A DNA stretch of 64,000 nucleotides from Anaeromyxobacter terrae (GTDB taxonomy: Bacteria > Myxococcota > Myxococcia > Myxococcales > Anaeromyxobacteraceae): the NCBI RefSeq assembly GCF_022690685.1, contig NZ_JALCYY010000024.1, positions 9,853 to 73,852 on the forward strand, in the 5' to 3' direction. Positions 1-64,000 of the stretch are shown here, piece by piece. Position 1 is the stretch's first letter, and every line of letters begins with the position of its first letter. The position numbers and the translations under genes are program-made. Under the pieces are notes generated by a model that made no database searches, was not told the DNA's origin, and saw nothing but the letters and a program-made list of their open reading frames with translations.

Positions 1-113
1 CCCCCGGGCGCGGGGGGCCCGGGCCCCCCCCGGGGGCGGCGCCGGGGGGGGGGGGGGCCCGCCCCGGCGGGCTCGCTTCGCTCGTCGACTGTTTCCGAAT
101 CATGCTCGGTCGT
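1..113. other. G/C-only edge sequence downstream of proC
   Basis: The first 72 bases contain only G and C, with long homopolymer runs including one of 14 G. I see no gene here. It lies 3' of proC, so it could be a natural GC tract or an artefact at a contig or assembly edge. No clear terminator is visible. Confidence 0.5.
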
Positions 114-944
114 TTAGTCCCCGCGCACGGCGCGCTCGCCCAGCTCGCGCGAGCGGCGGGTGGCGGCCTCGACCGCCGCGATGAGCGCGGCGCGCAGGCC
201 GCCCTGCTCGAGGGCGTGCACGCCGGCGATCGCCGTGCCGCCCGGGCTCGTCACCTGGTCCTTGAGCCGGCCGGGGTGCTCTCCCGTCTCGAGCACGAGC
301 TTCGCCGAGCCGAGCACGGTCTGGGCGGCGAGCGCCATCGCCACCGGCCGGGCGAGTCCGACCTTCACGCCGCCGTCGGCGAGCGCCTCGATGACGAGGA
401 AGAGGAACGCCGGTCCCGAGCCGGAGAGGCCGGTGACGGCGTCGAGGTGCTGCTCCTCGACGACGACCGTCGTGCCGACCGCCTGGAAGAGCGCCCGGGC
501 CTGCTCGAGGTCCGCGTCGGTGGCGTGCGCCCCGCGCGCGAGGGCGGTCGCGCCGGCGCCCACGAGGGCCGGCGTGTTGGGCATCGTCCGGACGATGCGG
601 ACGCCGGCGCCCAGCTTGCGGCCGATCGCCGCGATCGAGACGCCCGCCGCGATCGAGATGACGAGCTTGCGGTGATCCACCGCCGGCGCGATCTCGTCGA
701 GCAGGCTCTCCATCGTCTGCGGCTTGACGGAGAGGACGATGATGTCCGCCTGCTCGGCCGCCTCGAGGTTCGAGGAGACGGCCGTGACGCCGTAGCGCTG
801 GGCCACCTCGTCGCGCCGCTCCGGACGGGGCTCGGCGCAGAGGATCTCGGCGGCGGTCGCCGTTCCCGCGCGGAGGAGCCCCTTCACGAAGGCCTCCGCC
901 ATGTTGCCGGTGCCGAGGAACGCGATCTTCTTGCCGAGTGCCAT
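114..944 (-). CDS. proC: Pyrroline-5-carboxylate reductase
   Basis: This 276-residue protein should reduce 1-pyrroline-5-carboxylate to L-proline with NAD(P)H, the last step of proline synthesis, in the cytoplasm. The N-terminus carries the Rossmann motif FLGTGNMAEAF (about residues 9-19). The C-terminal dimerisation domain has the family signatures GSGPAF and SPGGTAIAG. Length is normal for the family. The start is ATG at 944, only 15 nt after the stop of the upstream FAD dehydrogenase subunit, so it is probably the last gene of a three-gene operon. That company is odd, because the two upstream genes look like a dye-linked amino-acid (possibly proline) dehydrogenase, the opposite direction of metabolism. 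Confidence 0.95.
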   Translation of the reverse strand: MALGKKIAFLGTGNMAEAFVKGLLRAGTATAAEILCAEPRPERRDEVAQRYGVTAVSSNLEAAEQADIIVLSVKPQTMESLLDEIAPAVDHRKLVISIAAGVSIAAIGRKLGAGVRIVRTMPNTPALVGAGATALARGAHATDADLEQARALFQAVGTTVVVEEQHLDAVTGLSGSGPAFLFLVIEALADGGVKVGLARPVAMALAAQTVLGSAKLVLETGEHPGRLKDQVTSPGGTAIAGVHALEQGGLRAALIAAVEAATRRSRELGERAVRGD

Positions 945-959
945 CGGCAGAGCTTAGCG

Positions 960-2438
960 CTACCCGATGATGAAGTCCTCCTTCGCCACCGGGCCGCGCG
1001 AGAACCGGTCGAGCGTGAACTGCTCGAAGATCTCGTGCTTGCCCCGCCCGGTGAGCCAGTCCGCGTACAGCTCCGCGACGGCAGGGGCCATCATGAAGCC
1101 GTGCCCGACGAAGCCGGAGAGCTGGTGGAAGTTCTCGAACCCGGCCGGGCCGAGCACCGGGTTGTTGTCGGGCGTGACGTCGTAGCAGCCCGCCCACTGT
1201 CGGAGGACCCGCGTCCCGGCGAGCACCGGGATGCAGTCGACGGCGGCGCGCGCGAACCGCGCGAGGAACCGGAGCGTCGACCCCTGCACGACGCCCTCCG
1301 GCTCGAGCGGATCGCCCATGCCGCCCACGAGCTCCCCGCGCTGGGACTGCGAGAAGTAGAGCCCGTTCCCGAGGACCGACACGAGCGGGTCGAGCCACGG
1401 CTTCATCGGCTCGGTGACCAGGATCTCGTGGCGGGTGGGCCGGTTCGGGAGCGCCACGCCTGCGAGCGCGGCGACCTCCTTCGACCAGGCGCCCGCGGCG
1501 ACCACGACGAGGTCGCAAGCCACGCGGCCGCGGTCGGTCACGACCGCGGTGACGCGTTTGTCGGCCGTCTCGAAGCCGGTGACCTTCGTGAAGGTCGCTA
1601 TGCGCGCGCCGGCCGCCTCGGCCTGGCCGGCGTAGCCCCACAGGAACGGCCAGGGAAAGACCACCCCGTCGTCCGGATTGTAGGAGGCGGCGAGGAAGCG
1701 CGACGGATCGAGCTCCGGCACCACCTCGAGCGCCTGCGCCCGATCGATGACGCGGGTGCGCAGCCCCTCCTGGCGGTGGAGCTCGGCGTTCCGCTCGATG
1801 CGCTCCACCTGCTCGCGGGTAGGGGCGAGGAAGAGATATCCGCCGCGCCGGAACCAGACGTTCACGCCCATGTCGACGGCGAAGCGATCGCAGAGCTCGA
1901 GCGAGCGCCGGGCGAGCCGGATCATCGTCGGCGTCGTCCACTGCGCGCGGACCCCGCCGCCGTTCCGGCCCGAGGCGCCCGCGTTCAGGTAGGCGCGCTC
2001 CAGCACGAGCACGTCCTTCGTGCCGCGCCGGGTGAGCTCGTAGGCGAGGGCGAGGCCCATGATGCCCCCGCCGACGATGACGACGTCGGCGCGGGCGGGG
2101 AGCGGCGCGAGCTCGGCGGCGGGCGTGCGCGCCGCGGCCGGATGGACGGGCACGCCGTCGTCGACGGGGAGGTCGTCCGGCTCGATCGCCGCGAGCGCGC
2201 CGAGCGGCACCGGCCGGTAGGGCGGCCTGACCGTGAAGGGCAGCACCTCGGCCGGCGTCGCGCCGAGCCGGAGCAGCTCGCGGGCGACGAGCGCGACGCA
2301 GCTCTTCCCCTGGCAGGGGCCGGTGCCGAGCCCCGTGTAACGCTTCACCGACTCGAGGTCGCGGTTGCCGGCCTCGAATGCGCGCCGGACCTCGTCGAGG
2401 AGGACGTCCTCGCAGGTGCAGACGAAGGTCTTCGTCAT
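960..2438 (-). CDS. DAO-family FAD dehydrogenase with N-terminal BFD-type [2Fe-2S] domain
   Basis: This 492-residue protein has two parts. Residues 1-50 form a BFD-like [2Fe-2S] domain with ligands in the pattern C-x-C near residues 6-8 and C-x4-C (CQGKSC) near residues 38-43. From about residue 95 there is a D-amino-acid-oxidase-type FAD fold with the dinucleotide motif VVIVGGGIMGLALAYEL and a C-terminal GFVGHGFMMAP signature. Relatives are the beta subunits of HcnC, opine oxidase and dye-linked proline/hydroxyproline dehydrogenases. It probably oxidises a secondary amine or amino acid at a membrane-linked electron chain; the substrate is unknown. The ATG start at 2438 overlaps the upstream subunit's stop by 4 nt. 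In the HcnB/OoxA layout, as I recall it, the BFD domain sits on the other subunit. Confidence 0.85.
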   Translation of the reverse strand: MTKTFVCTCEDVLLDEVRRAFEAGNRDLESVKRYTGLGTGPCQGKSCVALVARELLRLGATPAEVLPFTVRPPYRPVPLGALAAIEPDDLPVDDGVPVHPAAARTPAAELAPLPARADVVIVGGGIMGLALAYELTRRGTKDVLVLERAYLNAGASGRNGGGVRAQWTTPTMIRLARRSLELCDRFAVDMGVNVWFRRGGYLFLAPTREQVERIERNAELHRQEGLRTRVIDRAQALEVVPELDPSRFLAASYNPDDGVVFPWPFLWGYAGQAEAAGARIATFTKVTGFETADKRVTAVVTDRGRVACDLVVVAAGAWSKEVAALAGVALPNRPTRHEILVTEPMKPWLDPLVSVLGNGLYFSQSQRGELVGGMGDPLEPEGVVQGSTLRFLARFARAAVDCIPVLAGTRVLRQWAGCYDVTPDNNPVLGPAGFENFHQLSGFVGHGFMMAPAVAELYADWLTGRGKHEIFEQFTLDRFSRGPVAKEDFIIG

Positions 2439-3727
2439 CGCGCCGCCTCCCCCGCGCGCCGGCCCGAGTCGGCCGCGCGCGCACCGTCCATCACCCCGGT
2501 CACCTCCCCCGCCGCGAAGAGCCCGTCGACGCCGGTGCGCCCGTCCGCGGCGACGCGCAGGGCGAACACGCCCGCGGTCGCGTCGAGCAGGATCTCCGCG
2601 CCGAGCTCGCGCGCGAGCTCCGTCGCCGGCGCGGGCGGGGTCGCGATGGCCACGACGTCGCACGGGATCCGCTCGCCCGCGACCTCGAGCGCCCGCACGC
2701 GGGCGCGGCCGAGGACCCTCGCGCCCTCGGCGCGCGGCAGCTGGCGGACCTCCACCCCGGCCGCGGCGAGCCGGGCCGCGAGCGCCTCCGGCTCGGCGCC
2801 CTCGCCGAGCACGACCGCGCGCCGTCCCGGAACGACCCCGTGCTCCGCGAGGGCCACGGCGAGGCCGCGTCCCCCGTACACGCCGGGCCGATCGCCGTCG
2901 GCGATGGCCGGCGGCTGCGGGTGACCGCCGGCCGCGACGACGATGCGCTCGGGCCGCACCAGGCGGAGCCGGCGCGGCGGTCCATCGGCGTCGAGCGCGG
3001 CGAGGGGGCTGCCGCCGTCGCGCCACAACCCGAGGACCGCGGTGCGCAGGGCGACCTCGCCTCCGGCCGCCGTCACCTTCGCGACGGCGCGCGCCGCCCA
3101 GGCGAGGTCCGGCTCGCCCGGGAGGCCGAGGCGGCAGCGGAGCCGCCCGCCGGCGGCGGGCTCTGCATCGGCGACGAGGACCCGGCGGCCGGCCTCCGCG
3201 AGGGCCTCGGCGGCGGCGAGCCCCGCGGGGCCGGCCCCCACGACGAGCGCGTCGAAGCGCTCCTCGGTGGCCGGCGCGGAGCCCTCGGCCGGGAGCGCAC
3301 CCACGTCGGGCAGCGTGCCCAGACCGGCGAGTCGGCGCGAGAACGCGACCGCGGCGTGGTTCGCCAGCCCGTTCCAGGTCATGAGGTGGTGGTGGTCGAG
3401 GCCGCGCGGGTAGACGAGGTCGATCGCGCCGAGCAGGTCGTGCTGGGCCGTCGGCAGCGCGTTCTGGGTCTCCACCGCGAGCCCGTCCTGGCACGGTGTC
3501 CGGCAGGCGCGCTGGTTCGGGAGCCCTCCGGCGCGCACGAGGCAGGAGCCGCACGAGCCGGTGAGGCAGAACGCGCCGCGCGGGCGGTGGTACTTGGCGC
3601 TGCGCGACACGAGCGGGCGCCCGTGGGCGAGGAGCGCGGCGGCGACGGGCTCGCCCCGCCGCGCGGGGACGGCCTCGCCGTCGAGGAAGATGGTGCAGTC
3701 GGGATCGAAGGTCGGGAGACGGGGCAT
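2435..3727 (-). CDS. [2Fe-2S]/FAD oxidoreductase alpha subunit (HcnA-HcnB-like fusion)
   Basis: This 430-residue protein fuses a plant-type [2Fe-2S] domain to a pyridine-nucleotide-disulfide-type FAD domain. The iron-sulfur domain covers about residues 1-95, with cysteines in CLTGSCGSC followed by ACRTPC. The FAD domain starts near residue 137 with ALVVGAGPAGLAAAEAL. The same architecture occurs in the N-terminal part of sarcosine oxidase alpha and in HcnA plus HcnB. With the downstream DAO subunit (4-nt overlap) it should form a heteromeric dehydrogenase that passes electrons from the amine substrate through FAD and Fe-S centres. The start is ATG at 3727 (MPRLPTFDPDC); the frame stays open upstream, but that part is arginine-rich shadow sequence. 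Hydrogen cyanide synthase is a formal alternative, but the fused layout and proC neighbour make amino-acid oxidation more likely. Confidence 0.8.
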   Translation of the reverse strand: MPRLPTFDPDCTIFLDGEAVPARRGEPVAAALLAHGRPLVSRSAKYHRPRGAFCLTGSCGSCLVRAGGLPNQRACRTPCQDGLAVETQNALPTAQHDLLGAIDLVYPRGLDHHHLMTWNGLANHAAVAFSRRLAGLGTLPDVGALPAEGSAPATEERFDALVVGAGPAGLAAAEALAEAGRRVLVADAEPAAGGRLRCRLGLPGEPDLAWAARAVAKVTAAGGEVALRTAVLGLWRDGGSPLAALDADGPPRRLRLVRPERIVVAAGGHPQPPAIADGDRPGVYGGRGLAVALAEHGVVPGRRAVVLGEGAEPEALAARLAAAGVEVRQLPRAEGARVLGRARVRALEVAGERIPCDVVAIATPPAPATELARELGAEILLDATAGVFALRVAADGRTGVDGLFAAGEVTGVMDGARAADSGRRAGEAAR

Positions 3728-3842
3728 GGGGGTCGGGCTCGGCGCGCGGAGAATAGCGCCGAGTCCGGTCGGCGTCTCGCCCGGTGCGCGCCGGCGGCCT
3801 GGGCGCGCCCCCACGGTCGCGCCCGCGGGCCGCCGCCGGGTT

Positions 3843-4787
3843 ATGACGCAGGGCGTGGCGGTCCTCTTCGTGTTCGTCGACGGCGTCGGCGCCGGGCTCC
3901 CGGATCCGGACCGGAATCCGCTCGCCCGCGCCGACCTGCTCCTGTCGCGCTTCGCCGATGGAACCGGCGCGCCGCTACCGGCCGGCGGGCGGGCCGTCCT
4001 CGCCGACGCCTGCCTCGGCGTCCCCGGCCGCCCGCAGTCGGCGACCGGCCAGACGACGATCCTCACCGGAGAGAACGCGCCAGCGCACCTGGGCCGGCAC
4101 GTGCTCGGGTTCCCGAACGCGCCGCTCCGCGAGCTCCTCCGCGCGCGCTCGCTGTTCCGCGCGCTCGCCGCCGCCGGGCGCACCGCCGTGTTCGCGAACG
4201 CGTACCCCATCGCCTACCTCCGCGCGCTCGGCCTCGAGGCGGACGGCGAGCCGGAGCTCGCGCTCGGGCGCCGCCGCCCGCGCGCCGCCGCGACGACGAT
4301 CGCCTACGCGGCCGGAGGCTTCCGCTTCCGGACCTGGGCCGACGCGAGAGCGGGCCGGGCGCTCACGCACGATCTGACGGGACGCCGAGCGCGGGCCCAC
4401 GGCGTCGATCTGCCCGAGCGCGCGCCCGAGGAGGCCGCGGCGATCCTCTCTGCGCAGGCGGCGGACGCGGATCTCGCGCTCGTCGAGTTCTTCGAGACCG
4501 ACGAGGCCGGCCACGCGCAGTCCATGCCGGATGCGCTCGACGCCCTGCAGCGGGTCGACGCGTTCCTCCGTGCGCTCGTCGAGGCGCTCGGGCCCGACGA
4601 CGCGCTCGTCGTCGCGAGCGATCACGGCAACGTGGAGGACCTCTCCATCCGCAACCACACCCGCGCACCCGTCCCGGTGCTCGGGTTCGGCCGCGCCGCG
4701 CCAGCGCTCGACGCCGTGCAGGACCTCACCGGCCTCGCGCCCCTCCTCCTCGGGCTCGCCGGGGCGCTTGCGCCGGCCGCGCGCTGA
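3843..4787 (+). CDS. Metalloenzyme of the alkaline phosphatase superfamily
   Basis: This 314-residue protein belongs to the phosphopentomutase / cofactor-independent phosphoglycerate mutase metalloenzyme superfamily. Visible signatures are FVFVDGVGAG near the N-terminus (first metal-binding Asp), SATGQTT (the catalytic Ser/Thr loop), FFETDEAGH and the C-terminal metal site VASDHGNVEDLS. It lacks the long insertion of iPGM, and the substrate cannot be read from sequence. The ATG start at 3843 follows a 115-bp divergent spacer shared with the oxidoreductase operon; the frame is open 282 bp further upstream, but that stretch is low-complexity. It ends 15 nt before the next gene on the same strand, so the two are probably cotranscribed. 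Confidence 0.8.
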   Translation: MTQGVAVLFVFVDGVGAGLPDPDRNPLARADLLLSRFADGTGAPLPAGGRAVLADACLGVPGRPQSATGQTTILTGENAPAHLGRHVLGFPNAPLRELLRARSLFRALAAAGRTAVFANAYPIAYLRALGLEADGEPELALGRRRPRAAATTIAYAAGGFRFRTWADARAGRALTHDLTGRRARAHGVDLPERAPEEAAAILSAQAADADLALVEFFETDEAGHAQSMPDALDALQRVDAFLRALVEALGPDDALVVASDHGNVEDLSIRNHTRAPVPVLGFGRAAPALDAVQDLTGLAPLLLGLAGALAPAAR

Positions 4788-4802
4788 ACGGTACAGGAGG
4801 GC

Positions 4803-5657
4803 GTGCCCCGCGTCGCGCTCGCCGCCGCGCTCGCGCTCCTCGCCGCGTGCGCCCCGCGCGCGCCGGGCGACGGAGTCGGCGGGCCGCGCTCCCTGGACGT
4901 CGCCGCCGGCGGGGCGCGCTTCCGGCTCGTGTACGGGCCGGAGGACGAGGGCGAGGCCCGGAGCGTCGCGGCCGCGCTCGCCCTCGCCGCGCCGAGAGCG
5001 CAGCGCTTCGGGCCGCTCGCGGTCCCGGTCACCATCACCCTCCACCCGAGCCACGCCGCGCTCGAGCACGCCGCGGCGCGTCCGGGGTACCCGTGGCTCA
5101 GGGCGTGGGCGCGCTACGCGACGATCGAGCTGCAGTCCCCGCGGACCTGGCGCGACGGGGGTCTCCTCGGCCGGCTCGTCGGCGCGCGCCGGGGCCGCGT
5201 CGCGGAGCTCCTCGCGCACGAGCTCGCCCACTGCGCGATGTGGCAGCGCGCGGGCGACGCGCAGACCTGGCTCTACAGAGGCATCCCGCGCTGGTTCACC
5301 GAGGGGCTCGCGAGCGTCGCGGCGGGGCAGGAGGAGCGCCACGGGGATCTCGCGGCGCTCGCGCGCTTCTACGACGGCGCGGCGGCGTCCCCGGCGGCAG
5401 GGGCCGGCGGCGCCGATCCGCTCTCGGAGTCCGAGGCGCTCTACCTCGGCCAGGCCGAGCTGGTCTACGGCGCCGCGCACCACGCGTTCGCGTTCCTCGC
5501 CTCGCGCTACGGCGACGCGCGCGTGCGCGCCGTGCTCGACGGGATGGGAGCAGGGCTCTCGTTCCCGTCGGCCTTCCGCGCCGCCATCGGCATCGAGCCC
5601 GCGGCGTTCGAGGCCGAGTTCCGGCGCTACGTCGCGTGGCGCGGCTTCGAGCGCTGA
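4803..5657 (+). CDS. Lipoprotein zinc metallopeptidase (peptidase MA-like gluzincin)
   Basis: This 284-residue protein starts at a GTG and has a short signal sequence with a lipobox (LLAAC, Cys about residue 17), so it is probably a membrane-anchored lipoprotein. The centre carries HELAH (about residues 140-144), an HExxH zinc site. About 25 residues later WFTEGLASVAAG supplies the third-ligand glutamate, the arrangement of peptidase-MA-like gluzincins. It probably cleaves proteins or cell-wall peptides in the periplasm; no substrate can be named. The frame ends inside a perfect 16-bp palindrome shared with the 3' end of the convergent gene. Confidence 0.75.
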   Translation: MPRVALAAALALLAACAPRAPGDGVGGPRSLDVAAGGARFRLVYGPEDEGEARSVAAALALAAPRAQRFGPLAVPVTITLHPSHAALEHAAARPGYPWLRAWARYATIELQSPRTWRDGGLLGRLVGARRGRVAELLAHELAHCAMWQRAGDAQTWLYRGIPRWFTEGLASVAAGQEERHGDLAALARFYDGAAASPAAGAGGADPLSESEALYLGQAELVYGAAHHAFAFLASRYGDARVRAVLDGMGAGLSFPSAFRAAIGIEPAAFEAEFRRYVAWRGFER

Positions 5658-5665
5658 TCAGCGCT
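5650..5665. repeat. Perfect 16-bp palindrome between convergent genes
   Basis: The sequence AGCGCTGATCAGCGCT is a perfect palindrome that contains the stop codon of the metallopeptidase gene and ends one base before the stop of the convergent small gene. It could pair into a short hairpin on either transcript. There is no T-run, so I do not call it an intrinsic terminator. Confidence 0.5.
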
Positions 5666-6142
5666 TCACGCTCGGCGCACGACGCTCGCGACCAGCCACA
5701 GCCTGTCGCCGTAGGCGCGCTCCGCGCAGAGCCAGAGCCGCACCGGCTCCCCACCCACCTCGAGGGCCGCGCCGGACTCCGGGCCCCACACCCACTCGCG
5801 CGCCTCGCCGCCGCCGCCGGTGCGCGGCGCGCCCGCGTTCGCGCCGAGCAGCGCGAGGGACACGCGCACCGGGTCCGCCGGCTCGGCGCCGACCACCTCG
5901 ACGAGCGTCACGAGCCCCTCGCGATCCACCTCGAGGTGGGCGACCGCGGCGAGGTCGCCGTCCTTCCGGTAGCAGACGTCGGGTTCGGAGAGATCGATGT
6001 TGAGGAGCCGGCGCCGCTCGGCGTCGAGCCCGATGGGCGTGGCGTAGGGTGCCCAGCCCGCGCGGAGGAAGGCGTCGAGGGCGACGCGGCGCGGCTGGAC
6101 GAGGACCGCGTCCAGCGCGGGGACGGGGAGGGGAAGGCTCAC
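5666..6142 (-). CDS. Unknown 158-residue protein coupled to the TldD-like gene
   Basis: I do not recognise this protein. The frame can start at 6193, but a GTG at 6142 overlaps the upstream TldD-like gene's TGA (GTGA), the usual coupling in this window, so I place the start there. It has no signal peptide and no metal-binding motif. The composition is that of a soluble alpha/beta protein, with a hydrophobic stretch (VRLWLCAERAYGDRLWLVAS) near the C-terminus. Because it is translationally coupled to an exported TldD homolog, a role with that protein is plausible but unproven. It converges on the metallopeptidase gene. Confidence 0.6.
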   Translation of the reverse strand: MSLPLPVPALDAVLVQPRRVALDAFLRAGWAPYATPIGLDAERRRLLNIDLSEPDVCYRKDGDLAAVAHLEVDREGLVTLVEVVGAEPADPVRVSLALLGANAGAPRTGGGGEAREWVWGPESGAALEVGGEPVRLWLCAERAYGDRLWLVASVVRRA

Positions 6143-7890
6143 GGCGCGACCCCCGGAGCGCGCGGGGGCGCGGCCGAGGGCGCCTCGGACCACGGCGCCG
6201 GCAGGATCGGGCTCCGCTCGTTGGCGCGCGCCACGCGCTGCAGCTCGATCTCGCCGACGAGCGCGGCCGGGGCCACGGTCGAGACCGGCACGTAGCCGCT
6301 CTCCGCGCCGCAGTAGCCGTTGAAGACTTTCACGTCGCGTGACGTCGCCATCACCTTGTTCACGCTGGTGAGCGGCGTTCCCACGAGCTCCACTCCGCGC
6401 ACGAGCTCCTCCTTGCCGGTCCTCGCGTCCACCCGATAGACGAGCCGCGGGGTCCCCTTGAATGCCTGATAGCCGTACGACATGGTGTTCGTGTCGCCGC
6501 CGGTGACGTCCCGGATGACGAGCCCGTAGGGCTTCCCCTGGCGGCGGGCCTCCTTCATGAGGAGGTGCTTGAGCTCGTCGCGGGACACCGCCCGCCTGGA
6601 CTCGACGACGAGGTTCGCCATCCGCGCGGTGGGGCTCCGGCCGCCCTGGCTGCGGCCATGGCCGTTCGAGCGCTCGAAGGGGCGCACCGGCTTGCGCGAG
6701 AGCAGGTACGTCGCGAGCCGGCCGTCCTTGACGAGCACGGTGCGCTGGGCCGCGACGCCCTGATCGTCGAACGCGTAGCTGCCGTTGAGCGCCGTGCCGG
6801 CAACGCTCGGGAGCGTCGGGTCGTCCACGATCGACAGGAACGCGGGCAGGATCTGCTGCCCCACCTGTCCCTTGAACGTCTGGCCTTCCTTGTCGTCGTC
6901 GACGCGCTCGCCCTCCAGCCTGTGGCCGACCGCCTCGTGGAAGAGCACGCCCGCCGCCTCGGGCTCGAGGATCGCGGGCCCGGTGTAGGGATCGATGGCC
7001 GGCGCCTTGCGCAGCGCCTCGAGCTCCGCGGCGACCGCGTCGACGGCCTCCAGGACCTCGGTCGCCGACGGGAGCGCGCCCTCCGTGCGCGCGTAGAAGT
7101 CGCGCCCGTCCTCGAGGAGCTGGCCGTCCGGCGCGCGGGTCACGGCCTGCAGGTGGACCCCGTAGAGCGTCCGCTCCGTGACGAGCGCGGACCCCTCGCT
7201 CGACGCGAACCAGCGGACCTGCTTCTCGGCGGAGATCTTGAGGGAGGCGTCGAAGATCGCGGGGTGCGCCCGGAACCGCGCGGTGGCCTCGCGGGCGAGC
7301 GACTTCCAGCGATCGCGATCGAGGGGGAACGGCAGGGGGGCGTCGACGTGGCGCGACGGCGCCTCGCGGGTGAAGCTCGACGGACGGTCGGGCTCGTCCT
7401 GCCGGTACACCTGGCGGGAGCGCTTCTTGAAGTACGACGACAGCGCCTCCTTGAGCTTCTCGTCGGTCGCGAGCCAGAGCGCGTTCCGGAGCGCCGTGGT
7501 GTCGCCCTCGAGCGGCGCCTCCTTCGGCGCGTACCAGCTCGGCCCCTCGCCCACGACGAGGAACGGCCCCTCCTCCGGCGCGGACGAGTCGAGCTCGTAC
7601 GAGCCCACGCGGAGGTCGACGAACAGGTTGCGATCGCGCCGCGCGTCGTCCTCGAAGAGCGCTCCGAAGCGCGCACCGATCTGGTGGCGCGTCACGTCGC
7701 TCACCTGGTACGCGATGAAGTACGGCGCGTCGTAGCCCTCGATCCGCAGCCGCTCCATCGAGCGGGAGAGCTCGGCCTGCATGGCGCCGAGGGTGGCCAG
7801 CCGCTCGTCGGCGATCGTCTGCGCGGGCGGGTTCGAGGCGGCGGGCGCGGCTGCGACCGCGAGCGTGACGGCGAGGACGGCGGCGAGCAT
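6139..7890 (-). CDS. Exported TldD/PmbA-family metalloprotease-like protein
   Basis: This 583-residue protein belongs to the TldD/PmbA (U62) family. The zinc-site motif HEAVGHRLEGE lies near residue 335, followed by the family's GYQAFKGTPRLVYRVD and GTPL regions. Cytoplasmic TldD proteins are about 480 residues. This one starts with a hydrophobic signal-like segment (MLAAVLAVTLAVAAAPAA) and has an additional N-terminal region of about 150 residues, which suggests export to the periplasm. No TldE partner gene is adjacent; instead an unknown small gene overlaps the 3' end by 4 nt. The start is ATG at 7890. It may process peptides outside the cytoplasm, but the family gives no substrate. Confidence 0.8.
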   Translation of the reverse strand: MLAAVLAVTLAVAAAPAASNPPAQTIADERLATLGAMQAELSRSMERLRIEGYDAPYFIAYQVSDVTRHQIGARFGALFEDDARRDRNLFVDLRVGSYELDSSAPEEGPFLVVGEGPSWYAPKEAPLEGDTTALRNALWLATDEKLKEALSSYFKKRSRQVYRQDEPDRPSSFTREAPSRHVDAPLPFPLDRDRWKSLAREATARFRAHPAIFDASLKISAEKQVRWFASSEGSALVTERTLYGVHLQAVTRAPDGQLLEDGRDFYARTEGALPSATEVLEAVDAVAAELEALRKAPAIDPYTGPAILEPEAAGVLFHEAVGHRLEGERVDDDKEGQTFKGQVGQQILPAFLSIVDDPTLPSVAGTALNGSYAFDDQGVAAQRTVLVKDGRLATYLLSRKPVRPFERSNGHGRSQGGRSPTARMANLVVESRRAVSRDELKHLLMKEARRQGKPYGLVIRDVTGGDTNTMSYGYQAFKGTPRLVYRVDARTGKEELVRGVELVGTPLTSVNKVMATSRDVKVFNGYCGAESGYVPVSTVAPAALVGEIELQRVARANERSPILPAPWSEAPSAAPPRAPGVAP

Positions 7891-8254
7891 CGGTCGTGAC
7901 TTAGCACGGGGGCTCCGGCGGCGCGGCCCCGGATCGTCTCGGGCGAGCCCACGGCCGACGGGCGACCGGACGGGCGAGCCACCGGCCCTCTCCCCACCCC
8001 ACGTGCGATCGTCTGGCGTGGAACAGGTCCGGAGCCCCGCGAAGCGCGGAGCCGCGCGGGAGCGAAGCGCGCCGGGATACCGCCGTTGCCCCGCCCGTTT
8101 CACCTGTTGGGAAATCGCTTTCTCCTTGCGCTCGGAGAGCTCGCGACCGGTGCGTCGCCGGGGGGGAGGCGCGCGCTGGCAAGACCGTTGCTATCTCGTT
8201 CGGTGGGTCCGGATGCCGGTGCCCGGGGTCTCGAAGGCGACGGGGAGGCGGGGC
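7891..8254. other. Divergent intergenic region with sigma-54-like promoter
   Basis: This 364-bp spacer separates the divergently transcribed TldD-like and RsbRD-like genes. I see no protein gene in it. Its one clear signal is the -24/-12 element listed separately. The purine-rich GGGGAGG near 8242 serves as ribosome-binding site for the GTG at 8255. Confidence 0.5.
8177..8191 (+). promoter_or_regulatory. Putative sigma-54 (-24/-12) promoter
   Basis: The sequence TGGCAAGACCGTTGC matches the consensus TGGCACG-N4-TTGC at ten of eleven fixed positions with exact spacing. It predicts transcription starting near 8203, about 50 nt before the GTG start of the downstream gene. No enhancer-binding-protein site is evident. 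Confidence 0.5.
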
Positions 8255-8809
8255 GTGAGAGCGGTGGCCGTGGGTCTTCTGATCGAGGAACAGCGGAGCG
8301 AGATCGCGTCGGCGTGGCGGGGAACGGTCGAGCACGAGCTCGGCGGGGAGCCGGCGATCGGGTTCGCGGTGGGGCCGCTCCTGCGGGAGATGGCGCTCGC
8401 CCTCCGCGGCGACGCTCCGCCGTCCCGCGCACGCTCCGTCGAGGACGGTCTGCAGCGCTGCGCGGTGCTCGTCCGCTCGGGCGCCCAGGGGGCGCGCGTC
8501 GCGCGGGAGTTCAAGCTCCTGCACCGCGCCGTCTGGGACACGCTCCGCGCGGCCGGCCGGATCATCGCGGCCGACGAGCGGCGGGCGGTCGACGAGTGGC
8601 TCGATGAGGCGCTCGCGGCGTCCCTCGAGCGGCTCGATCGCGTTCGCGCCCGGGTCGAGCTCCTGGAGCGCGCGCCGGCTGCCGCCCCGGCGGCACGGCC
8701 GGCGCCCGCCGCGCAGCGGCCTCCTCCGCTGCCCCCGGCGCGCGCGCGGCCATCCGCCCGGCCTCCGCCGCTGCCGGCGGTTCCCGCCGCGAATCACGGC
8801 GGTGAGTAG
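8255..8809 (+). CDS. Putative RsbRD-N-like stand-alone sensory domain protein
   Basis: This 184-residue protein resembles the helical N-terminal sensory domain that precedes RsbR-type STAS domains and some myxobacterial histidine kinases: LLIEEQRSEIASAWRGTVEHELG, then helices with REFKLLHRAVWDTLR. The last 40 residues are a Pro/Ala/Arg-rich tail, and there is no STAS or kinase domain. I chose the GTG at 8255 because GGGGAGG sits at the right distance and the sigma-54-like element lies 64 nt upstream; an in-frame ATG at 8213 is the alternative. The family call is by eye and weak, so treat it as a regulatory protein of unknown target. Confidence 0.5.
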   Translation: MRAVAVGLLIEEQRSEIASAWRGTVEHELGGEPAIGFAVGPLLREMALALRGDAPPSRARSVEDGLQRCAVLVRSGAQGARVAREFKLLHRAVWDTLRAAGRIIAADERRAVDEWLDEALAASLERLDRVRARVELLERAPAAAPAARPAPAAQRPPPLPPARARPSARPPPLPAVPAANHGGE

Positions 8810-9248
8810 CCGAGGTAGCGGCAGAACCTGATCGGGCGGTCCCTTCCGTCCATCTTCGCGCCGCGCGGCACACGCCGCGCGGCGCGAGGCGTTTCGGGGC
8901 ACGTGCTGCGCGCGTGATCGCCTCGCGCGGCGCGCCGCGCCCCGCCTGAGCCCCAAATTCGTCACGACCTGGGTGCCGCCCGGACGACGTCCGTGCGAGC
9001 AGGGCCCAGCCCTCGCCCGCGCCGGGGCGCCGAGCCAGCGCGGATCCTTCAGCAACCCCAGCCCCGATCGCGAGCAGGCGAGCTCGCTGTACGTCTTCGC
9101 TCACTCTGGCGCCAGGCGTCGGATGGCGTGGGTGCGCGTCCGAGGTCCACCCTCTCCTCGGCACCTCTGCTCACCGGGGGGCGAGAAATTCGCTCGCTTG
9201 GGCCTCCGTTCCTCGTTCGCAAACCCGAACGGGAAGGAGCCCCACCCG
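8810..9248. other. Intergenic region with a strong hairpin
   Basis: This 439-bp stretch has no convincing gene. It contains the hairpin at 8856-8887 and, at its right end, the AAGGAG ribosome-binding site (around 9233) for the MYXO-CTERM exoprotein. No promoter can be defined with confidence. Confidence 0.5.
8856..8887. terminator. 14-bp GC hairpin, terminator-like
   Basis: Two perfect 14-nt arms (TCGCGCCGCGCGGC and its complement) are separated by the loop ACAC, about 47 nt after the stop of the RsbRD-like gene. The stem is very stable, but no T-run follows, so termination is likely but not certain. Confidence 0.45.
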
Positions 9249-11054
9249 ATGATTTCCCGCCGAGCCCTCTTCGCCGCCGCCCTCTCGATCGCCCCGGTGT
9301 TCGCCTTCGCGGCGGACGTCTGGGTGGCCCCTGCGACGGAGAAGATCCGGCCCGACGCACAGCCGCGCCCCAGCACGGAGGCGCGCATCGCGGCGGCCCG
9401 CAACGAGTTCGAGGCGTTCCAGGTGGTGGTGACGGGCCCGGCGCACGGCGTGTCCGCGCGCGCCACGAGCCTCGACGGGCCGGGGAAGATCGACGACGTG
9501 AAGCTCTACCGCGAGGATACGATCGACGTTCAGACGCCGTCGGCGCTCGACGGCGCCACCGGCCGCTGGCCGGACGCGCTCGTGCCCGACGTCGACGACG
9601 TGGTGGGCGAGCAGCGCAACGCGTTCCCCTTCGACGTCGCCGCGGGCGAGAGCCGGGCGATATGGGTCGAGGTCCGCGTTCCGCCGGGCTCGCAGCCGGG
9701 AAGCTACTTCGGCAAGGTGACGGTGACCTCCGACGCCGGCGAGGCGCAGATCCCGGTGATGCTCACGGCGTGGGACTTCGAGCTGCCGTCGACCGCGTCG
9801 CTCAAGACGCACTTCGGCCTGTCGTACGGGCTCATCCCCGGCGGCCACGGCGTCTCGCCCGAGGACGACGCCGCCATCCGCGCGCGCTACGCCGCCCTCG
9901 GCCTCGACCACCGCATCTCCCTCTCCGGCGTCGCCGACGACGGCCACAACGGCGACTTCGATCACTTCGACCAGTACTACGCGGCGCTCGTCGACGGCAC
10001 GGCGCAGACGCGGCTGCCCGGCGCGAGGCTCACCACCGTGAAGTACGTCGGGAACCAGACGTCGGTCGACGAGCACCGCCGCTGGGCGGACCACTTCCGC
10101 GCGAAGGGCTGGATGGATCGTCTCTTCGACTACACCTGCGACGAGCCGCCCCTCACCTGCAGCTGGGAGGAGCTCCCCACCCGCGCGAAGGCCGCTCACG
10201 ACGCGGACCCCGAGTTCAAGACCCTCGTGACGACGCAGATCTGGGACGCCGACGCGCACGGCGTGTCGAGCGACATCGACATCATGGTCCCGGTCATCAA
10301 CTGGATGGACGACAAGCCGACGGGCGAGCACCCCGGCGACAACCGCTCGAAGTACGACGGCTTCCTCTCGCAGTCGAAGGCGAAGGAGCTCTGGCTCTAC
10401 CAGAGCTGCATGAGCCACGGCTGCGGCGGGACCGTGAACATGGGCAGCCCGTCGGAGTGGGACCAGTACACCACCGGCTGGCCGAGCTACATGATCGACG
10501 CCTCGGCCGTGCGGAACCGCGCCATGGAGTGGATCTCGTTCCTCGAGGGCGCGACCGGCGAGCTGTACTGGGAGACCGCGTTCGCGTTCACGCACGACGC
10601 GTGGTCGAACCAGTGGGACTTCTCCGGAAACGGCGACGGGACGCTCTTCTACCCCGGCCGGCCCGATCGCATCGGCGGATCGACGCAGATCCCGGTGGCC
10701 TCGATCCGGCTCAAGATGATCCGCGAGGGCATGGAGGACTACGAGTACCTGAAGCTCCTCGCCGACTCGGGCCGGGGCGACGCCGCGCGGCAGATCGCGC
10801 GCGACCTCTTCCCCTCCGCCGGGCAGACCGAGGTGGATCCGCAGCGGCTCATGGCGGCGCGCGAGGCGCTCGCGGCGCAGATCCTCTCGGTGCAGGGCAA
10901 GCAGCTCGCCTCGGTGGCGGGCGTGCCCGGCATGCCGCAGTTCCCGCTCGTGAAGGGCGGCTGCGGCTCCTCGGGCGGGTTCGGCGCGGGCGCGCTCCTC
11001 TCGCTGCCGTCGCTCGTGGCCTGGGCGCGGCGGCGGCGCCGGCGGGGCAAGTAG
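9249..11054 (+). CDS. Secreted DUF4091/GH123-like protein with MYXO-CTERM tail
   Basis: This 601-residue exoprotein has a signal peptide (SRRALFAAALSIAPVFAFAAD) and a beta-rich N-terminal domain (about residues 25-180). A (beta/alpha)8-like domain of the DUF4091 / glycoside hydrolase 123 type follows, ending in IREGMEDYEYLKLL, a signature I associate with that family. The last 32 residues match a MYXO-CTERM sorting signal: a Cys in GGCGSS, a hydrophobic segment (GALLSLPSLVAWA) and a final arginine cluster. It should be exported and retained at the cell surface, where it may hydrolyse amino-sugar glycans; the substrate is inferred only. The start is ATG at 9249 with AAGGAG upstream. A strong terminator follows. 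Confidence 0.8.
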   Translation: MISRRALFAAALSIAPVFAFAADVWVAPATEKIRPDAQPRPSTEARIAAARNEFEAFQVVVTGPAHGVSARATSLDGPGKIDDVKLYREDTIDVQTPSALDGATGRWPDALVPDVDDVVGEQRNAFPFDVAAGESRAIWVEVRVPPGSQPGSYFGKVTVTSDAGEAQIPVMLTAWDFELPSTASLKTHFGLSYGLIPGGHGVSPEDDAAIRARYAALGLDHRISLSGVADDGHNGDFDHFDQYYAALVDGTAQTRLPGARLTTVKYVGNQTSVDEHRRWADHFRAKGWMDRLFDYTCDEPPLTCSWEELPTRAKAAHDADPEFKTLVTTQIWDADAHGVSSDIDIMVPVINWMDDKPTGEHPGDNRSKYDGFLSQSKAKELWLYQSCMSHGCGGTVNMGSPSEWDQYTTGWPSYMIDASAVRNRAMEWISFLEGATGELYWETAFAFTHDAWSNQWDFSGNGDGTLFYPGRPDRIGGSTQIPVASIRLKMIREGMEDYEYLKLLADSGRGDAARQIARDLFPSAGQTEVDPQRLMAAREALAAQILSVQGKQLASVAGVPGMPQFPLVKGGCGSSGGFGAGALLSLPSLVAWARRRRRRGK

Positions 11055-11080
11055 CACCCATCGTCACGCGTACGCTCGAG

Positions 11081-11119
11081 AGGGCGCGGCCGGTCCGACC
11101 GGTCGCGCCCTTTCCTTTT
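11081..11119 (+). terminator. Rho-independent terminator
   Basis: A 13-bp stem (GGGCGCGGCCGGT against its complement, with one G-T wobble) and a CCG loop are followed by TTTCCTTTT. It lies 27 nt after the MYXO-CTERM exoprotein's stop and ends 34 nt before the kinase start. It is the clearest intrinsic terminator in the window. Confidence 0.85.
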
Positions 11120-11153
11120 CGTCACACTCCGGGCGCCGTAGAATCCGGCGCGC

Positions 11154-12923
11154 GTGCGCGCGTTCGGCAAGTACAGGCTCGTCGAGCCGCTCGCCTCCGG
11201 CGGAATGGCGGACGTGTGGCGCGCGGAGGTCACCCTCGCGGCCGGCGTCGTGAAGGAGGTCGCCCTGAAGCTCGTGCGCGGTGAGCACGAGGCGGAGGGC
11301 GACTTCGTCCGCATGTTCATCGAGGAGGCGCGGCTCGCCTCGCGCCTCGGGCACGCGAACGTCGTCCAGGTGTTCGAGTTCGACCAGATCGACGGTCGGT
11401 ACTACATCGCGATGGAGCTCGTGCGCGGTCACCACCTCGGCCGCGTGGTCGAGCGGGCGCGCGAGCGCGGCGTCCGGCTCGGCCTCCCGCGCGCGGTCCA
11501 CGTCGCCGCGGAGGTCGCGAAGGCGCTCGCCTACGCTCACCGGCTCGGCGACGGCGGCCGCCCGCTCGGCCTCGTCCACCGCGACGTCTCCCCGCACAAC
11601 GTCCTCGTCTCGTTCGAGGGCGAGGTGAAGCTCGCGGACTTCGGCATCGCGCGCGCGATGGGCCAGGCGGGGCTCACCGCCCCGGGCACGCTCAAGGGCA
11701 AGCTCGCGTACATGGCGCCGGAGCAGGCGCGCGGCGAGCGCGTGGACGCGCGGGCCGACGTGTTCGCGCTCGGCGTCGTGCTGTGGGAGCTCTGTGCGGG
11801 GCGGCGGCTCTTCGCGCGCGACTCGGACGCGGCGACGCTCGGCGCGGTGCTCGGCGACGCGGTGGTCTCCCCGCCGTCGGCGTGGAACGAGGAGGTGCCG
11901 CCGGAGCTCGACGCCGTGGTCCTGGGCGCGCTCGAGCGGGACGTCGCCCGCCGGACGCCGTCCGCGGAAGACCTCGCGCACGCGCTCGCCGGGATGCTGC
12001 TCCGGATCACGCGCTCGCCCGCGGACGTGGATCTGCGCGCCTTCATGCACGGCCTCTGGCCGGAGGGGCCCCGGCCCGCCCCCGCGCCCGAGCGTACGCG
12101 GGTGAGGCCGGTGCCCGTCGCGGCGGAGCCGGTGGGAGGGGCGACCCGCGTGTCCGCTCCGCCGGTCGCGGCGCTGGAGGCGGAGGTCGAGGCGAGCGCC
12201 CGCGAGGACGCGGCCGTGCGGGAGGAGTCCGCCACCCGGACGGCGACGCCGCCGGCGGCTGGCCCGCGCAGGACCCGGCGCGCGATCGTCGCGCTCGTCC
12301 TGCTCGCCGTCGTCCTCGTGCTCGGCGCGGGCGGCGTCGCGCTGCGGACGAGGGCGGGGTGGGGCGGGGGTACACCGCAGACGCGGCAGACGGTGGCGCC
12401 CGCTTCCGAGGAGATCCGGTCTCGCGCCACCCCTCCGGCCGCCTCGCCCGAGGCGGTGCCCACCGAAACGTCTCGAGCGGCCACGGTGCAGGTCCGATCG
12501 TCGGACTCCGAGCCTCCGGCGGCCACCCGCGCCGATGGACCGCTCCCGGCCGGAGCAGCGTCACGTGGCGAGGCAGTGGAGCCGTCCTCGTCCGGCACGG
12601 CTCCCGCGGCGGAGCCGGCCGCGCTGCGCGGGCCCCCGCTCTCGCCGCTCCCGGACCTCGACGCGCTTCGGATCGCGCCGAGCCTCAACGGCCTCGCCGT
12701 CCCCGCGACGTCGTCGGGGCAGGGGCTGCTGGGCGTGAACGCGGTGCCCTGGGGGACGGTCCACGTGAACGGCGTGCGCCTCGGCGAGACGCCGCTCGAC
12801 GTTCGCCTGCCGGCGGGCCGGTACCGGGTCCGCGTGGACCATCCCAAGGGCGCGGACGTGCGAGTGGTCACGATCACGCCCGGTCGCCGTACGGTCGTGC
12901 TCGCGCGGCCTGGCGCGCGCTGA
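11154..12923 (+). CDS. Membrane Ser/Thr protein kinase with C-terminal PEGA-like domain
   Basis: This 589-residue protein is a Hanks-type (PknB-like) kinase. The catalytic domain (about residues 6-285) has the Gly-rich loop SGGMADV, Lys39 in VALKLV, HRDVSPHN (142-149), DFG (162-164) and APE (188-190), so it should be active. A long Pro/Ala/Thr-rich linker contains one membrane helix (about residues 378-400). The extracytoplasmic end (about 520-589) looks like a PEGA domain (VNAVPWGTVHVNGVRLGETPL). The GTG start at 11154 lies just behind the terminator of the previous gene. Its stop is 49 nt before a hexanucleotide array. Signal and targets are unknown. Confidence 0.9.
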   Translation: MRAFGKYRLVEPLASGGMADVWRAEVTLAAGVVKEVALKLVRGEHEAEGDFVRMFIEEARLASRLGHANVVQVFEFDQIDGRYYIAMELVRGHHLGRVVERARERGVRLGLPRAVHVAAEVAKALAYAHRLGDGGRPLGLVHRDVSPHNVLVSFEGEVKLADFGIARAMGQAGLTAPGTLKGKLAYMAPEQARGERVDARADVFALGVVLWELCAGRRLFARDSDAATLGAVLGDAVVSPPSAWNEEVPPELDAVVLGALERDVARRTPSAEDLAHALAGMLLRITRSPADVDLRAFMHGLWPEGPRPAPAPERTRVRPVPVAAEPVGGATRVSAPPVAALEAEVEASAREDAAVREESATRTATPPAAGPRRTRRAIVALVLLAVVLVLGAGGVALRTRAGWGGGTPQTRQTVAPASEEIRSRATPPAASPEAVPTETSRAATVQVRSSDSEPPAATRADGPLPAGAASRGEAVEPSSSGTAPAAEPAALRGPPLSPLPDLDALRIAPSLNGLAVPATSSGQGLLGVNAVPWGTVHVNGVRLGETPLDVRLPAGRYRVRVDHPKGADVRVVTITPGRRTVVLARPGAR

Positions 12924-12972
12924 GCAGAGCGGCGGCGCGAGCGCGGCGACGACCGCGAACGCCGCCCGCGAG

Positions 12973-13092
12973 CTCGACCTCGACCTGGACCTCGACCTCG
13001 ACGTCGACCTCGACCTCGACCTCGACCTCGACCTCGACCTCGACCTCGACCTCGACCTCGACCGCGACCTCGACCTCGACCGCGACCGCGAC
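12973..13092. repeat. Tandem hexanucleotide array, 20 units of CTCGAC
   Basis: There are exactly 120 bp, 20 consecutive hexamers. Fifteen are CTCGAC; the other five differ by one base (CTGGAC, GTCGAC and three CGCGAC). The CGCGAC variants sit toward the right end. The frames through it read only as dipeptide repeats (Leu-Asp, Ser-Thr, Arg-Ser and similar), so it is treated as non-coding. Confidence 0.9.
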
Positions 13093-13235
13093 CGCATCCG
13101 ACGGCGGCACCGCTTCGCCGTGACCCCTCACCCCGCGTGGATCGTCCCGGCCTCCCGACCGCAGTGACGCGCGGTCGCTCCGAGCCACCTGCCGCCTGCG
13201 ACAAGACGCCCTCCCTCAGGGGCGGCCGGTCCCGG

Positions 13236-13265
13236 TTGACCCTCTGCCACTCAGTGGAGTACCTT
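13236..13265 (+). promoter_or_regulatory. Candidate promoter with dyad in an 18-bp spacer
   Basis: A -35-like TTGACC and a weak -10-like TACCTT are separated by 18 bp. The spacer holds the perfect dyad CCACT-C-AGTGG (13247-13257). A dyad in a slightly long spacer is typical of MerR-family operators, and the gene starting at 13301 encodes a MerR-like protein, so autoregulation is likely. The -10 match is poor. Confidence 0.4.
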
Positions 13266-13300
13266 CCAAATCAAGTTTCCAAAAGAAGATTTTCGATCCC

Positions 13301-13810
13301 ATGAATGCCGCCGAGTACCTCCGGAACGATGAGATCGCCCGCGTCGAGCGCGAGCGAGCGGGTGGAATCACCAGCGGTGAGGTGGTGCGCCTGTTCGAGT
13401 CGAAGGGCGCCCGGCTCTCGGCGTCGACGTTCCGGAAGTACGTGCAGGTGGGGCTCCTGCCCCGGAGCCGGCGCGTCGGCCGGAAGGGCAAGCACACCGG
13501 CTCGACCGGGCTCTACCCGGTCTCGGTCGTGCGCCGGATCGCGCTCATCAAGCGGATGATGGCGGAGGGCTACACGGTCGAGGACATCCGCGGCAGCTTC
13601 GTCACGGTGCGTAACCAGCTCGAGGACGTCGAGAAGGGGCTCACCGAGCTCGTGGCGCAGCTGTCGCAGAAGGCGCGGGCGCACCCGCGCCGCAAGCAGT
13701 TCGAGGAGGAGCTCTCCCGCGCCGAGCGCGAGGCGCGCAGCGCGCTGGAGAGGCTCGAGAAGGTGGGAGGCGCGGTCGCGACCGTCCCGGCGGAGGCCGC
13801 CGGGGCGTGA
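13301..13810 (+). CDS. MerR-like HTH transcriptional regulator
   Basis: This 169-residue protein has a MerR-type winged helix-turn-helix (about residues 22-105: [43 protein letters not shown]). A helical, probably coiled-coil region rich in Glu and Arg (about 105-155) should dimerise it. There is no effector-binding domain and no cysteine for metal sensing. The HTH begins later than usual because of a 20-residue N-terminal extension. The start is ATG at 13301. Its stop overlaps an upstream in-frame GTG of the next gene, so the two regulators are probably one transcript. The target is unknown. Confidence 0.75.
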
Positions 13811-13890
13811 CGATCGTGGGCGCCGGCCCGGCGCCTGGTGGACGGTGCGGCGCTCAGGCCGCGGTGGACGGTGGAGAGGGAGGGCAGGGG

Positions 13891-14484
13891 ATGAGCGAGG
13901 CGAAGCGGAGCGAGCCGCAGGACCAGGCCGTAGACGAGGCGCGCGAGGACGGGGAGGAGCTGCTGGTCGGCCCGGTGGCCGGCGCGCCGGAGGACGGCGA
14001 CCTCGACCTCGACGGCGACATCGACGGCAAGCGCGGCAGGCGGCGGTCGAAGACGATGTCGCGCAAGGAGATCGCGCGCGAGCTCCGGCGTCAGCGGGCG
14101 TTCGGGATCGTCGATCAGGAGCTCGAGGCGACGGTGCGGGAGATCGAGGCCAGCCGGCCGCGCTCCCGGGCGGAGTGCGCGAACGGCCCGCGCCCGTGCA
14201 TGTTCATCGCCTGCAAGCACCACCTCTACCTCGACGTGAACCCCGCCACCGGCTCGATCAAGCTGAACTTCCCGGATCGCGAGGTCTGGGAGCTCGACGA
14301 GACGTGCGCGCTCGACGTCGCGGACCGCGGCGGGATCACGCTCGAGGAGGTCGGGTCGATCATGAACCTGACCCGCGAGCGCATCCGCCAGGTCGAGACG
14401 CGCGGCCTCGCCAAGCTGCGGACCATCGCGGAGGACGAGCCGCGCTCGCCCAACTCCGCCAAGGCAGACGACCTCCTGGATTGA
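13891..14484 (+). CDS. Sigma-70 region-4-like DNA-binding protein with Cys/His cluster
   Basis: This 197-residue protein has an acidic N-terminal third, a basic helix ([12 protein letters not shown]), a Cys/His cluster (Cys residues in [17 protein letters not shown]) and a C-terminal helix-turn-helix. The latter reads [21 protein letters not shown], which is the sigma-70 region 4.2 signature. There is no region 2, so it cannot act as a complete sigma factor; it may bind -35-like elements or core polymerase. I chose the ATG at 13891 for the GGGAGGGCAGGGG in front of it; an in-frame GTG at 13807 overlapping the MerR-like gene's stop would add 28 residues. Function unknown. Confidence 0.7.
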
Positions 14485-14621
14485 TTCGCAGGTCGGACGG
14501 CAGGCGGAGCGGCGGCGGGGTTGGCCGGCGGCATGGGGTGCGGCGCGCGGCCCCGCCGCTCACCCGTTGAAACCTCGTGCGGCGCGGGCTACAAGGGCAC
14601 CCCTTCCCGGAGGTGCACACA

Positions 14622-16196
14622 ATGGTCCGCCGCGCTCTCGTCTCCGTCTCCGACAAGACGGGCCTCGTCCCGTTCGCGAAGCGGCTCGCCGCGCTCGGGG
14701 TCGAGATCCTCTCCACCGGCGGCACGCAGCGCGCCCTCGCCGACGCGGGCATCCCCGTCGTCCCGGTGGGCGACTACACGCAGGCGCCTGAGATCCTGGG
14801 CGGCCGCGTGAAGACGCTCCACCCGCGCGTGCACGGCGGGATCCTCTACCGCCGCGGGCTCGCCTCGGACGAGGCGGACGTGAAGGCGCGGGACATCCCG
14901 CCCATCGACCTCGTCGTCGTGAACCTCTATCCGTTCCGCGAGGCGGTCGCGGCGGGGAAGCCGTTCTGGGAGTGCGTCGAGGAGATCGACATCGGCGGGC
15001 CGACGATGGTGCGGAGCGCGGCGAAGAACGCCGCGCACGTGGGCGTCGTCGTGGACCCCGCGGACTACGAGCGCGTCGCGGCCGAGCTCGAGGCGTCGCG
15101 CGAGCTCTCCGGGCAGACGCGCTTCGAGCTCATGAAGAAGGCCTTCGCGCACACCGCCGCGTACGACGCCGCGATCTCCGAGTACCTCACCGCGCGTGAG
15201 AGCGTGGAGGCGCCGCCCGCGCACTTCCCGGCGACGCTCGCGGCCGTCTACACGAAGGCGCAGGACCTCCGCTACGGCGAGAACCCGCACCAGGCGGGCG
15301 CGTTCTACCGCGCCGGCCGCGAGCCGGACGAGCCGACGGTCGCGTTCGCGAAGGTGCTGCAGGGCAAGGAGCTCAGCTACAACAACCTGCTCGACCTCGA
15401 GGCCGCGCTCGCCGCGGTCAAGGAGCATGACGGGGTCGCCTGCGTCGTCATCAAGCACAACACGCCGTGCGGCGTGTCGCTCGGGGCGACGCCCGCCGAG
15501 GCGTTCGCCCGCGCGCGGGCCTGCGATCCCGTCTCCGCGTTCGGCGGCATCGTGGCGCTGAACCGCCCGGTGGACGCGGCGGCCGCGAAGGAGCTCACGG
15601 ACCTCTTCCTCGAGTGCGTCATCGCGCCCGGCTACGACGCCGCCGCGCGCGCCGCGCTCGCGGCGAAGAAGAACCTGCGGCTGCTCGAGGCGCCGCGCCT
15701 CGCCGCGCCGCGCGCGAGCTGGACTCGCCGCCCCGAGGAGCTCCGCGAGCTCCGCTCGATCCCGGGCGGCCTGCTCGTGATGGACCGCGACCTCGGGGCG
15801 ATCCGCCGCGAGGACTGCAAGGTGATGACGAAGCGCGCTCCGACCGACGCCGAGTGGCAGGATCTGCTCTTCGCGTGGAAGGTCGTGAAGCACGTGAAGT
15901 CGAACGCGATCGTGTTCGCGCGGGAGCAGCGGACGGTCGGCATCGGCGGCGGCCAGACGAGCCGGGTCGAGTCGGTGAAGACCGCTCGCATGAAGGCGCA
16001 GCTCGACCTCGCCGGCTCGGCGGTCGGCTCGGACGCCTTCTTCCCGTTCAAGGACGGGGTCGAGGAGATCATCAAGGCCGGCGCGACGGCGATCATCCAG
16101 CCGGGCGGCTCGGTCCGCGACGCCGAGGTGATCGAGGCGGCGAACGCCGCCAACGTGGCGATGGTCGCCACGGGGATGCGGCACTTCCGGCACTGA
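14622..16196 (+). CDS. purH: Bifunctional AICAR transformylase / IMP cyclohydrolase
   Basis: This 524-residue enzyme catalyses the last two steps of de novo IMP synthesis: formylation of AICAR by 10-formyl-THF, then ring closure. The N-terminal cyclohydrolase (MGS-like) domain shows [11 protein letters not shown] and STGGTQRAL. The transformylase part carries [10 protein letters not shown], the catalytic region KHNTPCGVS and, near the end, [10 protein letters not shown] and [10 protein letters not shown]. Length is normal. The ATG start at 14622 has GGAGG 8 nt upstream; an upstream in-frame extension is rejected. purD and purE follow on the same strand. Confidence 0.97.
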
Positions 16197-16230
16197 AAGG
16201 TCGACGGGGCGGACCGCCCCCACCCCGCGC

Positions 16231-16329
16231 CTCGCGCTCGCACGCCTCCTGGCGAGGCGGGGCGACGTCGCGAACGCCCGGACGCTCCTCGCGGGGATCC
16301 TGGCGGACGACCCGGGCGTCGCCCCGGCC
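16231..16329 (+). pseudogene. Possible TPR-like remnant in the purH-purD gap
   Basis: One open frame without a start reads as a TPR-like helix pair (LALARLLARRGDVANAR followed by LLAGILADDP). It may be a leftover of a tetratricopeptide gene between purH and purD, or chance. Apart from this I see nothing in the 227-bp gap. Confidence 0.2.
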
Positions 16330-16423
16330 AGCGGCGCCTCGGAGCAGGCGCCGATCCGGGCCCGGCCGAGGGCCCGTCGACCCCGCCGTAGCGCGACGGG
16401 ACGTGATATAAGCCCGGGTCTCC

Positions 16424-17686
16424 ATGCGCGTACTCGTCGTCGGATCGGGCGGGCGCGAGCACGCCCTCGCCTGGAAGATCTCGCGGAGCCGCCTCGTCCG
16501 CGAGCTGTTCGCCGCCCCCGGCAACCCCGGCATCGCGGAGGTCGCGACGCTCGTCGCGCTCGAGGCGACCGACGTCGAGGGCCTGGCGCACTGGTCCCGC
16601 GAGAACCAGATCGACCTCGTCGTGATCGGCCCCGAGGCCCCGCTCGTCGCGGGGCTCGCCGATCGGATCGCCCGCGAGGGCATCCCGGTGTTCGGCCCGA
16701 GCGCGGCCGCCGCGGAGATCGAGGGCTCGAAGGCGTTCGCGAAGGAGATCATGGAGGCGGCCGGGATCCCGACCGCCGGCCACGGCACGTTCACCGCGCT
16801 CGAGCCTGCGCTCGCGTTCGCCCGCGCGCGCGCCGGGCGCGTGGTCGTGAAGGCGGACGGGCTCGCCGCCGGCAAGGGCGTGGTCGTCTGCGACGAGCTC
16901 CCGGAGGCGGAGGAGGCCCTCCGCGCGATGCTGGTCCAGAAGGTCCACGGCGGCGCCGGCGCGCGCGTGGTGGTCGAGGACCGGCTCGAGGGGCCCGAGG
17001 CGAGCTGCATCGCGTTCACGGACGGCGAGCGGGTGCGCATGCTCGCCGCGGCGCAGGACCACAAGCGCATCTTCGACGGCGACCGCGGGCCGAACACCGG
17101 CGGCATGGGCGCCTTCTCGCCGACGCCGACGGTGACGCCCGAGGTCGCGGAGATGGTGGAGCGGGACGTGCTCCTGCCCGCCGTCCGCGAGCTCGCCCGG
17201 CGCGGCCGCCCGTTCCGCGGCGCGCTCTACGCCGGCCTCATGCTCACGCCGGACGGCCCCCGCGTCCTCGAGTTCAACGCGCGCCTCGGCGATCCCGAGA
17301 CGCAGCCCATCCTGCTCCGCATGACGAGCGACGTCGTCCCCGCGCTCCTCGGCGCCGCGGAGGGGGATCTGTCGGACGTGACGCTCGAGTTCGACCGCCG
17401 CGCGGCCGTGGGAGTGGTGCTCGCCGCGGAGCACTACCCGGCGAAGCCCACCGCGGGCGATCCCATCGACGGCCTCGCCGGACCGTTCGAGGAGGGCGTG
17501 CAGGTGTTCCACGCCGGGACGGCGCGAGCCCGGGACGGACGGATCGTCACCGCCGGCGGCCGCGTGCTCACGGTCTGCGCCCTGGGTGATGGCCTCGACG
17601 ACGCCGCGCGTCGCGCTTATGACGCGGCGGCCAGGATCCGCTTCCGCGGCATGCAGCTGCGCAGGGACATCGGCAAGAGGGCGTGA
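16424..17686 (+). CDS. purD: Phosphoribosylamine-glycine ligase (GARS)
   Basis: This 420-residue ATP-grasp enzyme joins glycine to phosphoribosylamine in the second step of purine synthesis. It begins with the signature VLVVGSGGREHALAWK. It has the ATP-grasp lid VVKADGLAAGKGVVV, the metal and substrate region DHKRIFDGDRGPNTGGMGAFSP (split by eye into two motifs) and FNARLGDPE near residue 285. Length is standard. The start is ATG at 16424. Its TGA overlaps the purE ATG. Confidence 0.97.
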   Translation: MRVLVVGSGGREHALAWKISRSRLVRELFAAPGNPGIAEVATLVALEATDVEGLAHWSRENQIDLVVIGPEAPLVAGLADRIAREGIPVFGPSAAAAEIEGSKAFAKEIMEAAGIPTAGHGTFTALEPALAFARARAGRVVVKADGLAAGKGVVVCDELPEAEEALRAMLVQKVHGGAGARVVVEDRLEGPEASCIAFTDGERVRMLAAAQDHKRIFDGDRGPNTGGMGAFSPTPTVTPEVAEMVERDVLLPAVRELARRGRPFRGALYAGLMLTPDGPRVLEFNARLGDPETQPILLRMTSDVVPALLGAAEGDLSDVTLEFDRRAAVGVVLAAEHYPAKPTAGDPIDGLAGPFEEGVQVFHAGTARARDGRIVTAGGRVLTVCALGDGLDDAARRAYDAAARIRFRGMQLRRDIGKRA

Positions 17687-18198
17687 TGGACCCGAAGGTA
17701 CTCATCCTCATGGGATCCGACTCCGACTGGGAGGTCATGTCGGAGGCGAAGAGGGCGCTCGACGAGCTGGGCATCCCGGCGGAGGTCCACGTCTCCTCCG
17801 CCCACCGCACCCCGGAGCGCACGGGCAAGCTCGCGCGCGAGGCCGCCGGCCGCGGCGTCCAGGTCCTCGTCTGCGGCGCCGGCTCCGCCGCGCACCTCGC
17901 CGGCGTGTGCGCCGCCGAGACCGAGCTGCCGGTCCTCGGCGTGCCGCTCGCGGCGAGCGATCTGAAGGGGCTCGACGCGCTGCTCTCGACCGCGCAGATG
18001 CCGGCGGGCGTGCCCGTCGGCACGCTCGCCATCGGCAAGGCGGGCGCGCGGAACGCGGGGCTCCTCGCGGCGCGCATCGTCGCCCGCACGGACCCGGAGG
18101 TCGCCGAGCGCGTCCGGGCGCAGCGCCGCAAGATGGCCGACGAGGTCGAGGCGAAGGACGCCGCCCTCCAGGCGAAGCTGGCGGCGCCGAAGGGCTAG
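17686..18198 (+). CDS. purE: 5-(carboxyamino)imidazole ribonucleotide mutase
   Basis: This 170-residue protein converts N5-CAIR to CAIR in purine synthesis. Signatures are ILMGSDSDWEVM, VSSAHRTPER (phosphate-binding and catalytic His) and CGAGSAAHLAGVCAAET. This pattern fits a class I PurE, which needs a PurK partner; no purK lies in the window. The ATG at 17686 shares bases with purD's stop; a GTG one codon upstream is equally possible. lptF follows after 4 nt, so the purine genes and lipid export genes may share a transcript. Confidence 0.95.
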   Translation: MDPKVLILMGSDSDWEVMSEAKRALDELGIPAEVHVSSAHRTPERTGKLAREAAGRGVQVLVCGAGSAAHLAGVCAAETELPVLGVPLAASDLKGLDALLSTAQMPAGVPVGTLAIGKAGARNAGLLAARIVARTDPEVAERVRAQRRKMADEVEAKDAALQAKLAAPKG

Positions 18199-18202
18199 CC
18201 GC

Positions 18203-19315
18203 TTGCGGCTCCTCCACAGGTATCTCGCGAAGGAGATCCTGCTCCCGTTCGCGGCGGGGCTCCTGTTCCTCACGCAGGTCCTGCTCGCGACGCAGCTCCT
18301 CGCGCAGGCCGACGTGCTCTTCGGCTCGGGCGTATCGCTCGTCGACGTGGGCGCGGTGATCGTCTACCTGCTGCCGTACTTCCTCGGCTACGTGCTGCCG
18401 ATCGCGTTCCTGCTCGGCGCGGTGCTCGGGGTGGGGCGGCTCGCCGAGGACCGCGAGGTGGTGGCGCTCGGCGCGGCGGGGTTCTCGCCGGCCTTCCTCG
18501 TGCCCGTCCCCCTCGCGCTCGGCGTCGCCGTCGCGGGGGTCGGGCTCTGGCTGTCGCTCGAGGCGGTGCCGGCGAGCCTCGACGCGGCGCGCGTGCGCCT
18601 CAACGAGATCGTGAAGCACAACGTCATGAACGACGTCCGGCCGGGCACGTTCTACGATCAGATCCCGGGGTACACGCTCTACGCGGAGCGCGTCCACGGC
18701 GGCCTCTGGGAGAACGTCCTCATCAGCGACCGCTCCGATCCCTCCGCGCCGGTGCTGGCGCTCGCGCGCGGCGGCCGGCTCGAGCCGCTCGGCGCCGGGG
18801 AGGAGATGCGGCTCGTCCTCGACGACGGCGAGGTCCACCGCGAGCAGGTGGACTCGGACGAGTACGTGCTCGCCACGTTCCGGCGGGCCGGGGTCGTCCT
18901 GGGCCTCGGGACGGCGCTCTCGGATCGCAACGCGGTGTCCCGCACCGGCCGCGAGGGCGTGGCCGAGCTGCGCGCCCGCGCGGCCGAGGCGCGCGCCAAG
19001 GGCGACGTCATCAGCGCGCGCCGCGCGGAGGGGACGCTGCACCGGCGCATCGCCTCGGCGCTGGCGGTGATCCCGTTCGCGCTGCTCGCCGTCCCGCTCG
19101 GCGCCTCGCGCCGGGCCGGCCGCGCCTTCGGGGTCGGGGCGACCTTCCTCGTCGTGGTCGGGCACTACCTGCTCCTCCGCGCCGGCGAGGTCATGGCCCA
19201 GCGCGGCGCGCTCCCGCCCGCGCTCGCGCTCGAGCTCCCGACCCTCGTCCTGTCCGCCCTCGCGCTCGCGCTCATCGCGATCCAGGTCCACCGCGGCACG
19301 GGGGCGGTGCGGTGA
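18203..19315 (+). CDS. lptF: LPS export ABC transporter permease LptF
   Basis: This 370-residue inner-membrane protein is one of two permeases of the LptB2FG transporter, which extracts lipopolysaccharide from the inner membrane. It begins with RYLAKEILLPF, typical of the YjgP/YjgQ family. Three N-terminal membrane helices (to about residue 120) and three at the C-terminus flank a periplasmic beta-jellyroll region (about 120-255). The TTG start at 18203 lies 4 nt after purE, and its stop overlaps lptG (GTGA). lptB, lptA and lptC are not in the window. Confidence 0.9.
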   Translation: MRLLHRYLAKEILLPFAAGLLFLTQVLLATQLLAQADVLFGSGVSLVDVGAVIVYLLPYFLGYVLPIAFLLGAVLGVGRLAEDREVVALGAAGFSPAFLVPVPLALGVAVAGVGLWLSLEAVPASLDAARVRLNEIVKHNVMNDVRPGTFYDQIPGYTLYAERVHGGLWENVLISDRSDPSAPVLALARGGRLEPLGAGEEMRLVLDDGEVHREQVDSDEYVLATFRRAGVVLGLGTALSDRNAVSRTGREGVAELRARAAEARAKGDVISARRAEGTLHRRIASALAVIPFALLAVPLGASRRAGRAFGVGATFLVVVGHYLLLRAGEVMAQRGALPPALALELPTLVLSALALALIAIQVHRGTGAVR

Positions 19316-20394
19316 TCCTGTTCCGCTACGTCGCGCGCCGGACGCTCGCCGCGTTCCTGGGCGCGCTCGCCGGCGTCGTCGCGATCTTCCTCGCGGTCGA
19401 CTTCGTCGACAACGCCGCCGCGTTCACCGGGCCGGGCTGGGTCCCGGCGGTGCTCGAGCTCTACGTGTACAAGGCCGCGGTGGTCGTGCGGCAGGTCGCG
19501 CCCGCGGCCATGATCCTGGGCGCCGCCATCTCGGTCTCGACGTTCCGGCGGACCCGCGAGTACACGGCGATGCGCGCGGTGGGGCTCGGGCCCTGGCGGC
19601 TCGCCGTGCCCGTCATCGCGGTGACGATCCTCTCCGGCGGCGCGCTCCTCGTCGTGCACGACCTGTGGGGCGTCGAGGCCGCCGAGCGCGCCGAGGAGAT
19701 CCAGGCGCTCCGCTTCGGGCGCGGCGGCGACCGGCGCCGCTTCGAGGCGGCGCGCGAGCCGAAGCGCTGGTTCCGCGGCAAGGATGGGCGGCGGGTGTAC
19801 CACCTGCGGGGCACCTTGCCGGACGGCGGGTTCGCGCGGGTGACGGTGCTGGAGGTCTCGGACGCGTTCCGGCTCGTCCGCCGCGTCGACGCCGACAAGA
19901 TGCGGCCGGACGGCGGCGGCTGGCTGCTCGAGGACGTCGAGGACCGGACGTTCCTGCCGGACGGAAACGTCCGGCTCGAGCGGGCCGCCTCGCGCCGCTA
20001 CGAGTTCCCCGAGCCGCCCGACGCGTTCGCGGTGGTCCCGGGGCGTCCCACGCAGATGCGCTGGAAGACGCTGCTCTCGCAGATCGCCATCCGGCGCCGG
20101 CTCGGGCTGCCGGTCGCCGAGTTCCAGCTCGAGCGCTACAACCGCCTGGCCTACCCGTTCGCCGGGGCGCCCGGCGCGATGCTCGCGCTCGCGCTCGCGC
20201 TGCGCCGCAACCGCAAGGGCCACATCGCGGCGGCGCTCGTCGAGTCCGTCGGCGTGTCGCTCCTGTTCTGGGGAGCGCAGGGCGTCACGTGGGCGATGGG
20301 GCTCTCCGGCCACGTCGCGCCGTGGCTCGCGGCCTGGGCGCCGAACGTCGTGTTCCTCGTGGTGGGCGCGGTGGCGGTGCGGCGGAGTCGATAA
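19312..20394 (+). CDS. lptG: LPS export ABC transporter permease LptG
   Basis: This 360-residue YjgP/YjgQ-family membrane protein pairs with LptF. The N-terminus (LFRYVARRTLAAFLGALAG) and the early region TFRRTREYTAMRAVGLGPWR, which contacts the ATPase, are typical. A periplasmic domain follows, then three C-terminal helices. The GTG start at 19312 overlaps the lptF stop by 4 nt, which supports joint translation of the two permeases. Confidence 0.9.
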   Translation: MILFRYVARRTLAAFLGALAGVVAIFLAVDFVDNAAAFTGPGWVPAVLELYVYKAAVVVRQVAPAAMILGAAISVSTFRRTREYTAMRAVGLGPWRLAVPVIAVTILSGGALLVVHDLWGVEAAERAEEIQALRFGRGGDRRRFEAAREPKRWFRGKDGRRVYHLRGTLPDGGFARVTVLEVSDAFRLVRRVDADKMRPDGGGWLLEDVEDRTFLPDGNVRLERAASRRYEFPEPPDAFAVVPGRPTQMRWKTLLSQIAIRRRLGLPVAEFQLERYNRLAYPFAGAPGAMLALALALRRNRKGHIAAALVESVGVSLLFWGAQGVTWAMGLSGHVAPWLAAWAPNVVFLVVGAVAVRRSR

Positions 20395-20433
20395 CGCGAG
20401 GCCCGCGCTCGGGGCCGAGGTAAGCTCATCGAG

Positions 20434-21744
20434 ATGGAGGCAGACGTCGGCGTGGTGGAGGGCGGTAGACAGTCCGGGCGGGCGCTCGTCCGAGAGCTCT
20501 CGGTGCGGGTCGGCTGGGTCGGGCTCGCGGTCTATGCGGCGAGCCTGCCCATCTCGATCGCGGGGATGCAGATCGGGCTCGGCGTCGCGCTCGCGGCGCT
20601 GGTGGCGCTCCGCCTCGCCGGGCGGCGGGTGTGGGTCCGGACGCCCGTGAACGCGCCCGTGGCGCTCGTCGTGGGCGCGGCCGTCGCCTCGATCGCGCTG
20701 GCGTGGGGCGTGGGCCTGCCGCCCGCGAGCGTCAACGCGGCCCTGTTCTGGCGCGGGCTCGTCGCGCCGCTCGTGGTCGCGTTCTCGCTCGAGGCCACCC
20801 TCGACGGCGACGACGCCGCCGCGCCGCGCCGGCGGGCGCTCGCGCTCGTGCTCCTCTGGTCCGCGGCCGCGATCGTGCCGGCCCTCGTCGCGTGGGCGCA
20901 GGTCCGGACCGGCTTCGATCCGCTCCACGCCCTCGGGCTGCGCGACGTGCCCCGCCGGGCACCGGCGCCCGGCGACCCGACGCACTTCGCGGCGATCGGG
21001 TTCTTCAGCTGGTACCCGCGGTTCGCGCACGCGATGACCCCGGTCGCCGCGCTGTCCCTGGCGCTCGCGCTGTTCGCGCCGCTGCGGCTCCGGACCCGGG
21101 TCTTCCTGGGTGCCGCCGGCGTCGCCGCGGCCGCCGCGGTGGTGCTGACGACGTCGCGCTCCGCCTGGGCGGGCCTGGCGGTCGGCGCGCTCACCCTGGC
21201 GCTCCTCGCGGGCCGCCGGCTCGCGCGGGTGGCGGTGCCGATCGCGGTCGCGTGCTCGATCGTGGCCGCGCTCGCGAGCCCCGTGCTCCGCAACCGCCTC
21301 GCGAGCGCGTTCGAGGCGAACGTGAACCAGGATCGCGCGACGATCTGGCGCGTGTGCGGCGCCGTCGTCCGCGATCATCCGCTCACGGGCGTCGGCTTCG
21401 GCGCGCTGCCGGATAGGAGCTACGCCTACTACGAGCGGTTCGCGCCGGCGTGGAAAATGCGCGCCTGGTGCCACGACACGTTCTTCACCGCGTGGGCGGA
21501 GGGCGGGCCGTTGCTCGCCTTCGCGTTCGTCGCGTGGTGGATCCTGCTCGCTCGCGCGTTCCTGGGCTTCCGCAGGACGGGAGACGCGCTCGGTCGTGCG
21601 GCGTCGCTGGGGGTGCTCGCCGCGCTCGCCGCGCTGTTCGTGAACGCGCTCGTCCACGATCTCTTCTGGGCGACCGAGCCGGTCTACGCCCTCGGCCTGC
21701 TCCTCGGAGCGGGGGTCGTCATCGCGCGGCCGAGGCCGGGGTGA
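20434..21744 (+). CDS. O-antigen ligase / polymerase-like membrane protein
   Basis: This 436-residue protein has roughly ten to twelve membrane segments and a large loop with features of the WaaL/Wzy family. These include TTSRSAWAGL, a region around RATIWRVCGAVVRDHPLTGVGFG and a conserved-looking His in WCHDTFFTAWAEGG. It probably transfers or polymerises surface glycan at the periplasmic face. WaaL and Wzy cannot be told apart by eye. The ATG start is at 20434, 39 nt after lptG. It opens the polysaccharide region that extends to 33.7 kb. Confidence 0.75.
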   Translation: MEADVGVVEGGRQSGRALVRELSVRVGWVGLAVYAASLPISIAGMQIGLGVALAALVALRLAGRRVWVRTPVNAPVALVVGAAVASIALAWGVGLPPASVNAALFWRGLVAPLVVAFSLEATLDGDDAAAPRRRALALVLLWSAAAIVPALVAWAQVRTGFDPLHALGLRDVPRRAPAPGDPTHFAAIGFFSWYPRFAHAMTPVAALSLALALFAPLRLRTRVFLGAAGVAAAAAVVLTTSRSAWAGLAVGALTLALLAGRRLARVAVPIAVACSIVAALASPVLRNRLASAFEANVNQDRATIWRVCGAVVRDHPLTGVGFGALPDRSYAYYERFAPAWKMRAWCHDTFFTAWAEGGPLLAFAFVAWWILLARAFLGFRRTGDALGRAASLGVLAALAALFVNALVHDLFWATEPVYALGLLLGAGVVIARPRPG

Positions 21745-21769
21745 GACTCGTCGCTTCGCTTCGCCCGGG

Positions 21770-22837
21770 TCAGCGCCCCGTCGCGATCCTGCGGTACACC
21801 TCGAGGGTGGCCTCGGCGCAGGCGTCCCAGCGAAACCGCCGCGCGCGCCCGCGGCCGGCCGCTGCGCGCAGGCGCGAGCCCTCCGCGTCGTCGAGCGCGG
21901 CCCCGACGGCGGCGGCGAAGCTCGCGGGCTCGAGCGGGTTCGCGTAGCGGACCGCCTCGCCTCCGACCTCGTGGAGGGCGGGGATGTCGCTCGCCACGGC
22001 CGGGACTCCGGCCGCCATGGCCTCGGCGAGCGGCAGGCCGAAGCCCTCGTAGAGCGACGGCATGACGAAGCACGCGGCGCCGGCGTACAGGGCGGGCAGC
22101 TCGGCCTCGGGGACGGAGCCGGTGAGCCGCACGTGCGGCGCGAGCTCGCCCAGCGGCAGCGACTGGGCCCAGCCCGAGCGCCCGACGATCACGAGCTGCA
22201 GGTCACGGCCCTCCTTGCGGAGGAGCCGGAACGCGTCGAGCAGCACGGGGAGGTTCTTGCGCGGCTCGAGGGTGCCGACGGCGAGGACGTAGGGCGCGCG
22301 CGGACCCTCGGGCGCGCGCGCCTCGAAGAACTGGGGATCGACGCCGTTCGGCGTGACGTGGATCCGCTCTGCGGGCACGCCCGCCGCGGAGACGAGGTCC
22401 GCCTTGGCCGCGTTCGACACCGTGAACACCGCCGCCGCGCGCGCGAGCGCCTGCGGGAAGAGCGGCCGGTAGTACCAGCGCATCCCGACGCTCGAGGTCT
22501 CGGGGTGCAGCCACGGGGTGGCGTCGTGGACGGTCATCGCCGAGCGACCGCGCCAGAGCGGCGGGGTCGGGAACGCGAGGGAGTGCAGGAGATCGACCCG
22601 GGCGTAGGCCGCGGAGATCGGGAGCCAGGCCTGGTCCACCGGCAGCCGGTACCGGAGCGGCGCCTCGTGCTGCTCCACCGGCAGCGACGCCACCGCGTCT
22701 GGCGCGTCGGGCCGGACGAACAGCACGAGCTCGTCGGGCGCCAGCGCGGCGAGCGCGCGGACGAGCGAGAGGGCGTACCGCTCGATGCCCGTCATGCGGT
22801 CCGGTCGGATGAGGGTGGCGTCGATGCCGATGCGCAT
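21770..22837 (-). CDS. GT4-family glycosyltransferase
   Basis: This 355-residue GT-B glycosyltransferase begins with a sugar-acceptor domain (RIGIDATLIRPDRMTGIERYALSLV). Its C-terminal GT4 domain carries VLAVGTLEPRKNLPVLLDAF and the donor-site motif PSLYEGFGLPLAEAMAAGVP with its conserved glutamates. It probably adds a hexose to lipid-linked glycan on the cytoplasmic face of the membrane. The ATG start is at 22837. It converges on the O-antigen ligase-like gene and is divergent from the next gene across an 87-bp spacer. Confidence 0.85.
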   Translation of the reverse strand: MRIGIDATLIRPDRMTGIERYALSLVRALAALAPDELVLFVRPDAPDAVASLPVEQHEAPLRYRLPVDQAWLPISAAYARVDLLHSLAFPTPPLWRGRSAMTVHDATPWLHPETSSVGMRWYYRPLFPQALARAAAVFTVSNAAKADLVSAAGVPAERIHVTPNGVDPQFFEARAPEGPRAPYVLAVGTLEPRKNLPVLLDAFRLLRKEGRDLQLVIVGRSGWAQSLPLGELAPHVRLTGSVPEAELPALYAGAACFVMPSLYEGFGLPLAEAMAAGVPAVASDIPALHEVGGEAVRYANPLEPASFAAAVGAALDDAEGSRLRAAAGRGRARRFRWDACAEATLEVYRRIATGR

Positions 22838-22924
22838 GGGCTTCCGGCTGCCGGCGAAAACTACCACGGGGTGCCGCCGCTGCAGCCCCTTTCGCGGGGG
22901 CTGGCTCCATGCGATCTTCCGCCA

Positions 22925-24658
22925 GTGATTCCGGACGTGACCGCCTCGCTCGATCGCGTGCTCCGCGCATGGGACCGGCTCGAGTGGGCAGTGCGCAAGC
23001 GCGGAATCCTCGGCGCTGCACGTCGCGCGCTCTCCGGTCGCGCGCGGCCGCGGAGCGAGGAGGAGGCGTACGCGCTCTGGCGGGCGATCCACGAGCCTCG
23101 GCGCACGGCCTCGCGCCGTCGGGAGCGCTGGCAGGGCGGCTCCGTGCCCGTGCTCCTGCAGTGCGTGGACGGTCTCGGAGCGGAGCAGCTCGAGCGAACG
23201 CTCGGATCGCTCCGCGCGCAGGAGCAGGTCCCGTGGACCGCCTGGGTCGCGCTGCCATCGCCGCCGGGTCGCCTCGGGGACGCCACGGCGGCTCTCGCGG
23301 ACGTGGACCCGCGGGTGACCGTCGTCGAGCCCGGGGTGGCGCTGGACGCGGCGCTCGCGGCCGCGGGTGACGTCGCCGTGTTGGCGTCCCCGGGGATCGT
23401 GCTGGCGCCCGACGCGCTGGAATCCCTGGTGTCGGCGATGCGCGACGACGCCCTCGTGGAGCTGGTGTACGGCGACGAGGACCGAATCGATGCGAGCGGG
23501 CGGCGGTTCGCGCCGTCGTTCAAGCCCGAGTTCTCGATGGACCTCCTGCGCTCGACGCCTTACACGGGCCGGCTCCTCGGCTTCAGGACTGGGCTCGCGG
23601 CGCGTGCGGGCGGGATCGACGGGGGAGAGCCGCACGACGTGGCGCTGCGGCTGACGGAGCGAGCGCGCCGGATCGCGCACCTCGCTCGCGTGCTGCATCA
23701 CGTCCCGGACGATCTCGGGATCGACGAGGGCGCGAGCGCGAGGGCGATCACGCACGCCCTTTCCCGCACGGGGGAGGAAGGCGCCGTCGACGCGCTCGGC
23801 GGGGGGCGATTCCGCGTGCGTTATCGCGTCCGGGGCGAGCCGCTCGTCTCGGTCGTCATCCCGACGCGCGATCGGGTGGAGCTGCTCCGCGTCGCCGTCG
23901 CGAGCGTGCTCGAGCGGAGCGGCTGGCGAAACCTCGAGCTCCTGGTGGTCGACAACGGGAGCACCGACCCGGAGACACTCCGCTTCCTCGAGGACATCGG
24001 GCCGCCGCACCGCGTGATCCGCCGGCCCGGACCGTTCGACTGGGCGGCGCTCAACAACGACGCCGCGCGCGAGGCCAGGGGCGAGTACCTCCTCTTCCTC
24101 AACAACGACATCGAGGCGACCGAGCCGGGCTGGATCGAGGCGCTCCTCGAGCATGCGCAGCGGCCTGGCGTGGGCGCGGTGGGCGCCAAGCTGCTCTACC
24201 CCGACGGCACCGTTCAGCACGCCGGGATCGCCCTCGGGATGGAGGGCTTCGCGGGGCATCCCTTTCGCGGCGCGCTCGCGAGCGAACCGGGGCCCTGCGG
24301 CGTGCTCTCGGTCGCGCGCGAGTGCAGCGCCGTCACCGGGGCTTGCCTCATGATCTCGCGCGAGCTGTTCGACTCGCTCGGCGGGTTCGATCCCGAGCTC
24401 CGGATAGCCTTCAACGACGTCGATCTCTGCCTGCGTGCCCGCGAGCGTGGGCACAGGACGGTCTGGACGCCGCACGCGCGGCTGGTCCATCACGAGTCGG
24501 CCAGCCGCAGCGCCGAGCATCCGCGCGGCGAGTACCTCCGGGTCCGCCGCCGCTGGGGGGCCCTCGCGCTCGCGGGGGATCCGCACCTGCCCCCGAACCT
24601 CGACCGGGAGATCGCGGCGCGCGCCGTTCGTGCGCGGCGATGGAGCGCGCCCGGCTAG
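22925..24658 (+). CDS. GT2-family glycosyltransferase with degenerate N-terminal GT domain
   Basis: This protein of about 577 residues has a C-terminal GT2 domain (from about residue 300: LVSVVIPTRDRVELLRVAV, VVDNGSTDPETL, LFLNNDIEA, NDVDLCLRARERG) and an N-terminal half resembling a weak GT2 fold with YGDEDRID and FKPEFSMDLL. Similar two-part proteins make O-antigen or surface glycans. The start is uncertain: I take GTG 22925, with GTG 22937 as the alternative; the frame stays open far upstream but that part is the shadow of the GT4 gene. Its TAG overlaps the convergent gene's stop inside CTAG. Confidence 0.75.
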   Translation: MIPDVTASLDRVLRAWDRLEWAVRKRGILGAARRALSGRARPRSEEEAYALWRAIHEPRRTASRRRERWQGGSVPVLLQCVDGLGAEQLERTLGSLRAQEQVPWTAWVALPSPPGRLGDATAALADVDPRVTVVEPGVALDAALAAAGDVAVLASPGIVLAPDALESLVSAMRDDALVELVYGDEDRIDASGRRFAPSFKPEFSMDLLRSTPYTGRLLGFRTGLAARAGGIDGGEPHDVALRLTERARRIAHLARVLHHVPDDLGIDEGASARAITHALSRTGEEGAVDALGGGRFRVRYRVRGEPLVSVVIPTRDRVELLRVAVASVLERSGWRNLELLVVDNGSTDPETLRFLEDIGPPHRVIRRPGPFDWAALNNDAAREARGEYLLFLNNDIEATEPGWIEALLEHAQRPGVGAVGAKLLYPDGTVQHAGIALGMEGFAGHPFRGALASEPGPCGVLSVARECSAVTGACLMISRELFDSLGGFDPELRIAFNDVDLCLRARERGHRTVWTPHARLVHHESASRSAEHPRGEYLRVRRRWGALALAGDPHLPPNLDREIAARAVRARRWSAPG

Positions 24659-26706
24659 CCGGACGCGCGGCGCGGGGGCGCGCCGGCGTCCTCCGCCAGG
24701 GACGTGGCCAGCTCGTCTCCGAGCTGCAGCGCGCGCGGATCCCACATGTAGCGGTGGAGCGCGCCCCATTGACCCTCGTCGGCGCACACCACGAGGTCGA
24801 AGTAGCTGTTGAACTCGCGCAGGAACGCGAGCGTCTCGATGGGTGCGCCAGGGGAGAGCAGGAAGACGGACGCCGGCCAGGACGTCCACACCCGATAAGC
24901 TTCGCGCGCAGGGCGAGGGCCCGACGAGATCGCCAGCCCGGCGCCGGGATCCGTCCACAGCTGCTCACCGGCGTTCCACTCGCGCGACTGCGCGAGCTGG
25001 GCACGCGTCTCGACGAGCCTGCGCAGCGACGGGATGCCCGCGCAGCGCGGGTCGAAGCCAGGCGCCTTCCCGGCTCGCAACGCCTGATGGCGCCTGCGGA
25101 CCTCGTTCGTGAGCCGGAACATCATGACGCGGCGTCCGAGCGTGACGGACCCTGCGTGGACGCGGTGAAAGTACACGGGCTCGGGGATGTAGTGGAGCTT
25201 CCCGACCTCCGAGATCTTGAGCGCGAGGTCCCAGTCCTGGACGCCTGAGGTGCGCGCGTCGAAGCCGCCGACCTCGGCGATCTTCCCTCGTCGGATCACC
25301 TTGAGGTGCGACGCGATCATCGCGTCGAGCAGGTTCTCGTGGTGCGACCTTCGATCCAGGGAGTGGTGCTGCGGGTATCCGCCGTACACCGCGCGTCTCA
25401 CGAGCCGATCTTCCGGGTCCACCTCGAAGCGATCGGTGAAGAAGTAGTCGACGTCGGAGTGCCGTGCGATCGCGCGCGAGACCTCCTCGATGGCGCTCGG
25501 GGCGAGGAAGTCGTCACAGTCGAGGAACGCGACGAACTCGCCCGTCGCGAGCGCGACCCCGAGGTTCTGGATCGCAGAGATGCCTTGGTTCCGATCCGAC
25601 CAGTGCAGCCGCAGCTCGGGGATCTCCGCGGCGAGCGCCTCGAGCGTGGGCCGGACGGCGGGGTCGGTGGACCCGTCGTCGACGCAGATGATCTCCCGGG
25701 GCGCGAGCGTCTGACGATGCGCCGACAGCACGCAGCGGCGCAGATAGCTCGCGTGGTTGAACACGGGCACGACGACGGAGACGGACGCCGCCGCCGAGCG
25801 GACCGCATCATCCGTATCCGCGCGAGGGGATCCTGGAATCGCGGCGGCCTGGATCACGGGGCGCTCCGCGGCCGGGGCGGGGTCCGCGGCCGGCGCCATC
25901 CGCGGGAGCCGGTGTGCGCCGTCCGCGTAGAACTCGACGAACCACCGCATGCTCTCGCGCATGAACTCCGGCTGCTGGCCGGCCGTCCAGCCGTCGATCT
26001 CCCGCGCGGCGCGCAGGAAGTCGAGCCCCATCGCGAGCCACTCACGCGTCATGTTGTTCGGGTGGAGCCGGTAGACGCAGAGGCGCAGCGGCAAGAACGC
26101 GAGCTGGACCCCGCGCAGCTTCAGGCGCACCCAGAACAGCCAGTCCTCTTTTCCGCGGACGATCTCCGGCCACTGCGGCGCGGCCCCGAGCGCGCTCCTC
26201 CGGAACAGCGCCGCGTGGATCGGGATGGTGAAGCCCCGCTCCCATCGGAACAGGAAGTCGCCGAGCGTGAGCGCGAACGGCGAGATGCTCCGCGAGGACG
26301 GATCGAACGCGATGCGGTCGTCATCGCACAGCCAGTAGTCGCAGACCGAGACGTCGACGTCGGGCGACACCTCGAGGTGGCGCAGCTGGTGCTCGATCTT
26401 GTTCCTCAGGAGCAGATCGTCCGAGTCCAGGTACTGGATGAACTCGCCGGTGCAGTGGCTCAGCCCGACGTTGCGGGCGCGCGCCGGCCCCGAGTTCTCC
26501 TGGCGAACGATCTTCAGCTCGCACGGCAGCGAACGCAGCGCGCGGAGGTACCCCTCCGTACGGGGATCGGTGCTGCCGTCGTCCACGACGACGACCTCGA
26601 GCGGGCCCGCGTACGCCTCCACGCAGGACGACACGGCATCGTCGAGGTAAGGCCCACGATTGAAGCAGGGGATGACGACGCTGACCTTGGGCCGCGGGTC
26701 ACGCAT
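24655..26706 (-). CDS. Double-domain GT2 glycosyltransferase
   Basis: This 683-residue protein has two GT-A (GT2) domains. The first (about residues 8-230) has VSVVIPCFNRGPYLDDAV, VVVDDGSTDPRTEGY and QYLDSDDLLLRNK. The second (about 305-560) has VSVVVPVFNHASYLRRCV, ICVDDGSTDPAVRP and AFLDCDDFLAPS. Both retain the aspartates expected for metal and nucleotide-sugar binding, so it may add two sugars. The last 110 residues are of unknown type. The ATG start at 26706 overlaps the upstream gene's stop by 8 nt, so the two are coexpressed. Confidence 0.85.
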   Translation of the reverse strand: MRDPRPKVSVVIPCFNRGPYLDDAVSSCVEAYAGPLEVVVVDDGSTDPRTEGYLRALRSLPCELKIVRQENSGPARARNVGLSHCTGEFIQYLDSDDLLLRNKIEHQLRHLEVSPDVDVSVCDYWLCDDDRIAFDPSSRSISPFALTLGDFLFRWERGFTIPIHAALFRRSALGAAPQWPEIVRGKEDWLFWVRLKLRGVQLAFLPLRLCVYRLHPNNMTREWLAMGLDFLRAAREIDGWTAGQQPEFMRESMRWFVEFYADGAHRLPRMAPAADPAPAAERPVIQAAAIPGSPRADTDDAVRSAAASVSVVVPVFNHASYLRRCVLSAHRQTLAPREIICVDDGSTDPAVRPTLEALAAEIPELRLHWSDRNQGISAIQNLGVALATGEFVAFLDCDDFLAPSAIEEVSRAIARHSDVDYFFTDRFEVDPEDRLVRRAVYGGYPQHHSLDRRSHHENLLDAMIASHLKVIRRGKIAEVGGFDARTSGVQDWDLALKISEVGKLHYIPEPVYFHRVHAGSVTLGRRVMMFRLTNEVRRRHQALRAGKAPGFDPRCAGIPSLRRLVETRAQLAQSREWNAGEQLWTDPGAGLAISSGPRPAREAYRVWTSWPASVFLLSPGAPIETLAFLREFNSYFDLVVCADEGQWGALHRYMWDPRALQLGDELATSLAEDAGAPPRRASG

Positions 26707-29077
26707 AGTCGGGAATGCCCTCGAGCGTCTCGGCGAACGTCGCCCAGGAGTGCCGCTCGTTCACCAGCGCGAGGAGGTTGCGGGCGCGTCGAGCGGCCTC
26801 TGCGGGGTCCCGCCGGATCGACTCGAGCGCTTCGACGTACCCCTCGACGTTACGGGCGCCGCGCACGAGATAGCCGGTGTCGTCGCCGACCAGCTCCGGG
26901 ACTCCCCCGACGTCGGGCGCGACCACCGGGATCCCGTGAGCGCCGACCTCGAGGAGGATGTTCGGCATGCCTTCCCATTTCGAGGTGAACACGAAGGCGT
27001 CGTAGCCGCCGTCGGCGAACAACGTCGCGAGCTCGCTGAAGGGCCCCCGTAGCCTCAGGCGCTCGTGCGGCGCGAGCCGTGGCGTCGCGCCGTCGACGAT
27101 GGTCGAGCCGAACACGTCGAAGGTGGCGAACCCGGCGCGCTCCGACACGGACTGGAGCACCTCCGGGAGCTTCTCCGCGTCGAGCCGGCCAGCCCACAGC
27201 ACCCTGAGCGGCTCGCGTGGCGTGGCGGGCTGGGAGGCGATGACCCCGCCGCCTCGACCGATCGCCCGCGACGGGTTGTAGACGACGTGGATCTTGCGGC
27301 TCCAGGACCCGTCGAGCCGGTAGGTCGACACGACGTCGCGCGCGAACCGGCGGTTGTCGGTGATGAGCCCCGTCAGGTGGCGCTTCGATCGCTCGAAGTA
27401 CTCCGCGGCGTAACCGATGTGCTCGCCCTTCGCGCCGAACTGAAACGCGAAGATGCTTCCGAACAGGCGTGCGTGCACCGCGAGCTCCTCCCCGCGGTGG
27501 ATGAAGAGATTCCAGCCCGCGACGGAGTTCACGTTGTGCACCACGCGGGCGCCCACCATCCGGATGATCCCGTTGAGCACATCGACGCGCTCGCGCGCGT
27601 CCGGAGCATCGATGAGATCGTCGACGCGGAGAGTGCGGACCCCGGCGGGGATCCAGCTCGGCACGGTGAGGTCGGGAGAGTCGGCGAGGATGAGCAGGCA
27701 ACTCGAGGGGCCCCGCTTCTCGCAGAGCACCCGGAGGTAGTTCATCGCGGTCAGGTCCGCCCCGCCGCTCTTGAGGTGAGGCACCACGAGCGCGTGCGTG
27801 TACCGCTCGCCCGGACCGCGACCTTCGGAGAGCAGGGACAGCGCGCGCTTCAGCGCAGTCGAAACGCGCGGCTCGTCGAGTGCGGGGCGATCGAGCCCCG
27901 GCGCCTCCCCCCCCGTGAGCCGCTTCATCGCCCGTCGCTTCAGGGCGCGGATGCGCTCGCGTGGAGCCGGCGGCAGCGCTCCCACGATGGCTCTCCCGGC
28001 ATTCCAGATGACGTGACGGAGCGACGGGGCGCTGCGCGCACCGCGCGCCACGGCGGCGAGGTCGCGCAGAGGCCGGGTCAGGGTCCAGGAGCGTGATCGG
28101 ACGAGGCCCTCGAGCTGAACACGGAGGAGCTCGTTGTCAGCCCGGAGTCGGTCGACCTCCTTGCGCCCGTCCTGCTCGAGCGCGGCGAGGCGACCCAGCT
28201 CGGCCGAGAGATCCCGGACCGTCTGGAGGTGGTCGGCGACCTGCTGGCTCCGCTGTGCGACGCGGGCGGCGTTGTCCTGCCGGAGCGCATCGATGGTTCC
28301 GAGGAGCTGCGGCACGTATCCGGGATCGTCGAGGATGCTCCAGCGCACCGCCGGCAGCGGAGACTGGGAAGCGACTGCCACGACGTAGACGGGGCTTGCG
28401 AGGGTCTCGCCGCGCTCCAGTCGGGCGAGGTCCGAACCGGAGAAGCACTCCAGGGGGTGGGCGCTGCCGTGGGCGGGGAGCATCAACGACCCGGCCGTGG
28501 CTCTCTGACCTCCGTACACCGCGTGAGCGAAGTAGCGCGAGACGAGGTCCTCGAACTCCGCGGCGGTGAGCTCCCGAACATGGAACGGGTTCGGAGGCTT
28601 GCCAGGCGGCGAGTACGTCGTCCGGTCGGGTGACGACAGCACGAGCACCCCGGACGGCCCGAGCACCCGCCGAACCTCGGACAGGAACCGGTCCTGCTCG
28701 GCGACGTGCTCCAGCGTCTCGAAGCTGACCACCACGTCGATCGAGGCGTCGGGCACCGGAAGGGCAGCGCAGTCGGCGACGCGATACCCGAGATTTTCCG
28801 CGCGGTAGCGCGCGGCCGCGTGAGCGACCGCAGCCTCCGACACGTCCAGCCCCTCGGCCGAGCTCGCCGCTCGCGAGAGGAGGTACGTGCCGTAGCCCTC
28901 GCCCGAGGCGACGTCGAGCACTCGCTTCCCCTCGCAGAACTGGAGCGCGAACAGGTAACGATGGAGATGCTCGTGCGCTATGGGGCCAGATTGCTCCGGC
29001 GTGAACCGCTCGCCCGTGAAGTCGAGCGTCTCTTGCCCGCGAGGCAGCGCCAATATGGTCGTGGATCCGGTGCTCAC
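26699..29077 (-). CDS. Methyltransferase-coiled coil-GT4 glycosyltransferase fusion
   Basis: This 792-residue protein joins three parts. Residues about 20-200 are a SAM-dependent class I methyltransferase (VLDVASGEGYGTYLL, SFETLEHVAEQDRFL). About 250-340 is a coiled coil that may set the distance between active sites. About 420-790 is a GT4-type glycosyltransferase (VPHLKSGGADLTAMNYL, VLWAGRLDAEKLPEVL, FTSKWEGMPNILLEVG). Methylation plus glycosyl transfer on one chain, with a coiled-coil ruler, recalls O-antigen chain-length terminators such as WbdD, which instead pairs a methyltransferase with a kinase. The ATG start is at 29077. Confidence 0.85.
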   Translation of the reverse strand: MSTGSTTILALPRGQETLDFTGERFTPEQSGPIAHEHLHRYLFALQFCEGKRVLDVASGEGYGTYLLSRAASSAEGLDVSEAAVAHAAARYRAENLGYRVADCAALPVPDASIDVVVSFETLEHVAEQDRFLSEVRRVLGPSGVLVLSSPDRTTYSPPGKPPNPFHVRELTAAEFEDLVSRYFAHAVYGGQRATAGSLMLPAHGSAHPLECFSGSDLARLERGETLASPVYVVAVASQSPLPAVRWSILDDPGYVPQLLGTIDALRQDNAARVAQRSQQVADHLQTVRDLSAELGRLAALEQDGRKEVDRLRADNELLRVQLEGLVRSRSWTLTRPLRDLAAVARGARSAPSLRHVIWNAGRAIVGALPPAPRERIRALKRRAMKRLTGGEAPGLDRPALDEPRVSTALKRALSLLSEGRGPGERYTHALVVPHLKSGGADLTAMNYLRVLCEKRGPSSCLLILADSPDLTVPSWIPAGVRTLRVDDLIDAPDARERVDVLNGIIRMVGARVVHNVNSVAGWNLFIHRGEELAVHARLFGSIFAFQFGAKGEHIGYAAEYFERSKRHLTGLITDNRRFARDVVSTYRLDGSWSRKIHVVYNPSRAIGRGGGVIASQPATPREPLRVLWAGRLDAEKLPEVLQSVSERAGFATFDVFGSTIVDGATPRLAPHERLRLRGPFSELATLFADGGYDAFVFTSKWEGMPNILLEVGAHGIPVVAPDVGGVPELVGDDTGYLVRGARNVEGYVEALESIRRDPAEAARRARNLLALVNERHSWATFAETLEGIPDYA

Positions 29078-29582
29078 GCGGGTGGTCTCTCTCGGACGGA
29101 TTGGGACTGAAGGTGCGGGTGGTCATGTACCACGGAAGCTCTCATTATGTGCAGACGTGCAATCGCCTGCGATTGCCTCCGAGCTGCGCGTGCGCCGGTG
29201 CCGCCGGTCGCGCGAGGGTGCTGCGTTGACAGCGCGCGGAACACCGGGCTAGTAACGAAGCCTTTCGGGGGGGTGGGTGCGACTGGATGGGCATCGTTCT
29301 GGACGGGCGAACCGTCTCGCATCGGGTTCCTCGTCCGGGGGAACGAACGAGGTCCATGCCTGGGCGCGCAAGGACGGCCGAGTCCTCTGCTGTCCTTCGA
29401 AACCTGCCTCATGAACCATCTCCTGACCGGCGCCGTTCCATCGGCTCGAGGGCGCGGCGCGGCTGGCAGGCGCTGCGCGGCGGCCTGGTGGTGGGGCGAA
29501 TCGTGCTGGCGGGCTCGATGGCGCGCGCCATCCATGCAGCGCTGGACGGTGTCCCCGTGAAGTGGCACATCAGGACGGAGAG
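29078..29582. other. 505-bp divergent intergenic region
   Basis: This region separates the methyltransferase-glycosyltransferase operon (minus) from the ABC exporter genes (plus). No open frame in it looks like a protein. It is less GC-rich than the genes around it and probably contains promoters in both directions. A weak -24/-12-like sequence (8 of 11 positions) lies at 29492-29506. Confidence 0.5.
29226..29255 (+). promoter_or_regulatory. Candidate sigma-70 promoter upstream of ABC exporter
   Basis: A perfect -35 hexamer TTGACA (29226-29231) is followed after 18 bp by TAGTAA (29250-29255), which matches only half of the -10 consensus. It would leave a leader of over 300 nt before the permease gene. 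Confidence 0.35.
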
Positions 29583-30380
29583 ATGACCGCGGCCGTGAAG
29601 GGCATCGCAGCGCTGCTCCGCTTCCGGGAGCTGATGTTCCTGCTCGTCGCGCGGGATCTGAAGGTCCGCTACAAGCGCAGCATCCTCGGGATGCTCTGGA
29701 CGCTGCTGAACCCGCTGCTCCAGATGCTCGTCTACACGCTCGTGTTCTCGCGCATCATGCGCATCGGCGTGCCGCAGTTCCCCGTGTTCCTGCTCGCGGG
29801 CCTGCTCCCCTGGACGCTCATCTCGGTCTCCGCGACCTCGTCCGCGCTCTCGCTCCTCAACAACCAGGGCCTCATCCGGAAGATCGCGGTCCCGCAGGCG
29901 GTCTACCCGCTCTCGATCGTCGGCTCGAAGCTCGTGGATCTCGCGGTGTCGCTCGTGCCCCTCGCGGTGATCGCCGCGGCGCTCGGCCGGCCTCCGGGGT
30001 CCGCGTGGCTCCTCCTCGTCCCGGCGGTCGTGGTCGCCACCTGCTTCGCGGCAGGGCTCTCGCTGCTGTTCAGCTCGCTGACGGTCTTCTTCCGGGACGT
30101 GCGGCACCTCATCGACATCCTGTTCCAGATCTGGTTCTACGTGACCCCGATCATCTATCCGCACGAGTTCCTCGAGAAGCTCGGCAGTCCGCTCCTGCGG
30201 AGCGTCCTCTCGCTGAACCCCGCCACCCCGATCATCCGCTGGTTCCAGATGGTCGTGTACGAGGGACGGCCGCCCGACCTCAGGACCGCGGCGCTCGCGA
30301 CCATCTCAGCAGCGGCCACCCTCGTGCTCGGGTTCGCGGTGTTCCAGCGGCTCGAGGACGAGCACATCCACTACTTCTAG
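29583..30380 (+). CDS. ABC-2 type polysaccharide exporter permease (Wzm/TagG-like)
   Basis: This 265-residue membrane protein has about six helices and the family signature ARDLKVRYKRSILGMLWTLLNPL at its N-terminus. It should form the channel of an ABC exporter that moves undecaprenyl-linked glycan to the periplasmic face. I chose the ATG at 29583 with GGAGAG just upstream, rather than the longer frame. The ATPase partner starts 2 nt after its stop. Confidence 0.88.
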   Translation: MTAAVKGIAALLRFRELMFLLVARDLKVRYKRSILGMLWTLLNPLLQMLVYTLVFSRIMRIGVPQFPVFLLAGLLPWTLISVSATSSALSLLNNQGLIRKIAVPQAVYPLSIVGSKLVDLAVSLVPLAVIAAALGRPPGSAWLLLVPAVVVATCFAAGLSLLFSSLTVFFRDVRHLIDILFQIWFYVTPIIYPHEFLEKLGSPLLRSVLSLNPATPIIRWFQMVVYEGRPPDLRTAALATISAAATLVLGFAVFQRLEDEHIHYF

Positions 30381-30382
30381 CC

Positions 30383-31153
30383 ATGGCCGGCGCGATCTCG
30401 TTCCAGAACGTGGGCGTGTGCTTCCGGATGCACCGGGAGAAGGTCACGACGCTCAAGGAGGCGGTGCTCGGGCGATTCCGGCACCTGCGGGACGCCGAGG
30501 TGTTCTGGGCGGCGAGGGGCGTGAGCTTCGAGTGTCGGCCGGGCGACTCGATCGGGATGATCGGCCACAACGGCTCGGGCAAGAGCACGCTCCTCAAGAC
30601 GGCCGCGGGCGTGCTCAAGCCGACCGAGGGCAGCGTCCGCATCGAGGGCCGCATCTCCCCGATGATCGAGCTCGCGGCGGGCTTCGATCCGGAGCTCACC
30701 GGCCGGGACAACGTGTTCCTGAACGGCGCGCTGATGGGCTACAGCCGGCGGGAGATGGCGTCGAAGCTCGACCGCATCGTCGACTTCTCCGAGCTCGGCG
30801 AGTTCATCGACGTGCCCGTCAAGAACTACAGCTCCGGCATGTACGCCCGGCTCGGGTTCGCGATCGCCGCGGACGTCGAGCCCGAGATCCTCATCGTCGA
30901 CGAGGTCCTCGCCGTGGGCGACGAGCGCTTCCAGGCGAAGTGCATGGATCGGATTCGCGACATCCGCGCGGGCGGGACGACCATCTTCTTCGTCTCGCAC
31001 GCGATGGAGCAGGTCGCCGCGCTGTGCGACCGGGTGCTGGTGATGCACCACGGGAAGCTCGTGTTCGACGGGCCAGCGGAGGAGGCCATCCGGCGGTACC
31101 GTGAGCTGCAAGGCTTCCGGCCGGACGCGGCTCCCCACCCGCGGAGCGCCTGA
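30383..31153 (+). CDS. ABC polysaccharide exporter ATP-binding protein (Wzt/TagH-like)
   Basis: This 256-residue ATPase has a Walker A (GHNGSGKST), the ABC signature (NYSSGMYARLGFA) and a Walker B (ILIVDEVLAVGDE), all intact. Spacing is that of Wzt/TagH proteins, which have an N-terminal extension with a Phe/Tyr-rich patch before Walker A. It ends at about residue 256, so the C-terminal carbohydrate-recognition domain of the E. coli O8/O9a Wzt is missing. That fits exporters that do not need a modified chain end. It forms a pair with the permease directly upstream. Confidence 0.9.
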   Translation: MAGAISFQNVGVCFRMHREKVTTLKEAVLGRFRHLRDAEVFWAARGVSFECRPGDSIGMIGHNGSGKSTLLKTAAGVLKPTEGSVRIEGRISPMIELAAGFDPELTGRDNVFLNGALMGYSRREMASKLDRIVDFSELGEFIDVPVKNYSSGMYARLGFAIAADVEPEILIVDEVLAVGDERFQAKCMDRIRDIRAGGTTIFFVSHAMEQVAALCDRVLVMHHGKLVFDGPAEEAIRRYRELQGFRPDAAPHPRSA

Positions 31154-31166
31154 ACGGCCCCTTCGC

Positions 31167-32141
31167 TCAGTCCCTGGGGCTCGCTCGCGGCCAGAGCGCC
31201 GCCAGCCGCTCGAGGAGCGGCCGGGCGGACAGCGAGGCCCCATCGAGCGCCCCCCGGACGTGCGATCTCGCGAGCGCGGTGCGCCCGAGGACGAGCTCCC
31301 GCGGGGCCATCACTCCGAGTCGAAGGAGCACGAGCGCGGCCACCACCGGCACCGCTTTCCACAGAGGCAAGTGCGTCGCCACGAACCGCAGGTGATTCCG
31401 CGCGAGCAGGTAGCGCTGCCTCGGTGACCCCGCCCCGATGGTGCTCCCGAAGCCGTGCCTCGCGCGCGCCGCGGCCACGTACCGGCAACCGATCCCAGCG
31501 CGCCGCGCACGGGCGCAGAGGTCCGCGTCCTCGTAGTACGCGAAGTACGCTGGATCGAGCAGGCCCACCCGCCGGAGCGTGTCCGCGCGGAGGAGCACGG
31601 CCCCTCCGGTCACGCCGAGCGTCGGCCCGTCCTCGCGCGCGAGCCGCGCAAGCTCCACGCCGAAGTCCCGATCCCGCACGCGGCCGACCGCGTCCATCAC
31701 GAGGCCCGTCGAGTTCACGCGACCGGGATCGTCCGCGAACAGGAGCAGGCCGCCGAAGATGCCGGCCTCCGGGTGCGCCTCCGCGCCGGCGACGAGGCGC
31801 TCGATCCAGTCCGGCTCGACCACCACGTCCGTGTTCACGAGCGCGACGAAGCGGGCGCCGGCGTCGAGCGCCCGGCGGATCCCGACGTTCGAGCCTCTCG
31901 CGAACCCGAGGTTCTCGCCCACGGCGCACCAGTGCACGCCCGGCCGTCGGGTGACTACCTTCTCGCTGTCGTCCGTGGACCCGTTGTCGACCACCACGAC
32001 CGTCACGGGATGCGACTGCCGCGCGAGCGCATCGAGGCAGGCCCCGAGGAGGTGGGCGCCGTTCCAGTTGACGACGACGGCCCACGTATCGGGTAGTGGA
32101 AGGGGGAGGGGCAAGTCCGCGTGCGAGTAACACCGCCCCAC
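31167..32141 (-). CDS. GT2-family (rhamnosyltransferase-like) glycosyltransferase
   Basis: This protein of about 324 residues has a GT2 fold with AVVVNWNGAHLLGACLDAL, VVVDNGSTDDS, ALVNTDVVVEPDW and a YFAYYEDADLCARARRAG segment, the pattern of WbbL-like rhamnosyltransferases. It has a hydrophobic stretch (VVAALVLLRLGVM) near residue 265. The start is unclear: GTG at 32141 gives 324 residues, TTG at 32114 gives 315. It converges on the ABC exporter and is divergent from the next gene across about 98 bp. Confidence 0.8.
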   Translation of the reverse strand: MGRCYSHADLPLPLPLPDTWAVVVNWNGAHLLGACLDALARQSHPVTVVVVDNGSTDDSEKVVTRRPGVHWCAVGENLGFARGSNVGIRRALDAGARFVALVNTDVVVEPDWIERLVAGAEAHPEAGIFGGLLLFADDPGRVNSTGLVMDAVGRVRDRDFGVELARLAREDGPTLGVTGGAVLLRADTLRRVGLLDPAYFAYYEDADLCARARRAGIGCRYVAAARARHGFGSTIGAGSPRQRYLLARNHLRFVATHLPLWKAVPVVAALVLLRLGVMAPRELVLGRTALARSHVRGALDGASLSARPLLERLAALWPRASPRD

Positions 32142-32239
32142 CAGAGGGTCAAGACGCCGCGCCTCCCCGCGGCCGGGGTCTTGTTCTCTCACCGAGTATG
32201 GGGCTGGTGTAGAGTGGCGCCTCGCCGGGGGGGCGAAAG

Positions 32240-33652
32240 ATGCTGAAAAGACAGGCACGTGCGGTGGCGGCAGGGCTCCGGGTGATGGACCTCTCGCTGC
32301 TCGCGGTCGCATTCCCGATCGCGTACGCGGTGCGCAAGGGGCTCGCCGGGCCCACGCTGCCGGGCCTGTACCCGATGGCCCGTTACTGGCCGTTCGTGGT
32401 CCTGGCGCTGCTGGTCTGGATCGGGGCTGCGTCCCTCTCCCGCGTCTACGACGTCTACCGGACGCGCTCGATCTCGAGCGAGCTCCTCCGGATGTCCCGC
32501 GCCGTCGGCATGCAGGCGCTGCTCGTCGCCGCGTCGGGCTTCCTCCTGCACCAGCACGACGTCTCGCGGCTCCTCGTCGGCACCCACCTCGCCATCTCCT
32601 GGGCGCTGCTCTGCAGCAGCCGGGTCGTCGTCCGGTTCGTCGCTCACGCAGTGCGGCGGCGCGGCTACAACACGCGGACGTTCGCCGTCGTCGGGACCGA
32701 CGAGCTGTCGCTCGACCTTCGCACGGCGCTGCTCTCCCGCGCGCACTGGGGCTACGAGTTCGCGGGGTTCGTGCTCGACGGACCGAGCCCGGGACGGAAG
32801 CTCCCGGGAAACGTCCTCGGGTCCGTCGACGAGCTCGCCAGCGTGCTCGAGCGCCACGTCATCGACCTGGTCGTCATCGCCGCCGCGACCGAGCGGATGA
32901 AGGATCTCGAGCGCGCTGTCGCGGTCTGCGACGAGCAGGGAGTCCCGGTGAAGCTCGCCGTGGATCTCCTGCCCGGCAGGAACGCTCACCTCGAGGTCGA
33001 GGAGCTGGAGGGGATCCCGCTCCTCTCCCTCGCTTCGGGCCCGCAGGACCTGTTCCCGCTGCTCGCGAAGCGCGCCTTCGACATCGTCCTCAGCTTCCTC
33101 GGCCTCCTCGTCCTCTCCCCCATCCTGGCGATCGTCGCGCTCGCGGTGCGGCTCGACTCCCCCGGCCCGGTGCTGTTCCGGCAGCGGCGCGTGGGCCTCA
33201 ACGGCCGCGAGTTCACGCTCTACAAGCTCCGCTCGATGCGGCTCGGCGCCGAGGACGAGCTCCACGCCCTGCGCGAGCACAACGAGGCGGACGGGCCGGT
33301 CTTCAAGATGCGCGAGGACCCGCGCGTGACGGCGGTGGGCCGCTTCATCCGCCGGACCTCGCTCGACGAGCTCCCGCAGCTCTGGAACGTGCTCCGCGGC
33401 GAGATGAGCGTCGTCGGGCCGCGCCCGCCCTTGCCGGAGGAGGTGCGCCGCTACGAGCGCTGGCAGCGCAGGCGCCTCTCGATGAAGCCCGGCATCACCT
33501 GCACCTGGCAGATCTCGGGCCGCTCCGATCTCGAGTTCGATCGCTGGATGGAGCTCGACCTCGCCTACATCGACGGGTGGTCGCTGTGGCGGGATCTGCG
33601 GATCGTCGCGCAGACGATCCCGGCCGTGCTGCTCCGGCGCGGGGCGCGCTGA
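32240..33652 (+). CDS. Initiating sugar-phosphate transferase (WbaP/WcaJ-like)
   Basis: This 470-residue polyisoprenyl-phosphate hexose-1-phosphate transferase should start glycan assembly by moving a sugar phosphate from a nucleotide sugar to undecaprenyl phosphate. It has four N-terminal membrane helices and a CoA-binding-like domain (about residues 140-250). The catalytic domain (about 275-470) shows [37 protein letters not shown] and [11 protein letters not shown]. The motif [15 protein letters not shown] near the end is typical of the family. The ATG start is at 32240. This is the probable first enzyme for the glycan exported by the neighbouring ABC pair. Confidence 0.92.
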
Positions 33653-33683
33653 CGCGGCCTCGCGTCGCGGCTATCCTCCCGGC

Positions 33684-34304
33684 GTGGCGCCGCTCCCCCC
33701 CGATCTCGACGCGCGCGTCGCCGCCGCCGCGGAGGTGCTCCGGCGCGGCGGCCTCGTCGCCTATCCCACCGAGACCTTCTACGGCCTGGGCGCGCTCGCC
33801 CGCGATGCGGAGGCCCTCGACCGGCTCGCCCGCGCGAAGCTCCGCCCGGAGGGCAAGCCCCTGCCGCTCCTCGCGGCCGACGTCGCGCAGGTGAACACGG
33901 TCGCCCGGCTGGATGGGCTCGCGGCGAGGCTCGCCGCCCGGTTCTGGCCGGGGCCGCTCACGCTCGTGCTCCCCGCGGCCCCGGATCTCGACGCCGCCAT
34001 CACGGCCGGCTCCGGGACCGTCGCCATCCGGGTCCCCGGGGGCGAGATCGCGCGGTCGCTCGCCCGGCAGGCGGGCGGCGCGATCGTCTCGACCTCGGCG
34101 AACCTCTCCGGCGAGCCGCCGCCGACCGCCGCCAGCGAGCTGTCGCCGGACCTCGTCGCGCGGATCGACCACGTCCTCGACGGCGGACGCACGCCGGGCG
34201 GGCTGCCGAGCACCATCGTCGAGGTGGCCGGGGAGGGTGTGCGGCTCCTGCGCGAGGGCGCCATCCCGCTCGAGGCGGTGCGTCGCGCGTGCGTGGCGCG
34301 GTGA
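33684..34304 (+). CDS. tsaC: Threonylcarbamoyl-AMP synthase (Sua5/YciO/YrdC)
   Basis: This 206-residue protein should make threonylcarbamoyl-AMP from threonine, bicarbonate and ATP for the t6A modification of tRNAs. The YrdC fold is evident from AYPTETFYGLGA, FWPGPLTLVLPA, VAIRVPGG and STSANLSGEPPP. It lacks the extra C-terminal Sua5 domain, so TsaC is the better name. The GTG start is at 33684. It is colinear with the transferase gene 31 nt upstream, probably without a functional link. Confidence 0.9.
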   Translation: MAPLPPDLDARVAAAAEVLRRGGLVAYPTETFYGLGALARDAEALDRLARAKLRPEGKPLPLLAADVAQVNTVARLDGLAARLAARFWPGPLTLVLPAAPDLDAAITAGSGTVAIRVPGGEIARSLARQAGGAIVSTSANLSGEPPPTAASELSPDLVARIDHVLDGGRTPGGLPSTIVEVAGEGVRLLREGAIPLEAVRRACVAR

Positions 34305-34383
34305 CGCGGAGGTGAAAAGAGGCGCGCGCGGTCACCTCGGGCGCCTTGCACCCCGCGGGGCGCTGATCTAGCGTCCCACCCCC

Positions 34384-35727
34384 ATGGCGGAGATCGCCCC
34401 GTTCAACGGAATCCGGTACGCCGCCTCGCGGGGACGGGCGCTCGGCCAGCTCATCGCGCCGCCCTACGACCTCATCTCCCAGGAGCAGCGCGACGAGCTG
34501 CTCCGGCGCAGCCCCGAGAACGTCATCCACATCACGCTCGGCGAGGAGCGTCCGGGCGACGGGCCCGCGCAGAACCGCTACACGCGCGCCGCGGAGTACT
34601 TCCGCCGCTGGCTCGCGGAGGGCGTGCTGCGCCGCGATCCCACCCCGGCGCTGTACCCGCTCGAGCAGAGCTTCTGGTCGCCCGACGGGAGGCGCCTGAA
34701 GCGGCGCGGCTTCATGGCCGCGGTGCGGCTGCACGAGTTCCGCGAGGGCGTCATCGTTCCCCACGAGAAGACCCTCGTGGCGCCGAAGGCGGACCGGCTC
34801 GAGATCCTGAAGCACGTGGGCGCGAACCTCTCGCCCATCTTCGGCCTGTACCGGGACGAGGCGCAGGTCACCGCCCGCACGCTCGACGCGGCGACCGCGG
34901 CGGAGCCGGTGGCGGACACCGACTCCGACGACGGCGTGCACCACCGCATGTGGCGGACCGAGGACCCCGCGCTCGTGTCGGCGCTCACCGATCTCGTGGC
35001 GCGGCAGCGCGTCTTCATCGCCGACGGGCACCACCGCTACGAGACGGCGCTCGTGTACCGGCGCCAGCTCGAGGAGGCGAACCCCGGGCTCCCATCGTAC
35101 GGCGGGCACCACTACATCCTCATGTTCCTGTGCCCGATGAACGACCCGGGCCTGTTCCTGTTCCCGACGCACCGGCTCCTGTTCGGCGTGAAGGACCTCT
35201 CCCTCTCGCGGTTCGTCGAGCGGCTCGAGCGCTACTTCACGGTGGAGACGCTCCCCGAGGACATCCGCCGCCCGGCGGGGCGCGCCTGGGCCATCTCCAA
35301 GCTCGCCGAGCACGGCGGCAAGGCGAGCACCTTCATCCTCCTCTCCGCGGAGGACCAGAAGGCGCGCGTCGTCACGCTGCGCGACGACGTGGACCTCTCG
35401 GACGCCGAGCTCCCCACGAACCAGATGCTGCGGGCGCTCGACGTCACGGTGCTCCACTCCATCGTCTTCCAGCACCTGCTCGGCCTCTCGCCGCGCGCGC
35501 AGGAGAACCAGGAGAACCTCACCTACGTCCGCGACGCCGGGGAGGCGGTGAACCGGGTCCTCTCCGGCGAGCATCAGCTCGGGTTCCTCCTGAACCCCAC
35601 GCCGATGTGGCAGGTGGAGGCGATCGGCGACGCGGGCGAGACGATGCCGCAGAAGAGCACGCTCTTCTACCCGCGCCTCCAGAGCGGCCTCGTGATGCGC
35701 CAGGTGAACCCCCGGGAGCGGCCCTAG
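34384..35727 (+). CDS. DUF1015 family protein
   Basis: This 447-residue cytoplasmic protein belongs to DUF1015. It starts with [21 protein letters not shown] and [14 protein letters not shown] and has [16 protein letters not shown] near residue 215, which is the strongest family signature. DUF1015 proteins are widespread in anaerobes and have no known reaction; the HHRY motif suggests a phosphate or metal site. The ATG start is at 34384. hemB follows 55 nt later. Confidence 0.88.
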
Positions 35728-35782
35728 CCGGCGAGGCCGCCCTTCTTTGTCCAAACCCGCCGTCTGCGATAGAAAACGCGCC

Positions 35783-36808
35783 ATGCCCTTCCCCCAGGAC
35801 CGCCCCCGCCGCATGCGCCGCAACGAGGCGCTGCGCAGCCTCGTCCGCGAGACGCACCTCGCGCCCGACGACCTCGTCTGGCCGCTGTTCGTGCTCCCTG
35901 GCAAGCGCGTGCGGAACCCGGTGAAGTCGATGCCGGGCGTCTTCCAGCTCTCGGTCGACGAGCTCGTCGCCGAGGCGCAGGCCGGGTACGAGGCGGGGGT
36001 CCGGTCCGTCATCCTGTTCGGCATCCCCGAGCACAAGGACGAGATCGGCAGCGGCGCCTACGACGAGAACGGCGTCGTCCCGCAGGCGATCCGCGCGCTC
36101 AAGGCGCAGGTCCCCGGGCTCGTCGTGATGACCGACGTGTGCATGTGCGAGTACACGGATCACGGCCACTGCGGCATCCTCAAGGCGCCGAAGGCAGGCG
36201 GGCCCGGGCAGGACCTCTCGGTCGACAACGACGCGACGCTGCCGCTGCTCGCCAAGGAGGCGGTCGCGCACGCGAGGGCCGGCGCGGACATCGTCGCCCC
36301 GTCGGACATGATGGACGGCCGCGTCGCCGCGATCCGGGCGGCGCTCGACGCAGAGGGCTACGGCGACGTGCCGGTGCTCTCCTACGCGGCGAAGTTCGCC
36401 GGCGCGTTCTACGGCCCGTTCCGCGACGCCGCCGAGAGCGCGCCGCGCGAGGGCCCGGGGATCCCCAAGGACCGCAAGGGCTACCAGATGGACCCCGGCA
36501 ACTGGCGCGAGGCGCTGCGCGAGGTCGCGCTCGACGTCGCCGAGGGCGCCGACATGGTGATGGTGAAGCCCGCGGTGCCGTACCTCGACATCGTCCGGCT
36601 CATCCGCGATCGCTTCGAGCTGCCGGTCGCCGCGTACCACGTCTCCGGCGAGTACGCGATGATCAAGGCCGCCGCCGAGCGCGGCTGGATCGACGAGGCG
36701 CGCGTCGTCCTCGAGACCTTGCTCTGCTGCCGCCGGGCCGGCGCCGACCTCATCCTCACCTACTACGCGAAGGAGGCGGCCGGCCTCCTCACGGGGAAAC
36801 GCCGGTGA
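35783..36808 (+). CDS. hemB: Delta-aminolevulinic acid dehydratase (porphobilinogen synthase)
   Basis: This 341-residue enzyme condenses two 5-aminolevulinate molecules to porphobilinogen in tetrapyrrole synthesis. The metal-site region [14 protein letters not shown] retains the cysteines of a zinc-type enzyme. The Schiff-base lysines are in [17 protein letters not shown] and [11 protein letters not shown]. The C-terminus (GAD then [11 protein letters not shown]) is typical. The ATG at 35783 is preferred over a 12-codon extension. Its TGA overlaps the next small gene by 4 nt. Confidence 0.97.
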
Positions 36809-37017
36809 CCGGCCGGGCTTCCCGGCCCGACGAGCCTGGCGGGGCGGCCTCGTACAAGGTCGTCGAGGTCGCGCCCGTCGGCGAGGAGAGCCTGGAGGGC
36901 GCGCTGAACCGCTGGACCGCGGAGGGCTTTTCCTTCGAGTCGATGCACTTCGTCATGCGCGAGGGCTCGCACCGGCCGGCGATGGCCTACCTGCTCTTCG
37001 TGCGAGGGAGCGCCTAG
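36805..37017 (+). CDS. Small DUF4177-like protein
   Basis: This 70-residue protein has the pattern YKVVEV...[20 protein letters not shown] typical of DUF4177, a small alpha/beta domain of unknown role. The GTG start at 36805 overlaps the hemB stop (GTGA), and its stop is 4 nt before the RDD gene, so it lies inside a compact operon. Confidence 0.7.
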
Positions 37018-37021
37018 CGAG

Positions 37022-37561
37022 ATGCGCGACGCGCGACGAGAGGGCAGCCCGTACCCCAAGGCGGACCTGTCGCTCCGCGCGCTCGCGCGGCTCGCCGACT
37101 TCACCCTCGCGCTCGTCCTCGCCCAGACCTCGCCGCAGGTGGGGCCGCTCCTCGCGGCGCTCTACCTGCTCGTCGCCGACGGGCTGCTCTCCGGGCAGTC
37201 CATCGGCAAGAAGATCTTCGGCGTGCGCACGGTCGTCGTGCCGCGCCGCGCGCCGGCCGGCTACCGCGAGTCGATGCTGCGCAACGCGCCGTTCGCGCTC
37301 GTCGCCATCTTCTACGCCGTGCCCTTGCTCTGGCCGGTGCTCTTCGTCGCGGGCGTGCCGATCGTCGCCTTCGAGGCGTACATGATCTACACGGACCGGC
37401 TCGGCGTCCGGATCGGCGACATCTTCGCCGACACGCAGGTGGTCGACGGGAAGGTGCTCGCGAAGGGCGAGGCGGTCGCGCCCGACCTCGGCGCGACGCC
37501 CGCGCCGCCGGGCCCCTCCGCGAGCGCCACCCGCGGTGGCGCGGCGCGGTCCGCGGCCTAG
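37022..37561 (+). CDS. RDD family membrane protein
   Basis: This 179-residue protein has an RDD-type fold: RALARLADFTLALVLA at the start, LLSGQSIGKKIFGVRTV (the charged family signature) and three to four membrane helices to about residue 140. The C-terminal 35 residues are Ala/Pro-rich and probably disordered. RDD proteins are small transport-like membrane proteins and no substrate can be assigned. The ATG start at 37022 directly follows the DUF4177-like gene. Confidence 0.8.
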   Translation: MRDARREGSPYPKADLSLRALARLADFTLALVLAQTSPQVGPLLAALYLLVADGLLSGQSIGKKIFGVRTVVVPRRAPAGYRESMLRNAPFALVAIFYAVPLLWPVLFVAGVPIVAFEAYMIYTDRLGVRIGDIFADTQVVDGKVLAKGEAVAPDLGATPAPPGPSASATRGGAARSAA

Positions 37562-37589
37562 CCCAGATCAACCTAGGAGCCGGCCTCCG

Positions 37590-39791
37590 ATGCGCATCGC
37601 GCTCACGCACAACCTCCGCCTCTCCGACTCCGAGGAGGAGGCCGAGTTCGACACCCGCGAGACCGTCGACGCGCTCGCCGCCGCCATCGAGCGGCTCGGC
37701 CACCGCGTCGAGCGGCTCGAGGTCTCCGGGCCGGCCTCCCGCACCGTCGCGCGCCTCGAGGCGTTCGGGCCGGACCTCATCTTCAACACCGCCGAGGGGC
37801 GGCGCGGCCGGTTCCGCGAGGCGTTCTTCCCGGCGCTCTTCGACGAGCTCGGCATGCCGTACACCGGCTCCGACGCCTACGCGCTCGCGCTCACGCTCGA
37901 CAAGCAGCTCACGAAGCTCGTGCTCGCCCAGCACGGCGTCACGACGCCGCGCTGGCAGTACCTCGAGGACGCGCGCCAGCTCCAGCCCAACGCGCTGCGC
38001 TACCCCGTCATCGTGAAGCCCAACTTCGAGGGCAGCTCGAAGGGCATCACGCAGGACTCGGTGGTCGAGGACGCGCTGCGGCTCCACGAGGTGGTGCGCG
38101 AGTCGCTCCGGCGCTATCCGGCGGGGCTCCTCGTGGAGGAGTTCATCGTCGGGCGCGACGTGACGGTGCCGTACCTCGAGGCGGCCGCGCCCGAGCGCCA
38201 CGGGATCCTGCAGCCGGTGGAGTACGTCATCGACGAGGCGGCCTCCGCCACCCGCCGGTACGCCATCTACGACTACGAGCTCAAGACCAGGCTCGACCGG
38301 TACGTCTCCGTCCGCGCGCCGGCCAAGGTGAAGCGGAGCCAGGCCGAGCGGATCCAGCAGCTCTGCGAGACGGTCTACCGCCAGCTCGGCATCCGCGACC
38401 TGGGCCGGATCGACCTGCGCCTCGGCGACGACGGGTCGATCTACTTCCTCGAGATCAACGCGCTGCCCTCGCTCGAGCCCGGCGCCGGGATCTACGCCTC
38501 CGCCGCGCTCGAGGGGCTCCACGACGACGCCGTGCTCGGCGCCGTGATCCAGAGCGCGACGCGCCGCTTCAACATCGCCGAGCCGCGCGGGCGGCGCGGC
38601 CGGCCCAGGCGCACCGAGCGGCTCAAGGTCGGCTTCACCTTCAACGTGAAGCGGCTCACGCCGGACCCGTCGGGCGAGGGGGACGAGGAGGCCGAGTACG
38701 ACTCGCCGAAGACCCTCCAGGCGATCCGCGAGGCCATCGCGAGCCACGGCCACGAGGTCGTGGATCTCGAGGCGACGACCGAGCTGCCCTTCGTCCTCGC
38801 GGCGACCCCGGTGGACGTGGTGTTCAACATCGCCGAGGGTTTCCGCGGCCGGAACCGCGAGTCGGCCGTCCCGGCGCTGCTCGAGCTCCTCGACATCCCG
38901 TACACCGGGTCCGATCCCGCCGCGCTCTCCGTCTCCCTGGACAAGGCGCTCGCGAAGCGCATGGTCCGGACGCACGGCGTGCTCACGCCCGACTACGTGG
39001 TGATGCACACCGGCAAGGAGCGGCTCCCCCGCGAGCTCACGTTCCCGCTGCTCGTGAAGCCGGTGGCGGAGGGGACCTCGAAGGGCGTCACCAAGAAGTC
39101 CATCGTCCGCGACGAGGTCGAGCTGCGCGAGGTCGCGCGCGAGCTCATCGCGAAGTACCGCCAGCCGGCGCTCGTCGAGGCGTACATCGCCGGGCGCGAG
39201 TTCACCGTGGGTCTCCTCGGGGAGCGCCGCCCGCGCGTGCTGCCGCCGATGGAGATCGTCTTCCTCGACGCGAGCGATCCCACGCCGATCTACTCGTTCG
39301 AGATGAAGCAGGACTGGAACGAGCAGATCCGCTACGAGGTCCCCGCCAAGCTCACGCCGCGCGAGCTCGAGCGGCTCGAGAAGGCGGCGCGCGAGTGCTT
39401 CACCGCGCTCGGCTGCCGCGACATCGCCCGCGTCGACTTCCGCATGGACGCGGAGGGCCGGATCTACTTCATCGAGTGCAACCCGCTGCCGGGCCTCGCG
39501 CCGGGGTGGTCGGACCTCGTGCTCATCTCCCAGGCCGCGGGGATCGACTACCGCGGGCTCATCGGCGAGATCCTCGCGTTCGCGATCCGGCGCTACCAGG
39601 AGCGCGAGCGGGAGCGGGAGCGCGCCCGGCGCGCGCAGGCGGCGGCCGAGCGCGAGGCGCTCGCGGAGCGGACCGCGGCGGAGCGGGGGGCGAACGCGCC
39701 GGCGCTCGCGGGCCCGGCCCACGGGCCGAACGGACCGAACGGCACGGAGAAGCCTTCCGGGACGTCCGGCGAGGGCGCGCCGCCCGTATAA
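37590..39791 (+). CDS. Tandem-duplicated D-Ala-D-Ala ligase-like ATP-grasp protein
   Basis: This 733-residue protein contains two full ATP-grasp modules of the D-alanine-D-alanine ligase type, about residues 1-325 and 345-675, followed by a charged Arg/Ala-rich tail. Each copy repeats the same landmarks: MPYTGSD/IPYTGSD, LDKQLTK/LDKALAK, the nucleotide loop EGSSKGI/EGTSKGV and metal-binding E-x-N (FLEINALPSL and FIECNPLPGL). Both look catalytically intact. Normal Ddl is a single module of about 310 residues, so this is not a housekeeping ddl. It may form unusual peptide bonds. The ATG at 37590 has TAGGAG upstream. A P1 peptidase gene starts 9 nt after its stop. Confidence 0.85.
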   Translation: MRIALTHNLRLSDSEEEAEFDTRETVDALAAAIERLGHRVERLEVSGPASRTVARLEAFGPDLIFNTAEGRRGRFREAFFPALFDELGMPYTGSDAYALALTLDKQLTKLVLAQHGVTTPRWQYLEDARQLQPNALRYPVIVKPNFEGSSKGITQDSVVEDALRLHEVVRESLRRYPAGLLVEEFIVGRDVTVPYLEAAAPERHGILQPVEYVIDEAASATRRYAIYDYELKTRLDRYVSVRAPAKVKRSQAERIQQLCETVYRQLGIRDLGRIDLRLGDDGSIYFLEINALPSLEPGAGIYASAALEGLHDDAVLGAVIQSATRRFNIAEPRGRRGRPRRTERLKVGFTFNVKRLTPDPSGEGDEEAEYDSPKTLQAIREAIASHGHEVVDLEATTELPFVLAATPVDVVFNIAEGFRGRNRESAVPALLELLDIPYTGSDPAALSVSLDKALAKRMVRTHGVLTPDYVVMHTGKERLPRELTFPLLVKPVAEGTSKGVTKKSIVRDEVELREVARELIAKYRQPALVEAYIAGREFTVGLLGERRPRVLPPMEIVFLDASDPTPIYSFEMKQDWNEQIRYEVPAKLTPRELERLEKAARECFTALGCRDIARVDFRMDAEGRIYFIECNPLPGLAPGWSDLVLISQAAGIDYRGLIGEILAFAIRRYQERERERERARRAQAAAEREALAERTAAERGANAPALAGPAHGPNGPNGTEKPSGTSGEGAPPV

Positions 39792-39800
39792 TCCCGGGTA

Positions 39801-41192
39801 ATGCCCGAGGACCGCGCCACGAACGAGCCGCGCCGCCGTGCGCGTGAGCTGGGGATCCCGCTCGGGCGCTACAAGCCCGGGCGCTGGAACGCGATCACCG
39901 ACGTCGCCGGCGTGAAGGTCGGCCACGCGACGATCATCCGCGGGCCGGCGGGGCCGCTCAAGGTGGGGAAGGGGCCGGTGCGCACCGGCGTCACCGCGAT
40001 CCTCCCGAACCCGGCGAACGTGTTCGAGGAGCGCGTCGTCGGCGGCGGCTTCATCCTGAACGGCGCGGGCGAGGTCTCGGGGATGACCCAGCTCCTCGAG
40101 TGGGGCCTCATCGAGACGCCGATCTTCCTCACCAACACGCTCTCGGTCGGCGCGGTCTCGGACGCCGCCGTGAAGTGGATGATCGACCGGTTCCCGGGCA
40201 TCGGCCACGAGCACGACGTCATCATCCCGCTCGTCGGAGAGTGCGACGACTCCTGGCTGAACGACATCGCCGGCCGGCACGTGCACGAGGAGCACGTCAC
40301 GGAGGCGCTCCGCACCGCGAGCGACGGACCCGTCGCGGAGGGGAGCGTCGGCGGCGGCACGGGGATGATCACCTGCGACTTCAAGGCGGGGATCGGCACC
40401 TCGAGCCGCAAGCTCCCGGAGGTGCTCGGCGGCTACACCGTGGGCGTGCTGGTCATGTCGAACTTCGGCGTGATGCGGCAGCTCCGGGTGGGCGGGCTCC
40501 CGGTGGGCGAGGTGCTGGAGGCGCGCTACCGCTCGGCGCCGCGCCGCAGCCAGAACTACGGCTCCATCATCACGGTCATCGCGACCGACGCGCCCCTCAT
40601 CACCCACCAGCTGAACCGGCTCGCGAAGCGGGCCGCGCTGGGCATCGGCCGCGTCGGGTCGACCGCGATGCACGGCTCGGGCGAGATCGTCCTCGCGTTC
40701 TCGACCGCGAACAAGGTGCCGCGCGAGTCGCGCAAGATGGTCTACCGGGTGAAGATCCTCCTCGACCAGCGGCTCGACCCGCTCTACGAGGCGGTGATCG
40801 AGGCGACCGAGGAGGCCATCCTCAACTCCCTGTGCACGGCGCGCGAGATGGACGGCGCGAACGGCCACGTCTGCCGGGCGCTGCCGCTCGCCGACGTGAA
40901 GGAGCTCGTGCAGCACTGGCTCTCGCGCGAGGGGGCCGAGACCGCCGCGACCCTCCGGCGACCGCCGGGCGAGCCGGTCACGGCGCCGCGGATCCCGGCC
41001 GCCGTCGCGAGGCCGACCGCGGCGCGGGGCGCCGAGGGGATGCCGCGTCCGACGCGGCCTCCTGGCGCGCCGCCGGCGACGCGGATCGAGCGGACGGACG
41101 GGCGCAGCGACTCGCAGGAGGCGAAGGCGGAGAGCGCGGCAGCGGGGGAGGATGCCCCTCGCCCGGACGGCAGCGAGGCCCCTGACCGCTGA
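39801..41192 (+). CDS. P1 family (DmpA-like) aminopeptidase
   Basis: This 463-residue protein belongs to the S58/P1 family of N-terminal nucleophile hydrolases, which cleave themselves into two subunits and release N-terminal amino acids, sometimes D- or beta-residues. The expected self-cleavage site is Gly254-Ser255 in NYGSIITVIATDAP, which matches DmpA as I recall it; Ser255 would be the nucleophile. The N-terminal part has NAITDVAGVKVGHATI. The last 80 residues are a Pro/Ala/Arg-rich extension not typical of the family. The ATG start at 39801 lies 9 nt after the double ATP-grasp gene, so a bond-forming and a bond-breaking enzyme are cotranscribed. Confidence 0.88.
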   Translation: MPEDRATNEPRRRARELGIPLGRYKPGRWNAITDVAGVKVGHATIIRGPAGPLKVGKGPVRTGVTAILPNPANVFEERVVGGGFILNGAGEVSGMTQLLEWGLIETPIFLTNTLSVGAVSDAAVKWMIDRFPGIGHEHDVIIPLVGECDDSWLNDIAGRHVHEEHVTEALRTASDGPVAEGSVGGGTGMITCDFKAGIGTSSRKLPEVLGGYTVGVLVMSNFGVMRQLRVGGLPVGEVLEARYRSAPRRSQNYGSIITVIATDAPLITHQLNRLAKRAALGIGRVGSTAMHGSGEIVLAFSTANKVPRESRKMVYRVKILLDQRLDPLYEAVIEATEEAILNSLCTAREMDGANGHVCRALPLADVKELVQHWLSREGAETAATLRRPPGEPVTAPRIPAAVARPTAARGAEGMPRPTRPPGAPPATRIERTDGRSDSQEAKAESAAAGEDAPRPDGSEAPDR

Positions 41193-41289
41193 CGCGGCCT
41201 CTGGCGCGCACGGCCCCGGCGTGCGATACACGGTCGCCGGGACGGACCCCTTTCCCATCGGTCGACACGACCCGACCCACGGAGGCCCC

Positions 41290-41397
41290 ATGGCCAACTC
41301 GAAGAGCAAGCACATGCGGATGAAGAGCGAGCGGCGCCGGAAGTGGAAGGCCCGCAAGCGCCGTCAGAAGGCCGCCCAGGCCCAGACGAAGAAGTAG
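41290..41397 (+). CDS. 35-residue highly basic protein
   Basis: This short frame encodes a protein that is about half Lys and Arg (for example MRMKSERRRKWKARKRRQK). It has a perfect GGAGG five nt before the ATG at 41290 and a spacer of nearly 100 bp from the peptidase gene. That good start context supports it as a real small gene. The charge suggests binding to RNA or DNA, perhaps ribosome-associated, but I do not recognise the family. Confidence 0.55.
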   Translation: MANSKSKHMRMKSERRRKWKARKRRQKAAQAQTKK

Positions 41398-41536
41398 GCA
41401 GCCGCGCCGCGCGACGGCGCTCGCTTCACGAGCGGCGGGGCGGCCTTCGGGCCGTGCCCGCCGTCGCGCTCTCCGGGCCCCGCGGACGCGAGCAGGCGGG
41501 CGAAGGGAGCCCGCCGGGGCGCCGCCGGCGGTCGGA

Positions 41537-42595
41537 TCAGAACCGCAGCGCCAGCCCGAGCTCCGGCCCCGAGAAGTGGAGCTGGGGGCCGTCCTTCCGA
41601 TCGCCCGAGACGTCGATCGCCCGCCAGCCGAGCGTGAGCGCGAGCGGGCCCCCGCGGAACGCGGCCGCGAGCCGGGTGTCGGCGACCGGCACCGGGGTCG
41701 GCGTCAGGCGCGCGTGGCCCTCGACGCCGAACGGCCCGATGAGGCCGACATGACCGGACACGCCCACGTTCGGCCCGAACGCGATCGTCCCCGCGTACGG
41801 CTCGCCGACGAGCCCGCCCGAGTCGGGCATCGACAGCATCGACGCGCCAACCTCGAGCCGCAGGCGGTACGAGGGCGCGGACAGGAACGACCACGTCGCG
41901 TGTATCGTGCCCCATCCCAGCGTGACCGAGTCGTTCGTCGCCACGCCGTGGATGCGGTTGCGGCCCACCGCGCCGATGCTGGCCTGGAACCCGAGGTGCC
42001 GCCCCTCGATGACGATATCGAGCATCCCGGCGCCGCCCGCCGTGTGGCCGGCCGCCTGGAGCGACAGGAGCGTCGTCGTGCGGTCCGGGCTCGCGTCGGG
42101 CGGCGCCACGTACACCTCGGGCGGATACGGCACGTAGGGCCGGTACGCCGGGTAGTAGCCCCACCCCCAGCCGAGCCCCCACCAGAACGGCGCGATGCCC
42201 ACGGCGAAGGCGGGGTAGGGGTAGTACGGGTAGTACGGATAGACCGGGTAGTACGGTCGGTATGGGTAGCGAGGGGAGTACGGCCCCGGCATCGGGCGGT
42301 AGGGCGGGGGCACGGTGCCGACGCGCGGCGGAGCGGGCTTGACCGCGGCGCTGGCGCGGGGGGGCGCGGGGCGGGTGCCGTAATACGGGGACGGCGTCAC
42401 CCGGACGGGCGCGCCCGAGGGCCCGACGCGAGGCTGGGCGGCTCGCGGGGCCGCGGCACGCGGCTGGCCGGCGCTGCGCGCGGGGGCGGCGCGGCTCGGA
42501 GCAGGACGCGCGCGAGGGGGCGCCGGGTCGTCTGCTCTCGGAGCGGAGGGTGCATAGAGCAGCCCGGCGACGAGCAGTGCGATGAGCGAGCGCAT
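41537..42595 (-). CDS. Exported Pro/Tyr-rich protein with beta-barrel-like C-terminus
   Basis: This 352-residue protein has a signal peptide (MRSLIALLVAGLLYAPSAPRA). A Pro/Ala/Arg-rich region (about 25-100) follows, then a Tyr/Pro repeat segment (YPYRPYYPVYPYYPYYPYP, about 115-135). The C-terminal 150 residues have alternating hydrophobic strands and end in LALRF, a terminal Phe as in outer-membrane beta-barrels. It is probably surface-exposed or outer-membrane; function unknown. I use the ATG at 42595, because a 48-codon upstream extension would bury the signal peptide. Confidence 0.65.
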   Translation of the reverse strand: MRSLIALLVAGLLYAPSAPRADDPAPPRARPAPSRAAPARSAGQPRAAAPRAAQPRVGPSGAPVRVTPSPYYGTRPAPPRASAAVKPAPPRVGTVPPPYRPMPGPYSPRYPYRPYYPVYPYYPYYPYPAFAVGIAPFWWGLGWGWGYYPAYRPYVPYPPEVYVAPPDASPDRTTTLLSLQAAGHTAGGAGMLDIVIEGRHLGFQASIGAVGRNRIHGVATNDSVTLGWGTIHATWSFLSAPSYRLRLEVGASMLSMPDSGGLVGEPYAGTIAFGPNVGVSGHVGLIGPFGVEGHARLTPTPVPVADTRLAAAFRGGPLALTLGWRAIDVSGDRKDGPQLHFSGPELGLALRF

Positions 42596-42828
42596 GGGAA
42601 CCTCGCATCCCAGGGTAGCAACGGGGGTGCCACGGGGAGGCGGGGCGGCGCTCGTGCGGGACCGCGGATCGCCCGGGATCCACGCGCCCCGGGAGGCGAC
42701 CTCGGACGCCCGCGAGGAGAGGTGATGCCGCCGCGGCACGGGAGTGAATCCGGCGCCCGGGCCTCCTCCGGCGCGCTCCGAGCGGCGCGCGTGAAGACGT
42801 CCTTGACGCAGCCAGCGCCGTCGCGCTA
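42596..42828. other. Divergent spacer with a weak promoter candidate
   Basis: This spacer separates the exported Pro/Tyr-rich gene (minus) and the coiled-coil protein gene (plus). The only signal I see is TTGACG (42803-42808) with an 18-bp spacer to TAATGA, a poor -10 match. If real, it favours the downstream GTG start at 42874 for the next gene. Confidence 0.3.
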
Positions 42829-43152
42829 ATGACTGCGCTCCCTCGCGGTCACCAGGGCCGAGGGGGTCGAGAGGTGCAGCCGGTCAGGTTCTTCGAGACG
42901 CTGCGGGATCGGGTCGTACTCCGCTCGCAGATCGGGAAGCGGAAGCTGGATCGCTCCGCAACCCGACGAGCGCTGGACCAGGCCTCTCGGGAGCTCGGCG
43001 AGCGCTTCGCGGCGCTCGTCCGGATGGGCCGGGTGGAGGCGCCCGGCGAGCTCACGGTGTTCCTGGACGCGGTGCGACTCCTCGAGGAGAAGCTCGCGGG
43101 GCAGGAGAAGGAGATCGCGGAGCTCGAGAAGGAGTTCCCGCGAGGAAAATAG
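42829..43152 (+). CDS. Small coiled-coil protein next to tRNA-Ala
   Basis: This 107-residue protein is mostly helical and charged, and its last 35 residues (LLEEKLAGQEKEIAELEKEF) form a coiled coil. I do not recognise the family. The ATG at 42829 gives the full length. An in-frame GTG at 42874 with a purine-rich upstream sequence would give 92 residues (VQPVRFFETLRDR) and is quite possible. Its stop lies 5 nt before tRNA-Ala, so the mRNA probably continues into the tRNA. Confidence 0.55.
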   Translation: MTALPRGHQGRGGREVQPVRFFETLRDRVVLRSQIGKRKLDRSATRRALDQASRELGERFAALVRMGRVEAPGELTVFLDAVRLLEEKLAGQEKEIAELEKEFPRGK

Positions 43153-43157
43153 AATAC

Positions 43158-43233
<76 letters not shown>

Positions 43234-43245
43234 ACTCCCTGAAGT

Positions 43246-43279
43246 GAGACGGGCCGTCAGGACATCCTGACGGCCCGTC
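43246..43279. terminator. Hairpin downstream of tRNA-Ala (repeat copy A)
   Basis: A 14-bp perfect stem (GACGGGCCGTCAGG and complement, loop ACAT) starts 14 nt after the tRNA and is followed by a short CTTT. It lies between the tRNA and the convergent methyltransferase gene, so it may stop both transcripts. A copy with two mismatches over 33 bp lies at 45466-45498. Confidence 0.65.
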
Positions 43280-43340
43280 GCCTTTCGAGGCGGATGCGGC
43301 CGGCGGGTTACCTCGCGGCGCAATGAGCGCCGGGCTCGCG

Positions 43341-44108
43341 CTACTCGATCCGCCGGTAGATCCTCGCGAGCCGCGAGGCCGTCGCCATCTCTCCTGGCAT
43401 GTCCGTCTGCGCGATGACCGGCTCGGCTGCCCGGGTGCGCTTCGTCGGGCGCGAGAGCACGGTGAGGCAGTCGGACAGCACCGGTGGTCGCGACCACGGG
43501 AAGATCTCCTGGCCGAGGCACAGGACGCCGTGGTCCGCGCAGAAGCGGCGAGCGAGCTCGGCGCTGACGGTCGGCGAGCGCCACCCGTTCTCCGGTCGAT
43601 CCATGTCCGCGCCGTAGCGGCCGTCCGGCAGCCGGCAGGCGGCCAGGTTCGAGTGATGGAGGATCGCGGTGCCGCCCGGCTTCAGCTTCTTGCCGAGCGC
43701 GCGTACGTAGCCCTCCACCGCCGGGGCGTCCGCGTGCACGAGCGAGTCCCACGAGATCGCGAGGTCGATGGACCCGTCCTCGATGAAGTCCAGCGATGCG
43801 CCGTCGCCGAGGTGATAACGGACGTGACTGCGGTCGCCGAAGCGCGACCGACAGGAGTCGAGCGCCGTCTCGGAGATGTCCACGAGGTCGAGGTGCTCGC
43901 ACTCGTCGACGAGGAACGCCGTGACCCTTCCGCCTCCGGGGGCGATCTCCAGGATCCGAGCAGCCGGCAGGAAGGGCGCGAGGCGCGGGAACAGCGTGAC
44001 GCGCCACAGCATGCGTGACCCGCCCCACGCCGAGGACCACTCCTCGCCGCCGTCTCCGGTCCAGTCGTACCGCCGCCAGGTGCTCCGGTTCGCTTCGACG
44101 TCCGCCAT
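43341..44108 (-). CDS. Class I SAM-dependent methyltransferase
   Basis: This 255-residue protein has the SAM-binding pattern ILEIAPGGGRVTAFL (about residues 52-66) and an acidic second motif (LDLVDIS), followed by DLAISWDSLVHAD. The substrate cannot be read from the sequence. Its ATG start at 44108 is 30 nt after the stop of the trans-sulfuration enzyme gene, so the two are probably one transcript. Both are enclosed by the two copies of the 33-bp hairpin. Confidence 0.8.
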   Translation of the reverse strand: MADVEANRSTWRRYDWTGDGGEEWSSAWGGSRMLWRVTLFPRLAPFLPAARILEIAPGGGRVTAFLVDECEHLDLVDISETALDSCRSRFGDRSHVRYHLGDGASLDFIEDGSIDLAISWDSLVHADAPAVEGYVRALGKKLKPGGTAILHHSNLAACRLPDGRYGADMDRPENGWRSPTVSAELARRFCADHGVLCLGQEIFPWSRPPVLSDCLTVLSRPTKRTRAAEPVIAQTDMPGEMATASRLARIYRRIE

Positions 44109-44138
44109 CGGCGCTCCTCCAGGGAACGTGGGACGGGC

Positions 44139-45383
44139 TCACGCCGCGTCGAGCGCGCGCGCCAGGTCGTCCACGAGGTCGGCCGGATCCTCCAGCCCGA
44201 CCGAGAGCCGGATCATGGCGGGGCCGAAGCCGGCGTGGAGCTTCTGCTCCGGCGTCATGTCGGCGTGCGTCATCGACCAGGGATGCTCGATGAGCGTCTC
44301 GATCCCGCCGAGGCTCACCGCGAGCCGCATGTGCCGGACCGCGTCGAGGACCCGGTAGGCCTCCGCCTCGCCGCCGTGGACGTCGAAGCTGACCACGCTG
44401 CCGGCGCCGCTGCACTGCTCCTTCCAGAGGGCCACCTGGCGCGCGCCCATCTCGGCGAGCCCCGGGTAGTAGACGCGCTTCACCCGGGCGTGGTTCCGCA
44501 GGAGCTCCACCAGCCGCGCGGTGTTGGCCTGCTGCTGCTCCATCCGCAGCTGGAGCGTGCCGAGCGAGCGGGTGATGAGCCAGGCGGTGTCCGGATCGGA
44601 CATCGAGCCCATGATGGTCCGCGTGGCGCGTACGGCGTTGATGAACGAGGCCTTCCCCATCGCTAGCCCGGCGACGAGATCCGAGTGGCCGCCGAAGAAC
44701 TTGGTGGCGGAGTAGAGCACCACGTCGGCGCCGAGGGCGAGCGGCCGCGAGAAGATGGGGCCGAGGAAGGTGTTGTCGATGAGCACCGTCACGGGCCGCC
44801 CCGCCCTGGAGCGCCGGTCGGCCACCCGCCGCGCGGCCGGCACGTCGCAGAGCTCCATGGTCGGGTTGGCCGGCGACTCGAGGTAGATGACCCGCGTGCC
44901 GGGGTGGGCCTCCGCCAGCGCCGCCAGCTCGGCCTCGGTGGCGCCGGCCGGGAACGGCACGGTCCGGATGCCGAACTCGGGGAGCAGCTTGCGGAAGAGG
45001 TACTCCGTGCCGCCGTAGATCGGGTCCGAGAAGAGGAGGGTGTCGCCGGGGCGGAGCAGCGTGAGGCAGGTGGAGGAGATGGCGCCCATCCCCGAGGAGA
45101 ACAGCGCGGCCGCCTCGGCCCCGTCCCAGGCGGTGACGCGGTCCTCGAGGATCTCGCTGTTCGGGTTGTTGACCCGCGTGTAGATGAGCGCCGGGCTCTC
45201 TCCCTGCTCGCGCTGGCGCAGCCCGTAGGCGAGCTCGAAGGCCCGCTTGCCGTCGACCGCCTTCTTGAAGATGAAGGTCGAGGTCCGGAAGAGCGGCGGG
45301 ACGGCAGCCCCCTCGGAGCGCTGCGGCTCGTAACCCTTCTCGAAGATGAGCGTCTGCGGCGAAGGCGTGCGGCGTTCGGACAT
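44139..45383 (-). CDS. PLP-dependent trans-sulfuration enzyme (CGS/MGL family)
   Basis: This 414-residue protein belongs to the cystathionine gamma-synthase / methionine gamma-lyase family. Signatures are YTRVNNPNSEILEDRV (substrate and phosphate region), FSSGMGAISS, the PLP-contacting YLESPANPTMEL and IDNTF, and the lysine that binds PLP in SATKFFGGHSD. The reaction within the family (gamma-synthase, sulfhydrylase or lyase) cannot be decided by eye. The ATG start at 45383 follows a 150-bp gap that holds repeat copy B. The downstream partner is a methyltransferase. Confidence 0.88.
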   Translation of the reverse strand: MSERRTPSPQTLIFEKGYEPQRSEGAAVPPLFRTSTFIFKKAVDGKRAFELAYGLRQREQGESPALIYTRVNNPNSEILEDRVTAWDGAEAAALFSSGMGAISSTCLTLLRPGDTLLFSDPIYGGTEYLFRKLLPEFGIRTVPFPAGATEAELAALAEAHPGTRVIYLESPANPTMELCDVPAARRVADRRSRAGRPVTVLIDNTFLGPIFSRPLALGADVVLYSATKFFGGHSDLVAGLAMGKASFINAVRATRTIMGSMSDPDTAWLITRSLGTLQLRMEQQQANTARLVELLRNHARVKRVYYPGLAEMGARQVALWKEQCSGAGSVVSFDVHGGEAEAYRVLDAVRHMRLAVSLGGIETLIEHPWSMTHADMTPEQKLHAGFGPAMIRLSVGLEDPADLVDDLARALDAA

Positions 45384-45465
45384 GGTGGCCTCTCCCAGGG
45401 CCCGCCATCCTCCGCCGGGTTGCCTCGTTGCGGAATGCCCCGTTCTGGGCCGTGGGCCGAACCTC

Positions 45466-45498
45466 GAGACGGGCCGTCAGGACGTCTTGACGGCCCGT
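45466..45498. terminator. Hairpin repeat copy B
   Basis: This 33-bp element matches copy A (43246-43278) except at two positions, and it still folds into a 15-bp stem with one G-T pair. It lies just downstream of the GT4 gene that ends at 45535 on the minus strand and upstream of the trans-sulfuration gene. No T-run is visible. Confidence 0.6.
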
Positions 45499-45534
45499 GG
45501 GGGTCTATTGGCGCGTCGCGACGCGTGCGGCCGG

Positions 45535-46914
45535 CTACGCGCCGGGAGTGACGGTGCGCGGGCCCGCGTCCAGCGGGGCGGCGGGGCGGGAGAGCGGGAT
45601 CGGCGGTACCGGCTCCGCGCGACGGCGGCCGCCCCTGGACGCTCGCCGCCCAGCGCCCCCCCCGACGAACGGCGCGAAGAGCCCGAGGAGCCGCTCACCG
45701 TTCCGCTCGAGCGTGAACTCGCGCAGCACCGCGCGGCGCCCGGCGAGCCCCAGCCTGCGCCCGAGGGCGGGGTCCTCGACGAGCCGCTGGATCGCGTCCG
45801 CGAGCGCCGCGGCGTCGCCCGGCTCGACCACGAGGCCGGTCTTCCCGTCGCGGACGAGCTCGGGGATGCCCGAGACCCGCGTCGAGACCACCGGGCAGCC
45901 GGTGGCCATCGCCTCCATGAGCGCCACCGGGATCCCGTCCATCATCCCGGCCGCGGTGACGACGCTCGGGTGCACGAGCACGTCCGCCGAGGCGAGGAAC
46001 TCGCGCACCCGGTCCTGCGGCTGCCCGCCGAGGAGCTCCACCTCGCCGAGCTTCAGCGCCGCGATCTGCTTCTCGAGGGCGGCGCGCTCGGGGCCGTCGC
46101 CGACGAGGACGCAGCGGAAGGAGACGCGGCGCTCGCGGAGGAGCGCGCACGCGTCCACGAGGTGCCGGTGGCCCTTGTAGTCGCGCAGGCCCGCGACGCA
46201 GGCGATGACGGCCGGCCCCTGCCGGGCGGGCTGCGGGCGCGGCTGGAAGCGGGCGGGATCGACGCCGCAGCGCACGACGGACGTCTTGCGCGCCGCCTCC
46301 TCGCCGTAGAGCTCGCGGAGGAGGGCGCGGTTGTACTCGGAGATCGTGACGACGAAGCGCGCCTCCTGGATCTTCTCCTCCAGCATCGCGCGGTCGAGGT
46401 ACAGGTCGTGCGCGTGGGCGGTGAAGCTGAAGCCCGTCCCGGTGAGCTCCTTCACGACGAGCGCCGCGAGCGCGGGGTGCGTGGCCCAGTGGGCGTGCAC
46501 GTGCGCGTGGCCGCCGGCCTCGACCTCTCGCGCGATGAACGCCGCGCGGGGCACGACGACGAGGGCGCGGGCGAGGAAGCCCGGCGAGCGCAGGTTGCCG
46601 CGCAGCGCGCGCGCCCAGGCGCGCAGGTACGCGCGGGGCTTGCGCCGGAGCCAGTGGAGCTGCGCCGCCGCCACCTCCCGGGAGAAGGCGCGCTGGTACC
46701 GCGTGCGCGCGAGCATCTCATCGGCGCCGGGGTGCCGCGGCCCTGGCGCGGCGCCGAGGAGCGGGTAGACGTCGATCTCGAGGCCCTGGCGCCGGAGCTC
46801 GAGCATCTCGTGCAGGATGAAGGTCTCGGTCGGCGCCGGGAACCAGGACATCAAGTATGCGACGCGCCCGGGGCGCTGCGACTTCGGCTCGGTGTGGTGC
46901 ATCCGCTCTCTCAT
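45535..46914 (-). CDS. GT4-family glycosyltransferase
   Basis: This 459-residue GT-B glycosyltransferase begins with VAYLMSWFPAPTETFILHEM. Its donor domain (about residues 230-400) shows VAGLRDYKGHRHLVDAC and DGIPVALMEAMATGCPVVST, with the conserved glutamate. The last 40 residues are Arg/Pro-rich. The ATG start at 46914 overlaps the upstream glycosyltransferase's stop by 4 nt. It probably adds a sugar to a surface glycan. Confidence 0.85.
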   Translation of the reverse strand: MRERMHHTEPKSQRPGRVAYLMSWFPAPTETFILHEMLELRRQGLEIDVYPLLGAAPGPRHPGADEMLARTRYQRAFSREVAAAQLHWLRRKPRAYLRAWARALRGNLRSPGFLARALVVVPRAAFIAREVEAGGHAHVHAHWATHPALAALVVKELTGTGFSFTAHAHDLYLDRAMLEEKIQEARFVVTISEYNRALLRELYGEEAARKTSVVRCGVDPARFQPRPQPARQGPAVIACVAGLRDYKGHRHLVDACALLRERRVSFRCVLVGDGPERAALEKQIAALKLGEVELLGGQPQDRVREFLASADVLVHPSVVTAAGMMDGIPVALMEAMATGCPVVSTRVSGIPELVRDGKTGLVVEPGDAAALADAIQRLVEDPALGRRLGLAGRRAVLREFTLERNGERLLGLFAPFVGGGAGRRASRGGRRRAEPVPPIPLSRPAAPLDAGPRTVTPGA

Positions 46915-48149
46915 CCCTCGATGGCCGCCGGGTCCTTCCGGCGGAGCCGCGAGTAGACCTCCAGGAAGACCTCGGCGACGTGGTCGAGCCCGTAGCGGGC
47001 GGCGACCTCCTCGCGGGCGGCGCGCGCGCGGCCCTGGGCCGCCGGGTCGCGGAGGGCCTCCACGAGCGCGTCCGCGAGCGCCTCGGGCCGCTCCGGCGGC
47101 ACGAGCCGGCCGGTCACCCCGTCGCGCAGCACCTCCGCGGACCCACCCACCGCCGTCGCCACCACGGGAACCGCGCACGCCATCGCCTCGAGGAGCGCGA
47201 CCGGCATCCCCTCGGTGCGCGAGGGCAGCACCGCCGCGTCGGCCGCGCGCACGAACGGCGCGACGTCGGCGACCGCGCCGGGGAGGGCGAGCGCGTGCAG
47301 GACCCCCTCGCGCAGCGCGAGCGCCTCGATCCGCGCGCGCTCGGCGCCGTCGCCGAGCATCCAGAGCCGCGCCTCCGGCAGCCGCGCGACGACCCGCGGC
47401 CAGGCCCGGGCGAGCACGTCCACGCCCTTCTCCGGGGAGAGCCGGCCCGCGTACACCACCAGCGGTCCGCCGGGGAGCCCGAGCGCGCGGCGCAGCGCAG
47501 CGCGCTCGTCCGCCGACGCGGGCCGGAAGCGCTCGAGGTCCACGCCGTTCGGGACGGAGAGGATCCGCTCCTCCGGCACGCCGGCCGCGCGGAGCTCCTC
47601 GCGGATCGGGCCGCTGATCGCGACGAAGGCGTCGGCGCGCGCGACGGTCGCGCGGAGCCGCAGCCGGCCGAGGGCGGTCGCTGAGAGGACGCCCACGTCG
47701 CCGATCGCCCCGCACGCGTGGGGGTTCAGGAGGATGGGCGTGCCGGCGAGGGCGGAGACGAGGAGCGCGGCGGAGGAGGGCGACAGGAGCTGGTGCGCGT
47801 GCACGACGTCGGCGCGCGGCCGCAGGGAGGCGACGCAGCGCGCCGCGGCGGCGACGTACGCCAGGGTCGCGAGCGGTCCCGGCGTCCCCGGCGGAGCTCC
47901 GACGCGGTGGACGTGCACGCTCCCCTCGACGTAACTCGCCGGATAGCCGGGCGAGCGCCGCGTGACGACGTGCACCTCGGCGCCCCTCGCGGCGAGCGCG
48001 CGCGCGAGGGAGAAGGTGTGGCTCTGGATCCCGCCGACGGATGGCGGGTAGAGGCTCGTCAGCATCGCGACGCGCGGCGGTCGAGGCGCCTCCGTCGCGC
48101 TCGCAGCGGTCGCCCCATCCAGGCGTGCGTACACTTGTCCTCGGAGCAT
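46911..48149 (-). CDS. GT4-family glycosyltransferase
   Basis: This 412-residue GT4 enzyme has the acceptor-domain start VAMLTSLYPPSVGGIQSHTF. Its donor domain shows VYAGRLSPEKGVDVLA and PSRTEGMPVALLEAMACAVP. I start it at the ATG 48149 (MLRGQVYARLDG); longer in-frame starts run back into the divergent neighbour. It is translationally coupled to the downstream glycosyltransferase (ATGA). Confidence 0.85.
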   Translation of the reverse strand: MLRGQVYARLDGATAASATEAPRPPRVAMLTSLYPPSVGGIQSHTFSLARALAARGAEVHVVTRRSPGYPASYVEGSVHVHRVGAPPGTPGPLATLAYVAAAARCVASLRPRADVVHAHQLLSPSSAALLVSALAGTPILLNPHACGAIGDVGVLSATALGRLRLRATVARADAFVAISGPIREELRAAGVPEERILSVPNGVDLERFRPASADERAALRRALGLPGGPLVVYAGRLSPEKGVDVLARAWPRVVARLPEARLWMLGDGAERARIEALALREGVLHALALPGAVADVAPFVRAADAAVLPSRTEGMPVALLEAMACAVPVVATAVGGSAEVLRDGVTGRLVPPERPEALADALVEALRDPAAQGRARAAREEVAARYGLDHVAEVFLEVYSRLRRKDPAAIEG

Positions 48150-48264
48150 GTCTCCCTGCCGACATGAACGCTCGGCTGCTGACGCCGCGAAAGGAAGGAC
48201 CATCTTCGGGAAGGGCAGGCTGCGGACGCCGTGCCGAGAATTCATCCGCGAGGGGGAACCGCCG

Positions 48265-49509
48265 TTGCGAATCGCTGAGATCATCAACTCTTTCGACATC
48301 GGCGGCGGCGAGGTGCAGCTGCTCGAGCTGTTGCGCGGCCTCATGAAGAGGCATCGCCTCTCGGTTCATGCCCTCGAGCTCCGCGGACCGCTCCTCTCGC
48401 GAGTGCAGGGGCTCGGCTTCGAGCCGGAGGGGCATCCGCTCGGCGGCTCGCTCGCGAGCCGGGGGGCGCTCCGGGCGATCGGCGAGCTCGCCCGGGCGTT
48501 CCGGCGCGATGGGGTGCAGCTCGTCCACGCGCACGACTTCTACTCGGCGTTCGTCGCGGTGCCCGCGGCGCGGCTCGCCGGCGCGGGCGTGGTCGTCGGC
48601 CGGCTCGATCTGGGCCACCTGCAGAGCCCCGCGCAGCGCGCGGTCCTGGCCGGGCTCTCGCACGCGGCGGACGCCGTCATCGTGAACTGCGGGGCGATCT
48701 TCGACCTCGTGATCGGCGACGAGCGCGTGCCGCCCGATCGCGTGTCGCTCGTCCGGAACGGGCTCGACCTCGACGCGTTCGACGCCGCGCGCGCCGCGAG
48801 GCTCGCGCTGCCGCTGCCGGACGTGCGCGGCCGCCCGGTCGCGGTGATCGTGGCGAACATGCGCCACGAGGTGAAGCGGCAGGAGGACTTCCTCGAGGCG
48901 ATCGCGATCGCCCGGCGCGAGCGCCCCGAGCTCGCGGCGTTCCTCGTGGGCGAGGGGGACCGCGTGGACGGGCTCATGACGCTCGCGACCAAGCTCGGGC
49001 TCGCCGGCCACGCGTTCTTCCTCGGCCGGCGTCCCGACGTCCCGGCGGTGCTCGCCCGCGCCGCCCTCGGCGTGCTGTGCTCCGCGCAGGAGGGGCTCTC
49101 GAACGCCGTCATCGAGGGCATGGCGGCGGGGCTGCCGATGGTGGTCACCGACGCCGGCGGGAACGCGGAGCTCGTCCGCCATCGCGAGCGCGGGCTGGTG
49201 GTGCCGGTGGGTGCGCCCGCGGCGCTCGCGGGGGCGATGTTGCAGGTGCTCTCGGATCCGGGACGCGCCCGGGAGCTCGGCGCGGCCGGGCGCCGGTTCG
49301 TGGAGCAGGAGCTGTCCGTCGCGCGGATGGTGGCCGAGCACGAGCGGCTCTACCGGCGGGTCGCGGCGGAGCGGCCCGGGCTCGCGCGCTCCGTCGCGCG
49401 CGCCGGCGGCGGCGCGCGGCAGGTCGCGTCGGGCGGGCTGGGCTTCCTCAGGCACCGCGCCCTCGCGCGAGCGCAGAGCGACGCGCGCTCCGCGGGCCAC
49501 GCGGGCTGA
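48265..49509 (+). CDS. GT4-family glycosyltransferase
   Basis: This 414-residue GT4 enzyme starts RIAEIINSFDIGGGEVQLLELL, the canonical acceptor-domain beginning, and has VIVANMRHEVKRQEDFLEAI and the donor motif AQEGLSNAVIEGMAAGLP. A TTG at 48265 preceded by GAGGGGGAA is the best start, because the first residues then match the family; frames upstream are open but unlike any protein. It is divergent from the other two GT4 genes, and together they form a second glycan gene group. Confidence 0.85.
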   Translation: MRIAEIINSFDIGGGEVQLLELLRGLMKRHRLSVHALELRGPLLSRVQGLGFEPEGHPLGGSLASRGALRAIGELARAFRRDGVQLVHAHDFYSAFVAVPAARLAGAGVVVGRLDLGHLQSPAQRAVLAGLSHAADAVIVNCGAIFDLVIGDERVPPDRVSLVRNGLDLDAFDAARAARLALPLPDVRGRPVAVIVANMRHEVKRQEDFLEAIAIARRERPELAAFLVGEGDRVDGLMTLATKLGLAGHAFFLGRRPDVPAVLARAALGVLCSAQEGLSNAVIEGMAAGLPMVVTDAGGNAELVRHRERGLVVPVGAPAALAGAMLQVLSDPGRARELGAAGRRFVEQELSVARMVAEHERLYRRVAAERPGLARSVARAGGGARQVASGGLGFLRHRALARAQSDARSAGHAG

Positions 49510-49538
49510 CGCTCACGGCGTTCGTCTCGAGGGCACCC

Positions 49539-50540
49539 TCAGGCGGTGGGCCCGACTCCGGGTGCGGCGAGCGCCCGCTCGACGTCGCGGCGGGAGTAGC
49601 CCTCGGGGCGATCCGACGGCGGATGGGAGAGGAAGCTCGCCACGATCTTGCCGAGGTAGATCTCGAGCGGCTCGTGCCGGAAGCCGAGCTCGCTGCGGGC
49701 GCGGCTCGGGTCGATGAACGACATCCAGCGGCCGCTGAAGGGCGAGACCCGCAGCGGATCGAGGCCGGCGGCCCGGATCTTGTCGGAGGAGATCGGGACG
49801 ACCTCCGCGGCGCTGCCGAGGTGGTGGCGCAGGAGCGCGACGAGCTCGGCGAGCGTGGGCGTCTCCTCCTGCGCCACGTTGTAGGCCTTCCCGAAGGTCT
49901 CGGCGCGGCCGAGGATCTCCACGAGGAAGCGCGCCACCTCGCCGCCGTAGACGTGGCGGACGCGGTGCTCGCCGCCGTCCGGCAGGAGGACGGGGCCGCC
50001 GTCCACGAGCCGCCACAGGTAGGACTCCATCCGGCGGTGGTAGTCGCGCTCGCCGTTGACCATCGGGATGCGCACGCGCGTCGCCGGGAACCCGCTCGCA
50101 GCGGCGAGCGCGTCCTCGCAGGCGCGCTTGCCGACGCCGTAGTCCCAGTCGGCGATGTCGGCCGGGTCCGGCGGGCGCCCCATCACCGGCCCGTCGTAGT
50201 CCTCCTCGCGCGCCGGCTTCGGCGCGCCCTCGCGCACGAGGTAGACCTGGCCCGTCGAGACCATGACGTAGTGACCGCAGTCGCGGAACAGCTGCGTCGC
50301 GCGCCGGCCGTCCTCGCCGGTGAACGCCGCGAGATCGACGACCGCGTCGAACCTGCGGCCCTGGAGGAGGCGGTCGAGATCGCGCGCGGTCCGATCGGCG
50401 ACGATCCGATCCACGCGGCCGCCGAACGGGTCCGCCAGCCGGCCGCGATTGAGGAGGGTGACCTGATGGCCCGCGGCGAGGAGACGGAAGCCGAGGAGCC
50501 AGCCGACGAACCGATTGCCGCCGATGACGAGGACGTCCAC
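49539..50540 (-). CDS. NAD-dependent epimerase/dehydratase-like protein
   Basis: This 333-residue short-chain dehydrogenase-like protein has the nucleotide-binding motif VLVIGGNRFVGWLL at its N-terminus. In the catalytic region, STGQVYLV is followed about 50 residues later by YGVGKRACED, which contains the YxxxK pair. Extended SDR proteins of this type modify nucleotide sugars or act as mRNA-binding relatives; the target is unknown. The start is GTG at 50540 with GGAGGG upstream. It is divergent from the PLP decarboxylase. Confidence 0.8.
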   Translation of the reverse strand: MDVLVIGGNRFVGWLLGFRLLAAGHQVTLLNRGRLADPFGGRVDRIVADRTARDLDRLLQGRRFDAVVDLAAFTGEDGRRATQLFRDCGHYVMVSTGQVYLVREGAPKPAREEDYDGPVMGRPPDPADIADWDYGVGKRACEDALAAASGFPATRVRIPMVNGERDYHRRMESYLWRLVDGGPVLLPDGGEHRVRHVYGGEVARFLVEILGRAETFGKAYNVAQEETPTLAELVALLRHHLGSAAEVVPISSDKIRAAGLDPLRVSPFSGRWMSFIDPSRARSELGFRHEPLEIYLGKIVASFLSHPPSDRPEGYSRRDVERALAAPGVGPTA

Positions 50541-50659
50541 GCAGAGTCCCTCCGCGCCCCGTACCTGCTCCCGCCCGCCGGCCTTCGTCAAGGAAACTGC
50601 GCGTCGCGATCGCGCGCCGGCGTCGCGGAGGCGGCCGCGATCGGGCAGACTCGGGGGTC

Positions 50660-52072
50660 ATGACCCCCGAAGAGTTCCGCAAGCTCGGCCACGCGCTCGT
50701 CGACTGGGTCGCCGACTACCGCGATCGGCTCCCCTCGCTGCCCGTCATGAGCCCCGTCGCGCCCGGCGCCATCCGCGCGCGCTTCCCGGCGGAGCCGCCC
50801 GCCGAGGGCGGCCGGCTGCCCGAGGCGATCGCCGCGCTCGACGACGCGATCCTCCCGGGCATCACCCACTGGAACCACCCCGCCTTCTTCGCCTACTTCC
50901 CGTCGAACACGAGCCTCGCCTCCGTCCTCGGCGACCTCGTCGCGGCCGGCCTCGGCGCGCAGGGGATGAGCTGGCAGACCTCGCCCGCCGCGACGGAGGT
51001 GGAGGAGGTCGTGATGGGCTGGATCCGCCAGATGATCGGGCTCCCGCCCGAGCTCGTCGGCGTGGTGCAGGACACCGCCTCCACCTCGACGTTCACCGCG
51101 CTCCTCTGCGCGCGGGAGCGGGCGAGCGGCTTCTCGCAGAACGGGCCGGGGCTCCAGGGCGGGGCGGCGCCGCTCGTCGTCTACGCCTCCGAGCAGGCGC
51201 ACAGCTCGATCGAGAAGGCGGCGCTGCTCGCCGGGTTCGGCAAGGCGCACCTACGGCTCGTCGGGACCGGCGACGCGCACGCGCTCCGCCTCGACCTCCT
51301 CGAGCGCGCCATCGCGGACGACCTCGCGAGGGGGCTCCGGCCGTGCGCCCTCGTGGCCGCGACCGGCACGACGGGCACGACCGCGCTCGATCCGGTGGCC
51401 GGCATGGCCGACCTCGCGGAGCGCCACGGGATGTGGCTGCACGTGGACGCCGCGCTGGCGGGCACGGCCATGGTGCTCCCCGAGTGCCGCTGGATGTGGG
51501 CGGGCGTGGAGCGGGCGGACTCGATGGTGTTCAACCCGCACAAGTGGATGGGGATCGGCTTCGACTTCAGCGCCTACTTCGTGCGCGACCCGCAGCACCT
51601 CGTGCGCGTCATGAGCACGAACCCCTCGTATCTCCGGACGGCGCACGACGCGGTGGTGAACAACTTCCGCGACTGGGGCATCCCGCTCGGAAGGCGCTTC
51701 CGCGCGCTCAAGGGCTGGTTCCACCTCGTGGACGAGGGCGTCGCGGCGATGCAGGCCCGCATCCGGCGCGATCTCGCGAACGCGCAGTGGCTGAAGGAGC
51801 AGGTGGACGCCGCGGCGGGCTGGGAGCGGCTCGCGCCCGTGCCGCTCCAGACCGTGTGCCTGCGCCACGTGCCCGCCGGTCTCGCCGACGAGCGGGCGCT
51901 CGCCGAGCACAACCTCGGCATCGCGCGCCGCGTGAACGAGACCGGCCGCGCGTACGTGACGCCGAGTGTGCTGAAGGGGAAGCAGATGATCCGCGTGTCG
52001 ATCGGAGCGACCGCCACCGACCGCGCGGACGTCGAGCGGGTGTGGGCGGAGCTGAGGAAGGCGGCGGGGTAG
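50660..52072 (+). CDS. PLP-dependent group II amino-acid decarboxylase (AADC-like)
   Basis: This 470-residue protein belongs to the aromatic-L-amino-acid/tyrosine decarboxylase family. The N-terminus (FRKLGHALVDWVADYRD) and HWNHPAFFAYFPS match it. It has TGTTGTTALDP, WLHVDAALAG and the PLP lysine in FNPHKWMGIGFD. The substrate (Tyr, Trp, Phe or Dopa) cannot be told. It probably forms an aromatic amine in the cytoplasm. The ATG start is at 50660. Confidence 0.9.
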   Translation: MTPEEFRKLGHALVDWVADYRDRLPSLPVMSPVAPGAIRARFPAEPPAEGGRLPEAIAALDDAILPGITHWNHPAFFAYFPSNTSLASVLGDLVAAGLGAQGMSWQTSPAATEVEEVVMGWIRQMIGLPPELVGVVQDTASTSTFTALLCARERASGFSQNGPGLQGGAAPLVVYASEQAHSSIEKAALLAGFGKAHLRLVGTGDAHALRLDLLERAIADDLARGLRPCALVAATGTTGTTALDPVAGMADLAERHGMWLHVDAALAGTAMVLPECRWMWAGVERADSMVFNPHKWMGIGFDFSAYFVRDPQHLVRVMSTNPSYLRTAHDAVVNNFRDWGIPLGRRFRALKGWFHLVDEGVAAMQARIRRDLANAQWLKEQVDAAAGWERLAPVPLQTVCLRHVPAGLADERALAEHNLGIARRVNETGRAYVTPSVLKGKQMIRVSIGATATDRADVERVWAELRKAAG

Positions 52073-52231
52073 GGGCGAGAGCATCGGCACGACACCCGAG
52101 TCGAAGACAGTCGGGAACCGCTGTCGCGGGCGTAGCACTATCAGGCACTATGGACTGCGAGTGGACAATGCGACCGCCTCGCAGGCATGATGCCCGAACC
52201 TCGCCAAGAAGAAGGAGAAGGAGGTCTACGC

Positions 52232-52648
52232 TTGAACACACGAAGGCTCGCGTGGATGGTCCTCCCGAGTTCGGTTGCATGGATGGCCTGCGCCGCCGGA
52301 CCTCGGGCCGCAGGACAGCCGACGGCCGATTCGGCCGGCGGAGACGAGGTGCTGGTGGTCGCCATCGGCGCCGAACGTGCGGGATGCCCGCCCATGCGAA
52401 TGCAAGTGCCTTTTCCGCTCGGCGGAGGTGAGGGCAATGCGTTTCAGGAAGTGATCTGCGCCGATGGCCGCCGAAAGCTCGAGTGGATGCTGCAGATCCA
52501 GCCCACGGGGAAGAAGGCGTGGCGCCTCACGATCAGAACTGCCGGAGGCGGCGTGCCTCGCGATCTGACTCTCGGCGAGAATCCGCCCTTCCAGCTGGAC
52601 GACCTCCAGGTCGGCGTATCGCTCCGGACCGAGCGCATCGACGGCTGA
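52232..52648 (+). CDS. Small putative lipoprotein
   Basis: This 138-residue protein has a signal sequence with a lipobox (SSVAWMAC) and no recognised domain. I chose the TTG at 52232 because GGAGAAGGAGG lies just upstream; an ATG at 52187 is in frame but places that site inside the gene. The mature part is beta-rich (KLEWMLQIQPTGKKAWRLTI). Function unknown. Confidence 0.55.
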   Translation: MNTRRLAWMVLPSSVAWMACAAGPRAAGQPTADSAGGDEVLVVAIGAERAGCPPMRMQVPFPLGGGEGNAFQEVICADGRRKLEWMLQIQPTGKKAWRLTIRTAGGGVPRDLTLGENPPFQLDDLQVGVSLRTERIDG

Positions 52649-52701
52649 CGGCGGCAAACGCCTGGATAGCCGGGGCGCAACTCCGACCCCTGACCCTACC
52701 C

Positions 52702-52802
52702 CGCCCGCAGCGCGCCGCCCTACGTGGCGGGACCTCGCGCCAGCGCGAGCCCTGACCCGCACCGCCCGCAGCGCGCCGCCCCACGTGGCGGGACCTCGCG
52801 CC
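52702..52802. repeat. Two direct copies of a 40-bp unit (61-bp period)
   Basis: Copy 1 (52702-52741) and copy 2 (52763-52802) match at 39 of 40 positions, and similarity continues some bases to the left. Each includes CCGCC-N6-GGCGG, a short hairpin. A third degenerate copy may follow. They look like a small intergenic repeat family. Confidence 0.75.
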
Positions 52803-53051
52803 CGCAGGCGGGCCACTGGACGCGGTAGGTACCGATCGACCTGCGGACCGCAATGCAACGCGGTTGGCCAAGGCGACCTCGCCCGTGCGCAGCCCCCGCC
52901 CGCAGCCCCGCGTTGCCAGCGGGGTCTGGCGGACGGCACCGGCCCCCGTACCTTGTCCCCGTCCATCGTGGCCCGCCGAGGACGTGAGGTCCCGTCCAGG
53001 CGGCGCGCCACGGTGACCTCACGCGCCGCGATCCCAGAGCCACTCGCTCCG

Positions 53052-53105
53052 CCCGACCCCGACCTCGACCCCGACCTCGAACCCGACCTCGACCCCGACC
53101 TCGAC
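53052..53105. repeat. Nine-unit CYCGAC hexanucleotide array
   Basis: Nine consecutive hexamers, five CCCGAC, three CTCGAC and one CTCGAA, mostly alternating. It is the same motif as the larger array at 12973-13092, and it ends 83 bp before the ATP-grasp start. Confidence 0.75.
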
Positions 53106-53188
53106 CTTCGCCCCCCCAAGCCCGACTGACTCGCCCCGCCCCCCAGGCCGGTTGCCGCGAGCCCCGCTCCGTCGCATAACTCCGCGCG

Positions 53189-54463
53189 ATGACGAACCCC
53201 GCTGGCGAGCTCCTCCTCCTGGTCCCCACCACGAGCTACCGGCTCGACGACTTCCAGGCCGCCGCGCGGCGGCTCGGGGTGCCGCTCGTGGTCGGGAGCG
53301 ACCTGTGCCACCGGATCGAGGTCGCCTTCGGCGCCCGGCCGGACCTCCTCCCGCTCGACTACCGCCGGCCGGAGCGGGCCGCCGAGCAGATCGTGGAGGC
53401 GGCGGCGCAGCGGCCGATCCGCGGGATCGTCCCGGCGAGCGATCCCACCGCCGTCATCGCCGCGCTCGCGGCGGAGCGGCTGGGGCTGCCCCACAACCCG
53501 CCGGCGGCGGCGAGGCGGGCGGCGAACAAGCACGCCATGCGAGCGGCGCTCCGGGCGGCGGGCGTGCCCGTGCCGGACTTCGCGCTGCACGACCTCGACG
53601 GCGACGCCGAGGCGGCGGCGCGGGCGAGCCCGTATCCGTGCGTCCTGAAGCCGCTCATCTTCTCGGCGAGCCGCGGCGTCATCCGCGCGGACGATCCGGC
53701 GGGGTTCGTCGCCGCCTGGAGGCGCATCGCGCGGCTCCTGCGGGAGACGAAGGCGGAGCGGCGTCCGCGCGGCGAGGAGGAGGGGCACGAGGTGCTCGTC
53801 GAGGCGTTCGTGCCCGGCGCGGAGGTCGCGCTCGAGGGGCTCCTGCGCGGCGGCACGCTGGAGGTGCTCGCGCTCTTCGACAAGCCGGATCCGCTCGACG
53901 GCCCGTACTTCGAGGAGACGCTCTACGTCACGCCCTCGCGCCACCCGGCGGCGCTCCAGCGCGAGGTCGAGCGCGTGGTGGCGGAGGGCGCGAGGGCGCT
54001 CGGGCTGCGCGAGGGGCCGGTCCACGCGGAGCTCAGGCTCTCTCCGGCCGGCCCGGTGGTCCTCGAGATCGCGGCGCGCTCGATCGGCGGGCTCTGCTCG
54101 CGCACGCTCCGCTTCGGCGCGGGGCTCACGCTCGAGGAGGTGCTCGTCGCGCACGCGATGGGGATGCCGCTCGAGTCGCTCCGGCGCGAGCAGCGCGCGT
54201 CGGGGGTCATGATGATCCCCATCCCGCGGCGGGGGATCCTCCACGGAGTGCGCGGCGTCGAGGCCGCGCGGGCGGTGCCGGGCGTCGTCGACCTCGTGGT
54301 GACGGCCGAGGTGGGCCGCGAGGTGCTGCCGCTGCCGGAGGGCGAGGCGTACCTCGGGTTCCTCTTCGCCAAGGCGGAGTCGCCGGCGGAGGTGGAGACC
54401 GCGCTGCGCGAGGCGCACCGGCGGCTGGAGCTCGACATCCGCGCGCCGCTGCCGACCGTCTGA
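53189..54463 (+). CDS. ATP-grasp ligase (L-amino-acid ligase-like)
   Basis: This 424-residue ATP-grasp protein has a nucleotide-binding start (LLLVPTTSYRLDDF), NKHAMRAALRAAGVPVPDF, the ATP-grasp segment YPCVLKPLIFSASRGV and a C-terminal EIAARSIGGLCS region, typical of dipeptide-forming L-amino-acid ligases and carnosine-synthase-like enzymes. It probably joins two small carboxylates or amino acids; no substrate can be assigned. The ATG start is at 53189. Confidence 0.8.
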   Translation: MTNPAGELLLLVPTTSYRLDDFQAAARRLGVPLVVGSDLCHRIEVAFGARPDLLPLDYRRPERAAEQIVEAAAQRPIRGIVPASDPTAVIAALAAERLGLPHNPPAAARRAANKHAMRAALRAAGVPVPDFALHDLDGDAEAAARASPYPCVLKPLIFSASRGVIRADDPAGFVAAWRRIARLLRETKAERRPRGEEEGHEVLVEAFVPGAEVALEGLLRGGTLEVLALFDKPDPLDGPYFEETLYVTPSRHPAALQREVERVVAEGARALGLREGPVHAELRLSPAGPVVLEIAARSIGGLCSRTLRFGAGLTLEEVLVAHAMGMPLESLRREQRASGVMMIPIPRRGILHGVRGVEAARAVPGVVDLVVTAEVGREVLPLPEGEAYLGFLFAKAESPAEVETALREAHRRLELDIRAPLPTV

Positions 54464-54542
54464 CCGCTCGACGGTCCGCCCGCGGGCTCGGAGGGGGCCG
54501 GTCGTCGGAATCCGCGGACGGCCGGCTTATCTTCGCCCCCGC

Positions 54543-55121
54543 GTGGAACCCGGGGGACCGCTCGAGGAGAGGACGCGCGCGCTCCTCGCCGCCGGCGACG
54601 AGCGCGGGGCCGCCACGGTGGTCCTGCGCGAGCTGGGGCCGCACGTCCTCAGGTACCTGCGCTCGGTGCTGCGGAGCGAGTCGGACGCGGCCGAGGCGTT
54701 CTCCGCCTTCGCGGAGGACCTCTGGCGCGGGCTCCCCGCCTTCCGCTGGGAGGCCCCCCTGCGCAGCTGGGCGTTCCGCGTCGCCTGGCGCGCCGCCCTC
54801 GGCATCCGGAACGACACCTTCCGCCGGCACGGCCGGAGGCTCGAGACCGGCGAGGCCGCCGCCCTCGCCGACGAGCTCCACACGACGGCGCCGCGCCTCG
54901 AGGGGCAGCGCCAGTCGCTCGACGCGCTGCGCGACGCGCTCTCGCCGGAGGAGCAGTCGCTCCTCGTGCTCCGGGTGGACCAGCAGCTCCCGTGGGAGGA
55001 GGTGTCGCTCATCCAGGCGGGCGCCGCGGATCCGAGGACGGTCGCGACGCTGCGCAAGAAGTTCGAGCGCCTCAAGGACCGGCTTGGGCGGCTCGCGCGG
55101 GCGCGCGGCCTCATCGACTGA
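54543..55121 (+). CDS. ECF-like RNA polymerase sigma factor
   Basis: This 192-residue protein has a region 2-like part (VLRYLRSVLRSESDAAEAFSAF, FRWEAPLRSWAFRVAWRAAL) and a region 4-like HTH (LSPEEQSLLVLRVDQQLPWEEVS). The spacing fits an ECF sigma factor. There is no anti-sigma gene beside it. The GTG start is at 54543. It converges on the lutC gene with only 15 bp between the two stops. Confidence 0.7.
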   Translation: MEPGGPLEERTRALLAAGDERGAATVVLRELGPHVLRYLRSVLRSESDAAEAFSAFAEDLWRGLPAFRWEAPLRSWAFRVAWRAALGIRNDTFRRHGRRLETGEAAALADELHTTAPRLEGQRQSLDALRDALSPEEQSLLVLRVDQQLPWEEVSLIQAGAADPRTVATLRKKFERLKDRLGRLARARGLID

Positions 55122-55136
55122 GCGGCGGCGCCGGCC

Positions 55137-55727
55137 TCACCCGACGAGGAACACGGCGCACGACCGGGCGCCGTGCGCGCCGATGACGAGCGCCTGCTCG
55201 ATGTCGGCGGTCTTCGACGGGCCGGCGATGAAGAGGCCGTAGCCGCGCGGCAGCGCCGCCACCCGCGCGCAGGCCTCGTGCATGTCGTTCACGAGCTCGC
55301 CGGCCGGCAGGACGAGCGCGAGGTGCTGCGTGACGACGAACACGGCGCGGTCGTGGAGCGACGCCCCGGCCACCCACACCGCGCCGTTCTCGGCCACGCC
55401 GAAGACGCCCGGCAGCACGGCGAGGTCGACGCCCTCGAGCTCGTGCGGATCGCGGAGCGCCTCGAGCGCCACGTTCCCCGGGCCGGCGTCCGGCACGGCG
55501 GAGGCGATCCGCTTCGCGCCGAGCCGCGCCGCGAGCGCCGCCACCCCGTCCGCGAGCGCCGGGCCGTCCGCGACGCGCACCGCGGTCCCGGCCACGGCAG
55601 CGACCGCGGTCTCGAACTGCGCCACGCGATCCGCGTAGGGCGCGGCGAGACCGCGCGTCTCGGGGAGCGCCTCCGGCGGCGGTGCCGCGGCCCGAAGGCG
55701 CCGCAGGATCTCGTCCCGGCTAGACAC
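55137..55727 (-). CDS. lutC: L-lactate utilisation protein C (LUD domain)
   Basis: This 196-residue LUD-domain protein is the third subunit of the LutABC (LldEFG) L-lactate dehydrogenase complex. It has the RDEILRRL start, an NGAVWVAG segment and the family's HDRAVFVVTQHLALVL region. The GTG start at 55727 overlaps the lutB stop by 8 nt. It is the last gene of the lactate operon. Confidence 0.9.
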   Translation of the reverse strand: MSSRDEILRRLRAAAPPPEALPETRGLAAPYADRVAQFETAVAAVAGTAVRVADGPALADGVAALAARLGAKRIASAVPDAGPGNVALEALRDPHELEGVDLAVLPGVFGVAENGAVWVAGASLHDRAVFVVTQHLALVLPAGELVNDMHEACARVAALPRGYGLFIAGPSKTADIEQALVIGAHGARSCAVFLVG

Positions 55728-57126
55728 GCGGCCTCCGCTCCTTCCGGTAGAGCTGCCGGAAGGTCTCCCTCGGCATGGGCGGCAGCTCGCGCTGGCGCCC
55801 CCACGGGTTCCAGCGCGCGTAGAGGACGCCGCGCGGCAGGTTACGCCCGAGGAAGCGCGCCGTCGCGCCGGCGGCGAGGTAGAGGAGCTTCACGCGCAGC
55901 ACGAGCGCGGCGAGCCGCATGCCCAGGCGCTTCGACATGGGCTGCAGGCCGCGCTCCGCGAGGTCGCGGCGACCGGTCAGGATCTCCTCGTGGAGCGGGA
56001 TCTTCACCGGGCAGACGTCGTCGCACGAGCCGCACAGGCTCGAGGCGAAAGGCAGCGACGCGTGGCCGTCGACGCCGCGCGCGGTCGCGAGGACGATCCC
56101 GATGGGCCCCGGGATCGTGTACGTGTAGCTGTAGCCGCCGCTCCGCCGGTACACCGGGCAGGTGTTCATGCACGCCGCGCAGCGGATGCAGTGGAGGGCG
56201 CGGCGGTACTGCTCCCTGGCGAGGAGCGCGCTGCGCCCGTTGTCGACGACCACGATGTGCAGCTCGCCGCCGCGCATCGGGCCGAGGAAGTGGGTCGTGT
56301 AGCTCGTGCACGGCTGGCCGGTGGCGGACCGCGCGAGGAGCCGCAGGAACACGGCCAGGTCCTCGAGCCGGGGGATGATCTTCTCGACGCCCATGCACGC
56401 GACGTGGATGGGCGGGAGCGAGGTGCCCATGTCCGCGTTGCCCTCGTTCGTGCAGACGACGAACCCGCCGGTCTCCGCGACCGCGAAGTTCACGCCGGTG
56501 AGCCCCGCCTGCGCCGCCATGAACCGCTCGCGCAGGTGCGCGCGCGCGGCCTCGGTGAGCCGGGTCGGATCGGAGAGCCCCTCGGGCGTGCCGAGCTTCT
56601 CGTGGAAGAGGTCGCCGATCTCCTCCTTCTTCTTGTGGATCGCCGGCATCACGATGTGCGACGGCGGCTCCTTCGCGAGCTGCACGATGCGCTCGCCGAG
56701 ATCCGTGTCCGTCACCTCGATCCCGCGCGCCTCGAGGTACGGGTTCAGGTGGCACTCCTCGGTGAGCATCGACTTCGACTTCACGAGCCGGGTCACCCCG
56801 CGCTCGGAGAGGATGCGGTGGACGATCGCGTTGTGCTCGTCGGCGTCGCGCGCCCAGTGCACGGTCGCGCCCGCCGCCGTGGCCTTCCGCTCGAACTCCT
56901 CCAGGTAGTCGGCGAGCCGCGCCTGGGTGTGCGCCTTGATCCGCGAGGCCACCTCGCGGAGCCGCTCCCACTCCGGCACGGCCGAGGCGGCGCGATCGCG
57001 CTTCGCCCGCACGAACCAGACCGCCTGGTCGTGCCAGTGGGCGTGCGGCTCGTCCCGCAGGAACGCGGCCGCGCGGTCCGCGTGGCCGCGCCCGTCGGAG
57101 CGGAGCACCGGGAGCGAGTCGCTCAT
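55720..57126 (-). CDS. lutB: L-lactate utilisation iron-sulfur protein B
   Basis: This 468-residue protein combines an N-terminal LUD domain with C-terminal [4Fe-4S] sites. The cluster motifs are CIRCAACMNTCP (about residue 315) and CGSCDDVCPVK (about residue 365). It is the electron-transfer subunit of the LutABC L-lactate oxidation complex at the membrane. The ATG start at 57126 overlaps the lutA stop (ATGA). It is homologous to LldF. Confidence 0.95.
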   Translation of the reverse strand: MSDSLPVLRSDGRGHADRAAAFLRDEPHAHWHDQAVWFVRAKRDRAASAVPEWERLREVASRIKAHTQARLADYLEEFERKATAAGATVHWARDADEHNAIVHRILSERGVTRLVKSKSMLTEECHLNPYLEARGIEVTDTDLGERIVQLAKEPPSHIVMPAIHKKKEEIGDLFHEKLGTPEGLSDPTRLTEAARAHLRERFMAAQAGLTGVNFAVAETGGFVVCTNEGNADMGTSLPPIHVACMGVEKIIPRLEDLAVFLRLLARSATGQPCTSYTTHFLGPMRGGELHIVVVDNGRSALLAREQYRRALHCIRCAACMNTCPVYRRSGGYSYTYTIPGPIGIVLATARGVDGHASLPFASSLCGSCDDVCPVKIPLHEEILTGRRDLAERGLQPMSKRLGMRLAALVLRVKLLYLAAGATARFLGRNLPRGVLYARWNPWGRQRELPPMPRETFRQLYRKERRPRV

Positions 57127-57866
57127 GGCATCGCCTCCGCGAGGACCTCGGCGACGTGCCGGAACGCGAGCGGCGCCTTCGCCCGCCGGGCGAGCCCGTC
57201 CATGTGCATCAGGCAGGACACGTCCGTGCCGGTGACGATCTCCGCGCCCGCCTTCACGTGATCGGCGAGCCGGTCGCGCCCCATCATGCAGGAGACCGCC
57301 TCCTCGACGACCGCGAAGGTGCCGCCGAACCCGCAGCACTCGTCGACGCGCGCGAGCGGCACGAGCTCGATGCCCTCGAGCGAGGAGAGGAGGCTCGCGA
57401 CCTTGCTGTAGGGCGCCTCCAGCCGCTCGCTCGAGCTGCCCAGCCGGAGCTCGCGCAGCCCGTGGCAGCTCTGGTGCAGCCCGACCTTGCGCGGGAAGCG
57501 GCCCGCGATGCGCCCGATCTTCAGCACGTCGGTGATGAACTCGCAGAGCTCGTAGGTCGCGCGCTTCACGGCCTCGAGCCCGGGCGCGCCGGGGATGAGC
57601 GCGTCGTAGTGGTTCCGCACCATCGAGGCGCAGCTCCCGGACGGGCAGACGACGTGCTCGAACCCGCCGAACACCTCGAGGAACCGGCGCGCGAGCGGCG
57701 CCGCGTCGGAGGCGAACCCGGCGTTCGCCATGGGCTGGCCGCAGCAGGTCTGGTCCTCGGGGTAGACCACGTCCACCCCGAGCTTCTCGAGCACGCGCAC
57801 GGTGGCGAGCCCGACCTGCGGGTAGAGCTGGTCGACGTAGCAGGGGATGAAGAGGGCGACCTTCAC
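57123..57866 (-). CDS. lutA: L-lactate utilisation protein A (CCG-domain)
   Basis: This 247-residue protein has two CCG-type cysteine-rich domains (TCCGQPMANAG and DECCGFGGTF, each following a CxxxC-like upstream Cys), like LldE/LutA. It is part of the LutABC complex that oxidises L-lactate to pyruvate. The ATG start at 57866 lies 50 nt after the permease stop. Confidence 0.95.
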   Translation of the reverse strand: MKVALFIPCYVDQLYPQVGLATVRVLEKLGVDVVYPEDQTCCGQPMANAGFASDAAPLARRFLEVFGGFEHVVCPSGSCASMVRNHYDALIPGAPGLEAVKRATYELCEFITDVLKIGRIAGRFPRKVGLHQSCHGLRELRLGSSSERLEAPYSKVASLLSSLEGIELVPLARVDECCGFGGTFAVVEEAVSCMMGRDRLADHVKAGAEIVTGTDVSCLMHMDGLARRAKAPLAFRHVAEVLAEAMP

Positions 57867-57916
57867 GTGGCCTCGGGCGGAGGGGCGGCGGGCGCCGCCC
57901 CTCGCGCGTCAGGGGT

Positions 57917-59746
57917 TCACTTCGGCGGCGGCACGGGGATGACGCCAGGGAAGACGTACGCCTGCAGCATGGCGATGATCCCGATGAAGGCGGCGAGCGC
58001 GATCGAGTGCCACCAGACGGTGCGGAAGATCGGGCCGAGCGCGTGCGTCCGTTCCTTCGGGCTCTCGTAGCAGGCGGCGCACGCGACCATGATCGACTGC
58101 GCGTCGATCATCTTGCCCATCACGCCGCCCGTCGAGTTCGTCGCCACGATGAGGATCTCGTTCAGCTTGAGCTGCTGGGCGGTGATCCGCTGGAGGCTCC
58201 CGAAGAGCGCGTTCGAGGCGGTGTCGGAGCCGGTGAGGAAGACGCCGAGCCAGCCGAGGTAGGCGGCGAAGAACGGGTACATGAAGCCGGCCTTCGTGAA
58301 GGCGAGCCCGAGGACGGCGTCGGTGCCCGAGTAGCGCGTGAGGTAGCCGAGCCCGAGCACCTGGCCGATGACGAGGACCGGGATCTTCATGCGGTGGATC
58401 GTCCGGCTCGTCGCCTCCTTCCACTGGGCGGCGGTCATGCGGAGCGCGAGCCCGGAGAGGAGGGCGGCGACGAACACGCCCGTCCCGGCGGCGGAGAGCC
58501 AGTTGATCGTGAACCGCGCCGCCTCGGGCTTCGCGTTCGGCAGGGCGACGGGCGGCATGCGCTGCACGAGGTTGTGGAGCGAGGGCATGTCCCAGCCCGG
58601 GAGCGACAGCGTGCCGCTGAACTTCGAGCCGAGGAGCGTCGTCGAGAACTTCGCGTCCGAGAAGAGGTTGTTGAGGAACGCCTTGAACGATGGCATGCCC
58701 CAGAGCGCGCACGCGGCGATGAGGATCGCCCAGGGCAGCCACGCGTAGACGGTCTGGCGGACCGTGTAGGGGTACTCCCACGAGCGATCCGTCGAGTCGC
58801 GGCCCGCCGCCCCGACGCTGGCCGCCGCCGCGCGCTCACGCGCGGCGCGCTCGGAGCGCAGCAGGAACCGCGTCTTCGGGTGCCACACGAAGCGGAGGAA
58901 GAGCGCGGTGCACACGACCGAGAAGACGCCCGAGACGACGTCGGTCATGAGGTGGAAGGAGTTCGTGCCGGAGGCGAAGTACTGCATGATCGCGAACGAG
59001 GCGCCCGAGACGAGCGTCGCCGGCCACACCTCGAAGGCCTCCTTCCACGTGCCGCCCTCCATCTTGACGAAGGTGACGACGAGCCAGAAGGGGACGAGGA
59101 GCGACGCGAAGGGGAGCTGGTGGCCCGCCATCGCGGAGAGCGTGACCTGGTCGAGGCCGCTCACCGCCGCGAGCGTCACGATCGGAGTGCCGATCGCGCC
59201 CCACGCCACGGGGGCGGTGTTCGCGAGCAGGTTCAGCACCGCGGACTGGAACGGCGAGAAGCCGAGGCCGACCATGACGGCGCCCGCGATCGCGACCGGG
59301 GTGCCGAAGCCAGAGGTGCCCTCGATGATCGCGCCGAACGAGAAGGCGATGAGGAGCACCTGGAGGCGGCGGTCGAACGAGATGTGGATGATCGACTCCT
59401 TCACGATCTCGAACTTCCCGGTGATCACCGTCATCGTGTAGAGGAACATCGCCGCGAGCACGATCCAGATGATCCCGAGGAAGCCCGAGAGCGACCCGTA
59501 CGCGAACGCGGAGACCGCCGACGCGACCGGCATGCCGAACGGGATGCAGGAGACGAGGAACGCGGCGATGACGCCGTACAGCGCGGCGTACGGCGCCGAG
59601 ATGCCGAGGTGGCGCCGTCCGAGCTCGTCGCGGTGGGGGTGGAGCGCGATGAAGTACAGCAGGGTGAGGATCGGGATCGCCGCCACGAGCGTGGAGAGGA
59701 AGGCGTTCCCCAGCGGATTGTAGTTCTGGTGGTACATGCGGTTCAC
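57917..59746 (-). CDS. lldP: L-lactate permease (LctP family)
   Basis: This 609-residue membrane protein has about 12-14 helices and the LctP motifs EGTSGFGTPVAIAGA and KFEIVKESIIHIS. It should bring lactate (and possibly glycolate) into the cell with protons. The GTG start at 59746 overlaps the small gene's TGA; an ATG at 59737 (MYHQNYNPLGN) is an alternative. It lies inside the lactate operon. Confidence 0.93.
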   Translation of the reverse strand: MNRMYHQNYNPLGNAFLSTLVAAIPILTLLYFIALHPHRDELGRRHLGISAPYAALYGVIAAFLVSCIPFGMPVASAVSAFAYGSLSGFLGIIWIVLAAMFLYTMTVITGKFEIVKESIIHISFDRRLQVLLIAFSFGAIIEGTSGFGTPVAIAGAVMVGLGFSPFQSAVLNLLANTAPVAWGAIGTPIVTLAAVSGLDQVTLSAMAGHQLPFASLLVPFWLVVTFVKMEGGTWKEAFEVWPATLVSGASFAIMQYFASGTNSFHLMTDVVSGVFSVVCTALFLRFVWHPKTRFLLRSERAARERAAAASVGAAGRDSTDRSWEYPYTVRQTVYAWLPWAILIAACALWGMPSFKAFLNNLFSDAKFSTTLLGSKFSGTLSLPGWDMPSLHNLVQRMPPVALPNAKPEAARFTINWLSAAGTGVFVAALLSGLALRMTAAQWKEATSRTIHRMKIPVLVIGQVLGLGYLTRYSGTDAVLGLAFTKAGFMYPFFAAYLGWLGVFLTGSDTASNALFGSLQRITAQQLKLNEILIVATNSTGGVMGKMIDAQSIMVACAACYESPKERTHALGPIFRTVWWHSIALAAFIGIIAMLQAYVFPGVIPVPPPK

Positions 59747-59852
59747 TCCCGCGCGATGACTGCCTGGGTGGTGCAGACGGGGGCTTCGAGCAGCTCCGGG
59801 ACGATCGGGACGGCCGCCGCGAGGCCGGCGGGCGGCGTGGGGGGAGGCGAGC

Positions 59853-59856
<4 letters not shown>
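59743..59856 (-). CDS. 37-residue coupled small protein in lactate operon
   Basis: This short frame lies between dld-II and lldP. Its ATG overlaps the dld-II stop (ATGA) and its TGA overlaps the lldP GTG, so it is coupled on both sides. The product is 37 residues with a Pro-rich start (SSPPPTPPAG), a hydrophobic middle and one Cys (PVCTTQ). It could be a real small protein or only a re-initiation bridge. No family is recognised. Confidence 0.45.
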
Positions 59857-62861
<3,005 letters not shown>

Positions 62862-62875
62862 GAGTCTCGAGACTC
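62862..62875 (-). promoter_or_regulatory. Perfect 14-bp palindrome at the dld-II start
   Basis: GAGTCTCGAGACTC ends at the base before the dld-II start codon, so it covers the ribosome-binding site. It could be a repressor operator or a translational-control hairpin for the lactate operon. Confidence 0.5.
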
Positions 62876-62876
62876 C

Positions 62877-62922
62877 AGCACCTCCGGTCGGCCCCTCGCG
62901 CGAGAAGTGGGCGACCGGTGCT
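62877..62922 (-). promoter_or_regulatory. Nested imperfect inverted repeat in lactate operon leader
   Basis: AGCACC-tcc-GGTCG-g-CCC pairs with GGGCGACCGGTGCT across a loop that itself contains CTCGCGCGAG. It lies 15-60 nt upstream of dld-II. It is likely an operator or leader structure, though no regulator can be named. Confidence 0.4.
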
Positions 62923-63101
62923 ACTCGTCGCGCGTCCGGTCGGGCGCACGGAGTGAACGGTATGGCAGGGAACGGCGACGCCGCGCGCGGTCCGGACGGG
63001 GCCGCATGCGCGCCGCGTCGCGTCACGCGGGCGTCGCCGGGTCGCAGGCGCGAGAGCCCGGAAAGGGGCTCCGCCCCAGGCGGGCGGGCGAGCGCGCAGG
63101 G

Positions 63102-64000
63102 TCACTCGAGCGGGGCCAACTGCCCCGCGGTCGGCTCTGCTCAACAGAACCAGGACTCGGTGAGGCGCGGGACGCGGCGCTGGTCGGGGGCGAGCACGCG
63201 GACGTGGCCGTGGGGCAGGCCCGCCGCGGCGAGCGCGAGCGCCTTCACCCGCGCGACCGTCTCGAGCGGCGGCTCGCCCGACGCGGCCCCCGCCTCCACC
63301 TCCGTCGCGACCCGCGCCTGCAGCCCGTCCATGCGCGGGTCGGGGTGGCGCCAGCGCCAGGTGAGCGCCGCCGCGTCGAGCCCGTCGAAGGGCATCGTGG
63401 GATCCCCCTCGAGCAGGGAGCCCGGCGGGACGAGCAGCCGGATCGAGAGCTGGACGGGATCGAGGTTCGACAGCCAGCCGCGCGCCTCGAGCAGCTCGAG
63501 GAGCTCCAGGTAGTCGTCGAGCGTCGCCCAGGGAGTGAACGGGAGGAGCGAGGGGCGCAGCGGGACGCCGGCCGCGGCGGCGAGATCGAACGCGGCGAGC
63601 GCGTCGGCGCGGGTGTGGCCCTTCGCGAGCCGCGCGAGGACCTCGTCGGAGAAGGACTCGACGGCGGAGGTCAGGAAGAGCGCGCCGAGCCCGGCGAGCT
63701 CGCGGAGCGCCTCCGGGGCGGCGAGGAGGTGCTCGACCTTCGCGGTGAAGTCGAAGGTGAGGGCCGGGAAGCGGGCGTGGACCGCGCGCGCGACGCGGAG
63801 CGCGTGCGCGGGCCCGTTCAGGAAGTCGGGGTCGCCGAAGGTGACGTGCTGCACGCCCTGTGCGACCTGGCGAGCGACGTCCTCGACGACCGTCTCCCGC
63901 GGGACCGCGAAGAACCGCCCGTCGTAGACCGCCGGGAGCGGGCAGTGCCGGCAGCGGTGCTTGCAGCCGCGGCTCGCCTCCGCGTAGCCGGCGAGCCGGA
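63102..64000 (-). CDS. Radical SAM protein with CUAEP (Sec) tail, partial, putative selenoprotein
   Basis: The 5' end lies beyond the window. The visible part has the radical SAM cluster motif C-x3-C-x2-C (SRGCKHRCRHCPLP) close to the edge, followed by DGRFF and HVTFGDPDFLNGP. An ordinary reading ends at TGA 63141-63143 after LTESWFC. Reading through the TGA adds AEPTAGQLAPLE and stops at 63102-63104. The result Cys-Sec-Ala-Glu-Pro matches the CUAEP/CCAEP-tail radical SAM family that I know from annotation of other genomes. A hairpin follows the TGA at SECIS-like distance. Its substrate and partner are unknown. SelA-D genes are not in the window. Confidence 0.8.
63110..63128 (-). promoter_or_regulatory. 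Candidate bacterial SECIS hairpin
   Basis: On the coding (minus) strand, GCGGGGC and GCCCCGC form a 7-bp stem around the 5-nt loop AGTTG, beginning 12 nt after the in-frame TGA. Bacterial SECIS elements lie directly after the UGA with a G-U-containing apical loop about this far downstream. It would direct selenocysteine insertion by SelB. Confidence 0.6.

Follow-up and report, generated by a model that had tools for sequence, protein, structure and literature searches.

The radical SAM reading frame at the end of the analyzed stretch of Anaeromyxobacter terrae DNA (64,000 nucleotides, hereafter the window) runs into a TGA directly after a cysteine codon. Does this TGA end the protein or does it specify selenocysteine (Sec), and what might the enzyme do? 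The original prediction was of a hidden selenoprotein with a Cys-Sec-Ala-Glu-Pro (CUAEP) tail, decoded with the help of a downstream hairpin.

A 470-residue member of a named radical SAM family

The gene lies on the minus strand; its 3′ part occupies 63102–64000, and the window end cuts it. Completing the frame from contig C60 recovered the whole gene, with a TTG as the first start codon (L009:7367, ~0.5 kb past the window end). The frame before the in-frame TGA reads ...RLTESWFC, and translation with TGA as Sec gives a protein of 470 amino acids with the tail ESWFC-U-AEPTAGQLAPLE. Base by base, this is the predicted arrangement: a TGA directly after ESWFC, followed by A-E-P and nine further residues (TAGQLAPLE) before a second stop. 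The radical SAM motif CKHRCRHC that had been read in the same frame is also present, within a Pfam Radical_SAM domain (E = 7.7e-17). The features of the gene are as follows.

L009:5955–7367 (L009 position + 57147 = window position), minus strand: whole CUAEP gene, from 63102 to ~0.5 kb past the window end
63942–63965, minus strand: CX3CX2C motif CKHRCRHC (C184, C188 and C191), which binds the [4Fe-4S] cluster of radical SAM enzymes; Cys invariant in 30- and 48-sequence alignments
63141–63143, minus strand: in-frame TGA, residue 458, almost certainly read as Sec; only TGA, TGC or TGT at this site in homologs
63105–63140, minus strand: tail codons beyond the TGA, AEPTAGQLAPLE; Glu and Pro invariant, third-position variation predominates
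63110–63128, minus strand: bacterial SECIS hairpin, supported by covariation; stem 63128–63122 with 63116–63110, loop AGUUG at 63121–63117
63102–63104, minus strand: true stop TGA; homologs terminate at varied stops a few codons past the tail

The 470-residue protein matched the NCBIfam model NF040546, 'CUAEP/CCAEP-tail radical SAM (seleno)protein', over profile positions 1–467 of 468 with 653 bits (cut-off 500), which bears out the family assignment made from the tail. It agrees with NF040546 in the full-length equivalog match, in the tail and in the alternation of Sec and Cys, and differs from it in nothing essential. Since NCBI already names this family, the gene is a further member and not a new kind of selenoprotein. 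The word 'hidden' is thus apt for a standard gene caller, which ends the protein at the Cys as predicted, but not for NCBI, whose family model already names the CUAEP protein. RefSeq makes the same cut in Thermomicrobium roseum, where the coding sequence WP_012643191.1 (plasmid NC_011961, L136:6953–8389) ends in WFC at an in-frame TGA with AEP beyond, so that the enzyme loses its most telling residues.

The name of NF040546 gives no function. The selenoprotein table of a 2026 review (PMC13188914) covers 119 families and lists neither this one nor its accession, and radical SAM proteins go unmentioned in the main text of the deep-Sep paper. No open paper naming CUAEP turned up in a literature search; a published mention in the Haft selenoprotein papers is possible. 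TIGR04167 (rSAM_SeCys) and TrsS (NF045646) are likewise radical SAM proteins with Sec (PMC13188914), but neither matched the CUAEP protein at E = 0.001, and the Sec motif listed for TIGR04167 (GxxU) differs.

In the predicted structure (pLDDT 92.9, pTM 0.91), a Rossmann domain is followed by a radical SAM barrel; confidence is moderate in the Cys-Sec region, and pLDDT falls below 50 over the last nine residues. The best structural matches were AprD4 (6fd2, the top match), OxsB, MgmA and TsrM, with CysS also among the cobalamin-enzyme matches. AprD4, OxsB, TsrM and MgmA are alike in combining a Rossmann domain with a radical SAM barrel (366–422 aligned residues, Z = 24–27), but they are only 16–20% identical to the CUAEP protein, and their chemistries differ among themselves.

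Evidence for selenocysteine insertion at the in-frame TGA

The original prediction stood or fell with a Sec machinery in the host, and all four components were found in the A. terrae genome: a tRNA-Sec with anticodon tca (UCA; 75 bits), SelA (532 bits), SelB and SelD. The SelD gene (G000:C101:3623–4552, L019) carries an in-frame TGA of its own and so probably encodes a second selenoprotein.

Next, we compared the site across homologs, which come from about a dozen phyla. Thirty orthologs from 195 genomes of the phylum scored above the NF040546 cut-off, and their codon at this site is TGA in 29 and TGC in one (L047). Of the best 80 of 571 confirmed relatives in a species-genome collection, a set that shares a few species with the phylum set, 79 are complete at the site: 54 have TGA, 25 have TGC or TGT, and nothing else occurs. 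The AEP tail is conserved and no homolog ends at the Cys, in line with the alignment outcome that the original prediction had named as strong support, namely Cys in place of Sec. Past the TGA, Glu and Pro never vary, and the differences that do occur cluster at third codon positions; the tails of the nearest relatives (compared with Anaeromyxobacter soli) differ by silent changes only. Judged from these aligned codons, the frame beyond the TGA is under protein selection.

The state of the site also tracks the host machinery. selA was found in 27 of 30 TGA-type genomes versus 4 of 20 Cys-type genomes (Fisher p = 7e-7, with genomes taken as independent and many of them metagenome-assembled). The three TGA-type genomes without a SelA above the cut-off are all metagenome-assembled and may be incomplete. 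A quick tree in which ArsL served as the distant group shows five switches between Sec and Cys, at least three of them forced by well-supported branches; the sequence from the window groups with A. soli.

Covariation of the SECIS hairpin

The predicted 7-bp hairpin is present at 63128–63110: a stem of GCGGGGC/GCCCCGC closes an AGUUG loop and begins exactly 12 nt past the TGA. Among 50 TGA members, 92.9% of stem cells are paired, and 76 cells show two-sided compensatory changes versus 22.6 ± 3.5 in shuffled alignments (0 of 500 shuffles as high). These members were picked for a five-base loop in the usual register, which somewhat favors the percentage paired but does not explain the compensatory changes. 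Sliding the partner by one base lowered stem pairing to about 54%. By contrast, 18 Cys members reached 43.7% stem pairing versus 42.6% when shuffled, with no covariation above chance; this restriction to TGA members argues for the SECIS role that had been proposed for the hairpin. With few exceptions, the loop of TGA members reads AG(U/G)U, which resembles the AGGU loop of the Escherichia coli fdhF SECIS. The single-sequence fold is unremarkable (z = −1.5), so it is the comparison of homologs, and not thermodynamics alone, that places the hairpin far above chance. An Rfam search of the hairpin region returned no matching family; its sole hit lay on the opposite strand and below threshold.

Several members depart from this pattern. 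In L037 and L055 the hairpin has shifted to position +28 relative to the TGA, L030 and L100 have their loop at +20, and the stem is short or bulged in L024 and L056. The hairpin that accompanies the TGA of T. roseum is of another form, with no AG-type loop at the usual place. L047, the sole Cys member of the phylum set, has lost the hairpin.

Thermogemmatispora loci (for example, L068:9376–9417) carry a Cys-type gene that retains a fossil-like SECIS hairpin. The L068 genome still has selA, which suggests a recent change from Sec to Cys.

SelB would bind the hairpin, which begins 12 nt past the TGA at 63143–63141, and deliver Sec-tRNA(Sec), and the ribosome would thereby read this codon as Sec. 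Collectively, a functional bacterial selenoprotein gene is the best explanation overall (probability about 0.93). The reading of the TGA as Sec, to give a 470-residue NF040546 enzyme with an N-terminal, cobalamin-binding-like Rossmann domain, a radical SAM barrel and a short WFC-Sec-AEP tail, is close to certain on the sequence comparisons. That the TGA is an ordinary stop, with the protein ending at Cys457 and the AEP frame beyond being chance or a relic, is how a standard caller and RefSeq (for T. roseum) treat such genes, but Cys homologs read through the site into AEPT, the Glu-Pro pair past it is invariant with changes mostly at third codon positions, hairpin covariation is confined to TGA members and selA co-occurs with TGA; we therefore rejected this reading as having a negligible probability.

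An ATP-grasp ligase as predicted partner

We then examined which genes accompany the CUAEP gene. One further feature of the window is relevant here.

53189–54463, plus strand: ATP-grasp L-amino-acid-ligase homolog, predicted functional partner from co-occurrence, Pfam and a PDB match

The product of this gene contains the Pfam domains ATP-grasp_4 and LAL_C2, and its nearest solved structure is that of the L-amino acid ligase BL00235 (PDB 3vot, E = 1.2e-35), which shares the ATP-grasp and LAL_C2 architecture. With an ortholog defined as a match of at least 43% identity across the 195 phylum genomes, the ligase occurs in 33 of 34 CUAEP-positive genomes versus 2 of 161 other Myxococcota genomes, and those two are incomplete (p = 8e-34, a value inflated by relatedness). 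In genus g6 of the same family and in genome G027, both CUAEP and the ligase are missing. Of the best 80 of 571 loci, 39 have the ligase no more than 3 kb from CUAEP, and it occurs at no other place in the flanks. Where no ligase is adjacent, 27 of 36 genomes still carry one elsewhere; the other nine show none at E = 1e-30, and many of these are metagenome-assembled. A pooled Pfam scan of 141 neighboring ORFs revealed no dominant partner beyond those obtained from clustering.

In the window, the two genes are separated by a lactate-utilization block on the minus strand (55137–63026), consisting of a LutCBA-type set (LUD-domain, LutB-like and CCG-domain proteins), a lactate permease and a large FAD-linked oxidase. 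CUAEP and the ligase lie much closer together in several relatives. A small sigma-70 region 2 protein is encoded just downstream of the ligase gene (54543–55121, plus strand).

Relationship to ArsL and possible chemistry

By sequence, the nearest characterized relative of the CUAEP protein is ArsL (NF040542), the second-best family at 261 bits, under its cut-off of 450. The two are about 34% identical in alignment and share CX3CX2C, and ArsL has a vicinal Cys pair in its C-terminal tail. ArsL ends in KRCCLKC (Cys-Cys) and CUAEP in WFCUAEP (Cys-Sec) at a comparable place, with the pair as the sole anchor of the tail alignment; both families thus carry a C-terminal vicinal Cys-Cys or Cys-Sec pair. 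The tails are otherwise distinct, CCLKC in ArsL and C(U/C)AEP here, and the RCCLKC signature of ArsL is missing from the CUAEP protein. In cells, ArsL makes hydroxyarsinothricin from arsenite, and the 3-amino-3-carboxypropyl part of SAM was proposed as the source (PMC8552651).

By analogy to ArsL, the CUAEP enzyme may form a carbon-heteroatom bond, probably using the aminocarboxypropyl part of SAM, with its vicinal Cys-Sec pair holding a soft substrate or reducing it, a part that in ArsL may fall to the Cys-Cys-x-x-Cys tail. We put this proposal at somewhat less than an even chance. The resulting amino acid would probably then be joined to another amino acid or an amine by the ATP-grasp ligase (53189–54463). 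The relationship to ArsL, the partner ligase and the iron and Fe-S neighbors described below lead us to infer a two-step pathway, including its reaction, the role of the tail, its product and any link to iron beyond Fe-S supply. In about a dozen phyla, a Sec-containing radical SAM enzyme with a Cys-Sec tail acting in its active site and a near-obligate ligase might produce an amino acid that is amidated and carries a new carbon-heteroatom bond, in a pathway linked to iron or Fe-S homeostasis; as a whole, this proposal is tentative, and the odds are against its holding in every part. We did not find the ligase partnership or the comparison with ArsL described before. Kinship with ArsL, the vicinal Cys/Sec tail and the near-constant ligase give what was an 'unknown radical SAM selenoprotein' a place in a proposed two-gene pathway amenable to expression and assay.

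Alternative functions

The CUAEP enzyme might instead serve Fe-S cluster or iron homeostasis directly, through maturation or repair; Cys-Sec would then work as a redox pair, and the ligase would be a secondary partner. Among the best 80 of 571 loci, 44 have at least one of YggX, NfuA/NifU-C, SUF or HesB within 3 kb; by gene, YggX was found in 17 (including same-genus relatives), NfuA/NifU-C in 26, SUF in about five and HesB in nine. In the A. terrae genome itself, YggX is the direct upstream neighbor of the CUAEP gene, and the CUAEP gene of Ignavibacteria and relatives is part of a SUF operon. However, any radical SAM enzyme depends on Fe-S clusters, and co-expression with such genes could reflect no more than their supply. 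Moreover, the ATP-grasp partner is the more constant companion within Myxococcota, and the kinship with ArsL points toward small-molecule synthesis. We consider a direct Fe-S role less likely than not, albeit a serious contender.

In the SUF arrangement of Ignavibacteria and others (L073:3261–12339, L105, L117, L069 and L119), CUAEP lies inside the Fe-S assembly operon, followed by NfuA and, where the contig allows, by the ligase.

A second alternative is a radical SAM methyltransferase that depends on cobalamin and has a small molecule or a peptide as its substrate. The N-terminal Rossmann domain and the structural matches to TsrM, OxsB, CysS and MgmA are consistent with such an enzyme, and the Rossmann fold matches cobalamin enzymes structurally even though the Pfam B12-binding domain scored only 19.7 bits, below its cut-off of 32.1. 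Besides this low score, AprD4, which heads the structural matches, is a dehydratase, and no methyltransferase family comes nearly as close in sequence as ArsL does. We regard a methyltransferase as distinctly improbable.

Lastly, the CUAEP enzyme could itself be an organoarsenical synthase in the full sense, in effect an ArsL with Sec, and transfer the aminocarboxypropyl group onto arsenic. ArsL is the nearest named family, its activity was shown in cells (PMC8552651), its KRCCLKC tail places a vicinal Cys pair at a comparable position, and an ArsL-type locus of Priestia (RCCLKC tail) also has an ATP-grasp gene, albeit one only 22% identical. Nevertheless, the score of 261 bits is below the ArsL cut-off, and, whereas the ArsL gene sits among arsenic genes, CUAEP genes do not. 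BLAST found no homolog of ArsR, ArsM, ArsQ, ArsC, ArsH or ArsN1 in 1.05 Mb around 80 CUAEP genes (the best 80 of 571), and ArsB-like genes occurred, among these 80 loci and the window, only in four Thermogemmatispora loci, about 3 kb from CUAEP. The neighbors are iron and Fe-S genes instead. This near absence of arsenic genes leaves an arsenic pathway unsupported by gene context and indicates that the analogy to ArsL may not extend to arsenic; we consider a synthase of organoarsenicals very unlikely.

A DUF169 gene occurs near CUAEP in 17 of the best 80 of 571 loci. It adjoins CUAEP in L084, L103, L131 and other Planctomycetota loci, and since these genomes show no ligase at E = 1e-30, DUF169 may mark a variant of the proposed CUAEP-ligase pathway in Planctomycetota.
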